From Leuconostoc pseudomesenteroides KCTC 3652 (GTDB taxonomy: Bacteria > Bacillota > Bacilli > Lactobacillales > Lactobacillaceae), in contig NZ_BMBP01000004.1 in assembly GCF_014634745.1 (NCBI RefSeq), forward strand, positions 1 through 64,000: a DNA stretch of 64,000 bases. Reading direction: 5' to 3'. Of this stretch, positions 1-64,000 are shown piece after piece (the first letter of the stretch is position 1; each line of letters begins with the position of its first letter). The position numbers and the translations under genes are program-made. Under the pieces are notes generated by a model that saw only the letters and a program-made list of their open reading frames with translations, did no database searches and was not told the origin of the DNA.

Positions 1-60
1 TACAGGCAAGGTATCAACGATAGTGTTGTCCATATCAATGAATAATTTAGTTTTGATGAT
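1..60 (-). CDS. HAD-family 5'-nucleotidase-like protein, N-terminal part only (window edge)
   Basis: Only the first 20 codons lie in the window. They read I-I-K-T-K-L-F followed by IDMDNTIVDTLP, a HAD motif I (DxDxT) at the N terminus, as in NT5C-type 5'(3')-deoxyribonucleotidases. A GGAG ribosome site (67-70 on the plus strand, read on the minus strand) lies six bases before the first codon, but that codon is ATC, followed by another ATC. No ATG, GTG or TTG is in frame between the ribosome site and the catalytic Asp. The next in-frame ATG lies inside motif I and would remove the nucleophile. The family call rests on motif I alone. Confidence 0.55.
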   Translation of the reverse strand, partial: MIKTKLFIDMDNTIVDTLPV

Positions 61-75
61 AGTATTCTCCTTTAT

Positions 76-89
76 TGAAAACGCTTACA
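76..89. promoter_or_regulatory. CcpA cre site (perfect match)
   Basis: TGAAAACGCTTACA matches the cre consensus TGWAANCGNTNWCA at every position. It lies between the promoter at 107-135 and the start of the minus-strand HAD gene. Bound CcpA would therefore block that transcript, so glucose repression of the gene is inferred. Confidence 0.7.
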
Positions 90-106
90 TTTTCGGAATA
101 GACAAA

Positions 107-135
107 ATTATACAGCGTCGGAATAAAAAAATCAA
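107..135 (-). promoter_or_regulatory. Promoter of the partial HAD gene
   Basis: Read on the minus strand: -35 TTGATT (130-135), 17-base spacer, -10 TATAAT (107-112). The -35 lies inside the hairpin at 126-166. Confidence 0.6.
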
Positions 136-166
136 ATGTATACCAATTTTATACATTTGATTTTTT
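126..166. terminator. Hairpin downstream of the Cof-type gene
   Basis: A 17-base arm (126-142) is perfectly complementary to 150-166, with a 7-base loop. It is A/T-rich and ends in a six-T run on either strand, so it can end transcription of the minus-strand operon stopping at 189. Confidence 0.7.
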
Positions 167-188
167 GTGAATGCGTTGTGTGATAGTT

Positions 189-1004
189 TCAGAGGTTGAA
201 GTAGGATGATAAAAATGTTGCGACACCATTTTCCTCATTGCTACTGGTGATATCCGTGGCTGCCGATTTAATTAGTGGAATAGCGTTAGCCATGGCTACT
301 GATACAGTGGCGAGTTTAAACATAGATAGATCGTTAGCCTCATCCCCAAAAACAATCAAATCTTTTGAAGTTAGGGACAATTTTTTTAGTAACACTTTGA
401 GTGCAGCGCCTTTACTGACGTTGCTAGGCACAAATTCTAGCAGTGTTCGCCGAGATCTTGTAAATGAAATATTCTTGGTTAACACGGGTGTGTGATTAAG
501 AATATTTTCGAGATAGTTCAATTTGTCTTCTGTTTCGCAGACGACAAATTTGTTAAATGTCAACGTTGTTGGCAAATCAGTGATACTGACTTGCTGATAA
601 TGCAGCAGTTTACCAATTAAGTTAACATAGTTAGACTGCCCAAAGTCTGCAATAGAATAGACAATTTCTGGACAAACAATATCAATGGGCAAATTAAGAT
701 TATGGATTAAATTGAAAATCTCAGACATATCACTAAGCGTGAAACGTTTGTTTAAAAGCGTTTCATTTGTATTAATATTTTTAACCACACCACCATTGAA
801 CAAGATGACATAGTCATCATTTTTGTTTAGCTCTAGTTGTGTTAAGAAGGGTTGTACGTTTGGGAATGGGCGACCGGTTGTTAAAACAATATGATGGTTA
901 TCAGCATGTAATTTTTTCAAAATCGTAGCATTTTGGTGGGATAGCGTACGGTCTGATTTGAGTAATGTATTGTCCATATCCAAGGCAATTAATTTTGGCG
1001 TCAT
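189..1004 (-). CDS. Cof-type HAD-IIB sugar phosphatase
   Basis: This 271-residue protein has the features of the Cof/YidA HAD-IIB family, cytosolic phosphatases for sugar phosphates and related metabolites. Motif I is DMDNTLLKSD near residue 9, motif II is TTGRP near residue 43, and motif IV is GDEANDLSMF near residue 219. The length is typical. Its start overlaps the stop of the upstream BglG-like regulator by four bases (ATGA), so the two are co-transcribed and translationally coupled. A role in clearing a sugar phosphate related to the neighbouring ascorbate operon is possible but is only inferred from position. The substrate cannot be read from the sequence. Confidence 0.85.
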   Translation of the reverse strand: MTPKLIALDMDNTLLKSDRTLSHQNATILKKLHADNHHIVLTTGRPFPNVQPFLTQLELNKNDDYVILFNGGVVKNINTNETLLNKRFTLSDMSEIFNLIHNLNLPIDIVCPEIVYSIADFGQSNYVNLIGKLLHYQQVSITDLPTTLTFNKFVVCETEDKLNYLENILNHTPVLTKNISFTRSRRTLLEFVPSNVSKGAALKVLLKKLSLTSKDLIVFGDEANDLSMFKLATVSVAMANAIPLIKSAATDITSSNEENGVATFLSSYFNL

Positions 1005-2512
1005 GTTAGGCTTTCCTCTTTCTTGGTAACGTTAATTTGTGATATTACCATTTTTAGTCGGTCAAACTCACTATCCGACAGCTCACTGTCTATCAGAAAA
1101 GTAGGTTGTTTCGTCGCAATTTCAGTCGATTCCGTAATAATCAAATCAAACTGATTGGGTTCATTTGACGAGTTTTCAAAATCATTAAGTGAGACAATTG
1201 ATAATTCGCATGGTGCAGAACTACTACGTTTGATTAATGTTTCAAAAAGATTTTGACTATAAATCGGAAGTGACGTCACCATTAAAATGTGTAATTTATG
1301 CATTTTTTCGTGGGACAAGCTAAAATTGTAAAAAATCATTGCTAGAATGCTAATCTGATCGGTTAGTAGTCCAAAAGGGAACAAACGTTGATACAGTGAT
1401 CGATTAGTGATTTGACTCAGTGCGTCGGTGACGTATTTTTCAAAGGTTTCGTTGTGATATAAGTAGTCATATACGGTAATACTTTGGTACTTAGATGAAT
1501 ACCAAAAGGGCTTGAGCTGTGTTTGTATTTTGCGTGTTAAAACTTCTTGCTCAGCTTGACTGATCTTAATATCTGAAGTGAGGACAAAGGCTTTAACGAT
1601 TTCATGACTGACAACTAAAAGATCTTGAAAGGCACGTGCACTGAAATGGTTATCCTGTTCTTTCGTCACACTCAGTAGTTGCAAGGTTAGAAATAATTTG
1701 ACGGCGTCTGGCATCTCTAATGAAAAATTTGTTTTGGTAATCATTGAGAAGTCATTGATAATATCGTTTTCTTTGCGTTTGGTAAAAGAAACCACGTCAG
1801 CGGATGTAAATAAACTTTCCTGTGCAATAGGATCTAGCTCACTATACAGCGAAGCAAGCGTTGAAAAAATAGTTAACGTTAAAGCATTGGAAATTGATAT
1901 CTTTTTGCCTAGAGAATCTTGATACATATTTTTTAATTTTTCGCTGATTAATAAAAATTTTGAGTAAGGTATGTGTTTATCCAGTGACCGTATAAAATAC
2001 GATAGTGCATTCTTGTGACTCTGCAGTAAGGCTAGGCCGTTATAGGCATGCACGAATGAGTCGTACAACGGTTCTGCAAACTCAAAACCTGATTTTTTCG
2101 AAAAAACGGGTTTAAATGTCTCTCGCTTTTTGAGATCTGATATATCACGGAGAACTGTATTTCTAGAGACAGAAAATAATGTTTGAAAAGCAGATAATGT
2201 CCATTTTTTAAGTGGTAGTGCCAAACAAATATCAATAATCAGTTGCCGTTCATAGGAATTAATATAATCATCTGAAGGAACATGAGACAATTTTGCTTTC
2301 AAAACGGTAATTTGGTTTTGTGTGATTCTGGTGTTTGGCGCCAAAAAAGGGAGATTTGATGAACGCAAATCAGAATTGGCGCTTTGTAATAAGTAATAGA
2401 TTTTACGACTAGATAAATTGAGCCGGTTAGACATCGTTTGAACATTTGGGAGCAGATCTTGATTGGCTATGTAGTTAATGAATGTGGTGTAATTCATATT
2501 TGGTACGCTCAT
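1001..2512 (-). CDS. BglG-like / PRD transcriptional regulator, probable ascorbate operon activator
   Basis: This 503-residue protein opens with winged-helix segments (about residues 20-140, including SRNTVLRDISDLKK as a recognition helix) as in Mga/BglG-type PTS regulators. An alpha-helical PRD-like middle follows, and then a short region like EIIB (LHILMVTSLPIYSQNLFE, near 410) without the phospho-cysteine. It is shorter than the classic 600-700 residue activators because no EIIA domain follows. It diverges from the ula PTS operon across about 200 bases. Regulators of this type often sit beside the PTS they sense, so control of ulaGCABDEF is the likely role. The phosphorylation sites in the PRD-like region are not obvious to me. 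Confidence 0.75.
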   Translation of the reverse strand: MSVPNMNYTTFINYIANQDLLPNVQTMSNRLNLSSRKIYYLLQSANSDLRSSNLPFLAPNTRITQNQITVLKAKLSHVPSDDYINSYERQLIIDICLALPLKKWTLSAFQTLFSVSRNTVLRDISDLKKRETFKPVFSKKSGFEFAEPLYDSFVHAYNGLALLQSHKNALSYFIRSLDKHIPYSKFLLISEKLKNMYQDSLGKKISISNALTLTIFSTLASLYSELDPIAQESLFTSADVVSFTKRKENDIINDFSMITKTNFSLEMPDAVKLFLTLQLLSVTKEQDNHFSARAFQDLLVVSHEIVKAFVLTSDIKISQAEQEVLTRKIQTQLKPFWYSSKYQSITVYDYLYHNETFEKYVTDALSQITNRSLYQRLFPFGLLTDQISILAMIFYNFSLSHEKMHKLHILMVTSLPIYSQNLFETLIKRSSSAPCELSIVSLNDFENSSNEPNQFDLIITESTEIATKQPTFLIDSELSDSEFDRLKMVISQINVTKKEESLT

Positions 2513-2660
2513 AATTAGTGTTCCTTTCCAAAACGTGTATTCACTTTGATTTTACAATGAGCAAGTGATTGATTACAGTCTCATTCAAGCATTTTCATTG
2601 TGAGGTAATGGGACTGTTTATTTTTTTAATTCTCAACCATAATGTAATTGTACCAGCAAA

Positions 2661-2674
2661 TGTAAGCGCATACA
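2661..2674. promoter_or_regulatory. Probable cre site before the ula operon
   Basis: TGTAAGCGCATACA matches the cre consensus at 13 of 14 positions (A instead of T at position 10). It lies 33 bases before the ulaG start. Catabolite repression of ascorbate use is expected. The -35/-10 of this operon is not clear, which would suit activator dependence. Confidence 0.6.
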
Positions 2675-2706
2675 TTTTAAAAAAGTTTGGAAGAAGGTTT
2701 AAAGAA

Positions 2707-3780
2707 ATGGCAAAAGCAACAACAATTCAAGAGGCAACACGAGAAAATTGGATTCAGAATACATTCCCAGAGTGGGGCACTTGGTTAAATGAAGAAATTG
2801 AACAATCAAAAGTACCCGAAAAGAATTTCCGGATGTGGTGGTTAGCCAATAATGGTATTTGGTTGAAGACACATGAGGACACCAATATTTTAGTTGATCT
2901 CTGGAATGGTACTGGTAAACAAACACATGGTTCAGGTTTGATGAAGCAAGGACATCAAATGATGAGGATGAGTGGCGTGCAAAAGATGCAACCGAACTTG
3001 CGTCTACAACCATTCGTTATTGATCCCTATGCTGTTAAAAATGTCGATGCCTTATTGGTGACACATATCCATTCAGATCACCTAGATATCAATACAGCAG
3101 CGGCTGTGTTACAAAATAGTGGCCCAGAAACGAAGTTTATTGGTCCTCAAGCGGTTGTTGACATTTGGAAAGGTTGGGGAGTTCCTGAAGAACGCACAAT
3201 TGTTGTTCACCCAGGAGATGAAGTGACCGTGAAGTCGGTTACGATCAAGGCTTTGGAAGCTTTTGATCGGACAGCGCTATTAACTGTCGATAACGATGTC
3301 ACAATCAAAGATTCGCTACCACAAGACATGGATGAAATTGCTGTCAATTATCTATTTAAAACATCTGGTGGAAATCTATATCACGCCGCCGATTCGCACA
3401 TGTCAAATATGTTTGCTAAACATGGGAATGAGAATCATGTTGATGTTGAAATTATTAACTATGGTGAAAATCCGCGAGGCATAACAGATAAAGTTACATC
3501 AATTGATGTTTTGCGATCAGCTGAGGACCTGAAAGCCAAAGTTGTGATTCCTGTACATTATGATATTTGGTCAAATTTCGATGCTGATCCGCAAGAAATC
3601 GTTAAGTTATGGGAAATGAAAAAAGACACACTTAACTATCAATTCCACCCATTTGTATGGCGTGTTGGTGGTAGTTACACTTTCCCAGAAGATCAAAACA
3701 AGATTCAATATCATTATGACCGTGGCTTCTCAGATGTCTTTTCAAAAGATAATGATGTGCCATTCCCTTCATTCTTATAA
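2707..3780 (+). CDS. ulaG: L-ascorbate-6-phosphate lactonase UlaG
   Basis: UlaG opens the lactone ring of L-ascorbate 6-phosphate to give 3-keto-L-gulonate 6-phosphate, the first cytosolic step after PTS uptake. The 357-residue protein has a metallo-beta-lactamase fold signature at residues 120-125 (HIHSDH, i.e. HxHxDH) and further ligand histidines at HAADSH and PVHYD. I start it at the ATG at 2707 ([10 protein letters not shown]) because this gives the family length of about 354 and follows AGAAGG. The reading frame stays open upstream to 2569, but that extension is hydrophobic nonsense across the cre site. It is the first gene of a seven-gene operon. Confidence 0.93.
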
Positions 3781-3792
3781 GGAGTAATCAAA

Positions 3793-4272
3793 ATGACAAT
3801 GCTTAATTACTTTTACGACAACGACTTGGTAAGAATTTACCATGACACGCCATCAAGTTGGCGGGAGTCGTTGCGTGTTGCGGGTGAAAATCTCAAAGAA
3901 AAGGGAATTATTACCGAGCAATATATTAATGAAATTATTAAAAATGTTGAAGACAATGGCGCCTATATTGTCATTGTACCTGGTGTGGTGATGCCACACG
4001 CATTAGCTACGGGACCAGGTGTTTTAGGAACAGGTATTAGTTTCACCAAATTTAATGAAGCTGTTTCGTTTGAAGATGGCAATGTTGAAAAACAAGGGAA
4101 GCTATTTTTCACGCTAGCAGCTAAGGATGAAAAGCAACACCTAGAGAATATTCAAAATTTAATGTCGTTATTGATGACAGATGGTGTGATTGAAGCGTTG
4201 TCAGATGTTGAATCAATGGACGATTTCGTTCAAGTGATGAATCAATTTGATAAAATCCCTGCTGAGCAATGA
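3793..4272 (+). CDS. ulaC: PTS ascorbate-specific EIIA component UlaC
   Basis: This 159-residue protein belongs to the EIIA family of mannitol/fructose/ascorbate type. The phosphorylatable histidine is at residue 69 in VVMPHALATGPGVLG, a typical active-site context. It receives phosphate from HPr and passes it to UlaB. It lies 12 bases after ulaG, with GGAG in the gap as ribosome site. The neighbouring EIIC and EIIB genes identify the substrate class as ascorbate. Confidence 0.9.
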   Translation: MTMLNYFYDNDLVRIYHDTPSSWRESLRVAGENLKEKGIITEQYINEIIKNVEDNGAYIVIVPGVVMPHALATGPGVLGTGISFTKFNEAVSFEDGNVEKQGKLFFTLAAKDEKQHLENIQNLMSLLMTDGVIEALSDVESMDDFVQVMNQFDKIPAEQ

Positions 4273-4282
4273 GGAGAGCATG

Positions 4283-5794
4283 ATGAATAATATATTCGCA
4301 GGAATATTAGCTATTTGGGAATTTTTTGCCAATAACATTTTGACCCAACCAGCCTACATGATTGGTTTCATTGTCTTGATTGGTTACATGTTAGAGAAAA
4401 AGCCATGGTATGAAAGTTTGGCTGGTTTTCTAAAAGCCACGATTGGTTACATGATCTTAATTGTTGGCTCAAACGGACTGGTAACAAGTTTCCGACCGAT
4501 ACTAACAGGACTGAAAGACCGCTTTCATTTAACGGCAACTGTGATTGATCCTTACTTTGGTCAAAATGCTGTGACAGATGGATTAGAAAAAACGTTTGGC
4601 CGTTCATTTGGCGACGTCATGATTTTATTGCTAATTGCCTTTGTCTTTAATATTTTATTGGTAAGATTTTCTAAATATACAAAATTACGTGCAGTATTTA
4701 CTACTGGAAATGTTCAGGTACAGCAAGCAGCAACAGCATTTTGGATTTTACTATTTGCGATTCCGAGTCTTGGACGAATTGAAGTTTTGCTTGTTATGGG
4801 TGTGTTACTTGGCTTATATTGGGCTGTTGGATCTAACATGACAATCAAGCCAATTCAAAGGCTTACTGATGGTGGCGGTTTCGCAATTGCCCATCAGCAA
4901 ATGTTTGGGATTGCATTGGTTGCATGGTTAGCAGATAAGATGAGTTCTTCTGAAAAAAAGAAGAACAAGCCAGCTTCTAAGCGCTTGGAAGATATTACTT
5001 TACCTGGTTTTTTGAAAATATTTAATGAGAATATGGTGGCCACCGCGATATTAATGTTTCTATTCTTTGGCATCATTATGTTCGTATTAGGAGAAAATTA
5101 TTTCCATCAACTATTCATTACTAGTAAAGGGACCTCTGGTTTAGCTCAGGGTGCGAGCTTCTTCTTCTACATTCTCACAACATCCCTTGGCTTCGCTGTT
5201 AACTTAGCAATTTTGCAACTGGGTGTTCGAACATTCGTTGGGGAACTAACTGAAAGTTTCACTGGTATTAGTGATACGATCCTACCAAATTCTGTGCCTG
5301 GTATTGATGTTGCGGCGACATTTGCCTTTGGTGAACAAAATGCCGTGACAATTGGTTTCTTGTTTGGCGCATTAGGACAATTTTTAGCCATAGGGGCACT
5401 GATGATTTTCCACTCGCCAACTATTATTATTGCCGGATTCATTCCGTTGTTCTTCGACAATGCCGTGTTTGGTGTTATTGCCAACAATCGAGCTGGCGCT
5501 AAAGCAGCCATGATTTTGCCATTTTTCTCAGGCATTATACAAGTTGTCGGCGCAGCCCTAATCTCAACTTGGATTGGTATGTCAAAGTTCGGTGGTTACT
5601 TGGGTATGTTTGACTGGGATACTGTTTGGCCAGGATTCACAGTTATCTTGAAGTATCTAGGTTACTTCGGTGTTGTCGTGGTAGCTGCAATTCTACTGCT
5701 AATTCCACAACTGGAATATCGTAAGGATCCTAAAAATTATTTCTTGATGGTTGAAGATTATGATGCCTATAAAGAAAATAAGGGTCTTGAATAA
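4283..5794 (+). CDS. ulaA: PTS ascorbate-specific EIIC permease UlaA
   Basis: This membrane protein of about 503 residues has some ten hydrophobic segments and belongs to the SgaT/UlaA EIIC family, which carries L-ascorbate across the membrane with phosphorylation. Characteristic stretches are the TDGGGFAIAHQQ loop, the ELTESFTGISD segment and IIAGFIPLFFDNAVFG. Two adjacent ATGs (4280 and 4283) follow GAGGAG; the second has better spacing. The frame is open from 4247, inside ulaC, but lacks a ribosome site there. Confidence 0.92.
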   Translation: MNNIFAGILAIWEFFANNILTQPAYMIGFIVLIGYMLEKKPWYESLAGFLKATIGYMILIVGSNGLVTSFRPILTGLKDRFHLTATVIDPYFGQNAVTDGLEKTFGRSFGDVMILLLIAFVFNILLVRFSKYTKLRAVFTTGNVQVQQAATAFWILLFAIPSLGRIEVLLVMGVLLGLYWAVGSNMTIKPIQRLTDGGGFAIAHQQMFGIALVAWLADKMSSSEKKKNKPASKRLEDITLPGFLKIFNENMVATAILMFLFFGIIMFVLGENYFHQLFITSKGTSGLAQGASFFFYILTTSLGFAVNLAILQLGVRTFVGELTESFTGISDTILPNSVPGIDVAATFAFGEQNAVTIGFLFGALGQFLAIGALMIFHSPTIIIAGFIPLFFDNAVFGVIANNRAGAKAAMILPFFSGIIQVVGAALISTWIGMSKFGGYLGMFDWDTVWPGFTVILKYLGYFGVVVVAAILLLIPQLEYRKDPKNYFLMVEDYDAYKENKGLE

Positions 5795-5826
5795 AAATTA
5801 ATTTGTTTTAATAAAGGAGAATAATA

Positions 5827-6132
5827 ATGAATATTTTAGTTTCTTGCGCTAATGGTTCGGGTACAAGCTTGATGATGATGAAAAGTGTTGAAAAATCAAT
5901 GAAAAAGCTTGGCATTCCGGTATCAAAAATTAACCACACAAGTATTGCCGAAGGAAAGTCAACGGCAAGCCAGTATGATGCCGTTTTCACACCACTTAAC
6001 TTTGTGGACATGTTTGAAGATGCCGCAAAAAAAGGCGTGACAGTGGTCGGTGTCAAAAATGTTATGAGTGACAAAGAAATCACCCAACGAATTGTTGACG
6101 AAACTGATTTTGAAGAGAAATACAAGAAGTGA
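5827..6132 (+). CDS. ulaB: PTS ascorbate-specific EIIB component UlaB
   Basis: This 101-residue EIIB protein has its phosphocysteine at residue 7 in VSCANGSGTSL, the P-loop of the lactose/ascorbate EIIB fold. It takes phosphate from UlaC and gives it to the incoming ascorbate at UlaA. A clear AAGGAG precedes the start. EIIA, EIIB and EIIC are separate polypeptides here, as in the enterobacterial ula system. Confidence 0.92.
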   Translation: MNILVSCANGSGTSLMMMKSVEKSMKKLGIPVSKINHTSIAEGKSTASQYDAVFTPLNFVDMFEDAAKKGVTVVGVKNVMSDKEITQRIVDETDFEEKYKK

Positions 6133-6142
6133 GGATAAAAAA

Positions 6143-6781
6143 ATGACGAAGCCTAATCTACAAATTGCTTTAGATCAAAATACATTAGCTGATGCTGCAA
6201 GAATTGCGCATTTAGCAGGACCGATTGTTGACATTGTTGAAGTTGGTACGATTCTTGAATTGCAGGCGGGACAACAGGCCATTAGTGTTTTGCGAGAGAT
6301 GTTTCCCGATAAAATTATTGCATCTGATACCAAGTGTGCGGATGCTGGCTCAACGGTGGCTCAAAATTCAAAAGACGCTGGAGCTGATTTGATGACAGTT
6401 ATTGATTCAGCAACAATTGCTACAATGAAATCTGCAAAGTCGGTTCTTGATGGGATACAGGTTGAATTGTACTCAGCATGGAATTGGGATTTGGCGGAGA
6501 AATGGCAACAAATCGGTATTGAACAAGTCATTTATCACCAAAGCAGAGACGCCTTATTGGCTGGTGAAGTGTGGGGTGAAAAAGACCTCAACATTGTCAA
6601 AAAGTTTATTTCAATGGGATTCAAAGTTTCTGTTACCGGGGGACTTAATTTAGACACGATTAAATTGTTTAAAGATGTGCCAGTGTATACATTCATTGCT
6701 GGTAGAGCCATTACGGGTCAAGATGATCCCGCAGCAGCTGCACAAGCCTTCCAAGATGAAATTGGAAAGTACTGGGCATAA
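6143..6781 (+). CDS. ulaD: 3-keto-L-gulonate-6-phosphate decarboxylase UlaD
   Basis: UlaD decarboxylates 3-keto-L-gulonate 6-phosphate to L-xylulose 5-phosphate. The 212-residue protein is an OMP-decarboxylase-superfamily barrel. Asp11 and Glu33 and the D62-x-K64-x-x-D67 triad (SDTKCADAG) fall at the positions known for the family. The start at 6143 follows GAGGAT ten bases after ulaB ends; the frame is open further upstream inside ulaB, but homologues begin here (MTKPNLQIAL). Confidence 0.92.
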   Translation: MTKPNLQIALDQNTLADAARIAHLAGPIVDIVEVGTILELQAGQQAISVLREMFPDKIIASDTKCADAGSTVAQNSKDAGADLMTVIDSATIATMKSAKSVLDGIQVELYSAWNWDLAEKWQQIGIEQVIYHQSRDALLAGEVWGEKDLNIVKKFISMGFKVSVTGGLNLDTIKLFKDVPVYTFIAGRAITGQDDPAAAAQAFQDEIGKYWA

Positions 6782-6783
6782 CG

Positions 6784-7650
6784 ATGGCGCGATTGGGCAT
6801 TAATGAAAAATCCTTACCGTTCCAACTGTCATGGCGGGAAAAATTGGTATTTGCTAAGCAGCAAGGTTTCTCTTTTATTGAATTATCAATCGACGAAAGT
6901 GATGAGCGTATTGCGCGCCTAGATTGGTCGGACAATGACATATTTAGCCTACTAAAAAATTCGTATGAATCGGGTGTTTCAATCGACACAATGATGCTAT
7001 CAGCATTACGTAAATTCCCTCTAGGTTCACAAGATCCTGTCCTTTATGATGCTGCATACCGTATGTGTCAAAAAGCAATTATCTTAGCTAAAAAATTGGG
7101 AATAAGAAATATTCAAATTGCTGGATATGATGAATATTATCATGCCAAAACAGCACTCACCCGTGAGAATTTTATTGAAAATTTACAGCGAGTAGTTGAT
7201 TTTGCAGCGGCGAATCAGGTTATGATTGCGATTGAAACGATGGACGATGACTTTATTAATTCAATTAACAAGATCAGAAAAATCAAACAAAATATTTCGT
7301 CACCGTGGCTGCAAGCTTACCCTGACATTGGTAATATTTCAGCATGGCCACAGGTAAACCCTGGGGAAGATTTGACTGATGGATTTGAAAATATCGTTTC
7401 GGTGCATGTCAAAGATACCTTAGTTGTGACAGAAAATACATCCGGTAAGTTTAAAAATGTGCCTTTTGGAACAGGTAATGTTGAATTTTTAGGATTATTT
7501 AAAACATTGAAGCGGCTTGGTTATCAAGGCACATTTACGATAGAAATGTGGTCAGAACGAGACAAAGATTGTGTTGACCAAGTCAAAAAAGCACACGATT
7601 TCATTCTTGAATTATTGACCCAAGCAGGTATTTTAATAGAGGTAGTATGA
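6784..7650 (+). CDS. ulaE: L-ribulose-5-phosphate 3-epimerase UlaE
   Basis: This 288-residue TIM-barrel enzyme of the xylose isomerase-like superfamily converts L-xylulose 5-phosphate to L-ribulose 5-phosphate. Metal-ligand regions are visible as AIETMDDDF, YPDIGN, VHVKDT and IEMWSE, with the two glutamates, the aspartate and the histidine expected. It starts two bases after ulaD and ends in an ATGA overlap with ulaF, so translation is coupled. Confidence 0.9.
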   Translation: MARLGINEKSLPFQLSWREKLVFAKQQGFSFIELSIDESDERIARLDWSDNDIFSLLKNSYESGVSIDTMMLSALRKFPLGSQDPVLYDAAYRMCQKAIILAKKLGIRNIQIAGYDEYYHAKTALTRENFIENLQRVVDFAAANQVMIAIETMDDDFINSINKIRKIKQNISSPWLQAYPDIGNISAWPQVNPGEDLTDGFENIVSVHVKDTLVVTENTSGKFKNVPFGTGNVEFLGLFKTLKRLGYQGTFTIEMWSERDKDCVDQVKKAHDFILELLTQAGILIEVV

Positions 7651-8369
7651 TGTTAGAAGAACTAAAAAATGAAGTATATCAAGCAAATATGTCTTTGCCT
7701 AAATTGGGATTGGTAACATTTACTTGGGGTAACGTGTCGGGAATTGATCGTGAAAAAGGATTATTTGTGATTAAGCCATCTGGTGTTGCCTATGAAGATT
7801 TGAAGCCTGATGATATGGTAGTGGTTGATTTAGATGGTAACGTTGTGGAAGGTGATTTAAACCCTTCTAGTGATACACCAACACATGCCTATCTGTATCG
7901 GCATTTCAAAAATATTGGTGGTATTACGCATACACACTCACCATGGGGTGTTTCCTTTGCGGCTGCTCAAATGGATATTCCTGCTGTTAGCACGACACAC
8001 GCAGACACTTTCTATGGTGATATTCCGTGCACGCCAGCTTTGAGTCAAGAAGAAATTCAATCAGCTTATGAGTTAAATACAGGAAAAGTCATTGTGTCAG
8101 AATTTGAGCAAAGGCAGATTGATCCTGATGCGACCCCTGCTGTGCTAGTCAGCCAACATGGACCATTTACGTGGGGCGTCGATGCCTCAAAGTCTGTATA
8201 TAATGCTAAAGTATTAGAAGTTTCAGCAGAAATCAGTTATCATGCGCTACAGTCGACACGTTCGGATATTCATGTGCCCCAATATTTACTTGATAAGCAT
8301 TATTATCGCAAGCACGGTGTAAATGCTTACTATGGGCAAAAAGAAGCAGTTTCTGTTAATCATAGTTAA
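7647..8369 (+). CDS. ulaF: L-ribulose-5-phosphate 4-epimerase UlaF (AraD family)
   Basis: This class II aldolase-family epimerase makes D-xylulose 5-phosphate, which in a heterofermentative lactic acid bacterium would enter the phosphoketolase pathway. The 240-residue protein has zinc histidines 95 and 97 (GITHTHSPWG) and a third in SQHGPFTWG near residue 171, plus the N-terminal GNVSG and PSG phosphate-binding motifs. Two tandem ATGs (7647 and 7650) are possible starts. It is the last gene of the operon and is followed by a strong terminator. Confidence 0.92.
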   Translation: MMLEELKNEVYQANMSLPKLGLVTFTWGNVSGIDREKGLFVIKPSGVAYEDLKPDDMVVVDLDGNVVEGDLNPSSDTPTHAYLYRHFKNIGGITHTHSPWGVSFAAAQMDIPAVSTTHADTFYGDIPCTPALSQEEIQSAYELNTGKVIVSEFEQRQIDPDATPAVLVSQHGPFTWGVDASKSVYNAKVLEVSAEISYHALQSTRSDIHVPQYLLDKHYYRKHGVNAYYGQKEAVSVNHS

Positions 8370-8379
8370 TTCATGTCGC

Positions 8380-8417
8380 AAAATACCCCAAAAGCTATTA
8401 TGCTTTTGGGGTATTTT
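8380..8417 (+). terminator. Terminator of the ula operon
   Basis: A perfect 16-base stem (8380-8395 with 8402-8417) contains CCCC/GGGG and ends in TATTTT on either strand. The roughly 250 bases from here to the next gene hold no other clear feature apart from a TATAAT near 8624. Confidence 0.85.
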
Positions 8418-8668
8418 GTATGCAACCGTGTTTGTCAAAATCTCAAAAGTCAATATAGAATAAAATCTTATCAATGATGTCTATCATGATAAGACAAATG
8501 GTAAAAAACACCTAGTTTTCAATTGATAATAGGGTGCAACTAACGGTTGCGACCTCCGCAAAAAAGTCTATACAGCACTTTTGTGAGAAAATGTTTATTG
8601 ATTAAATTGTTCATGTATAATCATTTTTATCAGCTGATGAATTAAGATCACGGAGAATAATATTAAGT

Positions 8669-9550
8669 ATGGAAAACATTTTCAAATCGCAGTTAAGCGC
8701 TTTGCGGCAAAAAAAGCACTTGTCACAAGAATTGTTAGCACAAAAATTATTTGTCTCTAGGCAATCAATCTCTAAGTGGGAGAACGGCGAATCCGAACCT
8801 AACATTGATAAGCTTATTTCTATTTCAGAAATATTTTCGGTCAACTTAGATTTTTTACTTGCTGGTCATACACATGGCGATGCTTTAATATTGGAGCTGA
8901 AAAATTTAAACAAATCATTCAAAAATCCTGTTTTAAAGGATGTCAATTTATCTATTTATGGTAGAGATCGTATCGCTTTGTTAGGCAGCAATGGATCAGG
9001 TAAAACAACAATTGTTAATACGATTTTGGGCAATATCATTCCGGATAAAGGTAGTGTCGTTAAACATTTTAATGCACAAGATGACCTCAGCGTTATGACG
9101 CAAGAAAATTGTTTGATTGCCTCTTTAAAGGTTCGCGAACAAATTGCTTTATCTTTGAAAATATATGATGCCTACTCAAAGATCAACATAGATGATTTGC
9201 TCAAAAAATTTAGATTGACTGAGCAATCTGAAGTGATCGTTGATCAACTTTCCGGCGGACAAAAACGGCGTTTAGCATTACTTTTGACGTTAATTAAACC
9301 ATCAAAACTATTGATACTAGATGAACCAACAGTGGGCATGGATTTAGAATCAATTGATTTATTTTGGGATTATTTGGATCATGTGGGTGGCAGTGTCGTC
9401 ACTATCACACATGATTTCAATCAAATTGATAACTACTTTACACGTGTCGTGTTACTAAAAGATGGTGTGATTAAGTCAGATGAATCAGTTGCCAATATTC
9501 ACTCTAATAATCAGACGATTGAACATTGGTATCGTCTCATGAATCAATAA
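8669..9550 (+). CDS. XRE-type DNA-binding domain fused to an ABC transporter ATPase
   Basis: One 293-residue polypeptide joins two modules. Residues 8-62 are a canonical XRE/HTH_3 domain (LSQELLAQKLFVSRQSISKWENGES). Residues 74-285 are an ABC ATPase with Walker A GSNGSGKTT (106-114), signature LSGGQKRR (about 194), Walker B LLILDEPT and a switch histidine in TITHD. The next gene is its permease. The layout suggests an exporter whose ATPase subunit also binds DNA and may regulate its own operon. The ATPase resembles drug or bacteriocin export (ABC-2) subunits. The GGAG is about 13 bases upstream of the start, which is rather far. Confidence 0.88.
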   Translation: MENIFKSQLSALRQKKHLSQELLAQKLFVSRQSISKWENGESEPNIDKLISISEIFSVNLDFLLAGHTHGDALILELKNLNKSFKNPVLKDVNLSIYGRDRIALLGSNGSGKTTIVNTILGNIIPDKGSVVKHFNAQDDLSVMTQENCLIASLKVREQIALSLKIYDAYSKINIDDLLKKFRLTEQSEVIVDQLSGGQKRRLALLLTLIKPSKLLILDEPTVGMDLESIDLFWDYLDHVGGSVVTITHDFNQIDNYFTRVVLLKDGVIKSDESVANIHSNNQTIEHWYRLMNQ

Positions 9551-9566
9551 TTAAAGGAGCTATTTA

Positions 9567-10313
9567 ATGATTACTTGGATAGAAATTAAAGATACATTCA
9601 GAAATAAACGTTTTATTTTGTTTACAGTCGTTTTCCCATTAGCGTGGTATTTAATGATGCTAAGTGTTTTTAACGGCATGACACACAATCCTGTTAATCG
9701 TTATTTGTGGTTTACAATTGCTGCGATAATCGGTATTTCGGGTAATTCTGTTGTGACGTTTTCTAAAAAAATATGTGATACCTATCAGTTTTATAAATTA
9801 CAATCTCAAACTTCGCATTATAGTATCAAACGTTGGATAACAGATCAGTTTATCGTGCAAGTTATTTTGAATGCCTGTATCGTTTTTGTTATTTTAGTTG
9901 CTGGCGCCTTATTTGGATCTTTGCCGATTAATTTGAGTTTAGGCATGTTAGTTATCTTGCTACTCATAATGGGACTGTATTTAAACGCAATCGGTTTTTT
10001 AATTGGTATTTATATGGATCAAAAGACAATTGCTGCGCTCAGCATGCCGTTGAGTATGGGATTTGGCGTTTTGATGATTCGCTGGGATACCGTAACGGCC
10101 GCTGACGGTATCTTAATAAAAATAATCTCGATTGTGCAACAATTTTTCCCTGGTTACTATATTTTTGACTATATTAAAAAAATTGGACAAAGCCAGTCAG
10201 TCAATCAATCTTTATTTAAATTTTTGTTGAGTGTTTTATTGATTGCCATTCCGTTTATTGTTATTTATTTGAAAAAACAGCAATTGGTATCACGATACCA
10301 CGTGAAAAACTAA
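9567..10313 (+). CDS. ABC-2 type exporter permease
   Basis: This 248-residue membrane protein has about six hydrophobic segments and a charged N terminus (WIEIKDTFRNKRF), typical of ABC-2 permeases for drugs or lipids. It lies 16 bases after the XRE-ABC fusion with AAAGGAG before the start, and one terminator follows the pair. The substrate is unknown. Together the two genes look like a small self-regulated export system. Confidence 0.85.
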   Translation: MITWIEIKDTFRNKRFILFTVVFPLAWYLMMLSVFNGMTHNPVNRYLWFTIAAIIGISGNSVVTFSKKICDTYQFYKLQSQTSHYSIKRWITDQFIVQVILNACIVFVILVAGALFGSLPINLSLGMLVILLLIMGLYLNAIGFLIGIYMDQKTIAALSMPLSMGFGVLMIRWDTVTAADGILIKIISIVQQFFPGYYIFDYIKKIGQSQSVNQSLFKFLLSVLLIAIPFIVIYLKKQQLVSRYHVKN

Positions 10314-10335
10314 GCCCTTCTATTGAATAGGGTAG

Positions 10336-10372
10336 CCTCGAAAGTGAAAAAACTTGCGAGGTGTTTTTTATT
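10336..10372 (+). terminator. Terminator of the XRE-ABC operon
   Basis: A ten-base stem, CCTCGAAAGT with ACTTGCGAGG (one mismatch), is followed by TGTTTTTTATTTT. Confidence 0.8.
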
Positions 10373-10458
10373 TTATAAGTCTAAAGCGTTGTCCTCATCA
10401 AGTTCTCGTCATAAATTAAGGGGATATATTTTCAATAGAGACAAGTAAAGACCGTACT

Positions 10459-10487
10459 TTGAAAATAACCGGTTAAACCATTATAAT
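10459..10487 (+). promoter_or_regulatory. Promoter of the flavoprotein-amidohydrolase-HAD operon
   Basis: TTGAAA (10459-10464), a 17-base spacer and TATAAT (10482-10487) lie about 70 bases before the next start. Confidence 0.75.
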
Positions 10488-10558
10488 AGTGAGTGACTAA
10501 TAATAAATCAGTATTGAAACCTTAGTTAGGTTGATTTGATACGCTGGGGAGAATATAA

Positions 10559-12415
10559 ATGCAAGTAGCAATCATTGGTGCCGGTCCGCGTGGTTTAGCG
10601 GTAGCTGAGCGCCTTATTAATTTGGATGACAGTGATAATCAACTTGATGTACAAATCTTTGATCCATACGCCATTGGTGGTCGTGTTTGGGACCCCACAA
10701 TCAAACAAAACAACTTATTCTTGATGAATACAGTCATTGACCAAGTGACACTATTCAATGATGATTCAATTGAAAACGGAGGCAAACCTTTTTCAGGACC
10801 AAGTCTCTTTCAATGGTTAACCACCGAAGCGCCTAATTTTATTGCACAACACCCAGAATTTGATAGTGCCTATGCGAGTGAAATTTTGCAGCTGACACAT
10901 ACTGGTGATTTCGCAACGCGTGGTATCATGGGCATCTATGCGGCTTGGTTTTTTGAATGGTTAAAAAGACGTGTCAAAGGCAATCAAACGCTTAATTATA
11001 CGAAACAAACTGTGGCCGATTTAGTTAAAATTGGGACAAAATTTCAAGTGACACTTGGTGATGGTACACAGATATTAGCAGACCAAGTTGTCATGGCACT
11101 TGGGCACGCTGATGATGAATTGACATCTGAAGAAGCTGATTTTAAGGCATTTGCCGATGAACACCACTTGCCTTATATTGGACCAACTCACCCATCAGAA
11201 GCTGATTTGTCAGGCTTGACAGAAAATAATCGCGTGATTATACGTGGCTTGGGATTGAGCTTTTTCGATTATTTAGCGGCACTTTCAATTGGCAAAGGTG
11301 GAACTTTTGTCCGTGATGATTCCGGAGAGTTAATTTATCAACCCTCTGGTCACGAACCACATATTATTGCAGGTTCGCGCGGTGGCTTCCCGCTACATGC
11401 GCGCGGTGTCAATGAAAAAGACACTAGTGAGTTATACCAGCCAACTTTCTTTACGTTACCTGCTCTTGAGGCGCTACGTGCTGCTGGAGACGGTAAAATG
11501 TCTTATGAGGCTTTTGAAAGTTTAGTGGTTAAGGAATTGACCTATAAACACTTGCTAAATCGTATTAATAGTGGGCAAAGTAATCTGACGTATGATCAAT
11601 CCGAAGCGCTTAAAGTGGCATTACTCACGAGTGGTGACTTGAATGCCACAGCTGCCGAATTTGGTTTGAGTGATATACCATCATTAGATATTGATTTGGT
11701 ACGTAATCCAGCTCGTGATTTGCCAAATGATGCCGATTATCGCACTTGGGTATTATCGTATTTAGCTGCGGATATTGCTGATGCACGGCTGGGGAACAAA
11801 TCAGCACCATTTGCTGGCGCGTTTGATATTCTGCGAGATATGCGTGACCGTGTGCGCTATGTTGTGGAACATGATTATTTCTCAGTTGATGATTATGAAA
11901 AGTTTTTGACCAAATTCCGTCCGCTGGACGTTTTGGTATCAGTTGGACCACCATTATTACGTGTCGAACAGCTTCGTGCGTTGATAAAAGCCGGTATTGT
12001 TGATATTACCGCGTCACAAATCAAGGTGACAACCGAGGACGGTCAGTTTGTTGCACGAGACAGCCGACAACAAGAATACCGCGGCAATGCCTTAGTGGAA
12101 GCAAGGTTAGGTGCAACTAACATGGCAATCGCGGTCAATCCTATTTTAGTTAATTTGCGCGATAAAGGAACACTGGTATCGCCAACTTTGATGCGTCAAG
12201 ATGGGACAAGTTGGACATTGGGTGCTGCTAATATTGATCGCCAAACATTAGAAGTTATTGATGCAAATGGGGATCACATTCCCAATTTGTACTTGTATGG
12301 CATTCCTGTTGAAGGGAAAAAATGGTTTGGCACAGTGATTCCTCGTCCGGGTGTTAACACGGTGATTTTGCGAGAAGGTGCTGTCATTGCACAACGTATT
12401 TTGGAGAACTTGTGA
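10559..12415 (+). CDS. FAD/NAD(P)-binding flavoprotein (COG4529 type)
   Basis: This 618-residue protein begins with a dinucleotide-binding motif, VAIIGAGPRGLAVAERL (residues 3-19), followed by GGRVWDP, typical of the FAD-NAD(P)-binding family related to N-hydroxylating monooxygenases. A second nucleotide-binding region follows RVIIRGLGLSFFDYL (about 225-240). The C-terminal part (PNLYLYGIPVEGKKW) is conserved in this family. Its reaction is unknown. It overlaps the amidohydrolase gene (TGATG), which suggests a shared oxidative-then-hydrolytic pathway, but the substrate cannot be inferred. Confidence 0.8.
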   Translation: MQVAIIGAGPRGLAVAERLINLDDSDNQLDVQIFDPYAIGGRVWDPTIKQNNLFLMNTVIDQVTLFNDDSIENGGKPFSGPSLFQWLTTEAPNFIAQHPEFDSAYASEILQLTHTGDFATRGIMGIYAAWFFEWLKRRVKGNQTLNYTKQTVADLVKIGTKFQVTLGDGTQILADQVVMALGHADDELTSEEADFKAFADEHHLPYIGPTHPSEADLSGLTENNRVIIRGLGLSFFDYLAALSIGKGGTFVRDDSGELIYQPSGHEPHIIAGSRGGFPLHARGVNEKDTSELYQPTFFTLPALEALRAAGDGKMSYEAFESLVVKELTYKHLLNRINSGQSNLTYDQSEALKVALLTSGDLNATAAEFGLSDIPSLDIDLVRNPARDLPNDADYRTWVLSYLAADIADARLGNKSAPFAGAFDILRDMRDRVRYVVEHDYFSVDDYEKFLTKFRPLDVLVSVGPPLLRVEQLRALIKAGIVDITASQIKVTTEDGQFVARDSRQQEYRGNALVEARLGATNMAIAVNPILVNLRDKGTLVSPTLMRQDGTSWTLGAANIDRQTLEVIDANGDHIPNLYLYGIPVEGKKWFGTVIPRPGVNTVILREGAVIAQRILENL

Positions 12416-13650
12416 TGGCAAAATTATTTACAAATGCGCGACTATACCAAGAAGATGAACAGGTTTTTAGACCAAACGCATGGTTCGTGGTAGCAAATGA
12501 TCATATTGTTTCACGTGGAACAAATGATGTGCCAAGTGATTTTTCAAGCTTAGAAACGACTGATTTGCAAGATCACTATGTCATGCCAAGTCTGATTAAT
12601 ACGCATGTTCACATTGCTAATCGTGTATTTCCTGTTGGTGCTAATCAGTTGATCAAAACTGATGAAGAACGAATTCAAAATGGTTTGGCAAATCTTCAAA
12701 CGTTGCAACAAAATGGTGTAGCGTTTGCTCGAGCATTAGCAACGACAAATGATTTAGATATTGACATTGCCAAGCGGGCTGAACAACAAAACTTGATTGG
12801 CTTACAAACTGCTGGGCGTGCAATTACAACAGTTGGTGGTCATGGTTCAAAGCAAGGGATCGTGGTTGCAACCCCTGCCGAGATGCGGGCTGCCGTGCGT
12901 GGTCATTTTCTAGCAGGTGTTGATAACATCAAATTGTTTGCCAGTGGGGGCATTGCTTTTAGTCCTAATGAGCAACCTGATGATGTGCAAATGTCATTTG
13001 AGTTAATACAAGCAGCTGCTCAAGCAGTTCATGAAAAATCTCATGCTCGTTTGGCAGTCCACGAAGAAGCGCTTGAAGGCGTTAAAATTGCTTTGCGTGC
13101 TGGCGCTGATGGCATTGAACATGCTTTTGATGCTGATGATGAAGCGATTAATTTGTTTCTTAAAACGAGCGCAACACTGACGCCAACGCTGACAGCACCC
13201 TATGTAATTGTCAAACGTGGGGATGGCATTTTACCAGAATGGATGGTTAAAACAGCTTATAAGTGGGCACCGCGACACATGCGTGCTTTGGGTCAATATG
13301 CAAAAGCCGGTGTTAAATTAACACTTGGGACAGATGCCGGATCACCGCTCAACGGCTTCAATGATACGGCATTAGAGGCACAATTGATGGTGATGGCAGG
13401 TGCAACACCGGCACAAGTGTTGCAAGCTGCGACGATTAATGGTGCTGAATTGCTACATATTGAATCAGAGTATGGGCACTTGAAGACGGGTGCGATGGCT
13501 AACTTTATCGTCATGGACCAGTCTCCGCTTGAAAATATAACGGCAGTAAATTTGCCAACCGTTTATTATAAAGGTAAACTAGTGTCAGAGGCACCAGACC
13601 GTTCTGGTGAATTACAATACCCATTGAATAAAGGAAGCTTGGACTATTGA
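12415..13650 (+). CDS. Metal-dependent amidohydrolase, imidazolonepropionase/prolidase-like
   Basis: This 411-residue amidohydrolase-superfamily enzyme has metal-binding THVH (about residue 63), GGHGSK (about 141), VHEEAL, a GIEHAFD histidine and the catalytic Asp in LGTDAGSP (about 304). Similar proteins are annotated as Xaa-Pro dipeptidase- or imidazolonepropionase-related hydrolases. The ATG at 12415 lies eight bases after GGAG; a GTG at 12412 is an alternative. It is the middle gene of a three-gene overlapping operon. Confidence 0.82.
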   Translation: MAKLFTNARLYQEDEQVFRPNAWFVVANDHIVSRGTNDVPSDFSSLETTDLQDHYVMPSLINTHVHIANRVFPVGANQLIKTDEERIQNGLANLQTLQQNGVAFARALATTNDLDIDIAKRAEQQNLIGLQTAGRAITTVGGHGSKQGIVVATPAEMRAAVRGHFLAGVDNIKLFASGGIAFSPNEQPDDVQMSFELIQAAAQAVHEKSHARLAVHEEALEGVKIALRAGADGIEHAFDADDEAINLFLKTSATLTPTLTAPYVIVKRGDGILPEWMVKTAYKWAPRHMRALGQYAKAGVKLTLGTDAGSPLNGFNDTALEAQLMVMAGATPAQVLQAATINGAELLHIESEYGHLKTGAMANFIVMDQSPLENITAVNLPTVYYKGKLVSEAPDRSGELQYPLNKGSLDY

Positions 13651-14456
13651 CAATTCAGCTTATTGCAACTGATTTAGATGGTACGTTTTTGACAGATGAC
13701 AAGAAGTTTGACCAAACGTTATTTCGGCGTGTTTTGAGTCAATTAAAACGTCAAAATATTGCTTTTGCCATTGCAACTGGCGTTCATCAAGAGCGAATCA
13801 ACGTTATTTTTAAAGACTTTTTGAATGAGCCGATTAATTTTGTGACCAATAATGGTGCGCGTGTCATTAAAAGCGATGGTTCAGTGCTGTTTTCAAAGGC
13901 TTTATCGTTGAAAACATTAGCACATATTCAAGATTTTTTAGTTAATTATGATGTTCAACCTGATCGTGGTTTGGTCTTTTCGACTGATGAGACGGCTTAT
14001 TTGCCACGGTACGCTAACATTAAAAATAGTGAACGGTACTTCAAGCTTTTTAAAAATATTGTTCGGTTTGAAAATGTTTCAGATATTCCGGAGCCAATAT
14101 ATAAAGTAACAATGAGTTGGCAAAACTTTGACGAGTCTCAATTTTATCGTGACGCGCGGCTGGCATTAGGTGATGCTGTCCACATTACTGAAACAGGGAC
14201 TGGAGCGATTGATATTATCGCGGCCGGTGTTAATAAAGCGTCTGCTCTCAATATGTTAGCGTCGAGCTATGGTGTTAATATGGTGGATGTTGTCGCTTTT
14301 GGTGACGGTGGCAATGATGTTGAAATGTTGTGCGCGGTTGGGCAACCGTTCAAAATGCCAAACGCACGCATCACGGGTGATTATCAAACAGCAGTTGATG
14401 ATAATAACAACAGCGGTGTGTTGAAAACAATTCAGAAGATAACGCATTTATCATAA
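13647..14456 (+). CDS. Cof-type HAD-IIB phosphatase
   Basis: This 269-residue HAD-IIB protein has motif I DLDGTFLTDD (residues 9-18), ATGVHQER near 44, a conserved Lys near 203 (GVNKASAL) and motif IV FGDGGNDVEML near 220. It starts at TTG (13647), overlapping the TGA of the amidohydrolase, so it is translationally coupled. It probably dephosphorylates a sugar or cofactor phosphate. No substrate can be assigned. Confidence 0.83.
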   Translation: MTIQLIATDLDGTFLTDDKKFDQTLFRRVLSQLKRQNIAFAIATGVHQERINVIFKDFLNEPINFVTNNGARVIKSDGSVLFSKALSLKTLAHIQDFLVNYDVQPDRGLVFSTDETAYLPRYANIKNSERYFKLFKNIVRFENVSDIPEPIYKVTMSWQNFDESQFYRDARLALGDAVHITETGTGAIDIIAAGVNKASALNMLASSYGVNMVDVVAFGDGGNDVEMLCAVGQPFKMPNARITGDYQTAVDDNNNSGVLKTIQKITHLS

Positions 14457-14458
14457 AA

Positions 14459-14486
14459 AAAGCATTGCAGGTGTGCAGTGCTTTTA
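14459..14486 (+). terminator. Terminator after the HAD gene
   Basis: An eleven-base stem (14459-14469 with 14474-14484, one wobble) has a GGTG loop and ends in TTTTA. Confidence 0.75.
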
Positions 14487-14510
14487 TAATACTTGTCAGG
14501 AGGTATTATT

Positions 14511-15377
14511 ATGGCATTAGGATTTATTGGTACTGGTGTGATGGGAACGGGTATTATTAATAATTTACTCAAAGCTGGACATCATGTCACGGTTTATAAT
14601 CGCACCCAATCAAAGGCAGATGAAGTGATTAGTCATGGCGCCGTGTGGGCGGATACACCAGCAGAAGTTGCTCAACAAGCCGATATTGTTTTTAGCATGG
14701 TCGGCTATCCCCAAGATGTTGAAGATGTTTGGACCCGAGATGATGGGATTTTTGCCGGTGCTAAACCAGGTAGTATTTTAGTGGATATGACCACTTCGAC
14801 GCCACATTTAGCTGAGCAACTGGCACAAACTGGCGCGGATTTAGGCTTTAAAGTCTTAGACGCACCAGTATCTGGTGGTGATATTGGTGCAAAGTCTGGT
14901 ACTTTAACTATCATGGTCGGTGGTGAGGCTGATGTGTTTGAAGCCGTTAAACCAGTTTTTGAAAGCATTGGGCAACAAATTGTGCATGTGGGTTCGGCCG
15001 GTAAAGGGCAACACATGAAAATGAGCAATAACATTGGCGTCGCAGCAACAGTCATAACGATGGCAGAATCTTTGGTGTATGCCAAAGCGGCTGGCTTAGA
15101 TTTAGAAATGGCTTATAATGTTTGGCGTAAAGGGGCTGCTGGCTCTTGGTCAATTGATAACTATACGCCGCGTGTTTTAAAGGGTGATTTTGCTGCCGGA
15201 TTTTATGCCAAACATTTGCTAAAAGACTTAAGAATTGCACTTGATGCCGCCAAGGAAATGGACATTGACCTCCCTAACACAGCCTTAGCGGAAAAATTGT
15301 TTGCAAAATTAAGTGTCGATCACGGGGATGAGGGCGTACAAGCAATTGTGAAATTGTGGGCGGTATTTTCGTCATAA
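14511..15377 (+). CDS. NAD(P)-dependent beta-hydroxyacid dehydrogenase (3-hydroxyisobutyrate/tartronate semialdehyde family)
   Basis: This 288-residue oxidoreductase has the N-terminal Rossmann motif GFIGTGVMGTGI (residues 4-15), the family substrate motif DAPVSGGDIGAKSG (about 118-131) and the catalytic Lys in GKGQHMKMSNN (about 171). The family reduces short beta-hydroxy acids such as 2-hydroxy-3-oxopropionate or succinic semialdehyde. I start it at 14511, after a strong AGGAGG; the frame is open from 14493. It stands alone between terminators. The exact substrate is unknown. Confidence 0.88.
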   Translation: MALGFIGTGVMGTGIINNLLKAGHHVTVYNRTQSKADEVISHGAVWADTPAEVAQQADIVFSMVGYPQDVEDVWTRDDGIFAGAKPGSILVDMTTSTPHLAEQLAQTGADLGFKVLDAPVSGGDIGAKSGTLTIMVGGEADVFEAVKPVFESIGQQIVHVGSAGKGQHMKMSNNIGVAATVITMAESLVYAKAAGLDLEMAYNVWRKGAAGSWSIDNYTPRVLKGDFAAGFYAKHLLKDLRIALDAAKEMDIDLPNTALAEKLFAKLSVDHGDEGVQAIVKLWAVFSS

Positions 15378-15381
15378 TTTG

Positions 15382-15410
15382 TTGCATTTTTAGTCAATAG
15401 TTGTTAATAT
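15382..15410 (+). promoter_or_regulatory. Promoter of the BMP gene
   Basis: TTGCAT (15382-15387), a 17-base spacer and TAATAT (15405-15410). Downstream lie a small palindrome TGTGTCAACACA (15420-15431) and a hairpin, CTATGTAT with ATACATAG (15439-15462), directly before the ribosome site. Both could modulate expression. Confidence 0.6.
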
Positions 15411-15476
15411 GGTAGACAGTGTGTCAACACAAAATTTTCTATGTATACCGAGAGATACATAGTCGGAGGATATGAT

Positions 15477-16541
15477 ATGAAACGTTCTACCTTAGTCGGC
15501 GCAGTTGTCGCCGCTGTTGCAGTTATTGGCATTGGTGCCGCGGTTATCACCAACAATCAGGCTAGTAAAAAGGGCGCGTATAGTGTAGCGCTAGTGACTA
15601 GTACTGGTGGTGTTGATGATAAGTCTTTTAACCAATCCGCTTGGGCTGGTATTAAAAAATACGGTCAACAAAATGCACTCAAACAAGGCGTTAATGGCTA
15701 TTCTTATTTTGTGTCAAACGATAGTTCAGAAATTAAGTCTAACTTGCAACAAGCTGTCAAAGCCAACTACAAATTAGTTGTTGGTATTAGTTTCATGGGT
15801 GGTCCGGCAATGAAACAAGTTGCCAAGGCAAACCCTAAAACGCAATTTGCCATGGTTGAAGCAGAAGTACCATATAAAAATGCTGTTTCAATTATGTTCA
15901 AATCAGAACAGTCATCTTATCTAGCCGGTGTCGCTGCCGCAACAGCCTCAAAGACAGGTAAAATCGGGTTTGTTGGTGGGGTCAAAGGTGAAGTGTTAGA
16001 TCATTTTGAAGCCGGCTTTAAAGCAGGTGTCCTAGCCACTAACCCTAAGGCAACGTTCGTGTCACAGTATGCCAATACATTTACGGATGCAGCTAAAGGT
16101 AAGACAATTGCTGCTGCAATGTATGCGAGTGGTGTTGATGTGATATTCCAAGCTGCTGGTGCAACTGGTAACGGTGTTTTTGCTGAAGCTAAGGCTGAAA
16201 ATCAAGCCACTACGGCAGACAAGAAGGTCTGGGTCGTTGGGGTTGATATGGACCAAAAAGCTGATGGTAACTACACAACCAAAGACGGTGAAAAGAGCAA
16301 CTTTACACTAGCTTCAGCTATCAAACGTGTTGATAATGCAGTCGTTTTGGTGGCTAACCAAGGTAAAAAGGGTAACTTCCCTGGTGGCAAAACAGTCACT
16401 TACGGTTTGAAAGAAAAAGGTGTCGATATCGCACGTGACAGTATGCCAGATAACGCTTGGCAAGCAGCACAAAAGGCAAAACAACAAATTTTAGCTGGCA
16501 AAATTTCAGTGCCAACTGATCCAACAAAAGTTAAACAATAA
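15477..16541 (+). CDS. BMP-family nucleoside-binding protein of an ABC importer
   Basis: This 354-residue protein has an N-terminal hydrophobic segment (residues 5-28) followed by ALVTSTGGVDDKSFNQSAW, the hallmark of BmpA/PnrA/Med proteins that bind purine nucleosides outside the membrane. The usual lipobox cysteine is absent: the segment reads IGIGAAVITNN, so the protein is either cleaved and released or stays anchored by its N terminus. No permease or ATPase is adjacent. The matching transporter is probably the three-gene set at 53358-57000. The start at 15477 follows CGGAGG. Confidence 0.88.
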   Translation: MKRSTLVGAVVAAVAVIGIGAAVITNNQASKKGAYSVALVTSTGGVDDKSFNQSAWAGIKKYGQQNALKQGVNGYSYFVSNDSSEIKSNLQQAVKANYKLVVGISFMGGPAMKQVAKANPKTQFAMVEAEVPYKNAVSIMFKSEQSSYLAGVAAATASKTGKIGFVGGVKGEVLDHFEAGFKAGVLATNPKATFVSQYANTFTDAAKGKTIAAAMYASGVDVIFQAAGATGNGVFAEAKAENQATTADKKVWVVGVDMDQKADGNYTTKDGEKSNFTLASAIKRVDNAVVLVANQGKKGNFPGGKTVTYGLKEKGVDIARDSMPDNAWQAAQKAKQQILAGKISVPTDPTKVKQ

Positions 16542-16570
16542 TTAAGGCTAAGTCAAAAACTTTGATTTAC

Positions 16571-16599
16571 TTGTGCTTGGCTTGAATTCATGGTATGAT
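16571..16599 (+). promoter_or_regulatory. Promoter of rpmH
   Basis: TTGTGC (16571-16576), a 17-base spacer and TATGAT (16594-16599). Confidence 0.55.
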
Positions 16600-16655
16600 T
16601 ATTAGCGAATTGCAAAGTTTTTGCAGGTAAAAATCGCGATTGGAGGTGAACACAC

Positions 16656-16790
16656 ATGAAGCGTACATACCAACCAAAGAAGCGTCATCGTGAACGCGTA
16701 CACGGATTCCGTAAGCGTATGAGCACGAGCAACGGTCGTAAAGTTTTGGCTCGCCGTCGTGCAAAGGGCCGCAAGGTTCTATCTGCCTAA
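16656..16790 (+). CDS. rpmH: 50S ribosomal protein L34
   Basis: This 44-residue, strongly basic protein begins [20 protein letters not shown] and ends [11 protein letters not shown], which is unmistakably L34, a small protein of the large ribosomal subunit. TGGAGGTGA precedes it. As in most bacteria it is followed by rnpA, but the gene before it is the BMP gene rather than dnaA. Confidence 0.97.
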
Positions 16791-16794
16791 CAAG

Positions 16795-16819
16795 GTCGCT
16801 GCTCAGCAGTGGCTTTTTT
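16795..16819 (+). terminator. Attenuating terminator between rpmH and rnpA
   Basis: An eight-base stem (16795-16802 with 16806-16813, two wobbles) has a TCA loop and is followed by six T. It probably lowers rnpA transcription relative to rpmH. Confidence 0.6.
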
Positions 16820-16918
16820 ATTTACAAGTTGAAGCTGATACCTGTATTCAGGCAGCTTTGGCAAATCTAATTTTGAATGCGGGTCAACCGCGTACATAAT
16901 AGGGAGCCGCGTCACGTT

Positions 16919-17269
16919 ATGAGAAAAACATTCCGTATCAAAAAACCAGAAGAGTTTCAACAGGTTTTTAATAAGCATCATTCGATAGCTAATAAGTATT
17001 TTATTGTCTATCAAATGACTAAAACTGATCAAAAGCACTTCCGTGTCGGTTTATCTGTTAGCAAAAAAGTCGGTAAGGCCCATGACCGAGTGTGGGTAAA
17101 ACGTCGCATACGACAGAGTTTATTAGAATTAAAACCACAAATGCCTCAAGAATTGGATTTATTAGTGATTGCGCGACCAGCTGCCGCACATCAAAGTCAA
17201 AAGTTCTTAAAAGAGCAGATGATTCATGTGTTAAAATTGGCTAAGATATTGAAAGAAGAGAATGCATGA
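16919..17269 (+). CDS. rnpA: Ribonuclease P protein component
   Basis: This 116-residue basic protein begins MRKTFRIKKPEEFQ like other RnpA proteins, and it assists the RNase P RNA in cleaving tRNA 5' leaders. I use the ATG at 16919; the frame is open from 16877 but homologues begin here. The GGGAG lies about 12 bases away. The usual RNR signature is altered: the segment reads HDRVWVKRRIRQSL where most bacteria have R-N-R-x-K-R. The last codon overlaps yidC by four bases. Confidence 0.93.
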   Translation: MRKTFRIKKPEEFQQVFNKHHSIANKYFIVYQMTKTDQKHFRVGLSVSKKVGKAHDRVWVKRRIRQSLLELKPQMPQELDLLVIARPAAAHQSQKFLKEQMIHVLKLAKILKEENA

Positions 17270-18105
17270 AACGTTTTGAGAATATTTTAAAGAGTATTGG
17301 CCCTATGCCATTAGTGATGTCAGCCGTGGCATTGGTTTTGATTATTGTTTCTGGTTTATCTTATGAAGGACAGGTTGCGTCCCATAGCTTCTGGAGTGCC
17401 ATTGTTGCCGTCTTCACCCGTGCCATTTTAGGGGCATCGAGTTGGTTCGGTAATAATTATGGTATGGGTATTATCCTGTTCACGATTTTCATTCGCTTCT
17501 TGATTTTGCCATTGATGGTCTATCAAGTTCGTTCAATGATGAAAATGCAAGTGGTCCAGCCAGCATTGAAGGCCTTGCAAGCTAAATATCCGGGTAAGGA
17601 TACGGAAAGTCGTCAATTAATGATGGCTGAACAACAAGCATTATATAAAAATGCTGGTGTTAATCCATTCGCCTCAATGCTACCATTGATTGTACAAATG
17701 CCAATTTTGATTGCGTTGTACCAATCAATCTGGAATTCACCCGTGTTGCGTTCAGGTAAGTTTTTGTGGTTGGAATTAGGTAGCAATGATCCATACTACA
17801 TTTTGCCAGTGTTGGCGGCACTATTCACCTTTGCCTCATCATGGTTATCAATGCAATCCAATCCAGACCAAAATGGGATAACTAAGGCAATGCCTTACTT
17901 ATTCCCAGTGATTATCTTTTTCTCAGCCTTGGCAGTGCCTAGTGCATTGTCACTTTACTGGGTGGTGGGTAATGCGTTCCAAACTGTACAAACGTTCTTC
18001 TTACAAAATCCATTCAAGATTCGTCGTGAACGTGAAGCAGCTGAAGCACTTGAAAAAGAAAAGCAACGTAAAATTAAAAAGGCACGTCGCGGTAAGCGTA
18101 AGTAA
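17266..18105 (+). CDS. yidC: Membrane protein insertase YidC/Oxa1
   Basis: This 279-residue Oxa1-family insertase places membrane proteins into the bilayer. It has an N-terminal segment (13-30), then the conserved core with GMGIILFTIFIRFLILPLM (about 66-84) holding the central arginine, a cytosolic loop (SMMKMQVVQPALKALQAKYPG) and three further membrane segments, ending in a basic tail. Firmicute YidC proteins are commonly lipoproteins, but here the first segment (LIIVSGLSYEG) has no cysteine. It overlaps rnpA (ATGA). Confidence 0.94.
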   Translation: MKRFENILKSIGPMPLVMSAVALVLIIVSGLSYEGQVASHSFWSAIVAVFTRAILGASSWFGNNYGMGIILFTIFIRFLILPLMVYQVRSMMKMQVVQPALKALQAKYPGKDTESRQLMMAEQQALYKNAGVNPFASMLPLIVQMPILIALYQSIWNSPVLRSGKFLWLELGSNDPYYILPVLAALFTFASSWLSMQSNPDQNGITKAMPYLFPVIIFFSALAVPSALSLYWVVGNAFQTVQTFFLQNPFKIRREREAAEALEKEKQRKIKKARRGKRK

Positions 18106-18110
18106 TACTC

Positions 18111-18139
18111 AAAAGGGCAATCGGTTGGTTGCCCTTTTT
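18111..18139 (+). terminator. Terminator after yidC
   Basis: AAAAGGGCAA pairs with TTGCCCTTTT across an eight-base loop, followed by a T run. Confidence 0.8.
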
Positions 18140-18167
18140 GTATACAATCATGTTTGGAACCGATATA

Positions 18168-18176
18168 TGATATAAT
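18168..18176 (+). promoter_or_regulatory. Extended -10 promoter of lepB
   Basis: TGA-TATAAT (18168-18176) is an extended -10 element. No good -35 is visible. Confidence 0.45.
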
Positions 18177-18204
18177 ATTGTGTAATATTGAAGAGGTAGA
18201 GTAA

Positions 18205-18816
18205 GTGAAAAATTTTATCAAAAATTGGGTTGTACCAATTGTTATTGGATTAGCCATTGCGATGTTAATTCGGACTTTTTGGTTCACATTGGTTAAGGTT
18301 GATGGTCCCTCAATGTTGCCTAATTTAGAAAATAGTGAACTTGTTATTGAAAATAAATTAGCAACGATTAAGCGCGGAGATGTGATTGTGTTTGATGCAA
18401 CACATGAAGATCCGCAAATCAAGTCGGGACACAAAGACTATGTGAAGCGTGTTATTGCAGTGGCTGGTGACACAGTGGAACATCGCGGTGCTAACCTATA
18501 TGTCAACGGTAAAAAGGTTAATCAGGACTATATTAGCAACGACCAGCGTACCAGTGGCACGTGGGGTGATTGGTCATTGAAGACATTATCATCTCGTGAG
18601 GATCTATGGCAAAAGAAAGATCGGAACAAAAGTGTGGTACCTAAAAATATGTATTTTGTCTTAGGTGATCATCGTTCCGTATCAAATGATAGCCGCATGT
18701 TTGGCTTTATTGAAAAGAAGCATATATTAGGTAAGGTTTACGTACCATTTTGGAATTCAGATACCAAAGCAAAAGAGAACGTTAATGGCCAATCAAAAGA
18801 GTTTTTTGTCAAATAA
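18205..18816 (+). CDS. lepB: Signal peptidase I
   Basis: This 203-residue type I signal peptidase has one N-terminal membrane segment (10-28). The catalytic serine is at residue 36 in VDGPSMLPN, the catalytic lysine is in DYVKRVIAVAGD (about 77), and the late boxes are GDHRSVSNDSRMFG. It removes signal peptides on the outer face of the membrane. The start is GTG after AGAGGT. The acetyltransferase gene begins inside its last codons. Confidence 0.93.
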   Translation: MKNFIKNWVVPIVIGLAIAMLIRTFWFTLVKVDGPSMLPNLENSELVIENKLATIKRGDVIVFDATHEDPQIKSGHKDYVKRVIAVAGDTVEHRGANLYVNGKKVNQDYISNDQRTSGTWGDWSLKTLSSREDLWQKKDRNKSVVPKNMYFVLGDHRSVSNDSRMFGFIEKKHILGKVYVPFWNSDTKAKENVNGQSKEFFVK

Positions 18817-19249
18817 ATTAGCGACCGAACTTGTACTACGCGCAATGCGACCTGAAGATTCAGACGCAGTTGCGCGTATTTATTTGGAGAGCCGACAACA
18901 TCATTTTTCATGGGTGAAGCACCCTAAATTAGCTGACTTTGTGACCGATTCTCATGGTGAACGGGTGATGGTAGCTGTTTTTGGAAATGAGATTGTTGGC
19001 TTTGCGTCGTTATCTGAATGGGATCATTTTTTGCATTTGTTGTTTGTTAAAGAGGGCTGGCAAGGCTATGGTATTGGGGCACGTTTGTTAGAGTGGGCGC
19101 GTCAGGCTGTGAATGAACCTTTGGAATTAAAAGTGGTTGTGGCTAACCTTGATGCACAACGATTCTATGACCGCGAGGGTTTTGTCCCAGTCAGAAAATC
19201 TCAGCTGGCTAGACCACAAAATGTGACGTACAGGGATGGTAGAAAATGA
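18785..19249 (+). CDS. GNAT-family N-acetyltransferase
   Basis: This 154-residue acetyl-CoA-dependent acetyltransferase shows LRAMRPEDSDAVARIY (motif C/D), LFVKEGWQGYGIGARLL with the QGYGIG pyrophosphate loop (about 95-100), and NLDAQRFYDREGF (motif B). It overlaps lepB by 32 bases and corA by four, so it is part of that transcript. The substrate is unknown. Confidence 0.85.
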   Translation: MANQKSFLSNKLATELVLRAMRPEDSDAVARIYLESRQHHFSWVKHPKLADFVTDSHGERVMVAVFGNEIVGFASLSEWDHFLHLLFVKEGWQGYGIGARLLEWARQAVNEPLELKVVVANLDAQRFYDREGFVPVRKSQLARPQNVTYRDGRK

Positions 19250-20169
19250 TTGACACAGTTAAAGCAGTTAAAAATTTTAAATGGTATCACGTGTCAAATT
19301 TGACGCCGGCGGAGCATCAACGATTGATATCAGAGCATCATTTGACCAATGAAATGATTAATTATGCGGTCGACCATAACGAAAGTGTCCGTATGGAGTA
19401 TGACCATGCGGCTGATGAAGCCTTAATGGTGATTGATGTGATTTCTTATCATCCTAAAAATGTGGAAACGCGACCAATTGGCATTTTGTTTGCACATGGG
19501 GATGTTTATACTTTTACGCACGAGCCAACTGATTACATTAAAACGGTGCTTCTAGAACCACAAAATCAGCAAGTTCGTGCTGCTGATGACGATATCAGTG
19601 CTTTTGATTTCATTATGACGGGGCTTTATTCATTAATGACACGCTACGTTGATGAAATTACGGATATTAATCGCAAGAGACGTGTCATTCAAGCGCAATT
19701 TGCCGATAAAAAGCGGACAACACAGCAAATGAATGATTTGTTACATTTGCAAACGCAAATGATTTATATTCAAAATTCATTGGCTAATAACCATGCCATG
19801 CTGGATAATTATCGGACTGACTTCAAAAAAACGTTGCAAGATTTCGAGTTAGAACATATTGATGATGTTCGTGTCGAAGTTGGGCAAGCTGAGCACATGG
19901 CTAATTTGGCAATGGAAGTGATTAATTCAGTGAGTGATGCACTGGGAAATTTGAGTAATCGTGACCTGAACTGGACGATGAAAGTCTTAACAGTCTATTC
20001 TATTGTGTTGACTGTACCGACAATTGTCAGTGGCTTTTATGGTGAGAACGTCAAGTGGCTGCCATTTGCTGCGGCACAAAGTGGCTGGTGGGTCACATTA
20101 GTCATTACCGCTGCCTTGATGGCGATTGTGAGCCTGCTGTTGATGTTGAGTGGGTTCTTTAGGAAGTGA
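19246..20169 (+). CDS. CorA-family divalent cation transporter
   Basis: This 307-residue protein has the long cytosolic N-terminal domain of CorA (with DINRKRRVIQ and coiled helices at about 130-240) and two C-terminal membrane helices. The loop after the first helix, which in CorA carries the almost invariant YGMN selectivity motif, reads GFYGENV here, so an acidic residue replaces Met. The family carries Mg2+, Co2+ or Ni2+. It may still carry cations with altered selectivity, or may be a paralogue with a different job. Confidence 0.85.
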   Translation: MIDTVKAVKNFKWYHVSNLTPAEHQRLISEHHLTNEMINYAVDHNESVRMEYDHAADEALMVIDVISYHPKNVETRPIGILFAHGDVYTFTHEPTDYIKTVLLEPQNQQVRAADDDISAFDFIMTGLYSLMTRYVDEITDINRKRRVIQAQFADKKRTTQQMNDLLHLQTQMIYIQNSLANNHAMLDNYRTDFKKTLQDFELEHIDDVRVEVGQAEHMANLAMEVINSVSDALGNLSNRDLNWTMKVLTVYSIVLTVPTIVSGFYGENVKWLPFAAAQSGWWVTLVITAALMAIVSLLLMLSGFFRK

Positions 20170-20200
20170 GTGATAAGGCGCATTGTGAACCAAGTGTGAT

Positions 20201-20241
20201 AAAAAAGAGACTTCCGCGCAGTGGGCGGAAGTCTCTTTTTT
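20201..20241. terminator. Bidirectional terminator
   Basis: A perfect 17-base stem (20201-20217 with 20225-20241) is flanked by A6 and T6. It serves corA on the plus strand and the surface-protein gene on the minus strand. Confidence 0.9.
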
Positions 20242-20249
20242 ATTGTTAT

Positions 20250-23200
20250 TCAGGGCGTTGTTTCAAAAGACCATTCAATTGTTGATGTGAGTGTTTTTCC
20301 CAGTGCAGTAGATAAATTACTACCATTATCTAAGTTAATTGCAAATGACTTATTGCTATCATGATTATACTTGACTTTGAGTCGATCCGCGATTGAGTTT
20401 CCAGAAGCAAATGTAACGCGGCCGGAACTCAAATTCTGACCACCATAGGTTATTGGTAGATCACTGGCGTCTATTGTGACATCGCCGTCGCCAACCCATG
20501 GCTCCGCTTGAGTAACAGTTACATTATAGTTACCGTATAAATAATCTAACGTGATGCCATCGTTCACATCGTTGTTTAAACCTAATTGAAAAGAGGATAG
20601 ACTGCCTAGGTTAGCCGTCGAAAAAGATAAATTATCAGCCTCATCAATGCGAGATTCTGGTTCTTGAGCCCAAACATAAGTTACGGGGCGTGAAATAAAC
20701 GCTGATGACCACATATCAGATGTGGATACTAAATTACCCATTGGGTGGTGAACCGAACCGTTCCCAACAATTTGCCAACTTTGCAAACTAGTAGTAAAAG
20801 TAGTGTTTGGAATTGGTGTCGAGGCAGGAGGGGCTTCAGTAAAATCAGGAGAGGATTGGAACACAGTAGATACACCTAATTTAATCTGCCACAGGTTATT
20901 AGTATTCAGAAACATTTTTTTAACAGTTGCATCAGGTCTGATTATAAAAGGCGTTAAATCAAGTGTTTCTAATTTTTGGGTGAATTGAAACATACTATTA
21001 TAATTACTGACCTTTTGTGTATTAAAAGACGATAAATTAATTGATTTTAAAGCCTGACAATCAAAAAACATGTTACTCATATCTTTTACGTTGCCTGTGT
21101 TAAATGACGTGAGATCAAGAGAAGTTATGTGTGAGCCAGAAAACATGTAAGTCATAGTAGTAGCTGAACTAGTATTCAAGTTTAGAGTTAATGATGTTAA
21201 AGCCTTCAATTCAGCAAACATGTATGACATGTCAGTTACTTTTTCTGTGTCTAAAAATGAGGTATTCAAGGTGGTCAAGGATGTGCAGAATCCGAACAAG
21301 CCAAACATATTAGTGGCTGATCGGGTGTTAAGAGACCCTGAAGTAAAGGACGTTAGGTTTTCATTTTTGGAAAAAGTTTGTGTCCAATTTTCGGTCTTGT
21401 CGCTGTCAACATTGGTACCATTAAAGGTGGTCAAAGAATCTAGACTCGAAAAAAGTTCAGTCACATCCATAGGAAATGTTACGGTACCGCTAAAGCTAAT
21501 ATCTTTAACAAGTGTTTCTGCGTCTGCGCCATAACTACTTAGATTATCTGTTACTGATTGAGAATTTTGCAAAGTACCTGTGTAAAAAACCATCTTGCCA
21601 GTGACAGGGTCTAGTTGCCAAGGCGCAGTGCCATGAACACCAAACAAATATTGACTGTTGGACCAAACAAAAGTTTCTGCCTGACCAGCGTTAACCTCCG
21701 GTGTGGCATCAGCGAGGCTGGCAGGAGTATCAAATGTTGCACCAGTGGGAGCGTGTGCAGTGCCACTATATACTTGTTGCCATTTGGATTCCTTGACATA
21801 GTAGGTGCTGCCACTATCGATTATGTTTGTGTTAATTGATGGCACTTGAAGTAGACCCCAATTATTGTTATAACTAGCGTTTTGAGACAAGGTGAGCTTC
21901 CAAAGCTTTGTAGTACCGGCAAACATGTTGGTATGAGTAGTTGTTGATTTTGTAGTCAGAAATGTCGATAGATCAAGCTTCTCAAGCTGAGAACAGTTTT
22001 TAAACATTTCAAACATCGTAGTGACTTTTTTTGTGTTCCATCCGGGAAACGAAACGGTGGTCAACTTGGTATCATTCTCAAACATATTACCAAAAATTTG
22101 TGCGTTTTCCGTCTTTAAATAATAATTACTATCAAAACTTGTTAAATTTGGTAAATTAGAAAACAAATAACTTGAATTGACAACTAAATTGGCGGTCCCA
22201 GTAAAAGAAATGCCTTGAACAAGTGTAGCAGGTATATTATAGCTTTCTAGATTAGCTTTAACCGATAGACCAGATTCAAATTCACCTATGGAGTTACCAC
22301 CAAAAACCATTTTCCCGTTTGAGGGGTTAAGTTGCCAAAACACAGAGCCGTGATAACCATTGTAATTAGCGTCGTTATCCCAGACAACACTAACCGGCTG
22401 GTTGACTGAAATAGGACCAAGAGTTAACATCTGTTCAGTTGATACGGTTCCTCCTTGTGGGTTGTGGTCGTTTCCAGCAACCTCAACAATACGCCAAGAA
22501 TTAGAGCGAGTAGTGTATAAATTGCCATCATCAGTTGATAATTTGGTACCAACGTTTGGTGCTTCAAGTAATCCACAAGGAGCCAGATCTGTATTTTTCC
22601 CGAATGTAATTTTCCATAAATTTGTTGTATTGGTAAACATGTCATTAGTGGCGGTAGTTGAACTGGACGTACGCATTGCACTTATGTCTACTGTTTGTAA
22701 TGCTGAACAATTGCCAAAAATTCCTGCTACTGATGTTAAAGTAGTGGTTGTTTTGAAGCTAGTATTAGAAATTTTAAGTAGAGATGAATCATTATAAAAA
22801 AGTCTTGCTAGGTTCGTGGCGGCATCGGTTTGAAGATTGCGTGCATCAAATTGTGTTAAATTTGCTAAATCAGCAAATAAAGCTGAAGAATCAGAAGGGA
22901 GCTCGACTGTTTTTGTAAAGACAATTTTTTTAACAGCATCTGGGTTGACGGCGGCGTTTGTAAGATTTGTGTCTACTCTTTGTGCTAATGTGCCTGTTGA
23001 ATTAAATGTGAGCAAGCCTGTAGTACTATCAAAAGACCATGAAACTGTACCATTTGTTCCGGATGAAGAAATCCGTAAATTGTTTGATGATTTTGGCTTA
23101 GCTTCATCGGCTTCAATTACATCTGCTGCCTGCTCAATTGGCGGTTCCACCGTTGTTTTAAAAGGACCATTGCTTGAATTGTCAGGTAATGTTACAGTCT

Positions 23201-23348
23201 TTGAATCTTTGGTATCTGTGGTCTTAGAGACAGGGGTATTCTGATTTTCTGGGGGGGTAGATGACGTTTGACTGGCTGACACCGAGATGAGTGGTGTTAG
23301 CAGATTCACAATGAGTAAACCAGTTAGAAAGAGATTTTTAAATTTCAT
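20250..23348 (-). CDS. BspA-like leucine-rich-repeat surface protein
   Basis: This 1032-residue exported protein begins at ATG 23348 with a signal peptide (KFKNLFLTGLLIVNLL, cut near VSASQ), followed by a Ser/Thr/Pro-rich stretch to about residue 95. Three modules follow, each opening with an aromatic W-x-L/F-type strand pair (e.g. HGTAPWQLDPVTGKMVF) and continuing in BspA/DUF285 repeats of about 24 residues (NMF..C..L..L.LS.F.T..V). The repeats are most regular in the third module (about 700-830). The C-terminal region is beta-rich and ends TIEWSFETTP. There is no LPxTG motif; the end resembles a WxL-type wall-binding domain only loosely. A role in adhesion is inferred. Confidence 0.85.
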   Translation of the reverse strand: MKFKNLFLTGLLIVNLLTPLISVSASQTSSTPPENQNTPVSKTTDTKDSKTVTLPDNSSNGPFKTTVEPPIEQAADVIEADEAKPKSSNNLRISSSGTNGTVSWSFDSTTGLLTFNSTGTLAQRVDTNLTNAAVNPDAVKKIVFTKTVELPSDSSALFADLANLTQFDARNLQTDAATNLARLFYNDSSLLKISNTSFKTTTTLTSVAGIFGNCSALQTVDISAMRTSSSTTATNDMFTNTTNLWKITFGKNTDLAPCGLLEAPNVGTKLSTDDGNLYTTRSNSWRIVEVAGNDHNPQGGTVSTEQMLTLGPISVNQPVSVVWDNDANYNGYHGSVFWQLNPSNGKMVFGGNSIGEFESGLSVKANLESYNIPATLVQGISFTGTANLVVNSSYLFSNLPNLTSFDSNYYLKTENAQIFGNMFENDTKLTTVSFPGWNTKKVTTMFEMFKNCSQLEKLDLSTFLTTKSTTTHTNMFAGTTKLWKLTLSQNASYNNNWGLLQVPSINTNIIDSGSTYYVKESKWQQVYSGTAHAPTGATFDTPASLADATPEVNAGQAETFVWSNSQYLFGVHGTAPWQLDPVTGKMVFYTGTLQNSQSVTDNLSSYGADAETLVKDISFSGTVTFPMDVTELFSSLDSLTTFNGTNVDSDKTENWTQTFSKNENLTSFTSGSLNTRSATNMFGLFGFCTSLTTLNTSFLDTEKVTDMSYMFAELKALTSLTLNLNTSSATTMTYMFSGSHITSLDLTSFNTGNVKDMSNMFFDCQALKSINLSSFNTQKVSNYNSMFQFTQKLETLDLTPFIIRPDATVKKMFLNTNNLWQIKLGVSTVFQSSPDFTEAPPASTPIPNTTFTTSLQSWQIVGNGSVHHPMGNLVSTSDMWSSAFISRPVTYVWAQEPESRIDEADNLSFSTANLGSLSSFQLGLNNDVNDGITLDYLYGNYNVTVTQAEPWVGDGDVTIDASDLPITYGGQNLSSGRVTFASGNSIADRLKVKYNHDSNKSFAINLDNGSNLSTALGKTLTSTIEWSFETTP

Positions 23349-23407
23349 AATGTTGCGATGCTCCCAAATGACTATAATTTCGATAAGTCTATTATCACTG
23401 TGAAAGA

Positions 23408-23436
23408 TGTATAATTTGCGTGCTAAATATGAACAA
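23408..23436 (-). promoter_or_regulatory. Probable promoter of the surface-protein gene
   Basis: Minus strand: TTGTTC (23431-23436), a 17-base spacer and TATACA (23408-23413). Confidence 0.45.
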
Positions 23437-23531
23437 ATTGTAAACAATTAATGGCTGATTCTTTTAGGGAGAATATCATCAAAAACTTGCATTACTAATA
23501 GGTAATTTGATAAGCTATAAACATAAAATAA

Positions 23532-23600
23532 TTGCAGATATAATTGGTTAAAAATGGTGACCTAGTTTCTACCGCACGCCAAAAGGTGCGACTATCGCAA
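23532..23600 (+). ncRNA. Guanine-class purine riboswitch aptamer
   Basis: The core matches xpt-type aptamers in order: P1 TTGCAGATA, J1/2 TATAAT, P2 GGTTA/TGACC with L2 ending ATGG, J2/3 AGTTTCTACC, P3 CGCAC/GTGCG, J3/1 GACTAT, P1 TATCGCAA. The C in GACTAT is the specificity base for guanine, hypoxanthine and xanthine (adenine types have U). Purine salvage genes follow, as expected. Confidence 0.92.
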
Positions 23601-23625
23601 GTTAGTATTCGATTCAAAGACAATG

Positions 23626-23662
23626 CTGGCCTTTTCTGATAGGGAAATGGTCAGTTTTTTTA
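23626..23662 (+). terminator. Riboswitch-controlled terminator
   Basis: CTGGCCTTTTC pairs with GAAATGGTCAG (one mismatch, one wobble), followed by eight T. Guanine binding should favour this hairpin and switch pbuX-xpt off. Confidence 0.88.
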
Positions 23663-23687
23663 ATTGTAGCGAGAAATCGAGGGAAAA

Positions 23688-25022
23688 ATGGATAACGCGG
23701 TGAAACAAAACAAAGTACAATCTTTGTTCTTAGGATTACAACATGTGCTAGCGATGTATTCGGGTGGTGTGTTGGTGCCTTTGCTGATTGGAACAGCCTT
23801 GAAATTTTCGGCGGCACAGATGGCTTATTTAATTTCAGTGGATATTTTAATGACTGGTGTGGCAACATTGCTACAACTGAAGCGAACGCCATTAACTGGT
23901 ATTGCCATGCCCGTTGTGCTTGGTTCAGCCATTCAATCTGTATCACCCTTGATTAACATTGGTAGTACGCTAGGCATTGGTGCAATGTATGGTGCAACCA
24001 TCTCTGCCGGCATTTTTGTTTTTCTAATTGGTGGGCTCTTTGCCAAATTGCGTGCTTATTTTCCGCCAGTTGTCACCGGTTCTTTGATTACAGTGATTGG
24101 TTTTACATTGATACCGGTTGCCTTACTGAATTGGGCTGGCGGTGATGCGAGTGCCAAAAGTTATGGTGATTTAAGCAATTTATTGGTTGGTTTAGTCACG
24201 ATTATCATCATTTTAGGTTTCATGTTGTTTGCTAAGGGCTTCGTCAAAGCAATTGCTATTCTATTAGGCATTATCTTAGGTACTGTGTTTGCAGCCTTTT
24301 TAGGTAAAGTATCACTTGAACCTGTTGCTTCAGCTGCTTGGGTGCACGTGCCAACGCCATTTTTCTTGGGTGTTCCGACATTTCATACGTCAGCCATTAT
24401 CACAATGATTGTGATTGTATTAACGAGTATGATTGAATCAACGGGTGTTTACTTTGCGTTAGCTGATTTGACTGGTCGTAAGCTAAGTGCACACGACATG
24501 GCCAATGGTTATCGAGCCGAAGGTCTAGGGGTCATTTTGTCTGGTATTTTTAACACATTTCCCTATTCAACCTTCAGTCAAAACGTTGGTGTGGTTAGAC
24601 TTTCAGGCGTGAAAACGAAACAACCCATTTATTTTGCAGCAATCATTTTAATTATTATTGGTTTGCTACCAAAGTTTGGCGCATTAGCAACGATAATTCC
24701 AAGTGCTGTATTGGGTGGTGCAATGTTTGTTATGTTTGGGACGATTGGTGTGCAAGGTGTCAATATTTTACGCCATGTCAACTTTGATTCTGAGAAAAAC
24801 TTAGTGATTGCGGCGTTATCAATTGGTGGTGGTATTGGTGTGACGGTCTACCCACAATTTTTCCAGCATTTGCCACAAACTATTCAACTGATTGTGACAA
24901 ACAGCGTGGTCGTGACATCAATTTTAGCAGTGGTCTTGAACATGATTCTTAATGGTAAAATTAATGACGACGGCGAACAAGTAATGGATGGTAAAATAGT
25001 TGAAAAGGGGTTAGCACAATGA
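23688..25022 (+). CDS. pbuX: Xanthine/nucleobase permease (NCS2 family)
   Basis: This 444-residue membrane protein of the nucleobase-cation symporter 2 family has about 12-14 hydrophobic segments. It begins with [23 protein letters not shown], typical of xanthine permeases, and contains the [15 protein letters not shown] signature (about 255-269) and [13 protein letters not shown]. It imports xanthine. It lies directly behind the riboswitch and overlaps xpt by four bases. Confidence 0.92.
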
Positions 25023-25588
25023 AATTGTTAGAAGAGCGCATTCAAAAAGATGGTCGGGTATTAAATGAAGACGTCTTAAAGGTCGATTCATTTTTGAACC
25101 ATCAAATTGATCCAGAACTGATGCAAGCAATGGGACAAGAGTTTGCGCGTTTATTTGCTAATGAGAAGATTGATAAGGTCCTAACGGTTGAAACTTCTGG
25201 TATTGCACCAGCCGTTTTTGCTGGATTGGCGCTACACGTACCAGTTGTTTTTGCACGTAAAAACAAGTCATTAACGTTGCCAGATAATGTGTGGACTGCT
25301 GACGTCTATTCATTTACTAAGCAAACAACCAATCATATCATGATTGACAAGCGCTTTTTGACAGCAGGCGAGAATGTGCTCATTATTGATGACTTCTTAG
25401 CTAACGGTCAGGCGGTTGATGGTTTACTGACAATTGCCCAAGACGCTGATTTACATGTTGTTGGGGCTGGTATTGTCATTGAAAAAACTTTCCAAAAAGG
25501 ACGCCAGCTACTAGATGAGCGAGGCATTCATGTGGAAAGTTTGGCGAGAATTAAAGCTTTTGTCAACGGTCAAGTTGAATTTCTATAA
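25019..25588 (+). CDS. xpt: Xanthine phosphoribosyltransferase
   Basis: This 189-residue enzyme converts xanthine and PRPP to XMP. The PRPP-binding loop is [13 protein letters not shown] (about 123-135), and VETSGIAPA and [10 protein letters not shown] are conserved for the family. It overlaps pbuX (ATGA) and so shares the riboswitch transcript. Its last codons overlap the end of the convergent LysR gene by six bases. Confidence 0.94.
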
Positions 25589-26401
25589 TTGGCTGGCAAT
25601 TTTTGCGAAATGTTTATGCCATTTTAGGACATCAGCACGATTTTCATGTGCTGAACGAATCAAATAAAATGAGCGATTAAAATTGCTATTTAAAGATTGA
25701 TAAGGAACGCCATTGGGCAGTGTTTGAATACTGACAATCGACTTACCAAAGTTTTCCGCCAGCATTTTGACAATCACGTCGTTGTTGGCAATGGTTAAAA
25801 AATGGTCGGGCACAATGTCTTCTTGTTTGAAATATTGCTGTGTATAGTGGTATACACCAGAACCCTTTTCACGCACCAGCCATAGATCACTGTTAGGATT
25901 ACCCGCTAACACTAACTGGTCGGTAGCAATGGCTTCACGCACAATAAAATCATGTGTAATCGGCTTTTCAATTAAGCCAATATCAAACTGATGATTCAAT
26001 ATGCCAGCTAGAATTTCCTCGGAATTATGCATTTCGATTTGGAAATCAGTGGTATTGAAATCATCTTTTTTAATATGAGCTACTATTTTAGGCAATAAGA
26101 CGGTTGCTGAAGTTTGCGAGGCGCCAATCTTGATAGTGGTCCGTCGATTTTGAACAAGACTATCGGTGGTTTTTTGCCAATCATCTAAAAGCGCTAGCGC
26201 GCGTTGATACAACATACGGGCATTAGTTGTCGGTGCTAATTCAGTACGGCCATTTCGGTCAAATAGGGTTGTTTTTAACTCGGTTTCCAATTGTTTAATA
26301 TGGACACTGACGCTGGGTTGCGAGATAAATAATTGGTCTGCTGCCTTTGAAAAAGACCGCGTTTCATAAACTGCAATGAAGGTTTGTAATAATTTGAACA
26401 T
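25583..26401 (-). CDS. LysR-family transcriptional regulator
   Basis: This 272-residue regulator has the LysR winged helix at residues 1-60 ([38 protein letters not shown], given here only as family context in shortened form: [15 protein letters not shown] is the recognition part), followed by a substrate-binding domain. It diverges from the YeiH-type transporter gene with about 115 bases between, the usual layout for a LysR regulator and its target. The effector is unknown. Confidence 0.9.
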
Positions 26402-26437
26402 AGTCCATTCCTATTAGTTTTTTTAATTGAATACATT

Positions 26438-26449
26438 ATAAATATTTAT
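26438..26449. promoter_or_regulatory. Candidate LysR binding palindrome
   Basis: ATAAATATTTAT is a perfect 12-base palindrome containing the T-N11-A-type symmetry of LysR sites. It lies in the divergent gap between the regulator and the transporter. Confidence 0.4.
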
Positions 26450-26516
26450 TTTACAAATAGCAAACACGGGGGTAATATTAATTGTATTATAAGTTTAAGG
26501 ATTGACGGGAGAAAAC

Positions 26517-27515
26517 ATGAAAATAAAAGCAAATATGGTATCGGGTATTATCATTACCTTAATTTTGTCTTTTGTCGCTAAAATTTTGGCGAATTGGTTA
26601 CCTTTTTTGGGCGCAGAAGCGATTGCGATGTTGTTAGGTATTTTACTAGGCAACACTGTGTTAAATCGTGATTCATTTGCACCGGGGATGAAATGGGCGG
26701 AAAAATATCCGATTGAAATTGGTATTGCTTTGATGGGACTGACCGTAACATTGCGAACCATTGAGAATTTGGGTATCAACGGGTTGGCCTTTATTCTAAT
26801 TCAAATGACATTAACAATTGTGATTGTGCTATGGATGGGTGGCCGACTGTTTAAGGTCAGTGATAAGTCAGCCATGTTAATGGGAGCTGGCAATGCGGTT
26901 TGTGGTTCAAGTGCTATTGCCTCGGTGGCGCCCGCCATTGGTGCCAATGATGATCAACGGCGAACAGCAGTTGCGACTGTTAGTTTAACTGGTGTGGTGT
27001 TGTTGTTATTGCTGCCAGTTGTTGGCCCACATTTAGTTGGCAATCATAATTTATTATTAGGTGCATTAGTTGGTGGTGTTGTTCAGTCAGTGGGTCAAGT
27101 TGTTGGAACGGCGGCCTTGATTAACCCAACAGTTGTGACCTATGCGACTTTGTTTAAAATGCTGCGGGTTATCTTGTTAACAGTCGTTGTTTTGGTATTT
27201 GCTAAGATGGCACAAAAGCGCGATCAAGGAAATGGCGAAGCAAAAGTTGCTTCAAAAGGAGTCAAAATCCCTTGGTTTATCATTGCTTTCGTTATTTTAT
27301 TGTTAGCCAATAGTTTTTTGCCAATGCCACATTTGCTGACGTTAGGGGCAAAAGAAGTTTCTGGTTTCTTTGGTGTTGTTAACTTAGCAGGAATTGGACT
27401 AAACTTGAAACTGGATATTATTAAGAAATCTGGTAGCAAGTTCTTGAGTTATGGTTTGGTCACAGGTTTCGTACAAGTTGTTTTGGCGGTCATTTTAATT
27501 CATGTTTTGTTTTAA
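26517..27515 (+). CDS. YeiH/UPF0324-family membrane transporter
   Basis: This 332-residue membrane protein has about ten hydrophobic segments and the conserved AGNAVCGSSAIASVAPAIGA motif (about 128-147) of the YeiH/YadS family, often called putative sulfate exporters. I start at ATG 26517 after GGGAG rather than the in-frame TTG at 26502. The divergent LysR gene probably controls it. The transported anion is not known. Confidence 0.87.
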   Translation: MKIKANMVSGIIITLILSFVAKILANWLPFLGAEAIAMLLGILLGNTVLNRDSFAPGMKWAEKYPIEIGIALMGLTVTLRTIENLGINGLAFILIQMTLTIVIVLWMGGRLFKVSDKSAMLMGAGNAVCGSSAIASVAPAIGANDDQRRTAVATVSLTGVVLLLLLPVVGPHLVGNHNLLLGALVGGVVQSVGQVVGTAALINPTVVTYATLFKMLRVILLTVVVLVFAKMAQKRDQGNGEAKVASKGVKIPWFIIAFVILLLANSFLPMPHLLTLGAKEVSGFFGVVNLAGIGLNLKLDIIKKSGSKFLSYGLVTGFVQVVLAVILIHVLF

Positions 27516-27516
27516 T

Positions 27517-27585
27517 CGGCCCGAAAGGGAATGATCCTCTATCTCTGCGTTATCAGCGCAACGCTCTACCATTGAGCTACAAGCC
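27517..27585 (-). pseudogene. Degenerate tRNA-Ile (GAT) remnant
   Basis: On the minus strand a cloverleaf can be traced: acceptor GGCTTG/CGGGCC (only six pairs), TA, D arm GCTC-AATGGTA-GAGC, anticodon arm TTGCG-CTGATAA-CGCAG with anticodon GAT, variable AGAT, T arm AGAGG-ATCATTC-CCTTT. The D and anticodon arms are intact. The T loop lacks the TTCRA consensus, the acceptor is one pair short and no CCA follows. It lies two bases after the YeiH stop. I read it as a decayed tRNA-Ile gene, not a working one. Confidence 0.6.
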
Positions 27586-27592
27586 TATGATG

Positions 27593-27621
27593 AAGATGTT
27601 TCATGTGAAACATCTTTTTTT
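27593..27621. terminator. Terminator between convergent genes
   Basis: AAGATGTTT pairs with AAACATCTT around CATGTG, followed by T7 on the plus strand. It ends the YeiH transcript and may also serve the minus-strand FAH gene stopping at 27623. Confidence 0.75.
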
Positions 27622-27622
27622 G

Positions 27623-28396
27623 TTAGTCGACTTCGACAGTCACGGTACCAAAATCGTCACTAAATTGTGCTGACCAAGTACCAGCCGTCAAAGAGGGTGG
27701 TAGTAAAAATGTGCCGGTTGAAGCATGTGTTCCCGCAGGGAATTTTTTGCCTTGTGAAAATAATTTTCCTACTAACCACTTCAAAGAGAAAACAGGGTTG
27801 CCAAGTACTTCAGATCCTTGACCACTGGCTACTTCTTCACCATCGTGGGTGAGAACAGCTTTTACATCAGCTAGTGTTTTGAGCGTCAAGTCAGCGCCGT
27901 CACGTGCCGTTCCATAAACAACAGCACCACCAACAGCAGTGTCACTCAAAACCAAATATTTATCTAACTTTGGAAACCAATTGGCAAAGCGCGCGTCCGG
28001 CAATTCCAGTGCTGGTGCGACAGTTGTGTGTTGTAGCAATTCTTCCGGCGTCATGTCGGGTGTGAGATCTTCTTTGGCTGTGAAAAGCATTTCAACTTCC
28101 ACAAGCGGTTCATTATAATCACTCAGGTGAAATTTGGTATTAGAAGGTAAGAATTTGTTAGCAAGTTGACCACCATAAAGTGGGGAATCTGAGTCGAACA
28201 TCGCTTGTGTTTCAGGTGATGTCAAAGAAACTTTATAGCCGGCGACTGGTTCACCTTTTTGCTTAAGAACGGCATCTTGTACTTGATATGCCTCTTCAAA
28301 ACTGTTGACAACGCCAACAAAAGCGTCGCGGTCAAGTGGCGTATTGGTGGCGAAAGCCTGATATAAATGGTTAGCTAATTCTTGTGATGTCGTCAT
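27623..28396 (-). CDS. FAH-superfamily hydrolase / 2-keto-4-pentenoate hydratase-like protein
   Basis: This 257-residue protein resembles the MhpD/2-oxopent-4-enoate hydratase branch of the fumarylacetoacetase superfamily. Visible are YKVSLTSPETQAMF (about 47-60), the metal-binding EVEMLF (E-x-E, about 96), APALELPDARF and the C-terminal GTVTVEVD. I start at ATG 28396 after GGAGG; the frame extends upstream only into the leader RNA. It is a single-gene transcript preceded by an Ile-rich leader peptide and a terminator, so isoleucyl-tRNA supply appears to control it. The substrate is unknown; its control suggests branched-chain 2-oxo acid metabolism, which is inference only. Confidence 0.82.
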   Translation of the reverse strand: MTTSQELANHLYQAFATNTPLDRDAFVGVVNSFEEAYQVQDAVLKQKGEPVAGYKVSLTSPETQAMFDSDSPLYGGQLANKFLPSNTKFHLSDYNEPLVEVEMLFTAKEDLTPDMTPEELLQHTTVAPALELPDARFANWFPKLDKYLVLSDTAVGGAVVYGTARDGADLTLKTLADVKAVLTHDGEEVASGQGSEVLGNPVFSLKWLVGKLFSQGKKFPAGTHASTGTFLLPPSLTAGTWSAQFSDDFGTVTVEVD

Positions 28397-28456
28397 AATT
28401 TTCCTCCGAGATATTGTGCTACCCAAGGGGGTAGTCACCGTGCTATGGCAAATAAA

Positions 28457-28496
28457 AAATCTCATTTAATAGCAGTTACGCTATCAAATGAGATTT
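28457..28496 (-). terminator. Attenuator terminator before the FAH gene
   Basis: A 17-base stem (28480-28496 with 28457-28473, one wobble) has a six-base loop and ends in a U run on the minus-strand RNA. It lies about 60 bases before the FAH start. The loop and top pair contain CGTAAC, complementary to the GTTACG of the preceding hairpin (28511-28519). Confidence 0.8.
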
Positions 28497-28510
28497 AGGT
28501 CACTTGAAAC

Positions 28511-28553
28511 CGTAACGACAGGCATACAGCGAGTCGTTACGCAAAATAACAAC
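28511..28553 (-). promoter_or_regulatory. Competing hairpins of the Ile attenuator
   Basis: In the minus-strand RNA, CGTAACGAC (28533-28541) can pair with GTCGUUACG at 28511-28519. Alternatively GUUGUUA (28547-28553) can pair with UAACGAC (28533-28539). The two pairings exclude each other. GUUGUU and the adjoining UAAUCG can also pair back with AACAAC and CGAUUA inside the leader-peptide codons. This is the arrangement expected for ribosome-position-sensing attenuation. Confidence 0.6.
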
Positions 28554-28560
28554 CCGATTA

Positions 28561-28623
28561 CTAAATAATAATAATCGCGTTGATAATTGTGTTGTTTACT
28601 TGTGAAGTCATTTGCTTGTTCAT
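28561..28623 (-). CDS. Ile-rich leader peptide (20 codons)
   Basis: A short frame reads MNKQMTSQVN, then NTIINAIIII and a TAG stop. Six of 20 residues are Ile, and four Ile codons (all ATT) directly precede the stop. Its ATG lies seven bases after the -10 box, so it would be translated from the very 5' end of the transcript (leaderless). A set of competing hairpins and an intrinsic terminator follow, then the FAH-family gene. The layout is that of an amino-acid attenuator in which stalling at Ile codons would allow read-through. No ribosome site is present because the RNA starts at or next to the ATG. Confidence 0.65.
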   Translation of the reverse strand: MNKQMTSQVNNTIINAIIII

Positions 28624-28630
28624 GTGCTTA

Positions 28631-28659
28631 ATTATAAAACAATAAAAAAAGAAAAGCAA
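28631..28659 (-). promoter_or_regulatory. Promoter of the Ile leader and FAH gene
   Basis: Minus strand: TTGCTT (28654-28659), a 17-base spacer and TATAAT (28631-28636). The -35 sits inside the terminator of the upstream gene. Confidence 0.7.
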
Positions 28660-28677
28660 CGTTAATCTTACTTTTCT
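28650..28677 (-). terminator. Terminator of the glutamate-cysteine ligase gene
   Basis: Minus strand: AGAAAAGTAA pairs with TTGCTTTTCT around an eight-base loop, followed by T7. Confidence 0.75.
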
Positions 28678-28687
28678 CATTTTATAA

Positions 28688-30148
28688 TCATTTTTCGATA
28701 TGATTTGGCAGATATTTTGTGAGGTCTTCCTCGCTCATAAAAGCCCAAACTTTGTCACCATAAGTGACTTGTAAGTGATTATCCTCGCGCATTAGTGTTT
28801 TAAAGCCAAGCTTGTGCGCTTGAATATAAGTTTTTTGTAGGTTTTTTGGTACAAAAACAAAATTATCTTTGGCTTGTTGACGTGCTTTTAAAATGGCTTG
28901 CCCACGCGTTACAGCGTAGGTGGTGAGTGAGTCATTTTTAATGAAGCTAGCGAGACGAGCACCAATCGTTTGTTTTGGATCATCTAATGCCGTTTTGGCA
29001 TAATCTAACGCCTGATTAAAATCGTCACGCAAATCAGCTGGTGATACGGCAACAATTTCTGCTAAGCGTGTCAACAAATTACGAGTGTGTTGGGTAGCTG
29101 TGCTGCTGAGTGGTTCATCTGGGTGTGCCAATGCTACAACATGATTAAAGGCGCGTGCACCTTCGGCAGTGTGTTTTGGCCAAGGTTGTGGGTTAACAAT
29201 TGCGTCGATAATCAGCAGATGTAGAAAACTCAAAGCGGTTTGGGAGATACCGTCTAATGAGAATGGATCTGTATCAAACATTCTAAATTCCATGTAATTA
29301 GCGCCATTTTGGATTAAATCTTCAATTTCTCCAGGGCCTTTAAGTCGGACTGGACCGTAAAACTCGCTTTTGTCATAGAAATCACCGTTGGCGATGTATT
29401 GTCTAATTTGGCGAATGTGGGTTTCAAAATCTGAATAATCCACTAAAATTTCAGGGCGATTGGCAAAACCAAAATCACTGGCGCGCCAAGAACGTACTGG
29501 TTGGATATCGAGTCGATTATTGGGTAAGTTGTCAGCACTATTTTCAGTGACAGGACTTGCGCCAAATAGATAGGTTAGCAGCCAACGATAACCAGTGACT
29601 TGTTGAGCAATTTGGAAATATAGTCGATTTTTGGCAGCTGGATAGGATTGAATATGATGTTGGGATCCAAACCAATCAATCAAATTATCAGCTGGTGAAT
29701 AATTGACATGCACGCCGGTCATAATGTGTTGATAATAACCATAGCGAGCGATTAATTCTTCACGATATTCTTGATACCATGGGCGTTCAAAGTGTGTCAA
29801 TAAGAAGTCAATATCGTCTTCATTGAGATGAGGTGGCATGGAAAGTGGCCAAATGATTTCATCTTCTGATAGTTCATTGCTCAAGATGGTTTGCAATTCA
29901 TGTAGATGGGCTAAAGCATCCTTTGAAGCATGTTTTGGTGCGGTCACCAGCTCTTCTTGACTTTCTGAAAAATCAGTTTGGAAGTAAGGATTGGTTTTTC
30001 GAGTGCCAAGTTGGCGTGAGTGAGGATGCTGCGATAACCGCGGTTTTCCTAATTGGACGCGGTGTTCTTCAATTTCGATTCCAAAGCGCCCAGCAAATAA
30101 TAGGTCAAGGAGATGATTGCGTTTTAAATGGTCAAGATTTTCGGACAT
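28688..30148 (-). CDS. Glutamate-cysteine ligase (GshAB N-terminal domain type)
   Basis: This 486-residue protein carries the glutamate-cysteine ligase signatures GIEIEEHRV (about 23-31), TDFSESQEELVTAPK (about 57-71), the ITGVHVN-like segment HIMTGVHVNYS and YMEFRMFDTDPF (about 292). It joins glutamate and cysteine with ATP to give gamma-glutamylcysteine. In many lactic acid bacteria this domain is fused to an ATP-grasp glutathione synthetase, but here the protein ends after the ligase domain. It may therefore make gamma-glutamylcysteine only, or a separate synthetase exists elsewhere. It diverges from the esterase gene. Confidence 0.85.
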   Translation of the reverse strand: MSENLDHLKRNHLLDLLFAGRFGIEIEEHRVQLGKPRLSQHPHSRQLGTRKTNPYFQTDFSESQEELVTAPKHASKDALAHLHELQTILSNELSEDEIIWPLSMPPHLNEDDIDFLLTHFERPWYQEYREELIARYGYYQHIMTGVHVNYSPADNLIDWFGSQHHIQSYPAAKNRLYFQIAQQVTGYRWLLTYLFGASPVTENSADNLPNNRLDIQPVRSWRASDFGFANRPEILVDYSDFETHIRQIRQYIANGDFYDKSEFYGPVRLKGPGEIEDLIQNGANYMEFRMFDTDPFSLDGISQTALSFLHLLIIDAIVNPQPWPKHTAEGARAFNHVVALAHPDEPLSSTATQHTRNLLTRLAEIVAVSPADLRDDFNQALDYAKTALDDPKQTIGARLASFIKNDSLTTYAVTRGQAILKARQQAKDNFVFVPKNLQKTYIQAHKLGFKTLMREDNHLQVTYGDKVWAFMSEEDLTKYLPNHIEK

Positions 30149-30260
30149 ATAATGTTACCCCAACAATGATATTTACCTCATTTTACCGCATTTACGTTTT
30201 AAAAGGGTGAAATATGTATTTTAGAATAGGCGTTTGATACGACTTTTGTAATCGAAATAT

Positions 30261-30289
30261 TTGTATTAAGATACGCCCCAAACTATAAT
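30261..30289 (+). promoter_or_regulatory. Promoter of the esterase gene
   Basis: TTGTAT (30261-30266), a 17-base spacer and TATAAT (30284-30289). The ATG follows only six bases after the -10, so the message may be leaderless. Confidence 0.7.
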
Positions 30290-30295
30290 AAGGGT

Positions 30296-31180
30296 ATGTT
30301 ATTCAAAGATAAAATTTATCAATACGTTCCGGCTAAAGTGCCGGATAATGTAACGATTTTTCGTGATGTTGATTATGCTAGTGGTGCGCGTCATCAGCTT
30401 GATATTTACCGACCAAAAACGCAACATACAGTGGGGGTTATTGTAGATATTTATGGTGGGGGCTTATTACGTGGGGAAAAGTCTTCTTACAAGTTACAAC
30501 CAAGTTTGCGATTTTTAGCTGATCATTACGCCGTTGTGAGTCCAAACTATTCACTCAATACCGTTCACACGAATCATTTTCCAAATCAAATTGCTGAAAT
30601 TCGCGCGGTACTGTCATTTTTAGTTGCGCATGCCGAAACGTATGGGTTAAATATGACTGAGGTGGTGTTGATTGGTGAGTCAAGCGGTGCTCAACTGGCT
30701 GTTTTAACTGCAGCCAGTATTTCGGGTAGTGTTATGTTAGGTGAAAAACCGGCAGGTGCGACATCTGGTGAGCTACCTGAAATTTCTCATGTAATTGGCT
30801 TATACGGACCTTACCAAGTTGACCAATTTGTGCCACAGTTTGAAAAGTTAGGCATAACACCAAAGTTCACCGAGACTGGTTCAAAGTTGTCATTTGAAGG
30901 CATTATGTTAAATAATCAGCGACCAGCTGATGTGCCAGAACTGGTCGCACAAGCGAATCCGGCAACTTATTTTAGTCAAAAAATGCCACCGCTTTATTTG
31001 TTGGCAGGTACGGCGGATGACGTTGTACCGTATTTACAAAGTGTCAAATTAGCGCAAGAATATGACGATATCGTTGGTCAATCAGCCAAAACAACTTGGG
31101 TGTCTGGTGCTCACCACGGACCCAGTGATTTTGATACTGATGATATTTATCAGCAAAAGTTAGCGTTTATAAGACAATAA
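30296..31180 (+). CDS. Alpha/beta hydrolase, esterase/lipase-like
   Basis: This 294-residue alpha/beta hydrolase resembles the hormone-sensitive-lipase and BD-FAE esterase group. The oxyanion loop is YGGGLLRG (about 54-61, Tyr in place of His in HGGG). The nucleophile is Ser in GESSGAQ (about 128), the acid is Asp in GTADDVVP and the His is in GAHHGPSDF. It probably hydrolyses short-chain esters in the cytosol. It is a single-gene unit with its own promoter and terminator. Confidence 0.85.
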   Translation: MLFKDKIYQYVPAKVPDNVTIFRDVDYASGARHQLDIYRPKTQHTVGVIVDIYGGGLLRGEKSSYKLQPSLRFLADHYAVVSPNYSLNTVHTNHFPNQIAEIRAVLSFLVAHAETYGLNMTEVVLIGESSGAQLAVLTAASISGSVMLGEKPAGATSGELPEISHVIGLYGPYQVDQFVPQFEKLGITPKFTETGSKLSFEGIMLNNQRPADVPELVAQANPATYFSQKMPPLYLLAGTADDVVPYLQSVKLAQEYDDIVGQSAKTTWVSGAHHGPSDFDTDDIYQQKLAFIRQ

Positions 31181-31213
31181 AAAAGATTGATGATTTAATA
31201 CATCAATCTTTTT
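31180..31213 (+). terminator. Terminator after the esterase gene
   Basis: A 13-base perfect stem (31180-31192 with 31201-31213) ends in a T run. It also suits the minus-strand PspC gene that stops at 31217. Confidence 0.85.
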
Positions 31214-31216
31214 TTA

Positions 31217-31480
31217 TTATGGACGATCAGTATCATCTGGTGTGACGTCTTTTCTCGTCTGGTCAGAATAATAGTGAGATTTTGTTGGTGCATCAGGCAT
31301 TAAAATCCATGCTAGGATATAAACCAAAATGCCTGGGAACGCGGTTGAAAAGAATGATACAACCACGAAGATGACGCGAACGAGTGTTGCGTCCCAACCA
31401 AAATATTCAGCAAATCCGCCGAGAACACCACCAATTAAACGATTACTGCGTGAACGCGTTAATTTTTTATTTTTAGCCAT
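31217..31480 (-). CDS. PspC-domain membrane protein
   Basis: This 87-residue protein is a PspC domain: a basic start, RLIGGVLGGFAEYFGWDATL (about 14-33), then one long hydrophobic segment (VRVIFVVVSFFSTAFPGILVYILAWILM, about 34-61, here in shortened description) and a polar tail. PspC proteins take part in envelope-stress sensing. It closes the padR-DUF4097 cluster. GGAG lies before the start. Confidence 0.88.
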   Translation of the reverse strand: MAKNKKLTRSRSNRLIGGVLGGFAEYFGWDATLVRVIFVVVSFFSTAFPGILVYILAWILMPDAPTKSHYYSDQTRKDVTPDDTDRP

Positions 31481-31498
31481 GATGAAATTTCTCCTTGT

Positions 31499-31693
31499 TT
31501 AATGAATAACTTTTTGAACGACTTCAGCAATATAGTAACCAATGTAGCCCCAACTTAAGAACGCGTGCCACAAAGTTGACCACCAATCGTGAGATGTCGC
31601 AAATTGAATGCCGCCAGCTAATAGGAAACCAACGCCGTAAGCTTGCAGGCCATGATCGTGGCCTACGTGAATGTGATTGTAGTGTTCTTTCAT
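31499..31693 (-). CDS. Small hydrophobic membrane protein
   Basis: This 64-residue protein has a His-rich start (HYNHIHVGHDHG, possibly metal-binding) and two hydrophobic segments (about 18-30 and 38-60). It sits between the DUF4097 gene and pspC on the same strand with short gaps, so it is probably co-transcribed. No good ribosome site lies directly before the ATG; AAGGAG is about 28 bases away. I do not recognise the family. Confidence 0.55.
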   Translation of the reverse strand: MKEHYNHIHVGHDHGLQAYGVGFLLAGGIQFATSHDWWSTLWHAFLSWGYIGYYIAEVVQKVIH

Positions 31694-31725
31694 GTGATGA
31701 TGTTGTACGACTGACCGTACACTCC

Positions 31726-33075
31726 TTAATAAATTTTAACAGTGCCCGAATTAGCTTGCGCTTCGATGGCAAATTCGGGATCTGTTCCAACGAATCCGCG
31801 TTTATAGCTGCCATTGTTTTGGTCAAAATGAATATTGCTGCGTTCAACAGAAACACTGCCGGAATGCGCTGATAATTCAAAGTTGAAATCTTGATTGTTT
31901 GGCGCGGTAACGCGAATTGAACCCGAATTGGCTTTTAAGGTTAAATCACGCGTCAATTTTGAAAGGCGTAACCGGATTGCGCCCGAGTTAGCTTTAAAGT
32001 GACCGCCGCCAACAAAATCGTCAATACGAATTGAACCAGAATGTGCCGACACAGTGGCATCATTGATGACAGTTTTTTCTAATTTGATACTGCCTGATTT
32101 ATTCTCAATTTCAGCAGTTTCAAACTTAACATCGCTGGCTTTGATCGTCCCAGAAGTGACCCGCCATAGACCACTTTTGGCTGTAATATGTTGTGCTTTG
32201 AAACTGCCAGAATACACACTGACGTTAAATTCTTCAAGTGCAACGCTATTAACATATAAACTGCCTGAGTGGTTGATTGTCGTCACTTTTCCAGTGCTGA
32301 AGTTCTGTGGTAAGCCAATTTGAATCGCAGTCTTGACATGGAAAAGCATTGGATGGTCGCCTTGTGAAATCAGAACATGATCATCTGTTTCTGAGATACG
32401 GGCAAAGTAACGGGCATTGTCACGACTGAAATATTCATCAACCGTGATTAAATCAGTTTTGTCATTGGTATAAAAACTGACGCTGGCGTCTTTGTAGTCA
32501 AAAATGAATGGTTTGTCGCTCGTTGGAATCGTGATATTATGATGTGCTTTGGTCCAGAAAGGTTCCTCAAGCGTATGTGTTTCAAAATTATAGTGACCTT
32601 GATCACTTTCAAATTGATAATACTTGTCACCAACTCGTGCACCTTCGTGATCCACGTGCAGCCAGTCGCCAAATTGCACTTTGTCGTGTTGACCGTCAAT
32701 GACAATATCGTCACCAAGGCGAACCCCTTTGCTGTTAATATGAAGATTACCAATGTGTACGCCTTCATCAGAGATATCTACAAATGACCGTTTGCTGTTT
32801 TCGGTTGTATCTTCCTGCTCATCTGATTGTGTATCATCTTTGGTTGTTGATTTTTGTTCGCTTAATTCTTTCAAAACAGTATCAATATCACCGAGCTGAT
32901 CAAAAGTATCATCCAATGCTTCGTCATGAGAACGGTCAGTTTTGGCAAAGTCTTGATAAGCCTCAATTAAATCAGCCACTAGTTCCTCTTTAAACTCGGT
33001 TAGCTGAGTGTTAGGTGTATATTTTGAAAAAATAACATCTAAACGTGTTCTGATTTCCATTTCTATTGATGTCAT
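31726..33075 (-). CDS. DUF1700/DUF4097-type beta-repeat protein
   Basis: This 449-residue protein begins with a helical region of about 90 residues rich in acidic residues (FSKYTPNTQLTEFKEELVAD, DUF1700-like) and then forms a long beta-helical part. Repeats of the form NSGSIRI, HSGSIRI and NSGAIRL (about 300-445) are typical of DUF4097/LiaG-like proteins. No signal peptide or membrane segment is visible. It overlaps the padR gene by four bases. Clusters of PadR, DUF1700 and DUF4097 are common in Gram-positives and linked to envelope stress, but the role of the protein is not established. Confidence 0.82.
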   Translation of the reverse strand: MTSIEMEIRTRLDVIFSKYTPNTQLTEFKEELVADLIEAYQDFAKTDRSHDEALDDTFDQLGDIDTVLKELSEQKSTTKDDTQSDEQEDTTENSKRSFVDISDEGVHIGNLHINSKGVRLGDDIVIDGQHDKVQFGDWLHVDHEGARVGDKYYQFESDQGHYNFETHTLEEPFWTKAHHNITIPTSDKPFIFDYKDASVSFYTNDKTDLITVDEYFSRDNARYFARISETDDHVLISQGDHPMLFHVKTAIQIGLPQNFSTGKVTTINHSGSLYVNSVALEEFNVSVYSGSFKAQHITAKSGLWRVTSGTIKASDVKFETAEIENKSGSIKLEKTVINDATVSAHSGSIRIDDFVGGGHFKANSGAIRLRLSKLTRDLTLKANSGSIRVTAPNNQDFNFELSAHSGSVSVERSNIHFDQNNGSYKRGFVGTDPEFAIEAQANSGTVKIY

Positions 33076-33410
33076 AATTCGATTCTCCCACTAATCAGAT
33101 TGCTGATCACTTTTTTAGCAAATCGCCATTCATCTAGCGCCGTGGCTAGGTGCTGTTGACCTTGTGAGGTGATGCGGTAATATTTTCGACGTGCACCTTG
33201 TGTTTCGTCACCCCAATAGCTCTCAATGTCACCCAGCTTTTCTAGCCGGCGAAAAGCAGTATAAAGGGTTGCTTCATTGAGTTCATATTGTTGGTCGGAT
33301 AATTGTCGAATAGATTTTGAAACTTGATAACCGTAAGAATCACCTTGATTTAAGATATTCAGAATAATCGTATCAGTGTGACCTCGAATGAGATCTTTTG
33401 ATATTTCCAT
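33072..33410 (-). CDS. PadR-family transcriptional regulator
   Basis: This 112-residue winged-helix regulator shows LIRGHTDTIILNILNQGDSYGYQ (beginning at residue 7, shown by its key part GDSYGYQ), LNEATLYTAFRRLEKLGDI (recognition helix and wing) and GARRKYYRITSQGQ. It heads the envelope cluster and most likely represses its own promoter, where a 10-base inverted repeat overlaps the -35. Confidence 0.92.
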   Translation of the reverse strand: MEISKDLIRGHTDTIILNILNQGDSYGYQVSKSIRQLSDQQYELNEATLYTAFRRLEKLGDIESYWGDETQGARRKYYRITSQGQQHLATALDEWRFAKKVISNLISGRIEL

Positions 33411-33434
33411 AGTAAATTACCTCGTATGCTTATA

Positions 33435-33463
33435 TAATATAACAAACTACTATGCTTGTCAAA
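33435..33463 (-). promoter_or_regulatory. Promoter of the padR cluster
   Basis: Minus strand: TTGACA (33458-33463), a 17-base spacer and TATTAT (33435-33440). Confidence 0.75.
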
Positions 33464-33474
33464 GTAATTTGTTT
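33442..33474. promoter_or_regulatory. Inverted repeat, candidate PadR operator
   Basis: AACAAACTAC (33442-33451) and GTAATTTGTT (33465-33474) are complementary at nine of ten positions around a 13-base spacer. They cover the -35 and spacer of the padR promoter. Confidence 0.5.
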
Positions 33475-33532
33475 GTTTTTACAAAAAAATCATATTTTCT
33501 GTGTATAATAATGATCAAAAGGAGTTAGTCTT

Positions 33533-34360
33533 ATGACACAACAAACAACACAAAATAACCATCCTCATACGCGGTATCCTGATTTGGCTGGGAAAACCAT
33601 TGTAGTAACTGGATCGTCGTCCGGTATCGGTGAAGCTATCGCCAGACATGCCGGTGCTGAGGCAATGAACGTTGTCGTTAATTACTTAAACGCCAAAAAA
33701 AATGTCGTTGACGGATTGTTACAATTAATCGAGTCTGCTGGCGGTCGGGCGGTTGCGGTGCAAGCTGATGTTGGTACTGAGGCGGGCATTCAAGCAATTT
33801 ATGACACCGCAATTCAACATTTTGGTGAGATTCATGTTTGGGTTAATAATGCTGGGTTTGAAATACAAGAAGCGACGCATTTGGTGAGTTATGATGATTG
33901 GCAGCGGGTATTACACGTTGACATGGATGGTGTATTTCTAGGGTCAAAAATTGCAATTAATCATTTTTTGACGCACAAAATTCAAGGTAACATTATTAAT
34001 ATTTCGTCGATACATGATACGATTCCGTGGCCAACATACGCGTCGTATGCCACAGCGAAAGCAGGGGTGTTGATGTTTACCAAGACAACTGCCTTGGAGT
34101 ATGCTGAACGTGGTATCCGAATTAATGCGATTTCGCCGGGAGCTCTTGATACACCAATTAATGCAGAGCGGTTTAAAAATCCAGCCGTCAAGCAAGAAAC
34201 GACTAATATGATTCCGATGAAAAAAATTGGTGACCCGATTGACGTGGCTAACGCGGCCATGTGGTTAATTTCCAAAGAGGCAAGTTATATTACAGGAACG
34301 ACACTTTACATTGATGGCGGGATTACCTTATATAATGAATTTCAAGGTGGTAAAGGTTAA
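33533..34360 (+). CDS. SDR-family oxidoreductase, glucose 1-dehydrogenase-like
   Basis: This 275-residue classical short-chain dehydrogenase has the cofactor motif TGSSSGIG (about 26-33), NNAG (about 102), the catalytic serine in NISSIH and the Y-x-x-x-K motif YATAK (about 169-173), plus the C-terminal YITGTTLYIDGG. The overall sequence resembles glucose 1-dehydrogenases, which oxidise glucose with NAD(P), though the physiological substrate is uncertain. AAGGAG precedes the start. It stands alone. Confidence 0.88.
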   Translation: MTQQTTQNNHPHTRYPDLAGKTIVVTGSSSGIGEAIARHAGAEAMNVVVNYLNAKKNVVDGLLQLIESAGGRAVAVQADVGTEAGIQAIYDTAIQHFGEIHVWVNNAGFEIQEATHLVSYDDWQRVLHVDMDGVFLGSKIAINHFLTHKIQGNIINISSIHDTIPWPTYASYATAKAGVLMFTKTTALEYAERGIRINAISPGALDTPINAERFKNPAVKQETTNMIPMKKIGDPIDVANAAMWLISKEASYITGTTLYIDGGITLYNEFQGGKG

Positions 34361-34385
34361 AAAAAGCCTTGTGATTGCTCACAAG
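34359..34385 (-). terminator. Terminator of the DUF975 gene
   Basis: Minus strand: CTTGTGA and TCACAAG around a four-base loop, followed by GC and T7. The stem overlaps the DUF975 stop codon. Confidence 0.75.
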
Positions 34386-35140
34386 ACTGTACTCGTATCA
34401 TTAACATGCTGCGTATCTCTTAAACCACGTAGGCTTTGATAGAATGAAGCATTGACTGCTAAGAAATAAGGTGTGGTAAAGATAGCCAAAATGCCACCAG
34501 TTAGGGCTGTCAAAATTGACCAACCAATCAAACTTAAACTAAGCAAGAAACGACGTCCCTTATAACCATTCATCATCTCAGCTGATGCTTTCAAATATTG
34601 ACGTGCTGTACGAATGTCACGATTGTTTTTGACATCATCACGGTAAATTAAGATTGCCTGTGAATAGCTAAATGACTTGATAATACCAGGAATAAAGAAT
34701 AACAATGCCCAAAGCATTGAATAGATGGCACGAATATAAGCAATTTTATAAACTGTCCCATTGATTAGTGTTAAGCCACCAATGAAAGGCTTGACGGGTT
34801 TCTCGTCTTCTTCAGACCAAGTAAGGAAACCAACGGTCGAGCTCTCTGCAAACATTTCAATTAAGGCAATGAACAATGCTAAAATTGCAAAGACAATGAT
34901 TAGGCTGATTAAAACAGCGACAATAATTGTGATAATGGTACCAGCATCAAACGCTACACTTTTACCAATACTGCCACTAGTTGATGTGACAGTATTGGCA
35001 TTGCGTAACTGGTCTCTTGCAGTGGCAGCACTACTGCCAAATTCTAAAATAACTGGAATAAGTGCTAGCAAAAACGCTGCCCCAAAGCTTTGCGTCACGC
35101 GCGACCAAGCTGCGTGTTTAATTTCTCGAATTGAATTCAT
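34379..35140 (-). CDS. DUF975-family integral membrane protein
   Basis: This 253-residue protein has about five hydrophobic segments and the DUF975 features: a start with helical MNSIREIKHAAWSRV, the YSMLWALLFFIPGIIKSFSY stretch (about 140-159) followed by SQAILIYRDD, and ARQYLKASAEMMNGYKGRRF. The family is widespread in Gram-positives and its function is unknown. It is transcribed alone and diverges from the tyrS T-box region. Confidence 0.88.
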   Translation of the reverse strand: MNSIREIKHAAWSRVTQSFGAAFLLALIPVILEFGSSAATARDQLRNANTVTSTSGSIGKSVAFDAGTIITIIVAVLISLIIVFAILALFIALIEMFAESSTVGFLTWSEEDEKPVKPFIGGLTLINGTVYKIAYIRAIYSMLWALLFFIPGIIKSFSYSQAILIYRDDVKNNRDIRTARQYLKASAEMMNGYKGRRFLLSLSLIGWSILTALTGGILAIFTTPYFLAVNASFYQSLRGLRDTQHVNDTSTVL

Positions 35141-35249
35141 ATCAGTTCTTCCTCTGACTTAATATATTCAATTATAACATAGTCGAAAATAGTCACAAAA
35201 ATACTACCAGTTAATTAAAGATTAAAAATTACTATTTAGAATGAAATTC

Positions 35250-35258
35250 TGGTATAAT
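35250..35258 (+). promoter_or_regulatory. Extended -10 promoter of the tyrS leader
   Basis: TGG-TATAAT (35250-35258) is an extended -10. The -35 region is weak. Confidence 0.5.
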
Positions 35259-35269
35259 AAAAATATTCA

Positions 35270-35473
35270 TTACGTTGATAAAGGCAATATTAGGCGTGTA
35301 TCAGAAAGTTAGCGGTTGCTGTGAGCTAATCCGAAAATATTGTTGAGTTACACAACGTTTAGACAATGACGTAGGCCGCGATAAGGCAATATTAAGTGGT
35401 GAGTCCGATGACTTACAATTTAGGTGGTACCACGGTGAAAATCGTCCTATTCTATTCAGATTAGGGCGATTTT
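35270..35473 (+). ncRNA. T-box leader, tyrosine-specific
   Basis: The leader has the invariant T-box AGGTGGTACCACGGTG (35422-35437). A stem I is closed by CGTTG/CAACG, and a TAC codon in the 3' side of its internal loop (GTTACACAACG) matches Tyr. The leader ends in a terminator: AAAATCGTCCTA (35438-35449) with TAGGGCGATTTT (35462-35473). Uncharged tRNA-Tyr should prevent the terminator and allow tyrS expression. Confidence 0.93.
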
Positions 35474-35509
35474 TGCTGTTAAAAATGGTTTTAAAATAAG
35501 GAGATACTG

Positions 35510-36757
35510 ATGAATTTTATTGAAGACTTGAAATGGCGTGGCGCCCTCAACCAAGTAACGGACGAAGCCGGTTTGTTAGAAGCAATGAGCAATGACAAGA
35601 TTGGTGCTTATGTCGGAACTGACCCGACGGCACCATCACTACACTTGGGACATTTGATTCCATTTATGGTGCTAAAGCGTTTCCAAAATGCTGGTGGTAA
35701 AGCAGTTATCATCATTGGTGGTGGGACAGGCGCTATTGGTGATCCACGTCCGACAACTGAACGTAAATTGTTGTCACCAGAGCAACTCGCTGCTAATGAA
35801 CAAGGCATTACAGCGCAAGTGACGAAGTTATTTGGTACTGGCGACACACAAATTGTTAACAATAACGACTGGTTGGGTAAGCTGACACTGACGGACTTTT
35901 TGCGTGATTATGGTAAGTTATTCTCAATTAATGTCATGTTGAAAAAAGATGTCGTTGCTTCACGTTTAGAAACGGGTATTTCATTTACTGAATTTACCTA
36001 CCAAATTCTGCAAGGTATTGATTTTCATGAATTGTGGCGTCGACACAACGTTCAATTGCAAATTGGTGGTTCAGATCAGTGGGGCAATATCACGTCCGGG
36101 ATTGATTTAATTCATGCAATTGAAGGTAACGAAGCAAAGGCGTTTGGCTTGACCATTCCTTTGATGACGGACGCAACGGGTAAGAAGTTTGGTAAGTCTG
36201 AAGGCAATGCCATTTGGTTAGATGCTGAAAAAACGTCACCCTATACGTTCTACCAGTTCTGGTATAACCAAAGTGACGCTGATGTTGTGAAATACCTCAA
36301 ATACTTTACTTTCTTATCGGTTGATGAAATTAATGAACTTGAAAAAGTGTCACAAGAAAATCCGGGTGCGCGTGAAGCACAACGTCGTTTGGCGCAAGAA
36401 GTGACAAAGTTTGTTCATGGACAAGCTGCTGTTGAAGAGGCAGAACGTTTGTCCGCAGCTTTGTTTAGTGGTGATGTTGCTGACTTGTCAGCTGATGAAA
36501 TTGCGGATGCCTTTGGCGGTGTACCAAGTTTTGAGATTGAACAAGCTCCTAAAAATATCGTTGATTTTTTGGTTGATGGGCAGATTGAAAGCTCTAAACG
36601 TCAAGCCCGTGAAGATGTAACCAATGGTGCCATTAGAATTAATGGGGAACAGATCAAAGACCTTGAGGCAGTGATTGATCCTGCAAGTCATTATGACGGT
36701 CAATTTGTGTTGGTGCGTCGTGGTAAGAAAAAGTATTTCTTGGGTAAAGTACAATAA
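35510..36757 (+). CDS. tyrS: Tyrosyl-tRNA synthetase
   Basis: This 415-residue class I synthetase attaches tyrosine to tRNA-Tyr. The HIGH motif appears as HLGHL (about 45-49), the KMSKS motif as KFGKSE (about 229), GSDQWGN marks the tyrosine site, and the C-terminal S4 RNA-binding domain is present (AIRINGEQIKD, about 370). AAGGAG precedes the start. The T-box upstream confirms the specificity. Confidence 0.97.
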   Translation: MNFIEDLKWRGALNQVTDEAGLLEAMSNDKIGAYVGTDPTAPSLHLGHLIPFMVLKRFQNAGGKAVIIIGGGTGAIGDPRPTTERKLLSPEQLAANEQGITAQVTKLFGTGDTQIVNNNDWLGKLTLTDFLRDYGKLFSINVMLKKDVVASRLETGISFTEFTYQILQGIDFHELWRRHNVQLQIGGSDQWGNITSGIDLIHAIEGNEAKAFGLTIPLMTDATGKKFGKSEGNAIWLDAEKTSPYTFYQFWYNQSDADVVKYLKYFTFLSVDEINELEKVSQENPGAREAQRRLAQEVTKFVHGQAAVEEAERLSAALFSGDVADLSADEIADAFGGVPSFEIEQAPKNIVDFLVDGQIESSKRQAREDVTNGAIRINGEQIKDLEAVIDPASHYDGQFVLVRRGKKKYFLGKVQ

Positions 36758-36762
36758 CTTTT

Positions 36763-36793
36763 AGCATGGCCAACTTAACGGTCGTGCTTTTTT
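36763..36793 (+). terminator. Terminator after tyrS
   Basis: AGCATGGCC pairs with GGTCGTGCT (two wobbles), followed by six T. The next start is 15 bases further on, so some read-through is possible. Confidence 0.65.
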
Positions 36794-36807
36794 GAAAGGA
36801 TAATATC

Positions 36808-37797
36808 ATGAAAATTTTAATGTATAACGCCGTAGCGGATGAATTGCCATACGTTAAGCAGTGGTCTGAAAAAACGGGGCACGAAGTGGTCACAATCGAC
36901 CAACCACTCAACGAAGAGACCGTTGATCGTGCTAGTGGTTTTGATGCAGTCTCAACACAACAAACGACATCAGTTAATCCACCAGTTTATGAGCGATTAT
37001 CACAACTTAATATTAAACAAATCGCCTTGCGTCAAGTGGGTTATGATGTTTTTGATTTGCCCGCCGCCTTTGCCAATCATGTGCGCTTATCAAATGTTGC
37101 GGCCTACTCGCCACGTGCCATCGCTGAGTATACGTTAACGCAGTTATTTAATCTGATTCGTCATAATAAAAAATTCGATCGTGCTATGGCACAAGGGGAT
37201 TACACTTGGGCAGCCGGTGGACAGGCGCGGGAAATTCATGACCTAACAGTGGCAATTATTGGTGTGGGTCGCATTGGTACTGCTTTGGCAGAAATGTTGC
37301 ACGCGCTTGGCGCGCAAGTATTGGGAGTAGATCCCGTTTACCGCGCTCAAAATGAACCATTTGTAACGTATACGACATTAGATGAGGCGTTGCGTCGGGC
37401 CGATGTGATTAGCTTTCATACACCATTAAATGATGAGACACGTGGATTGGCAGATCGCGCATTTTTTGAAAAAGTACAGCCGGGTACCATCATGTTGAAT
37501 TTTGCACGTGGTGAAATTGTTGATATGTCAGCTTTGGAATTAGCACTAGCCAGCGGTCAATTAGCGGGCGCTGCCTTTGATGTGGCACCAAATGAAAATG
37601 ACTTCATGGACCAAAAGCAAACAGTTGATGAATTGCCAGAAAATATCCAACGGTTAGTGGCTTATGATAACTTTCTGTTGTCACCACATATCGCTTTTTA
37701 CACGAATACGGCGATTAAAAATATGGTTGAAATGGCACTAAATGATGCAGTCATCATAGTAAATGGCGGTTTCACCGAAAATGAAATTTTGAGATGA
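36808..37797 (+). CDS. D-2-hydroxyacid dehydrogenase (D-lactate dehydrogenase-like)
   Basis: This 329-residue protein of the D-LDH/D-HicDH family has the NAD motif GVGRIGTAL (about 152-160), the catalytic arginine in FARGEIVD (about 234), the acid in the following segment and the catalytic histidine in SPHIAFYT (about 295). It reduces a 2-oxo acid to the D-hydroxy acid, e.g. pyruvate to D-lactate. Its sequence differs from the well-known Leuconostoc D-LDH (which begins MKIFAYGIRDDEKP), so it may be a paralogue with another substrate. Confidence 0.88.
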   Translation: MKILMYNAVADELPYVKQWSEKTGHEVVTIDQPLNEETVDRASGFDAVSTQQTTSVNPPVYERLSQLNIKQIALRQVGYDVFDLPAAFANHVRLSNVAAYSPRAIAEYTLTQLFNLIRHNKKFDRAMAQGDYTWAAGGQAREIHDLTVAIIGVGRIGTALAEMLHALGAQVLGVDPVYRAQNEPFVTYTTLDEALRRADVISFHTPLNDETRGLADRAFFEKVQPGTIMLNFARGEIVDMSALELALASGQLAGAAFDVAPNENDFMDQKQTVDELPENIQRLVAYDNFLLSPHIAFYTNTAIKNMVEMALNDAVIIVNGGFTENEILR

Positions 37798-37819
37798 GCT
37801 GTGTAAGCCCAAAAAGAGC

Positions 37820-37901
37820 GCAACTAGCAGTATCGTTGATAATACAGGGTTTTCAAGCACAAACGCAACCTGTTGTTGCGCACGTTTGCATTGCTAGTTG
37901 C
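37820..37901. repeat. Long imperfect hairpin
   Basis: GCAACTAGCA (37820-37829) is perfectly complementary to TGCTAGTTGC (37892-37901). Within the loop, AAACG-CAAC and GTTG-CG-CGTTT form a second stem (37861-37887). It lies between the dehydrogenase and an XRE gene and may end transcription, but it has no T run. Confidence 0.45.
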
Positions 37902-37982
37902 TGATTTGATGGCTTTAATTGCTAGTATTGGCCAGTGATTTGAATGATAATGACAGTATCAAATCAAGAGGAGAGCGGATAC

Positions 37983-38393
37983 ATGGAATTACAATTTCCA
38001 AATCAATTAAAAAGGTTCAGGACAGACAAAGGTTTGTCACAAGAAGATGTAGCCAAACAGCTTTATATTTCGCGACAAGCAGTTTCACGTTGGGAATCAG
38101 GCGATGCGACACCTGATTTGCCTAATTTGATTAAATTAGCAGAAATATTTGATTGCTCACTCGATACATTGGTTTTGGGTATTACACCACAGACTGACAG
38201 TATTGAGGATAAAATTGATCATAGTGAATTTACTTTTGATCCACGGCGAGGAGAATATATTCGCAGGAGGCGAGACGGAATGAATTTTTGGGAATTTATG
38301 TCGTCTTATTGGTGGGCATTGATTCCTATCATCGCCGTTTTGGGTGGTGTTTTACCAGATATTATTGACTCGATTAAATCTCTGTTTAATTGA
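37983..38393 (+). CDS. XRE-type regulator with C-terminal membrane helix
   Basis: This 136-residue protein has an HTH_3 domain at residues 5-60 (LSQEDVAKQLYISRQAVSRWE), a charged linker and one C-terminal hydrophobic segment (WALIPIIAVLGGVL, about 112-125). This places a DNA-binding domain on the membrane. I start at ATG 37983 after AGGAGAG; the frame is open further upstream but without a ribosome site. Its target is unknown; it may control itself. Confidence 0.85.
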   Translation: MELQFPNQLKRFRTDKGLSQEDVAKQLYISRQAVSRWESGDATPDLPNLIKLAEIFDCSLDTLVLGITPQTDSIEDKIDHSEFTFDPRRGEYIRRRRDGMNFWEFMSSYWWALIPIIAVLGGVLPDIIDSIKSLFN

Positions 38394-38420
38394 ATATTAC
38401 AACTCTGAACTGCAATAACT

Positions 38421-38461
38421 AAAAAAGAATGATTATTGGCTAACAATAATCACTCTTTTTT
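38421..38461. terminator. Bidirectional terminator
   Basis: An 18-base stem (38421-38438 with 38444-38461, one mismatch) is flanked by A6 and T6. It serves the XRE gene and the convergent DoxX gene. Confidence 0.85.
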
Positions 38462-38469
38462 GTCGACGC

Positions 38470-38982
38470 TTAAAGTTTAATGTCGTTTTGTAAAAATGGT
38501 AGCTTATCGCGTAGGAATGGGGTTACCCAGCGGTCCAAACCAATCTTTCCTGAGTTGTAACCACCAATTAACAGCAAAGCACCAATGAAAATAAAGGTTG
38601 GATTCACTGATACAACGCCGGCGCCAAGGTATGAAAAATTCATAACGAGACCGAAGAAGGCAGCTGCTAAGGTTAGCGTACCAAACACCAAGCCTAAGCC
38701 AACTAGCAATTCACCCCAAGCGACTAAAAATGAAAAGGCAGCTGTTGATTGACCATGATTGGTCGCAACGTTTAAGAACCAATCATACCAAGGGAAAGCA
38801 GCTGTTTTATCTGGGGTTAACACAGGGTTTTTAATGGCACCCATAATCAAACCAGATGCATCGAAACCACCTTTGGCTGTGATTTTTCCCCAGCCATCAA
38901 GTGTCCATTGGTAGCCTAAGTAAACGCGTAAAACCGTCAAAATTCCCATTGCAATTTTGGAATTGCGTAGCCATTGAATCAT
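38470..38982 (-). CDS. DoxX-family membrane protein
   Basis: This 170-residue protein with four hydrophobic segments belongs to the DoxX family (LRVYLGYQWTLDGWGKI at the start, VAWGELLVGLGLVFG in the third segment). DoxX proteins are small membrane proteins linked to redox functions. Here the gene has a near-consensus promoter with a palindrome just downstream of the -10, so a repressor probably controls it. Confidence 0.87.
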   Translation of the reverse strand: MIQWLRNSKIAMGILTVLRVYLGYQWTLDGWGKITAKGGFDASGLIMGAIKNPVLTPDKTAAFPWYDWFLNVATNHGQSTAAFSFLVAWGELLVGLGLVFGTLTLAAAFFGLVMNFSYLGAGVVSVNPTFIFIGALLLIGGYNSGKIGLDRWVTPFLRDKLPFLQNDIKL

Positions 38983-39015
38983 AATATTCTCTCCTAATAT
39001 CTACAATTTCTATCC

Positions 39016-39029
39016 GTAATACCTATTAC
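39016..39029. promoter_or_regulatory. Palindromic operator candidate of doxX
   Basis: GTAATACCTATTAC (arms GTAATA/TATTAC) lies directly downstream of the doxX -10. Confidence 0.45.
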
Positions 39030-39037
39030 AATTAGTA

Positions 39038-39066
39038 AGTATACAGAGTGTCTTGTGAAATGTCAA
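39038..39066 (-). promoter_or_regulatory. Promoter of doxX
   Basis: Minus strand: TTGACA (39061-39066), a 17-base spacer and TATACT (39038-39043). Confidence 0.8.
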
Positions 39067-39242
39067 ACAATTTGTTTTCAGCTTTAAAATTTCGTGATTA
39101 TTGCGTAAAAATGTTTTAAATTGACGCTACTTTGTTAGTCAAATGTGACTGAATCATGATTGAATTTTTCACAAAGTAGTCACAATAAGGTTAACTTTTT
39201 TCGATACACTTGAAGTAATGAACGTGAATGGGGATAGAATAT

Positions 39243-40232
39243 ATGGTAAAAAATCACGTAACCAATTTAGATGAAACTTTGATGGACGATCAAGCCCGTG
39301 GTAGCGCTGCTGAGGTTTTGGCAGATATGACAGAATCAGGACGCAGTTTGACTAAAGCAGCAACTGACGCTAAAAAACAAATCGCTACACGAGAAGGCTG
39401 GACTTGCACAGTCTTGCAACCTGCTGAATTGCGACAATTTGCTGGTGGCCTATTACGGGGTATTGATGATTTTGCTATGCGACGTCAAGTTGCTGAAAAT
39501 CCTGAATATTTAACGCTTTATCATCAATTAATCACAGAGGTAAGTGCACTTGGAGATAAAAATTCGGTTGATCAAGTTTCATCTCATTTAAAAAAGTTGC
39601 GAACTTTGGTTGAACAGTTATCACTTTCTCAAAATGTGACGGCTACTCAGTTGCGTCGTGTCGCGGCTGATATTTTAGCTGCATTTGAACCGGCCAAGGG
39701 CGATCCATTGCTCGCTGCACAATATAATGCTTTAAGGGCTGGGTATACAACACCAAGAACACTTACCATGGATGAATGGCGTCAGTTGATTAAACAGTTT
39801 CATGACGTGTTGCCACAGTTTAAACAGGAAATGCGCGGTTATTTATTTGACGTTTTAGCTGAATTACACGAGCAAGTGGTTTATTATGATGCTGAAAGTT
39901 TGCCTGAAGTTGTGGAATTTTTCCAAGAAATCGATATGATGATCCATACAGCAGCTAGACCGTCAGACTTTATTGGCGTGATGGCGCGTTTTGATGATGT
40001 GGAAGGTGTCATCGCGACGATGATTACCCAAGATGCCTCTTTAGAGCGCATAAGAGAATTCACACATAATATTTTAGAATCACTAGACGCAGCAATGGCT
40101 GCGGGAATTGCATTGACAAGCGCTGGACAAGAAACACTAGCGATATGCAAAAATGACTTTGAACAAGAAGACTTGGATCGCGCGCAATACTGTAATCTCG
40201 TCAAGAGATTACAGAGTATTCGTTTGTCTTGA
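39243..40232 (+). CDS. Protein of unknown function, largely alpha-helical
   Basis: This 329-residue cytosolic protein has no signal peptide or membrane segment. It is rich in Ala, Leu, Glu and Gln and looks almost entirely helical, with possible coiled coils at about 85-150 and 270-329. I do not recognise a family or catalytic motif. The ATG at 39243 follows GGGGA; an in-frame ATG at 39228 is an alternative. It stands alone, about 245 bases after the divergent doxX gene. The gap contains the inverted repeat CTACTTTGT/ACAAAGTAG (about 39129 and 39171). Confidence 0.75.
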   Translation: MVKNHVTNLDETLMDDQARGSAAEVLADMTESGRSLTKAATDAKKQIATREGWTCTVLQPAELRQFAGGLLRGIDDFAMRRQVAENPEYLTLYHQLITEVSALGDKNSVDQVSSHLKKLRTLVEQLSLSQNVTATQLRRVAADILAAFEPAKGDPLLAAQYNALRAGYTTPRTLTMDEWRQLIKQFHDVLPQFKQEMRGYLFDVLAELHEQVVYYDAESLPEVVEFFQEIDMMIHTAARPSDFIGVMARFDDVEGVIATMITQDASLERIREFTHNILESLDAAMAAGIALTSAGQETLAICKNDFEQEDLDRAQYCNLVKRLQSIRLS

Positions 40233-40254
40233 TGCGTTAAAATAAAATTTTAGG

Positions 40255-40285
40255 TTGACAGTAAATGTAAAAGATGTTTTACTAT
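40255..40285 (+). promoter_or_regulatory. Promoter of the small XRE operon
   Basis: TTGACA (40255-40260) and TACTAT (40280-40285) with a 19-base spacer, longer than optimal. Confidence 0.5.
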
Positions 40286-40305
40286 AAGTGTAAAACATGT
40301 TTTAC
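40267..40305. promoter_or_regulatory. Tandem palindromic operators
   Basis: GTAAAAGATGTTTTAC (40267-40282) and GTAAAACATGTTTTAC (40290-40305) are two copies of a 16-base palindrome (the second is perfect), 23 bases apart start to start. One copy covers the promoter spacer and the other lies downstream of the -10. They are probably bound by the XRE protein encoded next. Confidence 0.65.
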
Positions 40306-40329
40306 ATTTTTGTTTTGTAGGGGAAAAAG

Positions 40330-40530
40330 ATGAAAAATTATATCAAAGATTTTAGATCGACCAATAAAATATCTCAGGCAGAACTAGCAACCTTGACTGG
40401 CGTGACACGGCAAACAATTAATGCCATCGAAAATAATAAGTACGATCCGTCACTCAAGCTTGCTTTTGATTTGGCTAATATTTTGCATACGTCGGTTGAT
40501 GAATTGTTTGTTAATAATGTGGAGGAATAA
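40330..40530 (+). CDS. Small XRE-type regulator
   Basis: This 66-residue protein is a bare HTH_3 domain (ISQAELATLTGVTRQTINAIE, described by its core TGVTRQTINAIE; YDPSLKLAFDLANIL; DELF end) of the YozG kind. Such proteins usually sit beside a small membrane protein, as here, and repress their own operon. Tandem palindromes overlap its promoter. The next gene starts four bases after its stop. Confidence 0.9.
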   Translation: MKNYIKDFRSTNKISQAELATLTGVTRQTINAIENNKYDPSLKLAFDLANILHTSVDELFVNNVEE

Positions 40531-40534
40531 TAAT

Positions 40535-40978
40535 ATGAGTGATAGTAAAAAAATAGTCCGTTTTACGTTCTGGATGAACAAAATGTGGCAAATAGGGTTT
40601 GTTTTGTTTTCTATTTTGATGATTAATAATATGCGCCAAACAGCCATGGTGACAATATTAGTGTCAGTTTTAGCATCCCTCTTTGAGATGATTTATGTCT
40701 CAAGAAAATATCATGTTCAAGTGTTCAACCAAAAAGATGAATTGTATTTTGCCAAGGATGAGCGGGATCGGGACATTGCACTTAAAGTGCATAGTGCGCT
40801 CATTAATACTTTTATTTTGCTAGTTATAGCATTGTGGATACTATTAAGCATCTTATGGGGTATGAATAGTTTGTCAATGGCAGTATTATTTTATGTTTTA
40901 AATGGCTGGATTGCCTGCGCATTTATCATTCCGGATATTCAATACTATATATTGTGGCATAAATATGATCAGCAATAG
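40535..40978 (+). CDS. Membrane protein partner of the XRE regulator
   Basis: This 147-residue protein has about four hydrophobic segments and a central KDERDRDIALKVH motif (about 70-83), as seen in DUF2178-like membrane proteins next to small XRE regulators. The start at 40535 follows GGAGG. The function of these pairs is unknown. Confidence 0.8.
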   Translation: MSDSKKIVRFTFWMNKMWQIGFVLFSILMINNMRQTAMVTILVSVLASLFEMIYVSRKYHVQVFNQKDELYFAKDERDRDIALKVHSALINTFILLVIALWILLSILWGMNSLSMAVLFYVLNGWIACAFIIPDIQYYILWHKYDQQ

Positions 40979-40986
40979 CCTATCAG

Positions 40987-41045
40987 AAAAAGCAACTAAT
41001 GGATAACGAAGCGACGAAACGCTTGCTATCAATTAGTTGCTTTTT
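40987..41045. terminator. Bidirectional terminator
   Basis: A 14-base perfect stem, AAAAAGCAACTAAT with ATTAGTTGCTTTTT, has a smaller stem in its loop. It lies between convergent genes. Confidence 0.8.
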
Positions 41046-41056
41046 ATCGTTAAAAG

Positions 41057-41659
41057 TTATTTATTGGTGCTTTTATGATTAACCCACAGTAGCAAACCAG
41101 CACAAATAAAAGACCACCATGGGTTGCCCTTATTCCAAAGTAGGCAAATGATGCCGAATAAAAATGACATAATAGGCAGTATTAATGTATAAATAGAACC
41201 CATGTCACCAGCAATATATTTTTGCCATTTGTACTTTAGTCCCAGAGTGCTGTTCCTATCAAACTCTCCAATATTATCTAGTGTCATTGCGATAGCAATA
41301 AACACGAATAGAAATGGTATATAAAATATGCCTAAATGGACGATATCTAATACATTAGCAATAAACAACAAGAGTAAGATGAAAAAACAAAGCTGTAATT
41401 TCCAGTATATTTTTTTCATATTCACCGTTACATACTTTTTTTCCAAATCTTCGCGCATACCAGTATCTTCCTTGAGTAAAGTATCTAAAGAAATCTGATA
41501 GTAATTGCTTAATTGAATTAAGCTAGAAATATCCGGATAAGTTTTTTCATTTTCCCAACTAGAAATAGTTTGCCTAGTAACATAAAGTTCATTTGCGACA
41601 TCTCCTTGTGTTAAATTCATATCTGATCGTGCTTTTTTTAGCCGTTCACCAAACCGCAT
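41057..41659 (-). CDS. XRE-type regulator with C-terminal membrane domain
   Basis: This 200-residue protein has an HTH_3 domain at 5-60 (LTQGDVANELYVTRQTISSWE) followed by four hydrophobic segments (about 85-195). This architecture ties DNA binding to the membrane and is common in lactic acid bacteria, with unknown signals. AGGAGG precedes the start. It is convergent with the small XRE operon. Confidence 0.87.
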   Translation of the reverse strand: MRFGERLKKARSDMNLTQGDVANELYVTRQTISSWENEKTYPDISSLIQLSNYYQISLDTLLKEDTGMREDLEKKYVTVNMKKIYWKLQLCFFILLLLFIANVLDIVHLGIFYIPFLFVFIAIAMTLDNIGEFDRNSTLGLKYKWQKYIAGDMGSIYTLILPIMSFLFGIICLLWNKGNPWWSFICAGLLLWVNHKSTNK

Positions 41660-41703
41660 AACTTGTCCTCCTTTGTTTTAGATATAGTCTGAATGTAAAC
41701 TGT

Positions 41704-41740
41704 AAATAAGGCAAGCAATGATTCATTGCTTACCTTATTT
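41704..41740. terminator. Hairpin upstream of the membrane XRE gene
   Basis: AAATAAGGCAAGCAATGA and TCATTGCTTACCTTATTT are complementary except for one position. It ends the minus-strand gene that stops at 41757. Confidence 0.65.
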
Positions 41741-41756
41741 AGGTGGAGGATAAGCA

Positions 41757-42350
41757 CTAATTTCTAGTCACTCTGATGCTTAATTCTTGTAATGCGCGTA
41801 CATCGTCTAAAGATAATTCTGACTTAGGAATATAAATTGCGCGCCGTTTTAACATTAGCACGTATGGCACTTCCAACATTAGGTGAATGACAAAATGATT
41901 GTCAAACTCTAAAACGTACAGAAATTGCCATGATTGATTGACAGGAACGTTATCTTTGGGCCATTGAAAGCCGTTTTGGTGATAATCAGCAAATAAAAAA
42001 ATACCTTTCTTCAATAATCTGTATTGCCTTAATCGGAAAAGCGCTAAGCAAATCACAACGCCGTATAGCATCATTGATAACATTATTAAGCTGAATTTTA
42101 GTTGCCCATTGATTAACCAAAACATCATTAAAGTGGTGACTAGCACCGTTTCCATTAAAAAAACTAGGGCAATTTGATGCCATTTTTTCTTTAAAAAGGT
42201 GGCGTATGTTGGATTAACTCGCGGTAGTTCTGACATAAATTGCAAATACAGGCTTTCTAATTTGTCAGTCATTGAAGCGTCGACGAAAAAAATGGTGACT
42301 TTATCTTTGATAGAAGTTATTGGTAAGGATGTATAGAGGTTATCAATCAT
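41757..42350 (-). CDS. Membrane protein of unknown function (YcxB-like layout)
   Basis: This 197-residue protein has two hydrophobic segments in the middle (about 60-103) between a soluble N-terminal part and a C-terminal soluble domain with VPYVLMLKRRAIYIPKSEL. This resembles the general layout of YcxB-like proteins, but I cannot name the family with confidence. It lies upstream of the membrane XRE gene on the same strand, separated by a hairpin. Confidence 0.65.
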   Translation of the reverse strand: MIDNLYTSLPITSIKDKVTIFFVDASMTDKLESLYLQFMSELPRVNPTYATFLKKKWHQIALVFLMETVLVTTLMMFWLINGQLKFSLIMLSMMLYGVVICLALFRLRQYRLLKKGIFLFADYHQNGFQWPKDNVPVNQSWQFLYVLEFDNHFVIHLMLEVPYVLMLKRRAIYIPKSELSLDDVRALQELSIRVTRN

Positions 42351-42440
42351 AAATGGTCTTGCTCCAATTAATCGTATTTATCAAATAGGTGTGAATAGTG
42401 TGCAAACTGATTATTAGCCGTTATTGTCGGCTTCAATTTT

Positions 42441-42551
42441 TTAGCACCAATGCGGGTCTTTGTGTCTGACTGTATATTTTCCGGTGTCGAGGTTAAAATC
42501 TTCATAGATTTTCGTGAGTATGCCCGAGCCTGTGAACGAGCCGTAGCCTTG
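42441..42551 (-). pseudogene. Gene remnant (C-terminal fragment)
   Basis: A minus-strand frame without a start codon runs from just after a stop to a TAA and reads QGYGSFTGSGILTKIYEDFN then LDTGKYTVRHKDPHWC. It looks like the tail of a real protein (balanced composition, charged motifs) that has lost its front. I do not recognise the parent. The plus-strand frame over the same bases looks like its antisense shadow. Confidence 0.35.
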
Positions 42552-42664
42552 TTAATCGGGTGTTACTTAACACGACAAAAAATGGCAATCCAAATTGATG
42601 GTTTGTCATCATGCCATATTATTCAAGATTTTTTTCAACGGCAGACTAATATTTTTAGTTTTTA

Positions 42665-42718
42665 TTACAGACCACCAGTGGGGAGCCAGGGGAAAAATAG
42701 AGTCATTAAAAAGTGCAT
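42665..42718 (-). CDS. Candidate short hydrophobic pheromone peptide
   Basis: A 17-codon frame encodes MHFLMTLFFPWLPTGGL and is preceded by AGAGGT at seven bases. It is divergent from an Rgg-family regulator, and the two promoters overlap. Short hydrophobic peptides in exactly this position act as pheromones for Rgg regulators in streptococci. The GG near the end recalls known SHP peptides, but the sequence is otherwise different. A longer frame in another phase (42 codons from 42737) lacks a ribosome site. Confidence 0.45.
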   Translation of the reverse strand: MHFLMTLFFPWLPTGGL

Positions 42719-42744
42719 ACGATATACCTCTCTTCATGTGCTTT

Positions 42745-42772
42745 TTGCAAATAAACTGTATAAGTGTATGAT
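42745..42772 (+). promoter_or_regulatory. Promoter of the rgg gene
   Basis: TTGCAA (42745-42750), a 16-base spacer and TATGAT (42767-42772). Confidence 0.55.
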
Positions 42773-42795
42773 ATGCTTTAAGTAATAACGCACAA
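42768..42795 (-). promoter_or_regulatory. Promoter of the candidate pheromone gene
   Basis: Minus strand: TTGTGC (42790-42795), a 16-base spacer and TATCAT (42768-42773). Its -10 lies on top of the rgg -10, so the two promoters should compete. Confidence 0.5.
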
Positions 42796-42837
42796 CATTT
42801 TATGCAAAATCGGATAAAATTTATTGTGAGGGTGGGG

Positions 42838-43710
42838 ATGAGTATGAACCAAGGACAATTGTTGAAAAAAATCAGAGTCTCTAGAAGATTGAGTCAACAG
42901 CAGTTGGCCCAAAATATTACATCACAAGCAGCATTATCGCGAATGGAGAAATCTGGCAATATTGATGCCAATGTTTTATTACGTTTTTTGGATAAACTTG
43001 ATATTCATCCGACGGAATTTTTTATGTTGGCCAATCCTGATGGTTGGATTGATTCTCAGGACTATCAAAAAAAGTTGTATGCAGCTTATTATAATGAACA
43101 AAATAGTCAAACCCTAATCAATCAAGAGTTGCTTTTATATGACAAGACGAAAATTAAAAAGCACCAAATCAACGCATTACGCGTTCAAGCGGTCTATGCT
43201 AAAATTAATAATTTGCCGTTAGAAAATCGCGAAGAAATAACGTATGAGATTCAGAATTATTTATTTGGGTTTGAAACGTGGTTTTTAAGTGACATTTTGA
43301 TGTATCTTGATGTCTTGTTTTTGTTTGATGATACTTTTATTCGGAGCTACCATAACAGAATGATCCGTTCGTTAGATAAACTGCCTTTTAGCGCTGTGCA
43401 AAAGCATTATTTGCAAATAGCGTACGCCCATAATGCCACGGTTCTAGCATTTGACAGAAATAATATGCAGGATGCGCAATTGTACTTGCAAGCCTTTGAA
43501 AAATTTGTCTCCCTAGACACTAGAACCTTGACCGACACAATCTACTACTTAACCTACTCAAAACTTTTTAGTTTAAAACAAGGATTTGATCAACAAATAT
43601 ACGATGATATGCTTGATGATTTAGCGGTATTTAAACGATTTGGATATACGAAAGAATATCATGATATTCTTTATTTTATAGAAAGTATACTCAAGCCAAA
43701 TAAACCATAG
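42838..43710 (+). CDS. Rgg/GadR/MutR-family transcriptional regulator
   Basis: This 290-residue protein has an HTH_3 domain at about 5-60 (LSQQQLAQNITSQAALSRME, with the family ending DKLDIHPTEFF) and a long helical TPR-like C-terminal domain (e.g. LFGFETWFLSDILMYLDVL, about 140-158). This is the Rgg architecture, in which the C-terminal part binds a peptide pheromone. The ATG at 42838 follows GAGGG; an ATG at 42844 is an alternative. The next gene, for a small anchored protein, is a possible target. Confidence 0.85.
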   Translation: MSMNQGQLLKKIRVSRRLSQQQLAQNITSQAALSRMEKSGNIDANVLLRFLDKLDIHPTEFFMLANPDGWIDSQDYQKKLYAAYYNEQNSQTLINQELLLYDKTKIKKHQINALRVQAVYAKINNLPLENREEITYEIQNYLFGFETWFLSDILMYLDVLFLFDDTFIRSYHNRMIRSLDKLPFSAVQKHYLQIAYAHNATVLAFDRNNMQDAQLYLQAFEKFVSLDTRTLTDTIYYLTYSKLFSLKQGFDQQIYDDMLDDLAVFKRFGYTKEYHDILYFIESILKPNKP

Positions 43711-43758
43711 GGAAGTAGATGATTAGTATTAAGGTGTCAGAATGAGAGAGGCGTAATT

Positions 43759-44142
43759 ATGAAAAATTACAAAAAGAGATATATTATCATTGCTGGATTA
43801 ATAATTGGCATATTAATTTTTATGGCATTGAAATCTTGGCAAGATACCATCAGTAGTCAGAAAATGGATCAAGAGATGAGCCAAAAGGTATCTCGTGAAA
43901 ATGCGGCAATTCCTGGACCAAAAGGAACTAAGCGACCAAAAAATGTTCCAGAAACATCTGGTAAAAGTTTTGCTGCGTCTACGTCCGTTACAGCGTCTGA
44001 ATTGGGAAATGATGCTAGCCGAAATGCTAGTCCAGTGTATTTAATGCAGGAAGATGGCGTTTGGATATTTCGAAACTTTGAGACTGGAAAAAATCATGTT
44101 TTGACTAAAGAGGAAATTCAAAAGTATGTAACTGATCAATGA
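43759..44142 (+). CDS. Small membrane-anchored protein of unknown function
   Basis: This 127-residue protein has a basic start, one hydrophobic segment (YIIIAGLIIGILIFMAL, about 9-25) and an extracellular part that is Ser/Thr/Lys-rich (about 40-90) with a short folded end (VWIFRNFETGKNHVLTKEE). It follows the rgg gene by about 50 bases and could be its target. I do not recognise the family. Confidence 0.65.
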   Translation: MKNYKKRYIIIAGLIIGILIFMALKSWQDTISSQKMDQEMSQKVSRENAAIPGPKGTKRPKNVPETSGKSFAASTSVTASELGNDASRNASPVYLMQEDGVWIFRNFETGKNHVLTKEEIQKYVTDQ

Positions 44143-44188
44143 ATGATTGTTAATAAGATATTTTTCAATTGAAAAAGTCACTCCTAAG

Positions 44189-44214
44189 AAATTAATCATT
44201 GGATTAATTTTTTT
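44189..44214 (+). terminator. Terminator after the anchored-protein gene
   Basis: AAATTAATC pairs with GATTAATTT around ATTG, followed by T4. Confidence 0.7.
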
Positions 44215-44305
44215 GTTAAAAGAATCAATCGCTTTACTTTGGTCATGCACATTCTGATAAGTTCGCTTCTTTTAATGTGTGTTTTGCTTTTTACCTTGAA
44301 AAATA

Positions 44306-44536
44306 CTATAAAGTTTTTCGCTTATAACTTAATACCATAGCAATGAATATGAGTGCAAGTGACCAGGAGAGTACACATCTATAAAGATTACTAACCACAG
44401 GATAGTTATAACATTGGTTAGTAATACATAAATAATATAAGACATAACAGGTATATCCTTTGCTGGAATTATTTCTCTTTTTTTATTATTGGTTGACTGT
44501 GATAATCGATATTTAAATATAAAAAATTCACAAAAG
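44306..44536 (-). pseudogene. Frameshifted remnant of a small membrane protein
   Basis: On the minus strand one frame reads EFFIFKYRLSQSTNNKKRE, then IIPAKDIPVMSYIIYVLLTN and a hydrophobic segment ending near 44380. A second frame continues with LYRCVLSWSLALIFIAMVL and SYKRKTL before a TAG at 44306. Joined by one frameshift they give a plausible two-helix membrane protein of about 75 residues. No start codon is seen. The rest of the 460-base gap holds only the terminator and the promoter region of the next gene. Confidence 0.4.
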
Positions 44537-44603
44537 TGTTATATTTAATTATATAAGGTGCATATTGTGTAGTTAGGCGGTTTAACGCTAAAGGAGAACA
44601 CAA

Positions 44604-45188
44604 ATGAAAGATCAAAAAACAGTAATGAAAAATCCGCCTATTTTGTCAGTTCCTGATAATCTGGTGTTGGTTTATGATCACTTTATTGAGTTGTGGGCGA
44701 TGCAACTCAATGGGCAGTTTTACCCTGATAATGGTACGTTTTCAAAGATTTTTAATCGATTCATGAGTGCAACTATCACGACCGATAAAATAATAGTGAA
44801 TGAAAAAAATAAAGAAAAGTTGTCAATTGATATAGCAGATGTGTCACAAGCTACTGTTTTAATTAAAAAGGTTAATTATCAAAATTTTATGGCTGGTGGC
44901 GCTAATGAAGGACCGATGTATTTAACCTTGCTGATCATTGAAGACAAAAGTGGTCATAATTATTATTTCAATTTTATGAGTGCATTAGGTGCTTGGCAAC
45001 TTGTCACGAATCCACCGAAAAACCTAAAAGTGGTGGATCCTCTAAACATTAAACGACTACCGTCATTTAAAAACGAGTATGAGATTGTTGCTGCAATCAA
45101 TGATCTAGGATTTGCAAAATTTATTGCAGGAACAGGATATGAGTTTTTGGATTTGAAACCTTCAGAGGTGATAAAACAAAAGGATTAA
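44604..45188 (+). CDS. Protein of unknown function
   Basis: This 194-residue soluble protein has mixed alpha/beta character, no signal peptide and no motif that I recognise. A PH-like or YokE-type small domain is possible from the alternating beta pattern (SATITTDKIIVNEKNKEKL, then ADVSQATVLIKKVNYQNF), but this is a guess. AAGGAG precedes the ATG. It is a single-gene unit with a strong terminator. Confidence 0.7.
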   Translation: MKDQKTVMKNPPILSVPDNLVLVYDHFIELWAMQLNGQFYPDNGTFSKIFNRFMSATITTDKIIVNEKNKEKLSIDIADVSQATVLIKKVNYQNFMAGGANEGPMYLTLLIIEDKSGHNYYFNFMSALGAWQLVTNPPKNLKVVDPLNIKRLPSFKNEYEIVAAINDLGFAKFIAGTGYEFLDLKPSEVIKQKD

Positions 45189-45201
45189 GTACTTTGCATA
45201 T

Positions 45202-45235
45202 AAAAAACTCGTGATATTAATATCACGAGTTTTTT
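45202..45235. terminator. Terminator, perfect palindrome
   Basis: Two 17-base arms (45202-45218, 45219-45235) form a continuous palindrome, AAAAAACTCGTGATATT and its complement, with T6. Confidence 0.85.
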
Positions 45236-45285
45236 ATGAGAACGATATTATAGTCAACGATGTACTGACTAATTTGATAATAAAA

Positions 45286-45357
45286 CTGCTCCACCTGGAT
45301 TCGAACCAGGGACCTGCGCATTAACAGTGCGTTATTCTACCGCTGAACTATGGAGCA
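45286..45357 (-). tRNA. tRNA-Asn (GTT)
   Basis: Minus strand cloverleaf: acceptor TGCTCCA/TGGAGCA, D arm with AGCGGTA loop, anticodon arm CGCAC-TGTTAA-TGCG with anticodon GTT, and T arm CCTGG-TTCGAAT-CCAGG. It has 72 bases with discriminator G, and CCA is not encoded. It lies just downstream of argD. Confidence 0.95.
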
Positions 45358-45416
45358 ATTAGTTGAATAATCAACTATTAAAGTATATCAAGATTAAAAA
45401 TATTTGTCAACGTTTA

Positions 45417-46535
45417 TTATTTTGAAAGAGAATTTTTAATAATATCCAAACCGATTAACAATTGTTCAGTTGGAATGGTCAAGGGAGGTAGGAGCCGAAG
45501 TGTGTTGTGACCGGCACTGAGGGCCAAAACATGTTGTTGCTGTAAATCAGATACAACTTTTGCGACAGGTACATTTAATGAGATTCCTGCCATCATACCC
45601 AAGCCACGGACATCATTTACAGTCTCTAATTGAGAAAAAGTAGCCAAATTCTTCCATAAAATGGCAATTTTATCAGAAATAGTCGGTAAAATTGTGTTGA
45701 GCTCATCAAGTGTGGCACTGGCAGCAGCCATGACCAAAGGGTTACCACCAAAAGTTGATCCGTGTGTGCCATAGCTGAAGGCTGGTGCAAATTGGTTTTT
45801 GGCAAGCATTGCGCCCACTGGTATGCCATTTGCTAAAGCTTTAGCGCTAGTTACAATATCGGGTGTAAACCCAAATTGTTCATACGCAAATTTAGTCCCA
45901 GTGCGCCCAATGCCTGTTTGAACTTCATCCACAATGATCAACGTGTGGTGTTCGTGTGCCAGAGCAACAAGGTCATTGACAAAATTTGAATTGGCAGGAA
46001 CAACGCCACCTTCACCTTGCACCAGTTCTAACATAATGGCAGCCACATCATCATTTAACAACGCCTTAACGCTTTCAATTTTGTTGAATTCGGCGTACAA
46101 AAAACCGTCCAGCATAGGCAAACCTTGATGGATACTGTCTTGACCAGTTGCTGACATGGCTGCATAAGTTCGGCCATGAAACGAATTAGTAAAAGAGATG
46201 ATGTTTGGGCGCTTGGTGACCAAACGGGCTAATTTGATGGCTGCTTCATTGGTTTCAGCACCGGAATTTGCAAAATAAACAGTATACTCTGAACCGCCGA
46301 GTTTATTGGCGACAGTTTCTTGTAGTGGATTATCATAAAGATTAGGCAAATGCCAAAAAAGATCTGCTTGCGTTTTTAAAGCATTAACAACAGTCGGGTT
46401 ATTAGCACCAACATTATAGACACCAATACCGCTGGATAGGTCAATATAGTCGGCGCCAGTTTGATCAGTCCAAGTTGCATTGGACATTTTGGCAAATGTA
46501 ATCGGCGCGCGTTTGTAATTTGGGAAAAGGGTCAT
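45417..46535 (-). CDS. argD: Acetylornithine aminotransferase
   Basis: This 372-residue class III PLP aminotransferase converts N-acetylglutamate semialdehyde to N-acetylornithine. Visible are YFANSGAETNEAAIKLAR (about 89-106), SFHGRTYAAMSATGQ, the PLP-binding DEVQTGIGRTG (about 202) and the PLP lysine in SAKALANGIPVGAM (about 230). It is the last gene of argCJBD and lies nine bases after argB. Confidence 0.94.
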   Translation of the reverse strand: MTLFPNYKRAPITFAKMSNATWTDQTGADYIDLSSGIGVYNVGANNPTVVNALKTQADLFWHLPNLYDNPLQETVANKLGGSEYTVYFANSGAETNEAAIKLARLVTKRPNIISFTNSFHGRTYAAMSATGQDSIHQGLPMLDGFLYAEFNKIESVKALLNDDVAAIMLELVQGEGGVVPANSNFVNDLVALAHEHHTLIIVDEVQTGIGRTGTKFAYEQFGFTPDIVTSAKALANGIPVGAMLAKNQFAPAFSYGTHGSTFGGNPLVMAAASATLDELNTILPTISDKIAILWKNLATFSQLETVNDVRGLGMMAGISLNVPVAKVVSDLQQQHVLALSAGHNTLRLLPPLTIPTEQLLIGLDIIKNSLSK

Positions 46536-46544
46536 TGAGATGCC

Positions 46545-47279
46545 TCACATTGAAATGGTTGTGCCATGACTGGCGATTGTATTAGTTATATGAACCGCGT
46601 TAACACCGTTTTTAACGGCAGAAAAAGCGCTGTTGACTTTTGGTAACATGCCACCATGAATGACAGATTCAGTCTGTAATTCAATAGCACGTTGTGGTGT
46701 GAGTTGCTGCAAAATGTTGCCGTGGACTTCAATGCCAGACACATCAGTTAACAAATAAAGTTCATCAGACTTCAAAAACTTTGCAACCGTAGTTGCGGCG
46801 CTATCGGCATTGACATTAAGCCACTGGCCTTGATTAGTGATGGCTAGTGGTGCAATGATTGGAATCAAGTTTTGCTGCCAAAGCGATTGAATTAGTTGGG
46901 TATTAACTTGATCAATTTGTCCTACCAGACCAAAAACTTCCTGATTGATATAATGACCAGTCAAAAGTTGATTGCTCTCGGCATTGAGACCAATGGCGCT
47001 CAAACCATGATGACGGAATGCTTCAACTAAATCTGGCTGAACTTGTCCTAATAATGCCATCTTCGTGATAGCGAGTCCAGTTGGTGTTGTTTGACGAATA
47101 CCATCAATTTTGACAACAGGTTCGTTAAGTTGGGTCATCAGGGTTGAAATACTGTCGCCGCCACCATGAACGATTGTGATGTTGTAATTATTTTTTTGCC
47201 AATGCTTAATTGTTTCAAAAAAAGCAGGTGTGAGTTGGCTGGCAGCGTTACCGCCGATCTTAATCAGAATATTTTTCAT
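46545..47279 (-). CDS. argB: N-acetylglutamate kinase
   Basis: This 244-residue amino acid kinase phosphorylates N-acetylglutamate, the second step of arginine synthesis. It shows KIGGNAASQ (about 7-15), the VHGGGDSIS substrate loop (about 37-45), VNADSAATTVAKFL and LTDVSGIE (about 173-186). The length fits the short Gram-positive, arginine-insensitive type, but feedback behaviour cannot be read from the sequence. Confidence 0.94.
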   Translation of the reverse strand: MKNILIKIGGNAASQLTPAFFETIKHWQKNNYNITIVHGGGDSISTLMTQLNEPVVKIDGIRQTTPTGLAITKMALLGQVQPDLVEAFRHHGLSAIGLNAESNQLLTGHYINQEVFGLVGQIDQVNTQLIQSLWQQNLIPIIAPLAITNQGQWLNVNADSAATTVAKFLKSDELYLLTDVSGIEVHGNILQQLTPQRAIELQTESVIHGGMLPKVNSAFSAVKNGVNAVHITNTIASHGTTISM

Positions 47280-47313
47280 AGTTTTTTCCGTCCATGTGTG
47301 ATGACTTGGTGGG

Positions 47314-48528
47314 TTAGGTGGTGTATAAGGCGTTTATTTTGACGTAACCGTATGTGAGGTCACTGCCCCAAGCTTGACCTGTGGCAGTGCCGTCATGTAG
47401 ATCAATGGTAATATCAATGTCGTGTTGTGCTAATTGCTCGCTCATTTGTTGCGCGTCAAAGTCAATAGGAGCGCCAGCCGACATTACGGTGATGTCATTT
47501 AAAGCAATGTCGATGCTATCGGGATTGATGTTAACACCGCTAGCACCAATTGCTGCGATGATACGTCCCCAGTTAGGATCTTGACCAAACATAGCTGTTT
47601 TGACGAGGGACGAGCCAACGATTTTTTTGGCAACCATGCGTGCGCCAAGACCATCCTGTGCGTGGTTGACGGTGACTGTTAGCAGTTTGGTTGCACCTTC
47701 GCCGTCGTTAGCAATGGCAATCGCCAGTGCCGTAGTGACAGTGTTAAGCATAATCTTGAACTGGGAAAAATCATCATTTTCTGTTGTGATAGGTGGATTT
47801 TGAGCGCCGCCATTAGCCATCACAAGGACCGTATCGTTAGTTGATGTATCACCATCGATGGTGATTTGATTAAAACTAGTTTCGACGTCAGCTGACAATG
47901 CAGTTTGTAGAAGAGAAGGCGTAATACTGACATCTGTTGTGATAAAACCTAGCATTGTCGCCATATTGGGGTGGATCATGCCAGAGCCTTTGGCTACACC
48001 GCTCATAGTCACTTGATGCCCTGCAATTTCTGATTGAATTGTGATGGTTTTTTTGACCGTATCAGTGGTTTTAATTGCTTCGGCAAAGCTATCTGCATCA
48101 CCGTCAATATTGAGTTTTGCAATGCCGGCGGTGACAGTGTCGATAGGCAGTGGCTGACCAATCACGCCCGTTGACGAAACAGCTACTAATTCTGGTGAAA
48201 TATTGAGTTGCGTAGCAGTAACGGCTTGCATCGTTTTGGCGTGAGTCAAGCCAATGGCGCCAGTTACGGCATTAGCGTTGCCAGAATTAACAACGATGGC
48301 TTGTATTTGACCGTTTTGGATCACGTTTTTGTCAAGCTGAACCGGTGCGGCTTGCACTTGATTGATTGTGAAAACACCAGCCACACTAGCAGGTACATCA
48401 CTATAAATCCAACCAAGATCCTTTGATTTATGTTTGAGTCCAACATGCTGACCGTCAGCATGAAAACCTTTTGGTGTGGCAATATTGCCATCAGTGATGG
48501 TGTGAATTTGTGAGAGAAGTTTTGTCAT
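47314..48528 (-). CDS. argJ: Bifunctional ornithine acetyltransferase/N-acetylglutamate synthase
   Basis: This 404-residue ArgJ proenzyme transfers acetyl from N-acetylornithine to glutamate and recycles the acetyl group. The self-cleavage site is present: KGSGMIHPNMATMLGF (about 179-194), with Thr in A-TMLGF as the nucleophile of the beta chain. VVNSGNANAVTG and the C-terminal DLTYGYVKINALY are conserved. It lies between argC and argB with short gaps. Confidence 0.95.
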   Translation of the reverse strand: MTKLLSQIHTITDGNIATPKGFHADGQHVGLKHKSKDLGWIYSDVPASVAGVFTINQVQAAPVQLDKNVIQNGQIQAIVVNSGNANAVTGAIGLTHAKTMQAVTATQLNISPELVAVSSTGVIGQPLPIDTVTAGIAKLNIDGDADSFAEAIKTTDTVKKTITIQSEIAGHQVTMSGVAKGSGMIHPNMATMLGFITTDVSITPSLLQTALSADVETSFNQITIDGDTSTNDTVLVMANGGAQNPPITTENDDFSQFKIMLNTVTTALAIAIANDGEGATKLLTVTVNHAQDGLGARMVAKKIVGSSLVKTAMFGQDPNWGRIIAAIGASGVNINPDSIDIALNDITVMSAGAPIDFDAQQMSEQLAQHDIDITIDLHDGTATGQAWGSDLTYGYVKINALYTT

Positions 48529-48537
48529 AAGTAGTCC

Positions 48538-49581
48538 TTAAGCATATTGTGCAATGAGATTTAGACCGATTGATTCGGTAAAACCGAAAAAGTGATTAGC
48601 ATTTTGAATTGCTTGACCGGCAGCGCCTTTGATCATGTTGTCAATGACGCTAACAATAGTGAGAAATTGTGTCTCTGGGTTGTAAGTTAACCCGATATCC
48701 GCGAAATTAGTGCCAACAACTTGCTTGATATTTGGTAATTCATTGCTAGGCATGACACGTACAAACGTTTTGTCAGCATACGTGTTTTCAAATAGTTCTT
48801 GTAGTTGCTGCGGTGTTCGAGGTTCTTTTAATTTGACATAAGCACTGACGAAAATACCGCGATTAATTGGCAATAATGATGTTGTGAACTGAATATGAGC
48901 AATATCTGGTTGCCAAATATGTAACTGCTGGGTGATTTCGGGAATGTGTTGATGTGAATTTGGTTTATACATTGTGAAATTATCGCTGACATTGACAAAA
49001 TGGCTGGCTGTGGTTAATGATTTGCCAGCCCCAGACAAACCACTTTTGGCATCAATCACGATACTATTTTGATCGAGTAAATGATGTTGGGCTAGTGGTG
49101 CTAATGCTAACAGTGTTGCTGTTGCATAACAACCCGGATTGGCAATGTAACTTGTCGTTTCGTTATCATAAAAATCAGCTAAACTGTACTGACTTTTTGC
49201 TAACAATGCTGGTTCTGCAGGCGTTTTGTGATACCATTTTTGATAATCATCAGCAGTGAGACGGAAATCACCAGACAAATCAATCACTGGAAAGTTAGCA
49301 AGAATAAAGGGCTCCGCGAGATCCTTACTGATACCACTGGATGTTGCAAAAAAAACAATGTCAGTTTTTTGCATAATATGCAAGGCGTCAAACGCTTCAG
49401 GTGACAAATTATACATTCCAGAAAAATGTGGGAATTGTTCACTGATGTCATGACCATCCGGTTGTGTGTTGGTAATGATAGCAACGTCAATAAAGGGATG
49501 AGAATAAAGAAGACGCAGCAATTCAAGTCCGGCGTATCCTGTAACGCCGACAATTGTCGCTTTGATTTTTTGTATTGTCAC
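48538..49581 (-). CDS. argC: N-acetyl-gamma-glutamyl-phosphate reductase
   Basis: This 347-residue enzyme reduces N-acetylglutamyl phosphate with NADPH. It has the N-terminal VGVTGYAGLELLRLL motif (about 12-26), the catalytic cysteine in NPGCYATA (about 149) and KSGLSGAGK. It starts with GTG at 49581 after AGGAG. It is the first gene of the arginine operon. ARG boxes overlap its promoter. Confidence 0.95.
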   Translation of the reverse strand: MTIQKIKATIVGVTGYAGLELLRLLYSHPFIDVAIITNTQPDGHDISEQFPHFSGMYNLSPEAFDALHIMQKTDIVFFATSSGISKDLAEPFILANFPVIDLSGDFRLTADDYQKWYHKTPAEPALLAKSQYSLADFYDNETTSYIANPGCYATATLLALAPLAQHHLLDQNSIVIDAKSGLSGAGKSLTTASHFVNVSDNFTMYKPNSHQHIPEITQQLHIWQPDIAHIQFTTSLLPINRGIFVSAYVKLKEPRTPQQLQELFENTYADKTFVRVMPSNELPNIKQVVGTNFADIGLTYNPETQFLTIVSVIDNMIKGAAGQAIQNANHFFGFTESIGLNLIAQYA

Positions 49582-49611
49582 TGCAAATCTCCTATCTCAT
49601 TTAATGATTAA

Positions 49612-49640
49612 ATATTAAATTAAAATGAATTTTAATTCAA
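49612..49640 (-). promoter_or_regulatory. Promoter of argCJBD
   Basis: Minus strand: TTGAAT (49635-49640), a 17-base spacer and TAATAT (49612-49617). Confidence 0.65.
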
Positions 49641-49650
49641 TAAATATGCA
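49626..49650. promoter_or_regulatory. Tandem ARG boxes (ArgR sites)
   Basis: TGAATTTTAATTCA (49626-49639) is a near-ideal ARG box. It shares three bases with a second match, TCAATAAATATGCA (49637-49650). Both cover the argC -35 region, so arginine-dependent ArgR repression is expected. Confidence 0.75.
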
Positions 49651-49683
49651 TGATAAAGGTGAATAAGCGTTGAATTATTGCAT

Positions 49684-49709
49684 AAAAAAAACACTTCCGA
49701 AGAAGTGTT
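49684..49709 (-). terminator. Terminator of the PEBP gene
   Basis: Minus strand: AACACTTC and GAAGTGTT around TTCG, followed by T8. The stem overlaps the stop codon. Confidence 0.8.
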
Positions 49710-50214
49710 AAGCGCGAGCGGGTAAATCAAGAATTGCAGTTGCAAGCACGTGGTTTTGACTTTTGTTACGCAGCTCATTCAGAAAGAATCCGTCTTGTAA
49801 ATCTAATTTGGTGTCTAAGGCAAACACAGTTAGCGTATATTGGTGTGTTTTGTCGGGTGGCATTGGGCCAATATAAGCTTGGTTGATATCAGGATTAGCT
49901 GTTTCACCCATTTTTTGGACATTGTGCCAAGTAGAATTTGTACCAAAAGTAGCTGTCCCGGTTGCACGCAAATTTTCTGGAATATTGGCAACGGGTAAGT
50001 TAGCAGCTAACCAGTGAATCCAAGGGAAACCAGTTACAGGTACAGCGTCGTAATCAATTAAACTCACTGATAATGATACGGTGCCCGTGGGAATGTCGCT
50101 AATATTGACTGGAAAGTTAACAGTAGGCATGCCATTGGTACGATAATTATCTGGGGCATATTTAGCATAAATATTGGGTAATAATTGATTTTCTAATGTA
50201 ACGTTAAGTTTCAT
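49708..50214 (-). CDS. YbhB/YbcL-family (PEBP-like) protein
   Basis: This 168-residue protein belongs to the bacterial phosphatidylethanolamine-binding-protein family. It shows LSVSLIDYDAVPVTGFPWIHWLA in shortened key form (DYDAVP, FPWIHW) and GPMPPDKTHQYTLTVFALD (about 116), the conserved ligand-site motifs. It has no signal peptide. The role is unknown, and some members act as inhibitors or ligand-binding proteins. It overlaps the upstream gene by four bases. Confidence 0.88.
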   Translation of the reverse strand: MKLNVTLENQLLPNIYAKYAPDNYRTNGMPTVNFPVNISDIPTGTVSLSVSLIDYDAVPVTGFPWIHWLAANLPVANIPENLRATGTATFGTNSTWHNVQKMGETANPDINQAYIGPMPPDKTHQYTLTVFALDTKLDLQDGFFLNELRNKSQNHVLATAILDLPARA

Positions 50215-50609
50215 TTTGTTTCTCCAATCAAATTTTTTTTGGCTTGTGCGAGACGGGTGCGAACTTGGATTGGCATGTCAGCGTTATATGCGCGGACGGT
50301 TGCAATCGCTTTAATAATGGCATCAGTCTGTTCATCTATGTCAGTAACTTTGGTAATTTGACGTTGTGTTTCAACTTCAAAGCGGTCGATAAAATCCAGT
50401 TGAAGTTGGGTTTTGTCTGCGCGCAACGTTTCGGCTGATGCTGATTTACCTTCGGACTCAAGCGCCTTAATGGCTGCTTGATAACCCTCAAAAAATTCAT
50501 TGGCATCGCTAGTATTGCGCCATGTTTTAGGCGCTTGTGGTTCGGGTTCAGATATTGTATCAAGCTTTTTCTCAGTGGGCTTTTTTTTGAAAATATCGAA
50601 TAAAGACAT
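50211..50609 (-). CDS. Hypothetical helical protein
   Basis: This 132-residue cytosolic protein starts MSLFDIFKKKPTEKK and continues with helices rich in Ala, Glu and Gln. No family motif is visible to me. It is the first gene of a two-gene unit with the PEBP gene (four-base overlap). Confidence 0.7.
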   Translation of the reverse strand: MSLFDIFKKKPTEKKLDTISEPEPQAPKTWRNTSDANEFFEGYQAAIKALESEGKSASAETLRADKTQLQLDFIDRFEVETQRQITKVTDIDEQTDAIIKAIATVRAYNADMPIQVRTRLAQAKKNLIGETK

Positions 50610-50744
50610 TATATGTCCTTTCTCCTGAAAATGCAGGGAACATGCTTATCTAAGATGGGAATGGTTGTTTTTGTCATGAGACTGGAATAGCGAACAAACG
50701 TTTTATTTGATACAATAAAACTAGTTTTTGAATCGGGGAAAATC

Positions 50745-51041
50745 ATGGCAGCACGGAAAACAATTTTTAATGACAAACAACGCATCTTACGCTTATATTC
50801 ATCACTCATTAGTCATCGTGAGCTTTCAATAGAAGAAATCGAAGACATGTTTTTTGTTGGGCGCAAGACAGTTCAACGCGATATTTCAGAAATACGGACT
50901 TTTTTGCATGACTTACAAATTGGTGAACCAGTTAAGTCTGAAATTATTTTTGATCGTAATTCTAAAAAGTATCGTTTAACCGAAATGGATAATTTGTTTG
51001 CCGTGTTTGATAAGATCAATCAGCTAGATGAGGGCATTTAA
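50745..51041 (+). CDS. Short HTH protein of WYL/DeoR type, without effector domain
   Basis: This 98-residue protein holds only a winged-helix domain (about 10-85: ILRLYSSLISHRELSIEEIE, then FFVGRKTVQRDISEIRTFL and KYRLTE). This matches the DNA-binding part of WYL/DeoR regulators whose ligand domain is missing. It is either a natural short regulator or the front of a truncated one. It ends in a four-base overlap with the convergent ktrA gene. Confidence 0.75.
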   Translation: MAARKTIFNDKQRILRLYSSLISHRELSIEEIEDMFFVGRKTVQRDISEIRTFLHDLQIGEPVKSEIIFDRNSKKYRLTEMDNLFAVFDKINQLDEGI

Positions 51042-51706
51042 TTAAGTTGATTGGTAATTTGGTCGAAGTCATCAACCATATCTTTAGGACCAACGACTGA
51101 TACAATGTCTTTTTCTTGAAGGGTGTAGCTTGCCTCTGGGGCAACGATGACTTCGTTAGCATGCCTGACGGCAATCACATTCAGACCAAATTTTTTGCGG
51201 ATGTTGAGGTCTTTGATCGAACGACCGTAAAAAGCAGGATTGACAATTTGTATTTCTGCCATTGAATAGTCATCAGATAACTCTATAAAGTTTAACATGT
51301 TGGGCGCTAATAGTTTGCGTGCCACTCGTTCGCCCATCTCGCGTTCCGGTTGCACAACGACATCAGCGCCTATTTTTGTGAGCACACGCAAATGGGTATG
51401 ATTTTCCGCTTTAGCAATAACATTTTTGGCGCCTAAATCTTTGGCGTTGATGGTAGCTAGAATGCTGGCTTGCATGTTATGACCAATGGCAATGATAACG
51501 TGATCAAAGCTTGCAATGTCAAGCTTTCGTAAGACATCATCTTCTTGTGCATCTGCGACAACTACCTGTGTGGCAATATCACGATAATCGTTGACATTTT
51601 CTTCATTAATATCAATACCCATCACATCCTGACCGTTAGCGATCAGTGTTTGTAAGAGGGCACCGCCGAATCGACCAAGTCCAATAATAGCGTAAGTTTG
51701 TTTCAT
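51038..51706 (-). CDS. Potassium uptake regulatory subunit KtrA/TrkA
   Basis: This 222-residue cytosolic protein has an RCK-N NAD(H)/ATP-binding domain (YAIIGLGRFGGALLQTL, about 4-20) and an RCK-C domain (about 135-222: EIQIVNPAFYGRSIKDLN). It gates the KtrB channel by binding nucleotides; the C domain of such proteins often senses c-di-AMP. It is encoded 17 bases after ktrB. Confidence 0.92.
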   Translation of the reverse strand: MKQTYAIIGLGRFGGALLQTLIANGQDVMGIDINEENVNDYRDIATQVVVADAQEDDVLRKLDIASFDHVIIAIGHNMQASILATINAKDLGAKNVIAKAENHTHLRVLTKIGADVVVQPEREMGERVARKLLAPNMLNFIELSDDYSMAEIQIVNPAFYGRSIKDLNIRKKFGLNVIAVRHANEVIVAPEASYTLQEKDIVSVVGPKDMVDDFDQITNQLN

Positions 51707-51723
51707 AATTTACCTCAAATTTT

Positions 51724-53127
51724 TTATCCGATAATGACTGATTCTTCGGGATAGCGATACGGTGCGGCTTCGTCATGAACATTCAAAATTGAAAACATAA
51801 CGGTATAAATACCAACACGACCAATGAACATTGCTAACATGATGACCAATTGCCCAAAAGTCGTCAAATGTGGCGTGAGACCAAGTGTCAAACCAGCAGT
51901 GGCAAAGGCACTGACCACCTCAAAAATAACATATTCCAGACCGTGGTTGGCGGCATGACTTTGAGTGAGCATCAACATAAACGACAGAATACCAAGAAAA
52001 ACAAGTGACACACAAACTAATAACAACGCTCGCATGATATTTTCTTGGGTCAAGCGCCGATGAGCAAATGTGACATCTTTTTTGCCACGTAAAGCAGCAT
52101 GCGTTTGTAAAATTAAGACACCAAGAGTTGTTGTCTTAATACCGCCGGCGGTCGAGCCCGGCGTACCACCAATATACATTAACATCATGGTCAATAGAAT
52201 AGTGGCAGACCCAAGACCACCGACATCAAACTGTGTAAATCCGGCGGTACGATACGAAATAGACATAAATAGCGTATCAAAAACACGCATGACGGGTGAC
52301 AAGCCACTGGCAAACGCTAAGTTGCGTTCAGTTAATTCGAACAAAAGCCAACCACCAATGATTAAAGCGCCGGTCATGACCAAAGCTAACTTTGAATGAA
52401 GTGTTAGACGATGCGTTTTTTGATACAATAACACGTCACGCCAAACCAAAAATCCTAACGAACCAGCAATGACTAAGGCCGCAATAATCGCTAACACAAA
52501 GGGTTGGTTGACATACTCGGCAGTGTTTTTTGGCAAAATGGAAAAACCTGAATTACCAAAAGCAGAAATGGCATGGAAGATTGCATAAAAAGCACCACGG
52601 CCCCAACCAAAATCATGAATAAAAAAGGGTGCTAATAATATAGTGCCAATGAATTGAATTGCAATCGAAAGTTTAATCACATAGCCAAAGACGGCACGTG
52701 TGTCATATAGACTTTGTAAATTATAGACCTCTTGCACCATCATTTTACTGCGCAAGTCCATCTGCCGACGAGTGGCCGTAAATAACAATACTGAAAAAGA
52801 CATAAATCCAAGAGCACCAATTTCGATTAAAATCATGATAATGGTTTGCCCGAACGTAGTCCAATGGGTTGCTGTATCAACAACGGTGAGACCAGTAACA
52901 GATGCAGCAGAAGTGGCAGTGAATAAGGCATCCATAAATGTATGATCACGACCACCAACATAACTGATGGGTAGCATCAATAATAGTGCGCCAACTGTAA
53001 TCACGGTTAAAAAACCTAACGACAGTCGTTGCGGCATTGAAATACGCGACCAAAAAAAACGTCGCTGTGAATAATCATGGAATTTCCGCATTTCCGCAGC
53101 GGAGGGCAGGTCGATTTTTCTAGACAT
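51724..53127 (-). CDS. Potassium uptake channel subunit KtrB/TrkH
   Basis: This 467-residue membrane protein has about ten hydrophobic segments in four M1-P-M2 repeats. The pore loops are visible as TATSAASVTGLTVVDT, FHAISAFGNSGFSI, SISYRTAGFTQFDVG and VVSAFATAGLTLGLT, each with a central Gly. It moves K+ (possibly Na+-coupled) together with KtrA. I prefer the ATG at 53127 (MSRKIDLPSA); the frame is open to an ATG at 53145. A TATAAT lies five bases before the chosen ATG on the minus strand, so the message could be nearly leaderless. Confidence 0.92.
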   Translation of the reverse strand: MSRKIDLPSAAEMRKFHDYSQRRFFWSRISMPQRLSLGFLTVITVGALLLMLPISYVGGRDHTFMDALFTATSAASVTGLTVVDTATHWTTFGQTIIMILIEIGALGFMSFSVLLFTATRRQMDLRSKMMVQEVYNLQSLYDTRAVFGYVIKLSIAIQFIGTILLAPFFIHDFGWGRGAFYAIFHAISAFGNSGFSILPKNTAEYVNQPFVLAIIAALVIAGSLGFLVWRDVLLYQKTHRLTLHSKLALVMTGALIIGGWLLFELTERNLAFASGLSPVMRVFDTLFMSISYRTAGFTQFDVGGLGSATILLTMMLMYIGGTPGSTAGGIKTTTLGVLILQTHAALRGKKDVTFAHRRLTQENIMRALLLVCVSLVFLGILSFMLMLTQSHAANHGLEYVIFEVVSAFATAGLTLGLTPHLTTFGQLVIMLAMFIGRVGIYTVMFSILNVHDEAAPYRYPEESVIIG

Positions 53128-53276
53128 GCTCTTATTATAACGCATCTAATAAGGTTGATGAGGGTTTATTAGTTGGTATGGGGGAATATGTTGAGTCACT
53201 TTATTGCCATTTTCACGATTGAAAAGCGTTTAGCAATAGGTAAAAATAATGAAATATATGTGTTTATAGAACATGG

Positions 53277-53330
53277 TATAATATTCTTTAAGGAATTTCC
53301 GCGAACAGCATTTGTCCGCGGAATTTTTAC
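53277..53330 (+). promoter_or_regulatory. Extended -10 promoter and 5' hairpin of the nucleoside ABC operon
   Basis: TGG-TATAAT ends at 53282. The transcript would start near 53289 and immediately form the hairpin TTCCGCG/CGCGGAA (about 53296-53322), followed by T5. This is either an attenuator or a 5' stabilising stem. Confidence 0.5.
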
Positions 53331-53357
53331 AAATGAATAGAAAGAAGTGGATGATAT

Positions 53358-54914
53358 ATGACCGAATCAACACCAGTCATTGAAATGCGACACATCGTCA
53401 AAAAGTTTGGCGATTTTGCTGCCAATGATGACATCAATTTACAAGTCCAACAAGGTGAAATTCACGCGTTACTTGGTGAGAACGGTGCCGGCAAATCGAC
53501 ATTAATGAATATTTTAACAGGGTTGTTGCAACCAACTAGTGGGGACATTTTAATTAATGGACAACCAGTAGTGGTAGATTCACCCTCAAAGTCAGATTCG
53601 TTAGGTATTGGTATGGTTCACCAACATTTTATGTTGATAGATGCTTTTACAGTGACGGAGAACATTGTTTTAGGATCGGAAATTACAAAAGGACTCTCAT
53701 TAGATACCAAAACGGCGGCTAAAAAAATCCAAAGTTTGTCAGACCAATATGGTTTGGCAGTTAATCCAATGGCTAAAATCTCAGACATATCTGTGGGACA
53801 ACAACAGCGTGTTGAGATTTTAAAGACCTTATATCGCGGTGCTGATATTTTGATTTTTGATGAGCCTACGGCGGTTTTGACACCACAAGAAATTGATGAA
53901 TTGATTGCAATTATGCACAATTTAGCCAAAGAAGGCAAGTCAATTATTTTAATCACCCATAAGCTGGATGAAATTCGTGCTGCCGCTGACCGCGTAACGG
54001 TTATCCGTGCTGGTAAGTCTATCAAGACATTCCCAGTTGCTGGTGTTTCATCACAACAATTAGCTGATTTGATGGTTGGACGTGAAGTGAGCTTCAAAAC
54101 GGAAAAAGAACCTGCGCACCCAAAACAAACAGTGTTGGCGATTGACAATATTGAAGTAGATGATGCACGTGGCGTTGCCGCTGTAAAAGATTTCAGTCTT
54201 GAAGTTAAAGCTGGTGAAATTGTTGGTTTGGCCGGTATTGATGGTAATGGTCAAACTGAACTAATTCAAGGGATTACAGGGTTAACCAAGGTTAAGTCCG
54301 GCCATGTCACATTGAATGGTAAGGACGTGACGAACAAAAAACCACGTCAAATCACGGAATCTGGCGTTGGGCATATACCGGAAGACCGTTTACGTTTTGG
54401 CATGGAAGTTGACATGACCTTGTCAGAAAACTTGTCATTACAAACTTACTATAAGCAACCAATTTCCAAATCTGGTGTCTTACAGCCAGCAGAAATGGAT
54501 AAGTTGGCTAACAAATTAGTCAAAGAATTTGATGTTCGTGCAGCAAGTATTCATGTGACAGCAGGTTCAATGTCAGGTGGTAATCAGCAAAAAGCTGTTG
54601 TCGCGCGAGAATTAGATCGTGACAATGACTTGATTATCGCAGCTCAGCCGACGCGTGGTTTGGATGTTGGTGCAATTGAATATATTCATCGGCGATTGAT
54701 TGATCAACGTACCGCTGGAAAAGCGGTTCTGGTAGTGAGTTTTGAATTAGATGAAATATTAAATTTGTCAGACCGGATTGCTGTCATTAATGCTGGTAAA
54801 ATTGTTGGTATTGTAGACGCCAAGGAGACAAATAAACAAGAATTAGGTTTGTTGATGACTGGCATGAGTTTGGAAGCAGCGCGTGAAGCGTTGAAAGAAG
54901 AGGTGACAGTCTAA
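53358..54914 (+). CDS. ABC nucleoside importer ATPase (tandem ABC domains)
   Basis: This 518-residue protein has two ABC modules as in the NupA/BmpC and sugar-type ATPases. The first (1-235) is complete: Walker A LLGENGAGKST (about 39-49), signature SVGQQQ, Walker B ILIFDEPT. The second (about 260-505) is degenerate: the Walker A position reads AGIDGNGQTE without the Lys, and the Walker B is LIIAAQPT with Gln for Glu, while MSGGNQQK is kept. This asymmetry is normal in the family. It powers nucleoside uptake together with the two permeases that follow. Confidence 0.92.
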   Translation: MTESTPVIEMRHIVKKFGDFAANDDINLQVQQGEIHALLGENGAGKSTLMNILTGLLQPTSGDILINGQPVVVDSPSKSDSLGIGMVHQHFMLIDAFTVTENIVLGSEITKGLSLDTKTAAKKIQSLSDQYGLAVNPMAKISDISVGQQQRVEILKTLYRGADILIFDEPTAVLTPQEIDELIAIMHNLAKEGKSIILITHKLDEIRAAADRVTVIRAGKSIKTFPVAGVSSQQLADLMVGREVSFKTEKEPAHPKQTVLAIDNIEVDDARGVAAVKDFSLEVKAGEIVGLAGIDGNGQTELIQGITGLTKVKSGHVTLNGKDVTNKKPRQITESGVGHIPEDRLRFGMEVDMTLSENLSLQTYYKQPISKSGVLQPAEMDKLANKLVKEFDVRAASIHVTAGSMSGGNQQKAVVARELDRDNDLIIAAQPTRGLDVGAIEYIHRRLIDQRTAGKAVLVVSFELDEILNLSDRIAVINAGKIVGIVDAKETNKQELGLLMTGMSLEAAREALKEEVTV

Positions 54915-56041
54915 TGGTGGTGCAAAAAAATAATTTTTCAGTTGCACTGTTTTCTGTATTGTTTGGGTTGATTGTCGGCGCTATCATTATGTTAGTGTTC
55001 GGGTATAACCCTATTTCAGGTTATATTGCGCTAATTAGTTCGGCGTTCGGGTCAATGCAAGACATTGGTGGCGTCCTGACGCAAATGACACCGTTGATAT
55101 TGACTGCCTTGGGATTCACGGTTGCATCAACGGCGGGATTCTTCAACATTGGCTTATCTGGGCAGGCATTAGCTGGTTGGGTAGGCGCTGTATGGTATGC
55201 GCTAAGTTTCCCTGATATGCCAGCATTTGTGATGATTCCCAGTGCGTTAATTTTAGGTACTGCTTTGGGTGCCGTTGCTGGATTAATTCCGGGTTGGCTA
55301 CGCGCACAGTTTGGTGCTAGTGAAGTGATTGTCACCATCATGATGAACTATATTTTGCTCTTTTTGGGTAACAATATTTTGCAAAATACGATGGCAAAAA
55401 GCATCAAAGAATCTGCTGAAACGACGAAACAAGTCGGGCATAATGCCTCACTTCAATTAAAATGGCTGACAGATTTGACACAAGGTTCAAGCGTTTCGAC
55501 GGGCATCTTTATCGCGTTAATTATGATAGTGGTAGTTTGGTTTGTCATGAAAAAGACAACATTAGGCTTTGAAATTACCGCTGTTGGCTTGAACCCCGAC
55601 GCCGCTAAATATGCTGGTGTTTCGGCAAAAAGAACAGCAGTTGTTGCGATGGCAATTTCTGGTGGTTTAGCTGGTTTAGCAGGTACAATCGAGGGACTTG
55701 GCAACTATCTTAACTTCTTCACACAAAATAGCTCACCATCTATCGGATTTGATGGTATGGCCGTTGCATTGTTGGGCGGTGGTTCATATTTGGGTATCTT
55801 GGGTGCTGCTGCGCTATTCTCAGTGCTCAAAATTGGCGGCCTAGGTATGCCAATGAGTTCAGGTGTGCCATTTGAATTAGTAGATATTGTGATTGCCTCA
55901 ATCATTTTCTTCGTTGGCGCAAACTACTTAATCCGTCTGATTCAAAAGCGCATTAAAGCTATGGATGAAAAGGCAGCAACTCAAGACGCTGCTAAAAAGT
56001 CGGCCAAAGTTGCTAGCAAACAAGCGAAAGGTGGTGAATAA
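54914..56041 (+). CDS. ABC nucleoside importer permease 1
   Basis: This 375-residue membrane protein of the BPD_transp_2 family has about ten hydrophobic segments, with GFTVASTAGFFNIGLSGQAL (about 74-93), GASEVIVTIMMNYI and GLAGTIEGLG conserved among NupB-like permeases. It shares its start base with the ATPase stop (TAATG). The C-terminal tail is Lys/Ala-rich. Confidence 0.9.
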   Translation: MVVQKNNFSVALFSVLFGLIVGAIIMLVFGYNPISGYIALISSAFGSMQDIGGVLTQMTPLILTALGFTVASTAGFFNIGLSGQALAGWVGAVWYALSFPDMPAFVMIPSALILGTALGAVAGLIPGWLRAQFGASEVIVTIMMNYILLFLGNNILQNTMAKSIKESAETTKQVGHNASLQLKWLTDLTQGSSVSTGIFIALIMIVVVWFVMKKTTLGFEITAVGLNPDAAKYAGVSAKRTAVVAMAISGGLAGLAGTIEGLGNYLNFFTQNSSPSIGFDGMAVALLGGGSYLGILGAAALFSVLKIGGLGMPMSSGVPFELVDIVIASIIFFVGANYLIRLIQKRIKAMDEKAATQDAAKKSAKVASKQAKGGE

Positions 56042-56043
56042 AC

Positions 56044-57000
56044 ATGTCATTAGTAGCGATTCTTACATTAGTTGTGTCAAGTACATTGGTTTATTCAGCA
56101 CCACTGATATTTACATCAATTGGTGGCACATTTTCGGAACGTAGTGGTGTGGTCAACGTTGGTTTGGAAGGTATCATGGGTATGGGTGCATTTGCGTCCG
56201 TTGTGTTCAATCTTACGTTTGCAAATACTTTTGGCACGTTGACCCCTTGGCTTGGTCTGGTTGCTGGTGCGATTGTTGGATTAGTCTTTTCACTCTTACA
56301 TGCAGTGGCGACGGTCACTTTGCGAGCTGATCACATTATTTCTGGTACTGTTATTAATTTGATGGCGCCAGCGTTGGGTGTCTTTTTGATTAAAGTCATC
56401 TATGGCAAAGGACAAACCGAACCTATTTCGCAAGACTTTGGTTATGCTAACGTACCTGTTTTAGATAAAATCCCGTTTATTGGACCAATCTTTTTTGAGA
56501 AAACATCAGCACCGGCATGGTTAGCAATTATCGTGGCTGTTCTATCATGGTATATCATTTTCAAAACAAAATTTGGCTTGCGCTTGCGTTCAGTTGGTGA
56601 AAATCCACAAGCAGCGGATACGCTAGGTCTAAATGTTGCCCGCTTGCGATATTCTGGTGTGATGATTTCTGGTGTTTTAGGTGGTGTTGGTGGTGCAGTA
56701 GTTGCTCAGTCAATTTCACTTAATTACAGTGTCGGCACTATCGTGGGACAAGGATTCGTGGCTATGGCGGCCATGATATTTGGCCGATGGAATCCATTAG
56801 GTGCCATGGGCGCTTCATTATTTTTCGGATTATCACAGTCACTTGCAGTTGTGGGTGCACAATTGCCGGGATTGAAGAATGTCCCATCAATCTGGTTACA
56901 AATTGCACCTTACGTACTGACAATTGTCGTGCTTGTCTTCTTCTTTGGTAAGACACGAGCGCCAAAAGCAGATGGTGTTAATTATATTAAAGCAGCTTAA
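56044..57000 (+). CDS. ABC nucleoside importer permease 2
   Basis: This 318-residue membrane protein is the second BPD_transp_2 permease (NupC-like), with FSERSGVVNVGLEGIMGMGA (about 30-49), ADHIISGTVINLMAPALG and FGRWNPLGAMGASLFFGL conserved. It is encoded two bases after the first permease. No binding-protein gene belongs to this operon; the BMP protein at 15477 is the likely partner. Confidence 0.9.
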   Translation: MSLVAILTLVVSSTLVYSAPLIFTSIGGTFSERSGVVNVGLEGIMGMGAFASVVFNLTFANTFGTLTPWLGLVAGAIVGLVFSLLHAVATVTLRADHIISGTVINLMAPALGVFLIKVIYGKGQTEPISQDFGYANVPVLDKIPFIGPIFFEKTSAPAWLAIIVAVLSWYIIFKTKFGLRLRSVGENPQAADTLGLNVARLRYSGVMISGVLGGVGGAVVAQSISLNYSVGTIVGQGFVAMAAMIFGRWNPLGAMGASLFFGLSQSLAVVGAQLPGLKNVPSIWLQIAPYVLTIVVLVFFFGKTRAPKADGVNYIKAA

Positions 57001-57011
57001 TACCCTTCAAA

Positions 57012-57036
57012 GCATGTCAAAATGGCATGTTTTTTT
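57012..57036 (+). terminator. Terminator of the nucleoside ABC operon
   Basis: GCATGTC pairs with GGCATGT (two wobbles) around AAAAT, followed by T7. Confidence 0.7.
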
Positions 57037-57041
57037 GATGT

Positions 57042-57066
57042 AAAAAACCCTTCGCGAGAAGGGTTT
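57042..57066 (-). terminator. Terminator of the L-hydroxyacid dehydrogenase gene
   Basis: Minus strand: AAACCCTTC and GAAGGGTTT around TCGC, followed by T6. Confidence 0.8.
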
Positions 57067-57071
57067 ACGAT

Positions 57072-57986
57072 TTAAGAATAATCTGTGGTTTTGGTTTGAA
57101 TAGCTTTCGCGCTGGCTGCCAACTTGTCTTGTTCTTCGGGAGTTAGTGGCAAATCAAAGTTAGCGACAACACCGCCACGACCAATAATCGCTGGAGATGA
57201 AATATAGCCATCAAAATCCTCGTTATAGTGAGAAACAATCGCTTCTTTTCGTGCATCAGACAAAATGATTTGTAGCAATGAAACAGCAGCGTGGGCAATG
57301 GCAAAATTCGTATAGCCTTTACCAGAATGAACAGTGAAGCCACCGACGCGAGCGTCATTTTCTAATTTATCCAAATCAAGTGATTTTTCTGCTGCCCACG
57401 TACGGGCATTTTGACCCATAACATTAACTGTTGACCAAGCGGCAAACTGGGAGGCACCGTGTTCACCTAATACATAGCCGTTGACACTACGCGGGTCGAC
57501 ACCTAGCGCTTCGCCAAAGACGCGCTTGAGTCGCGCTGTGTCAAGGTAAGTCCCTGTCCCAATAACTTGTGCACTTGGCAAGCCGGTAGCTTGCTGGTAG
57601 ATACCAGTAATGACATCAACAGGATTACTAATCGCTAACAATACACCATTAAAGCCGACTGCTTTCAAGTCAGCACCGACCTGCTTGGCCATTGGCAAGT
57701 TTGCTTTGAGTTCACCAAAGCGATCACCATCTGGTTTGATGAGATGAATGTGACCAAGTGCGCTAATGACAACATCTGCATCTGCTAAATCAGGGTAATC
57801 ACCAACATGCACATCAATGTGTTTATCCAAAAGACTTGAGGCGTCGCTGAAGTCTAATGCTTCAGAGGCCACTTTTTCTGGTTTCTTATCAATCAGCACT
57901 AGTTCATCAGCTAAACCTTGGGACACAATCAAATGTGCGACGGTTGCGCCCACATGACCGATACCAACTATTCCTACTTTACGCAT
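57072..57986 (-). CDS. L-lactate/L-2-hydroxyisocaproate dehydrogenase family protein
   Basis: This 304-residue protein of the LDH/MDH superfamily has the NAD motif GIGHVGATV (about 7-15), the substrate loop GHIHLIKPDGDRFGELKAN in place of the usual GARQKPGE..R, SNPVD (about 122) and the catalytic histidine in GEHGASQF (about 177). The divergent loop and His lead resemble L-2-hydroxyisocaproate dehydrogenases more than true L-LDH, which fits an organism that makes D-lactate. It reduces branched or bulky 2-oxo acids; this substrate assignment is inferred. Confidence 0.85.
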   Translation of the reverse strand: MRKVGIVGIGHVGATVAHLIVSQGLADELVLIDKKPEKVASEALDFSDASSLLDKHIDVHVGDYPDLADADVVISALGHIHLIKPDGDRFGELKANLPMAKQVGADLKAVGFNGVLLAISNPVDVITGIYQQATGLPSAQVIGTGTYLDTARLKRVFGEALGVDPRSVNGYVLGEHGASQFAAWSTVNVMGQNARTWAAEKSLDLDKLENDARVGGFTVHSGKGYTNFAIAHAAVSLLQIILSDARKEAIVSHYNEDFDGYISSPAIIGRGGVVANFDLPLTPEEQDKLAASAKAIQTKTTDYS

Positions 57987-58076
57987 AAAAACCCCACCTA
58001 TTCATTTTCATTAAATATGAATTAAATTATACACTTAATAAGTTAGAATTTCCTTGCTAATATCACATTTTAAGCG

Positions 58077-58841
58077 TTAAGCAATAAAATACTTTAGAAT
58101 TTGTTCTTCAGTAAGCATATCTTTATCTTCACCACGAACATCAAGGACAATTTGACCAGCATTTAAAATAATGAGGCGATTACCATATTCTAAGGCATCT
58201 GCTAGATTATGAGTAATCATCAAAGCAGTTAAATGATTCTCCGTGACCTGCTGATTGGTGGCTAACATCAGTTGTTCTGATGTTTTTGGATCGAGCGCTG
58301 CCGTGTGTTCGTCTAGTAAGAGTAGCTCTGGCTTGACGCGCGTTGCCATTAAGAAGCTTAAAGCCTGTCGCTGACCACCAGATAAATCACCGGTGGCTGT
58401 TTGTAGACGTGTATCTAAGTTATTACCCATGGTTTTGGTAATAGTGGCGTACTCATTGAGCTTTTCTTTTGTCAGGCCTCGACTGCGCAAACGACGCTTA
58501 GCGCCTCGTTTTTCAGCGAGCAATAAATTTTCGGCCACAGTCATTCGAGGCGCTGTCCCCATCTTCGGATCTTGAAAAACACGAGCGATATAGTTGGTGC
58601 GTGTTACGGCAGATTCGTTGGCAATGTTGTGATTATGGTGCAAAATTTGACCCGTACTAATCGGTAAATTACCAGCAATCGCGTTGAAAAGGGTTGATTT
58701 TCCAGCGCCGTTGGTGCCCAAAACAGTAATGAAGTCACCGTCAAAAATATCAAGGTTAAGCGATTTGAGAATTTCGGTATTCTCACCGACAGTCACAACG
58801 ACATTTTTAAGTGAAAAAACAGGTTCAGTCATGAGGGGCAA
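58077..58841 (-). CDS. trpZ: Tryptophan ABC transporter ATPase TrpZ
   Basis: This 254-residue ABC ATPase has Walker A VLGTNGAGKST (about 39-49), signature LSGGQRQAL (about 153), Walker B LLLLDEHTAALD (Glu-His instead of Glu-Pro) and the switch His in MITHN. It is the last gene of an SBP-permease-ATPase operon of the TrpXYZ type. The assignment to tryptophan is supported by the Trp-Trp leader peptide upstream. It overlaps the permease gene by 17 bases. Confidence 0.85.
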   Translation of the reverse strand: MPLMTEPVFSLKNVVVTVGENTEILKSLNLDIFDGDFITVLGTNGAGKSTLFNAIAGNLPISTGQILHHNHNIANESAVTRTNYIARVFQDPKMGTAPRMTVAENLLLAEKRGAKRRLRSRGLTKEKLNEYATITKTMGNNLDTRLQTATGDLSGGQRQALSFLMATRVKPELLLLDEHTAALDPKTSEQLMLATNQQVTENHLTALMITHNLADALEYGNRLIILNAGQIVLDVRGEDKDMLTEEQILKYFIA

Positions 58842-59724
58842 CTCCTTTTTTAAGCATAGTGTCTAATTTCAGCGCGTGGCGAATTTGTGGCAACATCATA
58901 GCCAAAGCCAATACAAAGGCAGAAATTAAGTTCAAATCGTTAGTGCTAAAGCCAAGTTGCAAGACAGCCAGCAAGACCAAACGATATAAAATCGAACCAA
59001 CAATCACGGCAACAAGTCGTTCATTTAATGTTAATTCGCCAAAGACAACTTCACCAATAATGATTGAGGCTAGGGCAATAACAATAATACCAATGCCCAT
59101 GTTAATGTCAGCGTAGCCATTATTTTGAGCAATGACAGCCCCGCCAAAAGCGATTAAACCATTTGATAACATCAGTCCCATGATGGTCATCCGATCAGTT
59201 TTGATACCAATTGATTGCGCCATATTAGGGTTATCGCCAGTGGCAATGAAAGCTTGTCCGAGTTCAGTTTGGAGGAAGAAAATCAGTGCGATGGTGATAA
59301 TTGCAATGATGACAGAGCCAACCAATACAGAGTCAAAATATTTAGGCAGGTGCCGCAAGAAAGCGGCCGAAAAGAGTGACTTTTGGTTGAGCAATGAAAT
59401 ATTAGCTGACCCCATAATGCGTAAATTGATGGATAACGAGGCTGTCATAACCAAGATACCAGCTAACAAGATAGGAATTTTTCCTTTTGTGTAAAGTAGA
59501 CCAGTGATTAAACCGGCAATTGCACCAACAATAAAAGCGCTGATGGTTGCCAAATAGGGATTCACGCCGTGGGCAATCATAGCTACAGCAGTAGCTGCGC
59601 CCAATGGAAATGAGCCTTCAACAGTCATATCAGGAAAATTTAAGATACGAAATGTGAGAAAAAGCGCGACCCCTAATACGGCCCAAAGTAGTCCTTGACC
59701 AATGCTTGAAACGATAATACTCAT
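58825..59724 (-). CDS. trpY: Tryptophan ABC transporter permease TrpY
   Basis: This 299-residue membrane protein has about eight to nine hydrophobic segments and the BPD_transp_2-like start GQGLLWAVLGVALFLTFRIL, then FPDMTVEGSFPLGAA (about 31-45), conserved in TrpY/UgpA-like permeases that work with ABC_sub_bind proteins. It overlaps the binding-protein gene by four bases (ATGA). Confidence 0.87.
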   Translation of the reverse strand: MSIIVSSIGQGLLWAVLGVALFLTFRILNFPDMTVEGSFPLGAATAVAMIAHGVNPYLATISAFIVGAIAGLITGLLYTKGKIPILLAGILVMTASLSINLRIMGSANISLLNQKSLFSAAFLRHLPKYFDSVLVGSVIIAIITIALIFFLQTELGQAFIATGDNPNMAQSIGIKTDRMTIMGLMLSNGLIAFGGAVIAQNNGYADINMGIGIIVIALASIIIGEVVFGELTLNERLVAVIVGSILYRLVLLAVLQLGFSTNDLNLISAFVLALAMMLPQIRHALKLDTMLKKGVAPHD

Positions 59725-60719
59725 TTGATTACTTCTCCTTTACTTTCAGCATCTTTGACGAGAGATTGCGGTAGTGTGACTCCTAATAATTTAGCTTGCT
59801 TTTCATTGACAACGGGTACCCCCTTAGTGATGGTTTTGACAGGGTATGTGGCGGGGTTTTTGCCTTTCAAGACTTTAGCAGCCATGATACCGGCTTGGTA
59901 GCCGATGTCATATTGGCTTACTGAGATAGTAGCTAAACCACCGTCTTTAACCATTGTATCAACTGCGGGGATGACTGGAATTTTTTCTTGATTTGTGACA
60001 TTAATTAGGGTTTTCATGGCTGAAGCAACACCGTTATCTTGTGGGGCGTAGACAACATCGACTTGACCTGCCATGGTTTCAGCAATTTGTTGCATATCGT
60101 TGGTTGTGGCAATCGTGTACATTTTGACGTCATAGCCTTGGCTCTTAGCTAAAGTTGCCATTTTTTTGGCATTATATTCGCCACCGTGATCAGAAGTTGT
60201 ATAGATAATGCCAAGTTTTTTGGCAGCTGGGACAACTTCTTTAATCACATCTAAATGCTGTTGAAGAGGTGAATCACCTGACGTACCAGTAATATTTTTA
60301 CCTGGGCGTTGTGTTGATTTTACTAAGCCTCCTCCGACAGGGTCAGTAATGCCGGCCAAAATAACGGGTGTTTGTCCGTCAGCTGTTTTAGCTAAAGATA
60401 AGGCAGCAGGAGACGCAATACCAACGGTTAAATCAGCATTTTCGTTGGCAAATTTCTGTGACATGGTCTTCAAATTAGACTGATCTGCTTGCGCATTTTG
60501 ATAATCAATTTTGATTTTGCCTTTGGTGTAGCCTTCATGAGCCAAACCAGCGACGACACCTTTGTGGATTTGATCCAGTGCCGGATGGGTTACTAGTTGT
60601 AGAATGCCGACCGTTGGTATGTACTGCTTTTTGGCGGTTTGAGGCTTGGATGTTTGGAAAAATGCGACACCCAAAAATGCGACAATGATGATAATGACTG
60701 CTGCTAAACGCTTGTTCAT
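59721..60719 (-). CDS. trpX: Tryptophan ABC transporter substrate-binding protein TrpX
   Basis: This 332-residue protein of the ABC_sub_bind family has an N-terminal hydrophobic segment (about 5-22, AAVIIIIVAFLGVAFF) with no lipobox cysteine, then VGILQLVTHPALDQIHKG (about 38-55), VTHPALD being characteristic of the family. ILAGITDPVGGGLV and the PQDNGVASAM ligand-site segment are also typical. The start is ATG 60719 after GGAG; the frame is open to 60917, but that stretch is the leader RNA. It is the first gene of the operon and is controlled by the Trp leader. Confidence 0.88.
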   Translation of the reverse strand: MNKRLAAVIIIIVAFLGVAFFQTSKPQTAKKQYIPTVGILQLVTHPALDQIHKGVVAGLAHEGYTKGKIKIDYQNAQADQSNLKTMSQKFANENADLTVGIASPAALSLAKTADGQTPVILAGITDPVGGGLVKSTQRPGKNITGTSGDSPLQQHLDVIKEVVPAAKKLGIIYTTSDHGGEYNAKKMATLAKSQGYDVKMYTIATTNDMQQIAETMAGQVDVVYAPQDNGVASAMKTLINVTNQEKIPVIPAVDTMVKDGGLATISVSQYDIGYQAGIMAAKVLKGKNPATYPVKTITKGVPVVNEKQAKLLGVTLPQSLVKDAESKGEVIK

Positions 60720-60748
60720 AATATAATCTCCGTAACTGTTCTCTTCAT

Positions 60749-60790
60749 AAAAAATGACCTTGGGAAGCCACACAAAGCTTTCCAAGGTCA
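60749..60790 (-). terminator. Attenuator terminator of the trpXYZ operon
   Basis: On the minus strand, TGACCTTGG-AAAGC pairs with GGCTT-CCCAAGGTCA-type arms: 60777-60790 with 60755-60768, 14 pairs, loop of eight, followed by U6. It lies 30 bases before trpX. Confidence 0.88.
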
Positions 60791-60797
60791 AAAGAAA

Positions 60798-60858
60798 AGT
60801 CTGCATGGCGTGTTGATTGCCATACAGACTCAAAGTAATGCAAAAGTCGTCGGTATGG
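60798..60858 (-). promoter_or_regulatory. Competing hairpins of the Trp attenuator
   Basis: AGTCTGTATGGC (60819-60830) pairs with GCCATGCAGACT (60798-60809), next to the terminator. The same GUAUGG (60820-60825) can instead pair with CCAUAC (60853-60858), which adjoins ACCGACG (60848-60854). ACCGACG is complementary to CGUCGGU inside the last codons of the leader peptide (60904-60910). A ribosome stalled on the Trp codons would free the second partner and change the fold. Confidence 0.65.
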
Positions 60859-60901
60859 ACAAAACTGATTGTCTCAGCTTGTCCGTTACCGAAAAGCTGA
60901 T

Positions 60902-60949
60902 TTACCGACGCCACCAAGCGTTACTAAATTGTGCTGAAACTTTTTGCAT
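60902..60949 (-). CDS. Trp leader peptide (15 codons)
   Basis: The frame encodes MQKVSAQFSNAWWRR followed by TAA. GGAG lies seven bases before the ATG, and a TTGACA/TATCCT promoter lies just upstream. Two consecutive Trp codons near the end, overlapping the first segment of a set of alternative hairpins that finish in an intrinsic terminator, are the hallmarks of a trp-type attenuator. The genes downstream form a TrpXYZ-like importer. I regard it as a regulatory peptide with no function once made. Confidence 0.8.
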   Translation of the reverse strand: MQKVSAQFSNAWWRR

Positions 60950-60977
60950 GATTTATCTCCGAGTTGTTTATGAAATA

Positions 60978-61006
60978 AGGATACTAAGAATTTGATGAGT
61001 TGTCAA
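60978..61006 (-). promoter_or_regulatory. Promoter of the Trp leader and trpXYZ
   Basis: Minus strand: TTGACA (61001-61006), a 17-base spacer and TATCCT (60978-60983). Confidence 0.8.
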
Positions 61007-61099
61007 GCATATTGTTAAGATAATTATTAAATCTTTTGTGTGATAATACAAACAGTGGTGGCACATCTAGTTAAGAACTGTGTATAAACTAACAAAATC

Positions 61100-61735
61100 T
61101 TATATTTTATTCACAGTACGACGCAACAAGGGGCTAGATTTGCCTGTCAAAATGCCGGCCACTTCTTTGGCAAATTCAGCTCTGTCAACCGGTCGAAATT
61201 TATTGAAGTAGGCGATACTTTTCAAATGGGTCAAGGCCACACCTGGCCAATATGAACTTTGGCGCGCGGGATCAAAAATAATACCCGGATAAACTGCAAA
61301 AGCGCGACCAGGTAGTACTTGCGCCATTTCGCGCTCCACGGCTAGTTTGGCTTTTAAGTAAGGTCGCATAAAGAAGGGTCCAGCGTTTGCTGATATGAAA
61401 AGAAACTTTGGTTTGACTTCCTGAGCTAATAAATGAATCAGTTGATGAGCTGGTTCATAACTGCTGTTTTGGTAGGTTTGATTCTTTAATGGGTTGGGTA
61501 ACAGAATACCAACAGCATCAATTACCCAATCCGCATCGCTCACAATAGGACGTAATTGTTCGCTTTCACTGAGATCAATTGCATGATACTGTGTTTGATC
61601 GCCTGGTTTACCGTTGAATGAGTGTCGTGAAATGCTGTGCACCTCAAATAAGTCGGACGACAAATACTTAATTAAACCCTGACCAACGAAACCAGTACCA
61701 CCTACAATGACAATCTTTTGTTTCTTTTCAATCAT
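61100..61735 (-). CDS. NAD(P)-binding epimerase/dehydrogenase-like protein (atypical SDR)
   Basis: This 211-residue protein has a Rossmann motif IVIVGGTGFVGQGLIKYL (about 8-25) and the layout of NAD(P)H-binding atypical SDR proteins (NDUFA9/YwnB-like). DWVIDAVGILLPNP (about 69) and FLFISANAGPFF (about 110) are conserved. The usual YxxxK pair is replaced by PYLKAKLAVEREM. The reaction is unknown. It follows a 56-residue membrane protein gene by 14 bases, with GGTGAGGT as ribosome site. Confidence 0.82.
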   Translation of the reverse strand: MIEKKQKIVIVGGTGFVGQGLIKYLSSDLFEVHSISRHSFNGKPGDQTQYHAIDLSESEQLRPIVSDADWVIDAVGILLPNPLKNQTYQNSSYEPAHQLIHLLAQEVKPKFLFISANAGPFFMRPYLKAKLAVEREMAQVLPGRAFAVYPGIIFDPARQSSYWPGVALTHLKSIAYFNKFRPVDRAEFAKEVAGILTGKSSPLLRRTVNKI

Positions 61736-61750
61736 TGGCTGACCTCACCA

Positions 61751-61921
61751 TTATTTAAGCATATTGTTGCGATTGTCCCAAATATATGAAATCGCTAAAA
61801 TCAATAATCCTAAGTTAGAAGCTAAAATAGCAAATGTAGATTGCTTCATAATCCAACTAATCAATGAGACAAACATCAAAACTAATGCTAGTATTACGAC
61901 GTACACGGTGCTTTTTTTCAT
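61751..61921 (-). CDS. Small two-helix membrane protein (56 residues)
   Basis: The frame begins MKKSTVYVVILALVLMFVSL and contains two hydrophobic segments (about 5-22 and 29-46) with a short charged tail, NRNNMLK. GGAG lies six bases before the ATG. It is the first gene of a two-gene unit with the SDR-like gene. A 64-codon plus-strand frame over the same bases lacks a ribosome site and has odd composition, so this minus-strand gene is preferred. I do not recognise the family. Confidence 0.7.
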   Translation of the reverse strand: MKKSTVYVVILALVLMFVSLISWIMKQSTFAILASNLGLLILAISYIWDNRNNMLK

Positions 61922-62036
61922 GATAATCTCCTTAAATATATTACAATTACTATTTTAACACGAGTCCCTTGATAATCGTGAAATGAGGAACGGGTCGCAA
62001 AAAAGTAACAGTTCTGTATGAAGAGGTGTTAATCGC

Positions 62037-62064
62037 TTGTAAATAGGCCGTACTGGTGTAATAT
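62037..62064 (+). promoter_or_regulatory. Probable promoter of the crcB pair
   Basis: TTGTAA (62037-62042), a 16-base spacer and TAATAT (62059-62064). No fluoride-riboswitch core is visible in the leader. Confidence 0.5.
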
Positions 62065-62138
62065 AGATGAAGAACATTTGTCGGAAGGGATAGACAGATA
62101 TCTGGCTTATCAAAAGTCGATTTGTTAAAATAGAGGAT

Positions 62139-62537
62139 ATGCAAAAACAGAGTGGCTTCTTAACTGAATTAATAGTAGTTGGTATTGGCGGTGCCATTGG
62201 TGGTAGCGCACGATATCTGTTGGGATTAGTGCCAAGCATTGGTGCTATGCCAGTGATGACAATGCTGATTAATTGGATAGGAACGTTTTTGCTTGCATCA
62301 CTTGGCGCGTATCTTGCGAATCGTGAGAGCCGATTACAACCGTGGCAAACTTTTATTGGCACAGGGGTAATCGGAGGTTTCACAACTTTTAGTACGATGA
62401 TTTTGCAAGTTAACCAGCAGGCTTTAACGAGCATGACAAATGCCATTATCTATGTTGTCTTAACATTGGGTGGTGGCTTGATTATGCTCAAAATTGGTCA
62501 AAAGTTTGGTCGTAAAGTGAGTGAGGTGCGTTCATGA
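62139..62537 (+). CDS. crcB: Fluoride exporter subunit CrcB/Fluc (1)
   Basis: This 132-residue protein has four hydrophobic segments and the Fluc signatures GGAIGGSARYLLG (about 17-29), NWIGTFLLASLGAYL (about 45) and GVIGGFTTFSTMILQ (about 77-91, the TTFST pore motif). Fluc channels let fluoride leave the cell. Paired genes encode the two halves of a heterodimer in many Gram-positives. It overlaps the second copy by four bases. Confidence 0.92.
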   Translation: MQKQSGFLTELIVVGIGGAIGGSARYLLGLVPSIGAMPVMTMLINWIGTFLLASLGAYLANRESRLQPWQTFIGTGVIGGFTTFSTMILQVNQQALTSMTNAIIYVVLTLGGGLIMLKIGQKFGRKVSEVRS

Positions 62538-62872
62538 CATTACTAATTGTTGCGATTGGTGCAGGATTAGGGACAATGTTGCGATACTTAACGGTCACAT
62601 TTTGGTCGACTAAGCCACAGTACCTCACAGCTATTTTTGCGGTTAATATGGTTGGTGCTTTTTTTATGGGCATACTAATGGCAACAGGCGCTACTAATGC
62701 CTTGCATCATTTTTGGTCAACCGGTGTACTAGGCGGATTGACGACATTTAGTACGATGATGACCCAAAGTGAACAACATGCTACCGTGCAACAGCTACTG
62801 TATTTATTGATACAACTGGTTGGCGGGTTGGTCATATTTGGTTTGGGATTTGCGTTAGCCACCTTTTTGTAA
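62534..62872 (+). CDS. crcB: Fluoride exporter subunit CrcB/Fluc (2)
   Basis: This 112-residue Fluc protein has four hydrophobic segments with GAGLGTMLRYLT (about 8-19), NMVGAFFMGILMA (about 38) and GVLGGLTTFSTMMTQ (about 64-78). It lies next to the first copy, so the two probably form an antiparallel heterodimer. The next gene starts 15 bases later after GGAGAG. Confidence 0.92.
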   Translation: MTLLIVAIGAGLGTMLRYLTVTFWSTKPQYLTAIFAVNMVGAFFMGILMATGATNALHHFWSTGVLGGLTTFSTMMTQSEQHATVQQLLYLLIQLVGGLVIFGLGFALATFL

Positions 62873-62887
62873 TTATGGAGAGAACAC

Positions 62888-63769
62888 ATGAGTAAAATAG
62901 CAGTTATTATTGATTCCTCATCAGCGATGCCAGTGGTAACGCGGAATCGTTATCACATTTTTCAGGTCAATGATCCCATCATTTTTGGTGATGAAGTCTA
63001 CAAAGAAAGTGTTGATATTCATGACCTTGGTGAGCTGGTTAAGATGATGAAAGATAAGAAGCAAATTGCTTCGACTTCGCAACCAGCACCTGGCGATTGG
63101 GAAGAAGCTTTGAATTTAGCTAAGGCCTCAGGTTACGATCAGGCTTTGTTGGTCACATTATCATCAGGTATTTCAGGCACTTATCAAACGGCTGCAGCAG
63201 TCGCTGATAGTTATGAAGGTATGTCTGATGTGCGCGCATGGGATTCAAAAATTGCCGTCATGGGCGCTGGCATGCAGGCGTTAATGGCTGCTGCTATGGC
63301 TGAAAAAGGAAAAACGCTAGATGAAATCATGGTAGCGCTTGAGAAATTGCGCGAGTCGATTGTGGTTCGTTTTGTGGTTAATGACATTTCACATTTGCAA
63401 CGGACAGGGCGTTTGTCACGTGGTGCGGCCTTAGTGGGCGGTTTGCTCAATATTAAGCCGATATTATCAATGGACGTGCAAGATGAAGGTAAGATTGGTG
63501 CTGTTGGTAAGGCCAGAAAAATGAGTGGGGCGTTGAAAGAAATTAAAGAAACGCTACGTCAATCATTAGCCGAAGTCGATTATCCCGTGCGTGCCATTGT
63601 AGTCGACGGAAACGACGCCAAATTAGGAGATAAGTGGCTTAAAGATTTGCAGGCTGAGTATCCTACTGTCAAATTTGAACGTGGGGTATTAGGTGCGTTT
63701 ATTGGTGTTCACACAGGTGACGGCGCTATGGGCGTTCTCTGGGCACATGATTGGGAAGATTTAATTTAA
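62888..63769 (+). CDS. DegV-family fatty-acid-binding protein
   Basis: This 293-residue DegV protein begins IAVIIDSSSAMP (about 3-14) and has STSQPAPGDWEEAL (about 60-73), SSGISGTYQTAA (about 93-104), the RLSRGAALVGGLLNIKPIL segment (about 179-197) and GVHTGDGAMGV (about 273-283). The family binds fatty acids, and some members (FakB) present them to a kinase. It follows the crcB pair closely and is ended by a strong terminator. Confidence 0.92.
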   Translation: MSKIAVIIDSSSAMPVVTRNRYHIFQVNDPIIFGDEVYKESVDIHDLGELVKMMKDKKQIASTSQPAPGDWEEALNLAKASGYDQALLVTLSSGISGTYQTAAAVADSYEGMSDVRAWDSKIAVMGAGMQALMAAAMAEKGKTLDEIMVALEKLRESIVVRFVVNDISHLQRTGRLSRGAALVGGLLNIKPILSMDVQDEGKIGAVGKARKMSGALKEIKETLRQSLAEVDYPVRAIVVDGNDAKLGDKWLKDLQAEYPTVKFERGVLGAFIGVHTGDGAMGVLWAHDWEDLI

Positions 63770-63785
63770 CTTAGAACAAAAATAG

Positions 63786-63818
63786 AAAGCATTGTCATAT
63801 CGATGACAATGCTTTTTG
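63786..63818 (+). terminator. Terminator after degV
   Basis: A 13-base stem (63786-63798 with 63803-63815) has an ATCG loop and ends in T5. Confidence 0.85.
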
Positions 63819-63876
63819 AGTCTTTTAGTATCGTAAATGAAAGCGGTGCGTTACACTAAAAGGAGAGGAAATCACG

Positions 63877-64000
63877 ATGGTAATAAAAAAATGGCAGCAT
63901 GTCGCCCTATTAGTTGGAACGGTTGTTGTTGTGGAAGCAATTGGTGGGTTATCGGCTTTGTTGGCTGGTGACATTAAGCAAATTTATAATCAGTTAGTAC
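63877..64000 (+). CDS. TspO/MBR-family membrane protein, N-terminal part (window edge)
   Basis: Only 41 codons are visible. After AGGAGAGG the frame begins MVIKKWQHVALLVGTVVVVE and continues AIGGLSALLAGDIKQIYNQL. The first membrane helix and the GGLSALLAGDI-x-x-x-Y-x-x-L stretch that precedes the PPxxPP motif are typical of TspO/tryptophan-rich sensory proteins. The PPxxPP part lies beyond the window. Confidence 0.7.
   Translation, partial: MVIKKWQHVALLVGTVVVVEAIGGLSALLAGDIKQIYNQLV

Follow-up and report, generated by a model that had tools for sequence, protein, structure and literature searches.

A probable leader-peptide attenuator with tryptophan codons upstream of trpXYZ in Leuconostoc pseudomesenteroides and its relatives

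Introduction

In the trp and his attenuators of enterobacteria, a leader peptide that contains codons of the regulated amino acid is followed by a chain of mutually exclusive pairings. The leader described here has a long pairing chain that is closest to that of the his leader; it differs from both enterobacterial systems in that it stands before an importer, often has one sensing codon and carries tandem terminators that are linked by an additional pairing (4:5, see below). The Rfam families of the enterobacterial trp and his attenuators gave no match at this leader, which lies in a 64,000-nucleotide stretch of the L. pseudomesenteroides KCTC 3652 genome (contig NZ_BMBP01000004.1; the whole stretch is referred to as the window).

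Amino-acid leader-peptide attenuation has been proposed or studied in Firmicutes as well, with His leaders in Bacilli, Peptostreptococcaceae and Erysipelotrichales (PMC2965389, PMC9413887) and a Leu/Ile leader in Staphylococcus aureus (PMC5794164); as these sources present them, they differ from the present case in the amino acids and in the genes controlled (biosynthesis, synthetases). The trpXYZ operon of Streptococcus suis, an operon of the same kind, is reported to be under a T-box that responds to the same effective signal (uncharged tRNA-Trp), but there the RNA binds the tRNA directly and without a leader peptide (PMC9382623). The initial annotation of the window proposed a Trp leader-peptide attenuator before trpXYZ, a reading that the present analysis supports. 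It set this against a background in which T-box or TRAP is usual in Gram-positive relatives and ribosome-coupled trp attenuation is the enterobacterial model; the leader indeed has no T-box, but the His and Leu/Ile leaders cited above show that ribosome-coupled leaders were already described or proposed in other Firmicutes. In the open PMC literature, we found no description of the leaders treated here as attenuators.

Results

Leader and importer genes in the window

The promoter, the Shine-Dalgarno (SD) sequence, the 15-codon peptide, the competing pairings and the terminator before trpX were all found where the initial annotation had placed them (Table 1), and the helices that it had named are present; segments a, b and c, the U-tract of hairpin 3:4 and the pairing 4:5 had been overlooked. 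The TrpXYZ-like importer was likewise correctly recognised, as TrpX reaches 436.2 bits against the curated NCBIfam tryptophan-binding model NF041285 (cut-off 390), carries the Gln that is linked to Trp binding in SP1069, and is accompanied by the permease and the ATPase. The protein is 99% identical to the TrpX of L. falkenbergense. Of the 25 promoter-like sites in the 57-64 kb region, this promoter and three others share the best score; shuffled versions of the region contain 17.3 such sites.

Table 1 Features of the leader and of the importer genes in the window
Feature	Position	Strand	Remarks
Promoter TTGACA-N17-TATCCT	60978..61006	-	TTGACA 61006-61001, TATCCT 60983-60978; 10/12 matches
SD GGAG of the leader peptide	60957..60960	-	7 bases 5' of ATG 60949; relatives likewise checked
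Leader peptide ORF, 15 codons, MQKVSAQFSNAWWRR-stop	60902..60949	-	Trp codons 60916-60911
Segment 1 CGUCGGUA (final two codons plus first part of the stop codon)	60903..60910	-	partner segment 2
Segment a CAGCUU	60894..60899	-	partner b
Segment b GGACAAGCUG	60875..60884	-	partner a or c
Segment c UUUUGUCC	60857..60864	-	partner b
Segment 2 CCAUACCGACG	60848..60858	-	partner 1 or 3
Segment 3 AGUCUGUAUGGC	60819..60830	-	partner 2 or 4
Segment 4 GCCAUGCAGACU (60809-60798) and U-tract UUUUCUUUU	60790..60809	-	partner 3 or 5
Second terminator, 14-pair stem with one mismatch, U6	60749..60789	-	loop contains segment 5
Segment 5 GUGUGGC, in the second-terminator loop	60773-60767	-	can pair with segment 4 (GCCAUGC)
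trpX, substrate-binding protein, pocket motif SVSQYDIG	59721..60719	-	ATG 60719; NF041285
trpY-like permease	58825..59724	-	PF02653
trpZ-like ATPase	58077..58841	-	PF00005

The leader peptide ends in ...AWWRR, and the chain of pairing segments runs in the order 1 (the codons after Trp), a, b, c, 2, 3 and 4, to which the Leuconostoc group adds 5. The alternatives 1:2 or 2:3, a:b or b:c, and 3:4 or 4:5 exclude each other. Segment 1 can pair with UACCGACG, and within 2:3, CCAUAC (60858-60853) is complementary to GUAUGG (60825-60820). Since the U-tract directly follows hairpin 3:4, this hairpin may terminate transcription by itself. Within the 2.1 Mb genome, TGGTGGCGNCGGTAA is found at a single place. 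Between a and b the window has another CGGUA (60891-60887), which is shared by 13 of the 15 Leuconostoc rows compared (absent in L006 and L039) and can also pair with, and hide, segment 2.

The same genome has 23 T-box matches, 6 of them above the cut-off. One of the T-boxes (C2:66840-67104) lies directly upstream of trpB (65615-66766), so that tryptophan may be served in parallel by two types of charging sensor. Within the window, a T-box match of 85.2 bits, below the gathering score of 93, is located at 35266-35452 (+), and a purine riboswitch (53.3 bits) at 23516-23613 (+). Behind trpZ, on the same strand, stands a lactate/hydroxyacid dehydrogenase gene (57072-57986, -), which also follows trpZ in 4 of the 11 Leuconostoc loci inspected (L031, L032, L036, L041); that its substrates are aromatic keto acids is our guess.

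Conservation of the leader

TrpX relatives were found in 185 of the 201 sampled Lactobacillaceae genomes, and the regions upstream of trpX were fetched for 90 and a further 12 loci, one per genome, which together represent all 34 genera with a match. The initial annotation had stated in advance that orthologous leaders without the peptide or its Trp codons would speak against it; a Trp-codon leader ORF precedes trpX in 88 of the 90 and 11 of the 12 loci, that is, in 99/102 loci and 33/34 genera. The Trp-Trp motif that it had emphasised is conserved as a Trp codon, but many relatives have one such codon and not two. Most of these ORFs were picked by a script, while seven (L080-L083, L085, L105, L108) failed its SD/motif filter and were identified by inspection of the sequence. 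No leader ORF was seen at L079, L092 and L152 among the 102 loci (L092 and L152 being both loci of genus g13), nor at seven more distant TrpX relatives from Clostridia and other groups (L043-L049).

Common endings of the leader peptides are WWRR and WQSR. A set of 84 distinct ORFs was drawn from 86 leaders, comprising 80 of the 90 and six named Leuconostoc loci; duplicates (L002, L005, L011) and the leaders of genus g29 (L017, L019, L022, L050, L053), which have a different fold, were left aside. The distance from Trp to stop is four codons in 46 of the 84 ORFs and five to eight in the rest, and a promoter-like site stands 5' of 80 of the 86 leaders (a raw count with no shuffled baseline). The codons after Trp are fixed at the nucleotide level (Gln is CAA in 56 of 56 cases and Ser is AGC in 52 of 53), which fits the pairing of segment 1 with segment 2. 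Ahead of Trp it is the amino acid that is fixed, with Asn at position -3 in 62 of the 84 (AAT 47, AAC 15) and Leu at -4 in 44, for which all six codons are in use; the RNA does not account for this amino-acid-level fixation, which suggests a role for the nascent chain.

In other families of Lactobacillales, 17 of 20 loci carry a Trp leader and the other three, all from family f4 (presumably Streptococcus-like), a T-box before the orthologue (two exceeding the cut-off, the third at 73 bits); the T-box is another sensor of uncharged tRNA. The five g29 leaders end in WWWLG or WWWLV and have no clear SD. The start codon of L017 is about 14 bases after a -10-like box, hence it may be leaderless, and by eye its RNA folds into a simple switch of three segments (GCGGGC copies) that has two terminators. 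The leader ORFs of L014 and L020 start 521 and 369 bases before trpX, which suggests that the attenuator and the gene are separated by an insert.

Pairing and covariation

Duplex energies of the cognate segments were compared with those of partners taken from foreign genera in 85 leaders of 30 genera (L105, a short leader, was excluded). The cognate partner is the stronger one in 28/30 genera for 1:2, in 30/30 for a:b and in 24/30 for (c2):3; for b:c this holds in 29/30 when b is set by a alone and in 17/30 with fixed windows. In the WW[RQ][RQ] group (24 leaders, five genera), 4:5 exceeds the mean foreign partner in 23 leaders, and in 23 its energy is matched by at most 5% of shuffles. An earlier scan with overlapping or mis-set windows had given 27/30 for 1:2, 30/30 for a:b, 24/30 for b:c and 21/30 for 2:3, and a sliding-window scan, which slipped by one helix (1:2 14/30), was discarded.

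Covariation was counted on two alignments, A3 (23 leaders) and A1 (24 leaders). On A3, 91.9% of the cells of 1:2, 96.1% of b:c and 92.0% of 2:3 are paired, with double changes in 4 of 7, 8 of 10 and 5 of 10 pairs, respectively; the covarying stems that the initial annotation had expected in the leaders of trpX orthologues are thus present in both 1:2 and 2:3. Shifting the partner by one column lowers the paired fraction of the first A3 set, which includes a misaligned 3:4 (45% paired), from 74% to 51% or 34%, and that of 2:3 from 92% to 27% or 35%. On A1, in which the 1:2 columns of L012 and L013 are shifted, the terminated-state helices (1:2, b:c, 3:4 and the second terminator) have 85-95% of their cells paired (1:2 92%, b:c 95%, 3:4 93%), and the alternative set 77% overall (2:3 89%, 4:5 70%, a:b 79% and 65%), with zero double changes in a:b. 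Further pair types do not exceed shuffles in 2:3 on A3 (398 of 500 equally high) or in the terminated set on A1 (138 of 500), nor do the double-change pairs of the a:b/2:3/4:5 set on A1 (393 of 500). At the sequence level, the exclusive antiterminator pairing covaries and a terminator sits between ORF and gene, the signal being weaker for a:b and 4:5.

By eye, no second terminator hairpin was seen in the eight leaders of genus g2 (L028, L030, L051, L056, L059, L061-L063). Seven of the eight keep a segment 5 complementary to 4 behind the U-tract, a position from which it could no longer stop termination.

Modelled effect of a stalled ribosome

When the RNA was masked as by a ribosome stalled at the Trp codon, the modelled 2:3 pairing, averaged across transcript lengths around segment 3, rose from 0.18 to 0.36 and was higher in 27 of the 30 genera. 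With the ribosome parked at the stop codon it was 0.33, which is close to the Trp-stalled value, hence folding does not fix the polarity of the response. Equilibrium folding of four full leaders formed both terminators (P 0.996-1.000) at any ribosome position; this lack of discrimination between ribosome states speaks against a simple thermodynamic switch, and control must therefore be kinetic.

The trpB motif, RF04312

The trpB motif (RF04312, SRC-39-1), with >900 members, is ranked a strong riboswitch candidate; the gene behind it is mostly that of an uncharacterised ABC transporter and occasionally trpB, and in the account of its discovery a classic attenuator is not excluded (PMC11109978). 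Sixteen of the 17 Trp leaders from outside Lactobacillaceae match RF04312 at E 0.01 or better, and 6 of the 17 are over the cut-off; of 19 Lactobacillaceae leaders tested, 5 match at E 1 and one (L155) is over the cut-off. The leader of the window has no match at E 1 (cut-off 59 bits) and is not a member as defined by the model, from which it has diverged too far. In five alignments, P1 of the motif corresponds to b:c, its free GGC to segment 2 and its terminator to 3:4; an ABC importer is the usual downstream gene of both; and the model begins 3' of the uORF, so that it omits the uORF, a and segment 1.

An SD-led uORF with Trp stands 27-45 bases before the model start in 27 of 30 RF04312 matches, while 0.32 are expected from shuffles, for which the same range, set from the data, was used. 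These are 30 of the 31 matches in 35 genomes that were chosen regardless of leaders, and two of them are from Lactobacillaceae; the 31st lies in L193 and has no locus of its own. Among the three without a Trp uORF, one looks spurious (L194) and two have Tyr/Phe leaders (see below). The members examined were other than the trpB-associated and fusobacterial ones. As far as sequence comparison can tell, RF04312 is the downstream half of the Trp leader device. A phylum-wide search for RF04312 gave 4 matches in 299 genomes, three of which (L163-L165) look spurious, leader-like ORF and importer both being absent. At L166, an RF04312 element has a Trp uORF (KTWQNWHR), and no importer gene was seen within 1.5 kb downstream.

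Tyr/Phe leaders and the binding pocket

Upstream of 20 TrpX paralogs we found 14 Tyr/Phe leaders (e.g. QLNSFYFSYFR), 4 Trp leaders and, in 2 cases, none; L191 and two leaders in L193 bring the Tyr/Phe type to 17. L193 has two importer protein genes in tandem, each with its own leader of the Tyr/Phe type (YYYSYFR, FNFSYFR). In the 15 first-known Tyr/Phe leaders, the own partner is stronger than those of the other members in 12 for 1:2 and in 14 for a:b.

At E 0.1 or better, RF02863 (Enterococcus sRNA 2410) matches 13 of the 14 Tyr/Phe leaders, three of them over the cut-off, and none of the 4 Trp leaders; the leader of the window, which is of the Trp type, has no match and does not belong to this family. 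The name ties RF02863 to sRNA_2410 of E. faecium, an RNA of 195 nt reported with two transcripts on a Northern blot (PMC5593968). There described as an sRNA, it is read here as the putative attenuated leader of a Tyr/Phe-sensing relative.

Three paralogs with a Tyr/Phe leader score 269-367 against NF041285, under the cut-off of 390. Trp is bound in structure 3LFT, Tyr in 6HNI and Phe in 3LKV, and this difference in ligand is attributed to Gln-284 versus Tyr-279 and Tyr-262 (PMC6816091). With an offset of 21, Ala-262, Glu-263 and Tyr-279 fall on the matching letters of the 6HNI chain, and the Gln of SVSQYDIG is the counterpart of Tyr-279 in the alignment. Across 43 aligned proteins, this column has Gln in all 24 Trp-leader proteins and in the 2 T-box ones, and Tyr (16) or Phe (1) in all 17 Tyr/Phe-leader proteins; 11 of the first 30 family loci entered this alignment, and 4 of 13 RF04312 loci (L167, L169, L173, L174) were lost to the frame filter. 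For two proteins, the reading of the pocket preceded the finding of the Tyr/Phe leader, though one of these (L202) already matched RF02863. On the tree the Tyr/Phe group falls entirely on one side of one branch; the change from Trp to Tyr/Phe is thus one event and the match of codon and pocket does not reflect many independent changes.

Discussion

We propose that the leader is very probably a transcription attenuator of the ribosome-mediated type, with charged tRNA-Trp as its signal and trpXYZ under its control. A ribosome with a codon in the A site covers about 12 further bases. Consequently, a ribosome stalled at Trp would cover segment 1, while one parked at the stop codon would cover a too, so that waiting at Trp would leave a free and 2 unhidden. 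When Trp-tRNA is scarce, the ribosome would pause at the Trp codon with segment 1 covered and a exposed; a:b would form, leaving c and 2 free, 2:3 would pair and block 3:4, and the released segment 4 would pair with 5 inside the second terminator, resulting in read-through by RNA polymerase. When Trp-tRNA is ample, the ribosome would reach the stop codon, cover a and then depart; b:c and 1:2 would stack and hide 2, whereupon 3:4 and the second terminator would form and transcription would stop. A Tyr/Phe-codon version of the same device precedes paralogous importers. The sequences show the anatomy of the leader, its conservation, the covariation of the competing helices and the agreement of leader codon with pocket residue, whereas the stall, the order of folding, the polarity and the size of the effect are what we infer in this scheme; because stop-parked and Trp-stalled ribosomes give similar 2:3 pairing and the terminators form at equilibrium, its polarity would rest on ribosome release and folding order. 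The single Trp codon of many leaders, unlike those of textbook attenuators, counts against it, as do the second CGGUA of the window, the covariation measures that shuffles equal, and the loci at which no leader was seen.

An amino-acid metabolite riboswitch with an incidental uORF, along the lines suggested by the discoverers of the trpB motif, would agree with their ranking of the motif as a strong candidate (PMC11109978) and with the presence of a terminator and an antiterminator. It is nevertheless highly improbable, as an SD-led Trp uORF accompanies nearly all of the RF04312 matches (27/30, far above the expectation), segment 2 is the same as the conserved unpaired GGC that follows P1, which is thus accounted for by pairing with uORF codons, and the leader codons and the transporter pocket change to Tyr/Phe together. 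A T-box or TRAP-type leader has a negligible chance of being correct: T-boxes are common in this genome and one controls trpXYZ in S. suis (PMC9382623), but none of the 23 genome matches is at C4:60.7-61.0 kb, the leader is not a member of RF00230, and Rfam gives nothing at E 1 or better in the 60600-61100 region of the window.

The conserved Leu -4 and Asn -3 could also be understood if, as in TnaC, free tryptophan and the nascent peptide arrested the ribosome at or near the stop codon, with expression at high tryptophan; the stop-held ribosome also lifts the modelled 2:3 pairing. We consider this quite improbable, since the Tyr/Phe versions keep the Leu-Asn, which is better explained by codon sensing than by a ribosomal tryptophan site, the T-boxes in the same place in family f4 point to starvation sensing, and the induction of an importer amid plentiful substrate would be less expected. 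Beyond the tryptophan attenuator that we favour, a wider reading is tentative, and we hold it to be possible rather than probable: an order-wide family of aromatic amino-acid sensors, with RF04312 and RF02863 as two branches, in which a conserved nascent Leu-Asn would keep the ribosome waiting at one starved Trp (or Tyr/Phe) codon so that a single codon would suffice, and specificity would shift by a joint swap of the codon and one pocket residue of the importer.

Attenuation of this kind is itself known. What appears to be new is a family of such leaders for Trp and Tyr/Phe importers, which extends over most of the sampled genera of an order and takes in two catalogued RNAs together with relatives beyond the reach of the Rfam model. 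The finding offers a concrete candidate function for an orphan riboswitch candidate, the trpB motif, and for an orphan Enterococcus 'sRNA'. Lactobacillaceae are heavy users of T-boxes, with 291 in 15 genomes (PMC3766115); our results suggest that lactic acid bacteria also use leader-peptide attenuation widely, for the importer of an often essential amino acid, and that the codons of the leader may predict the cargo of the importer.
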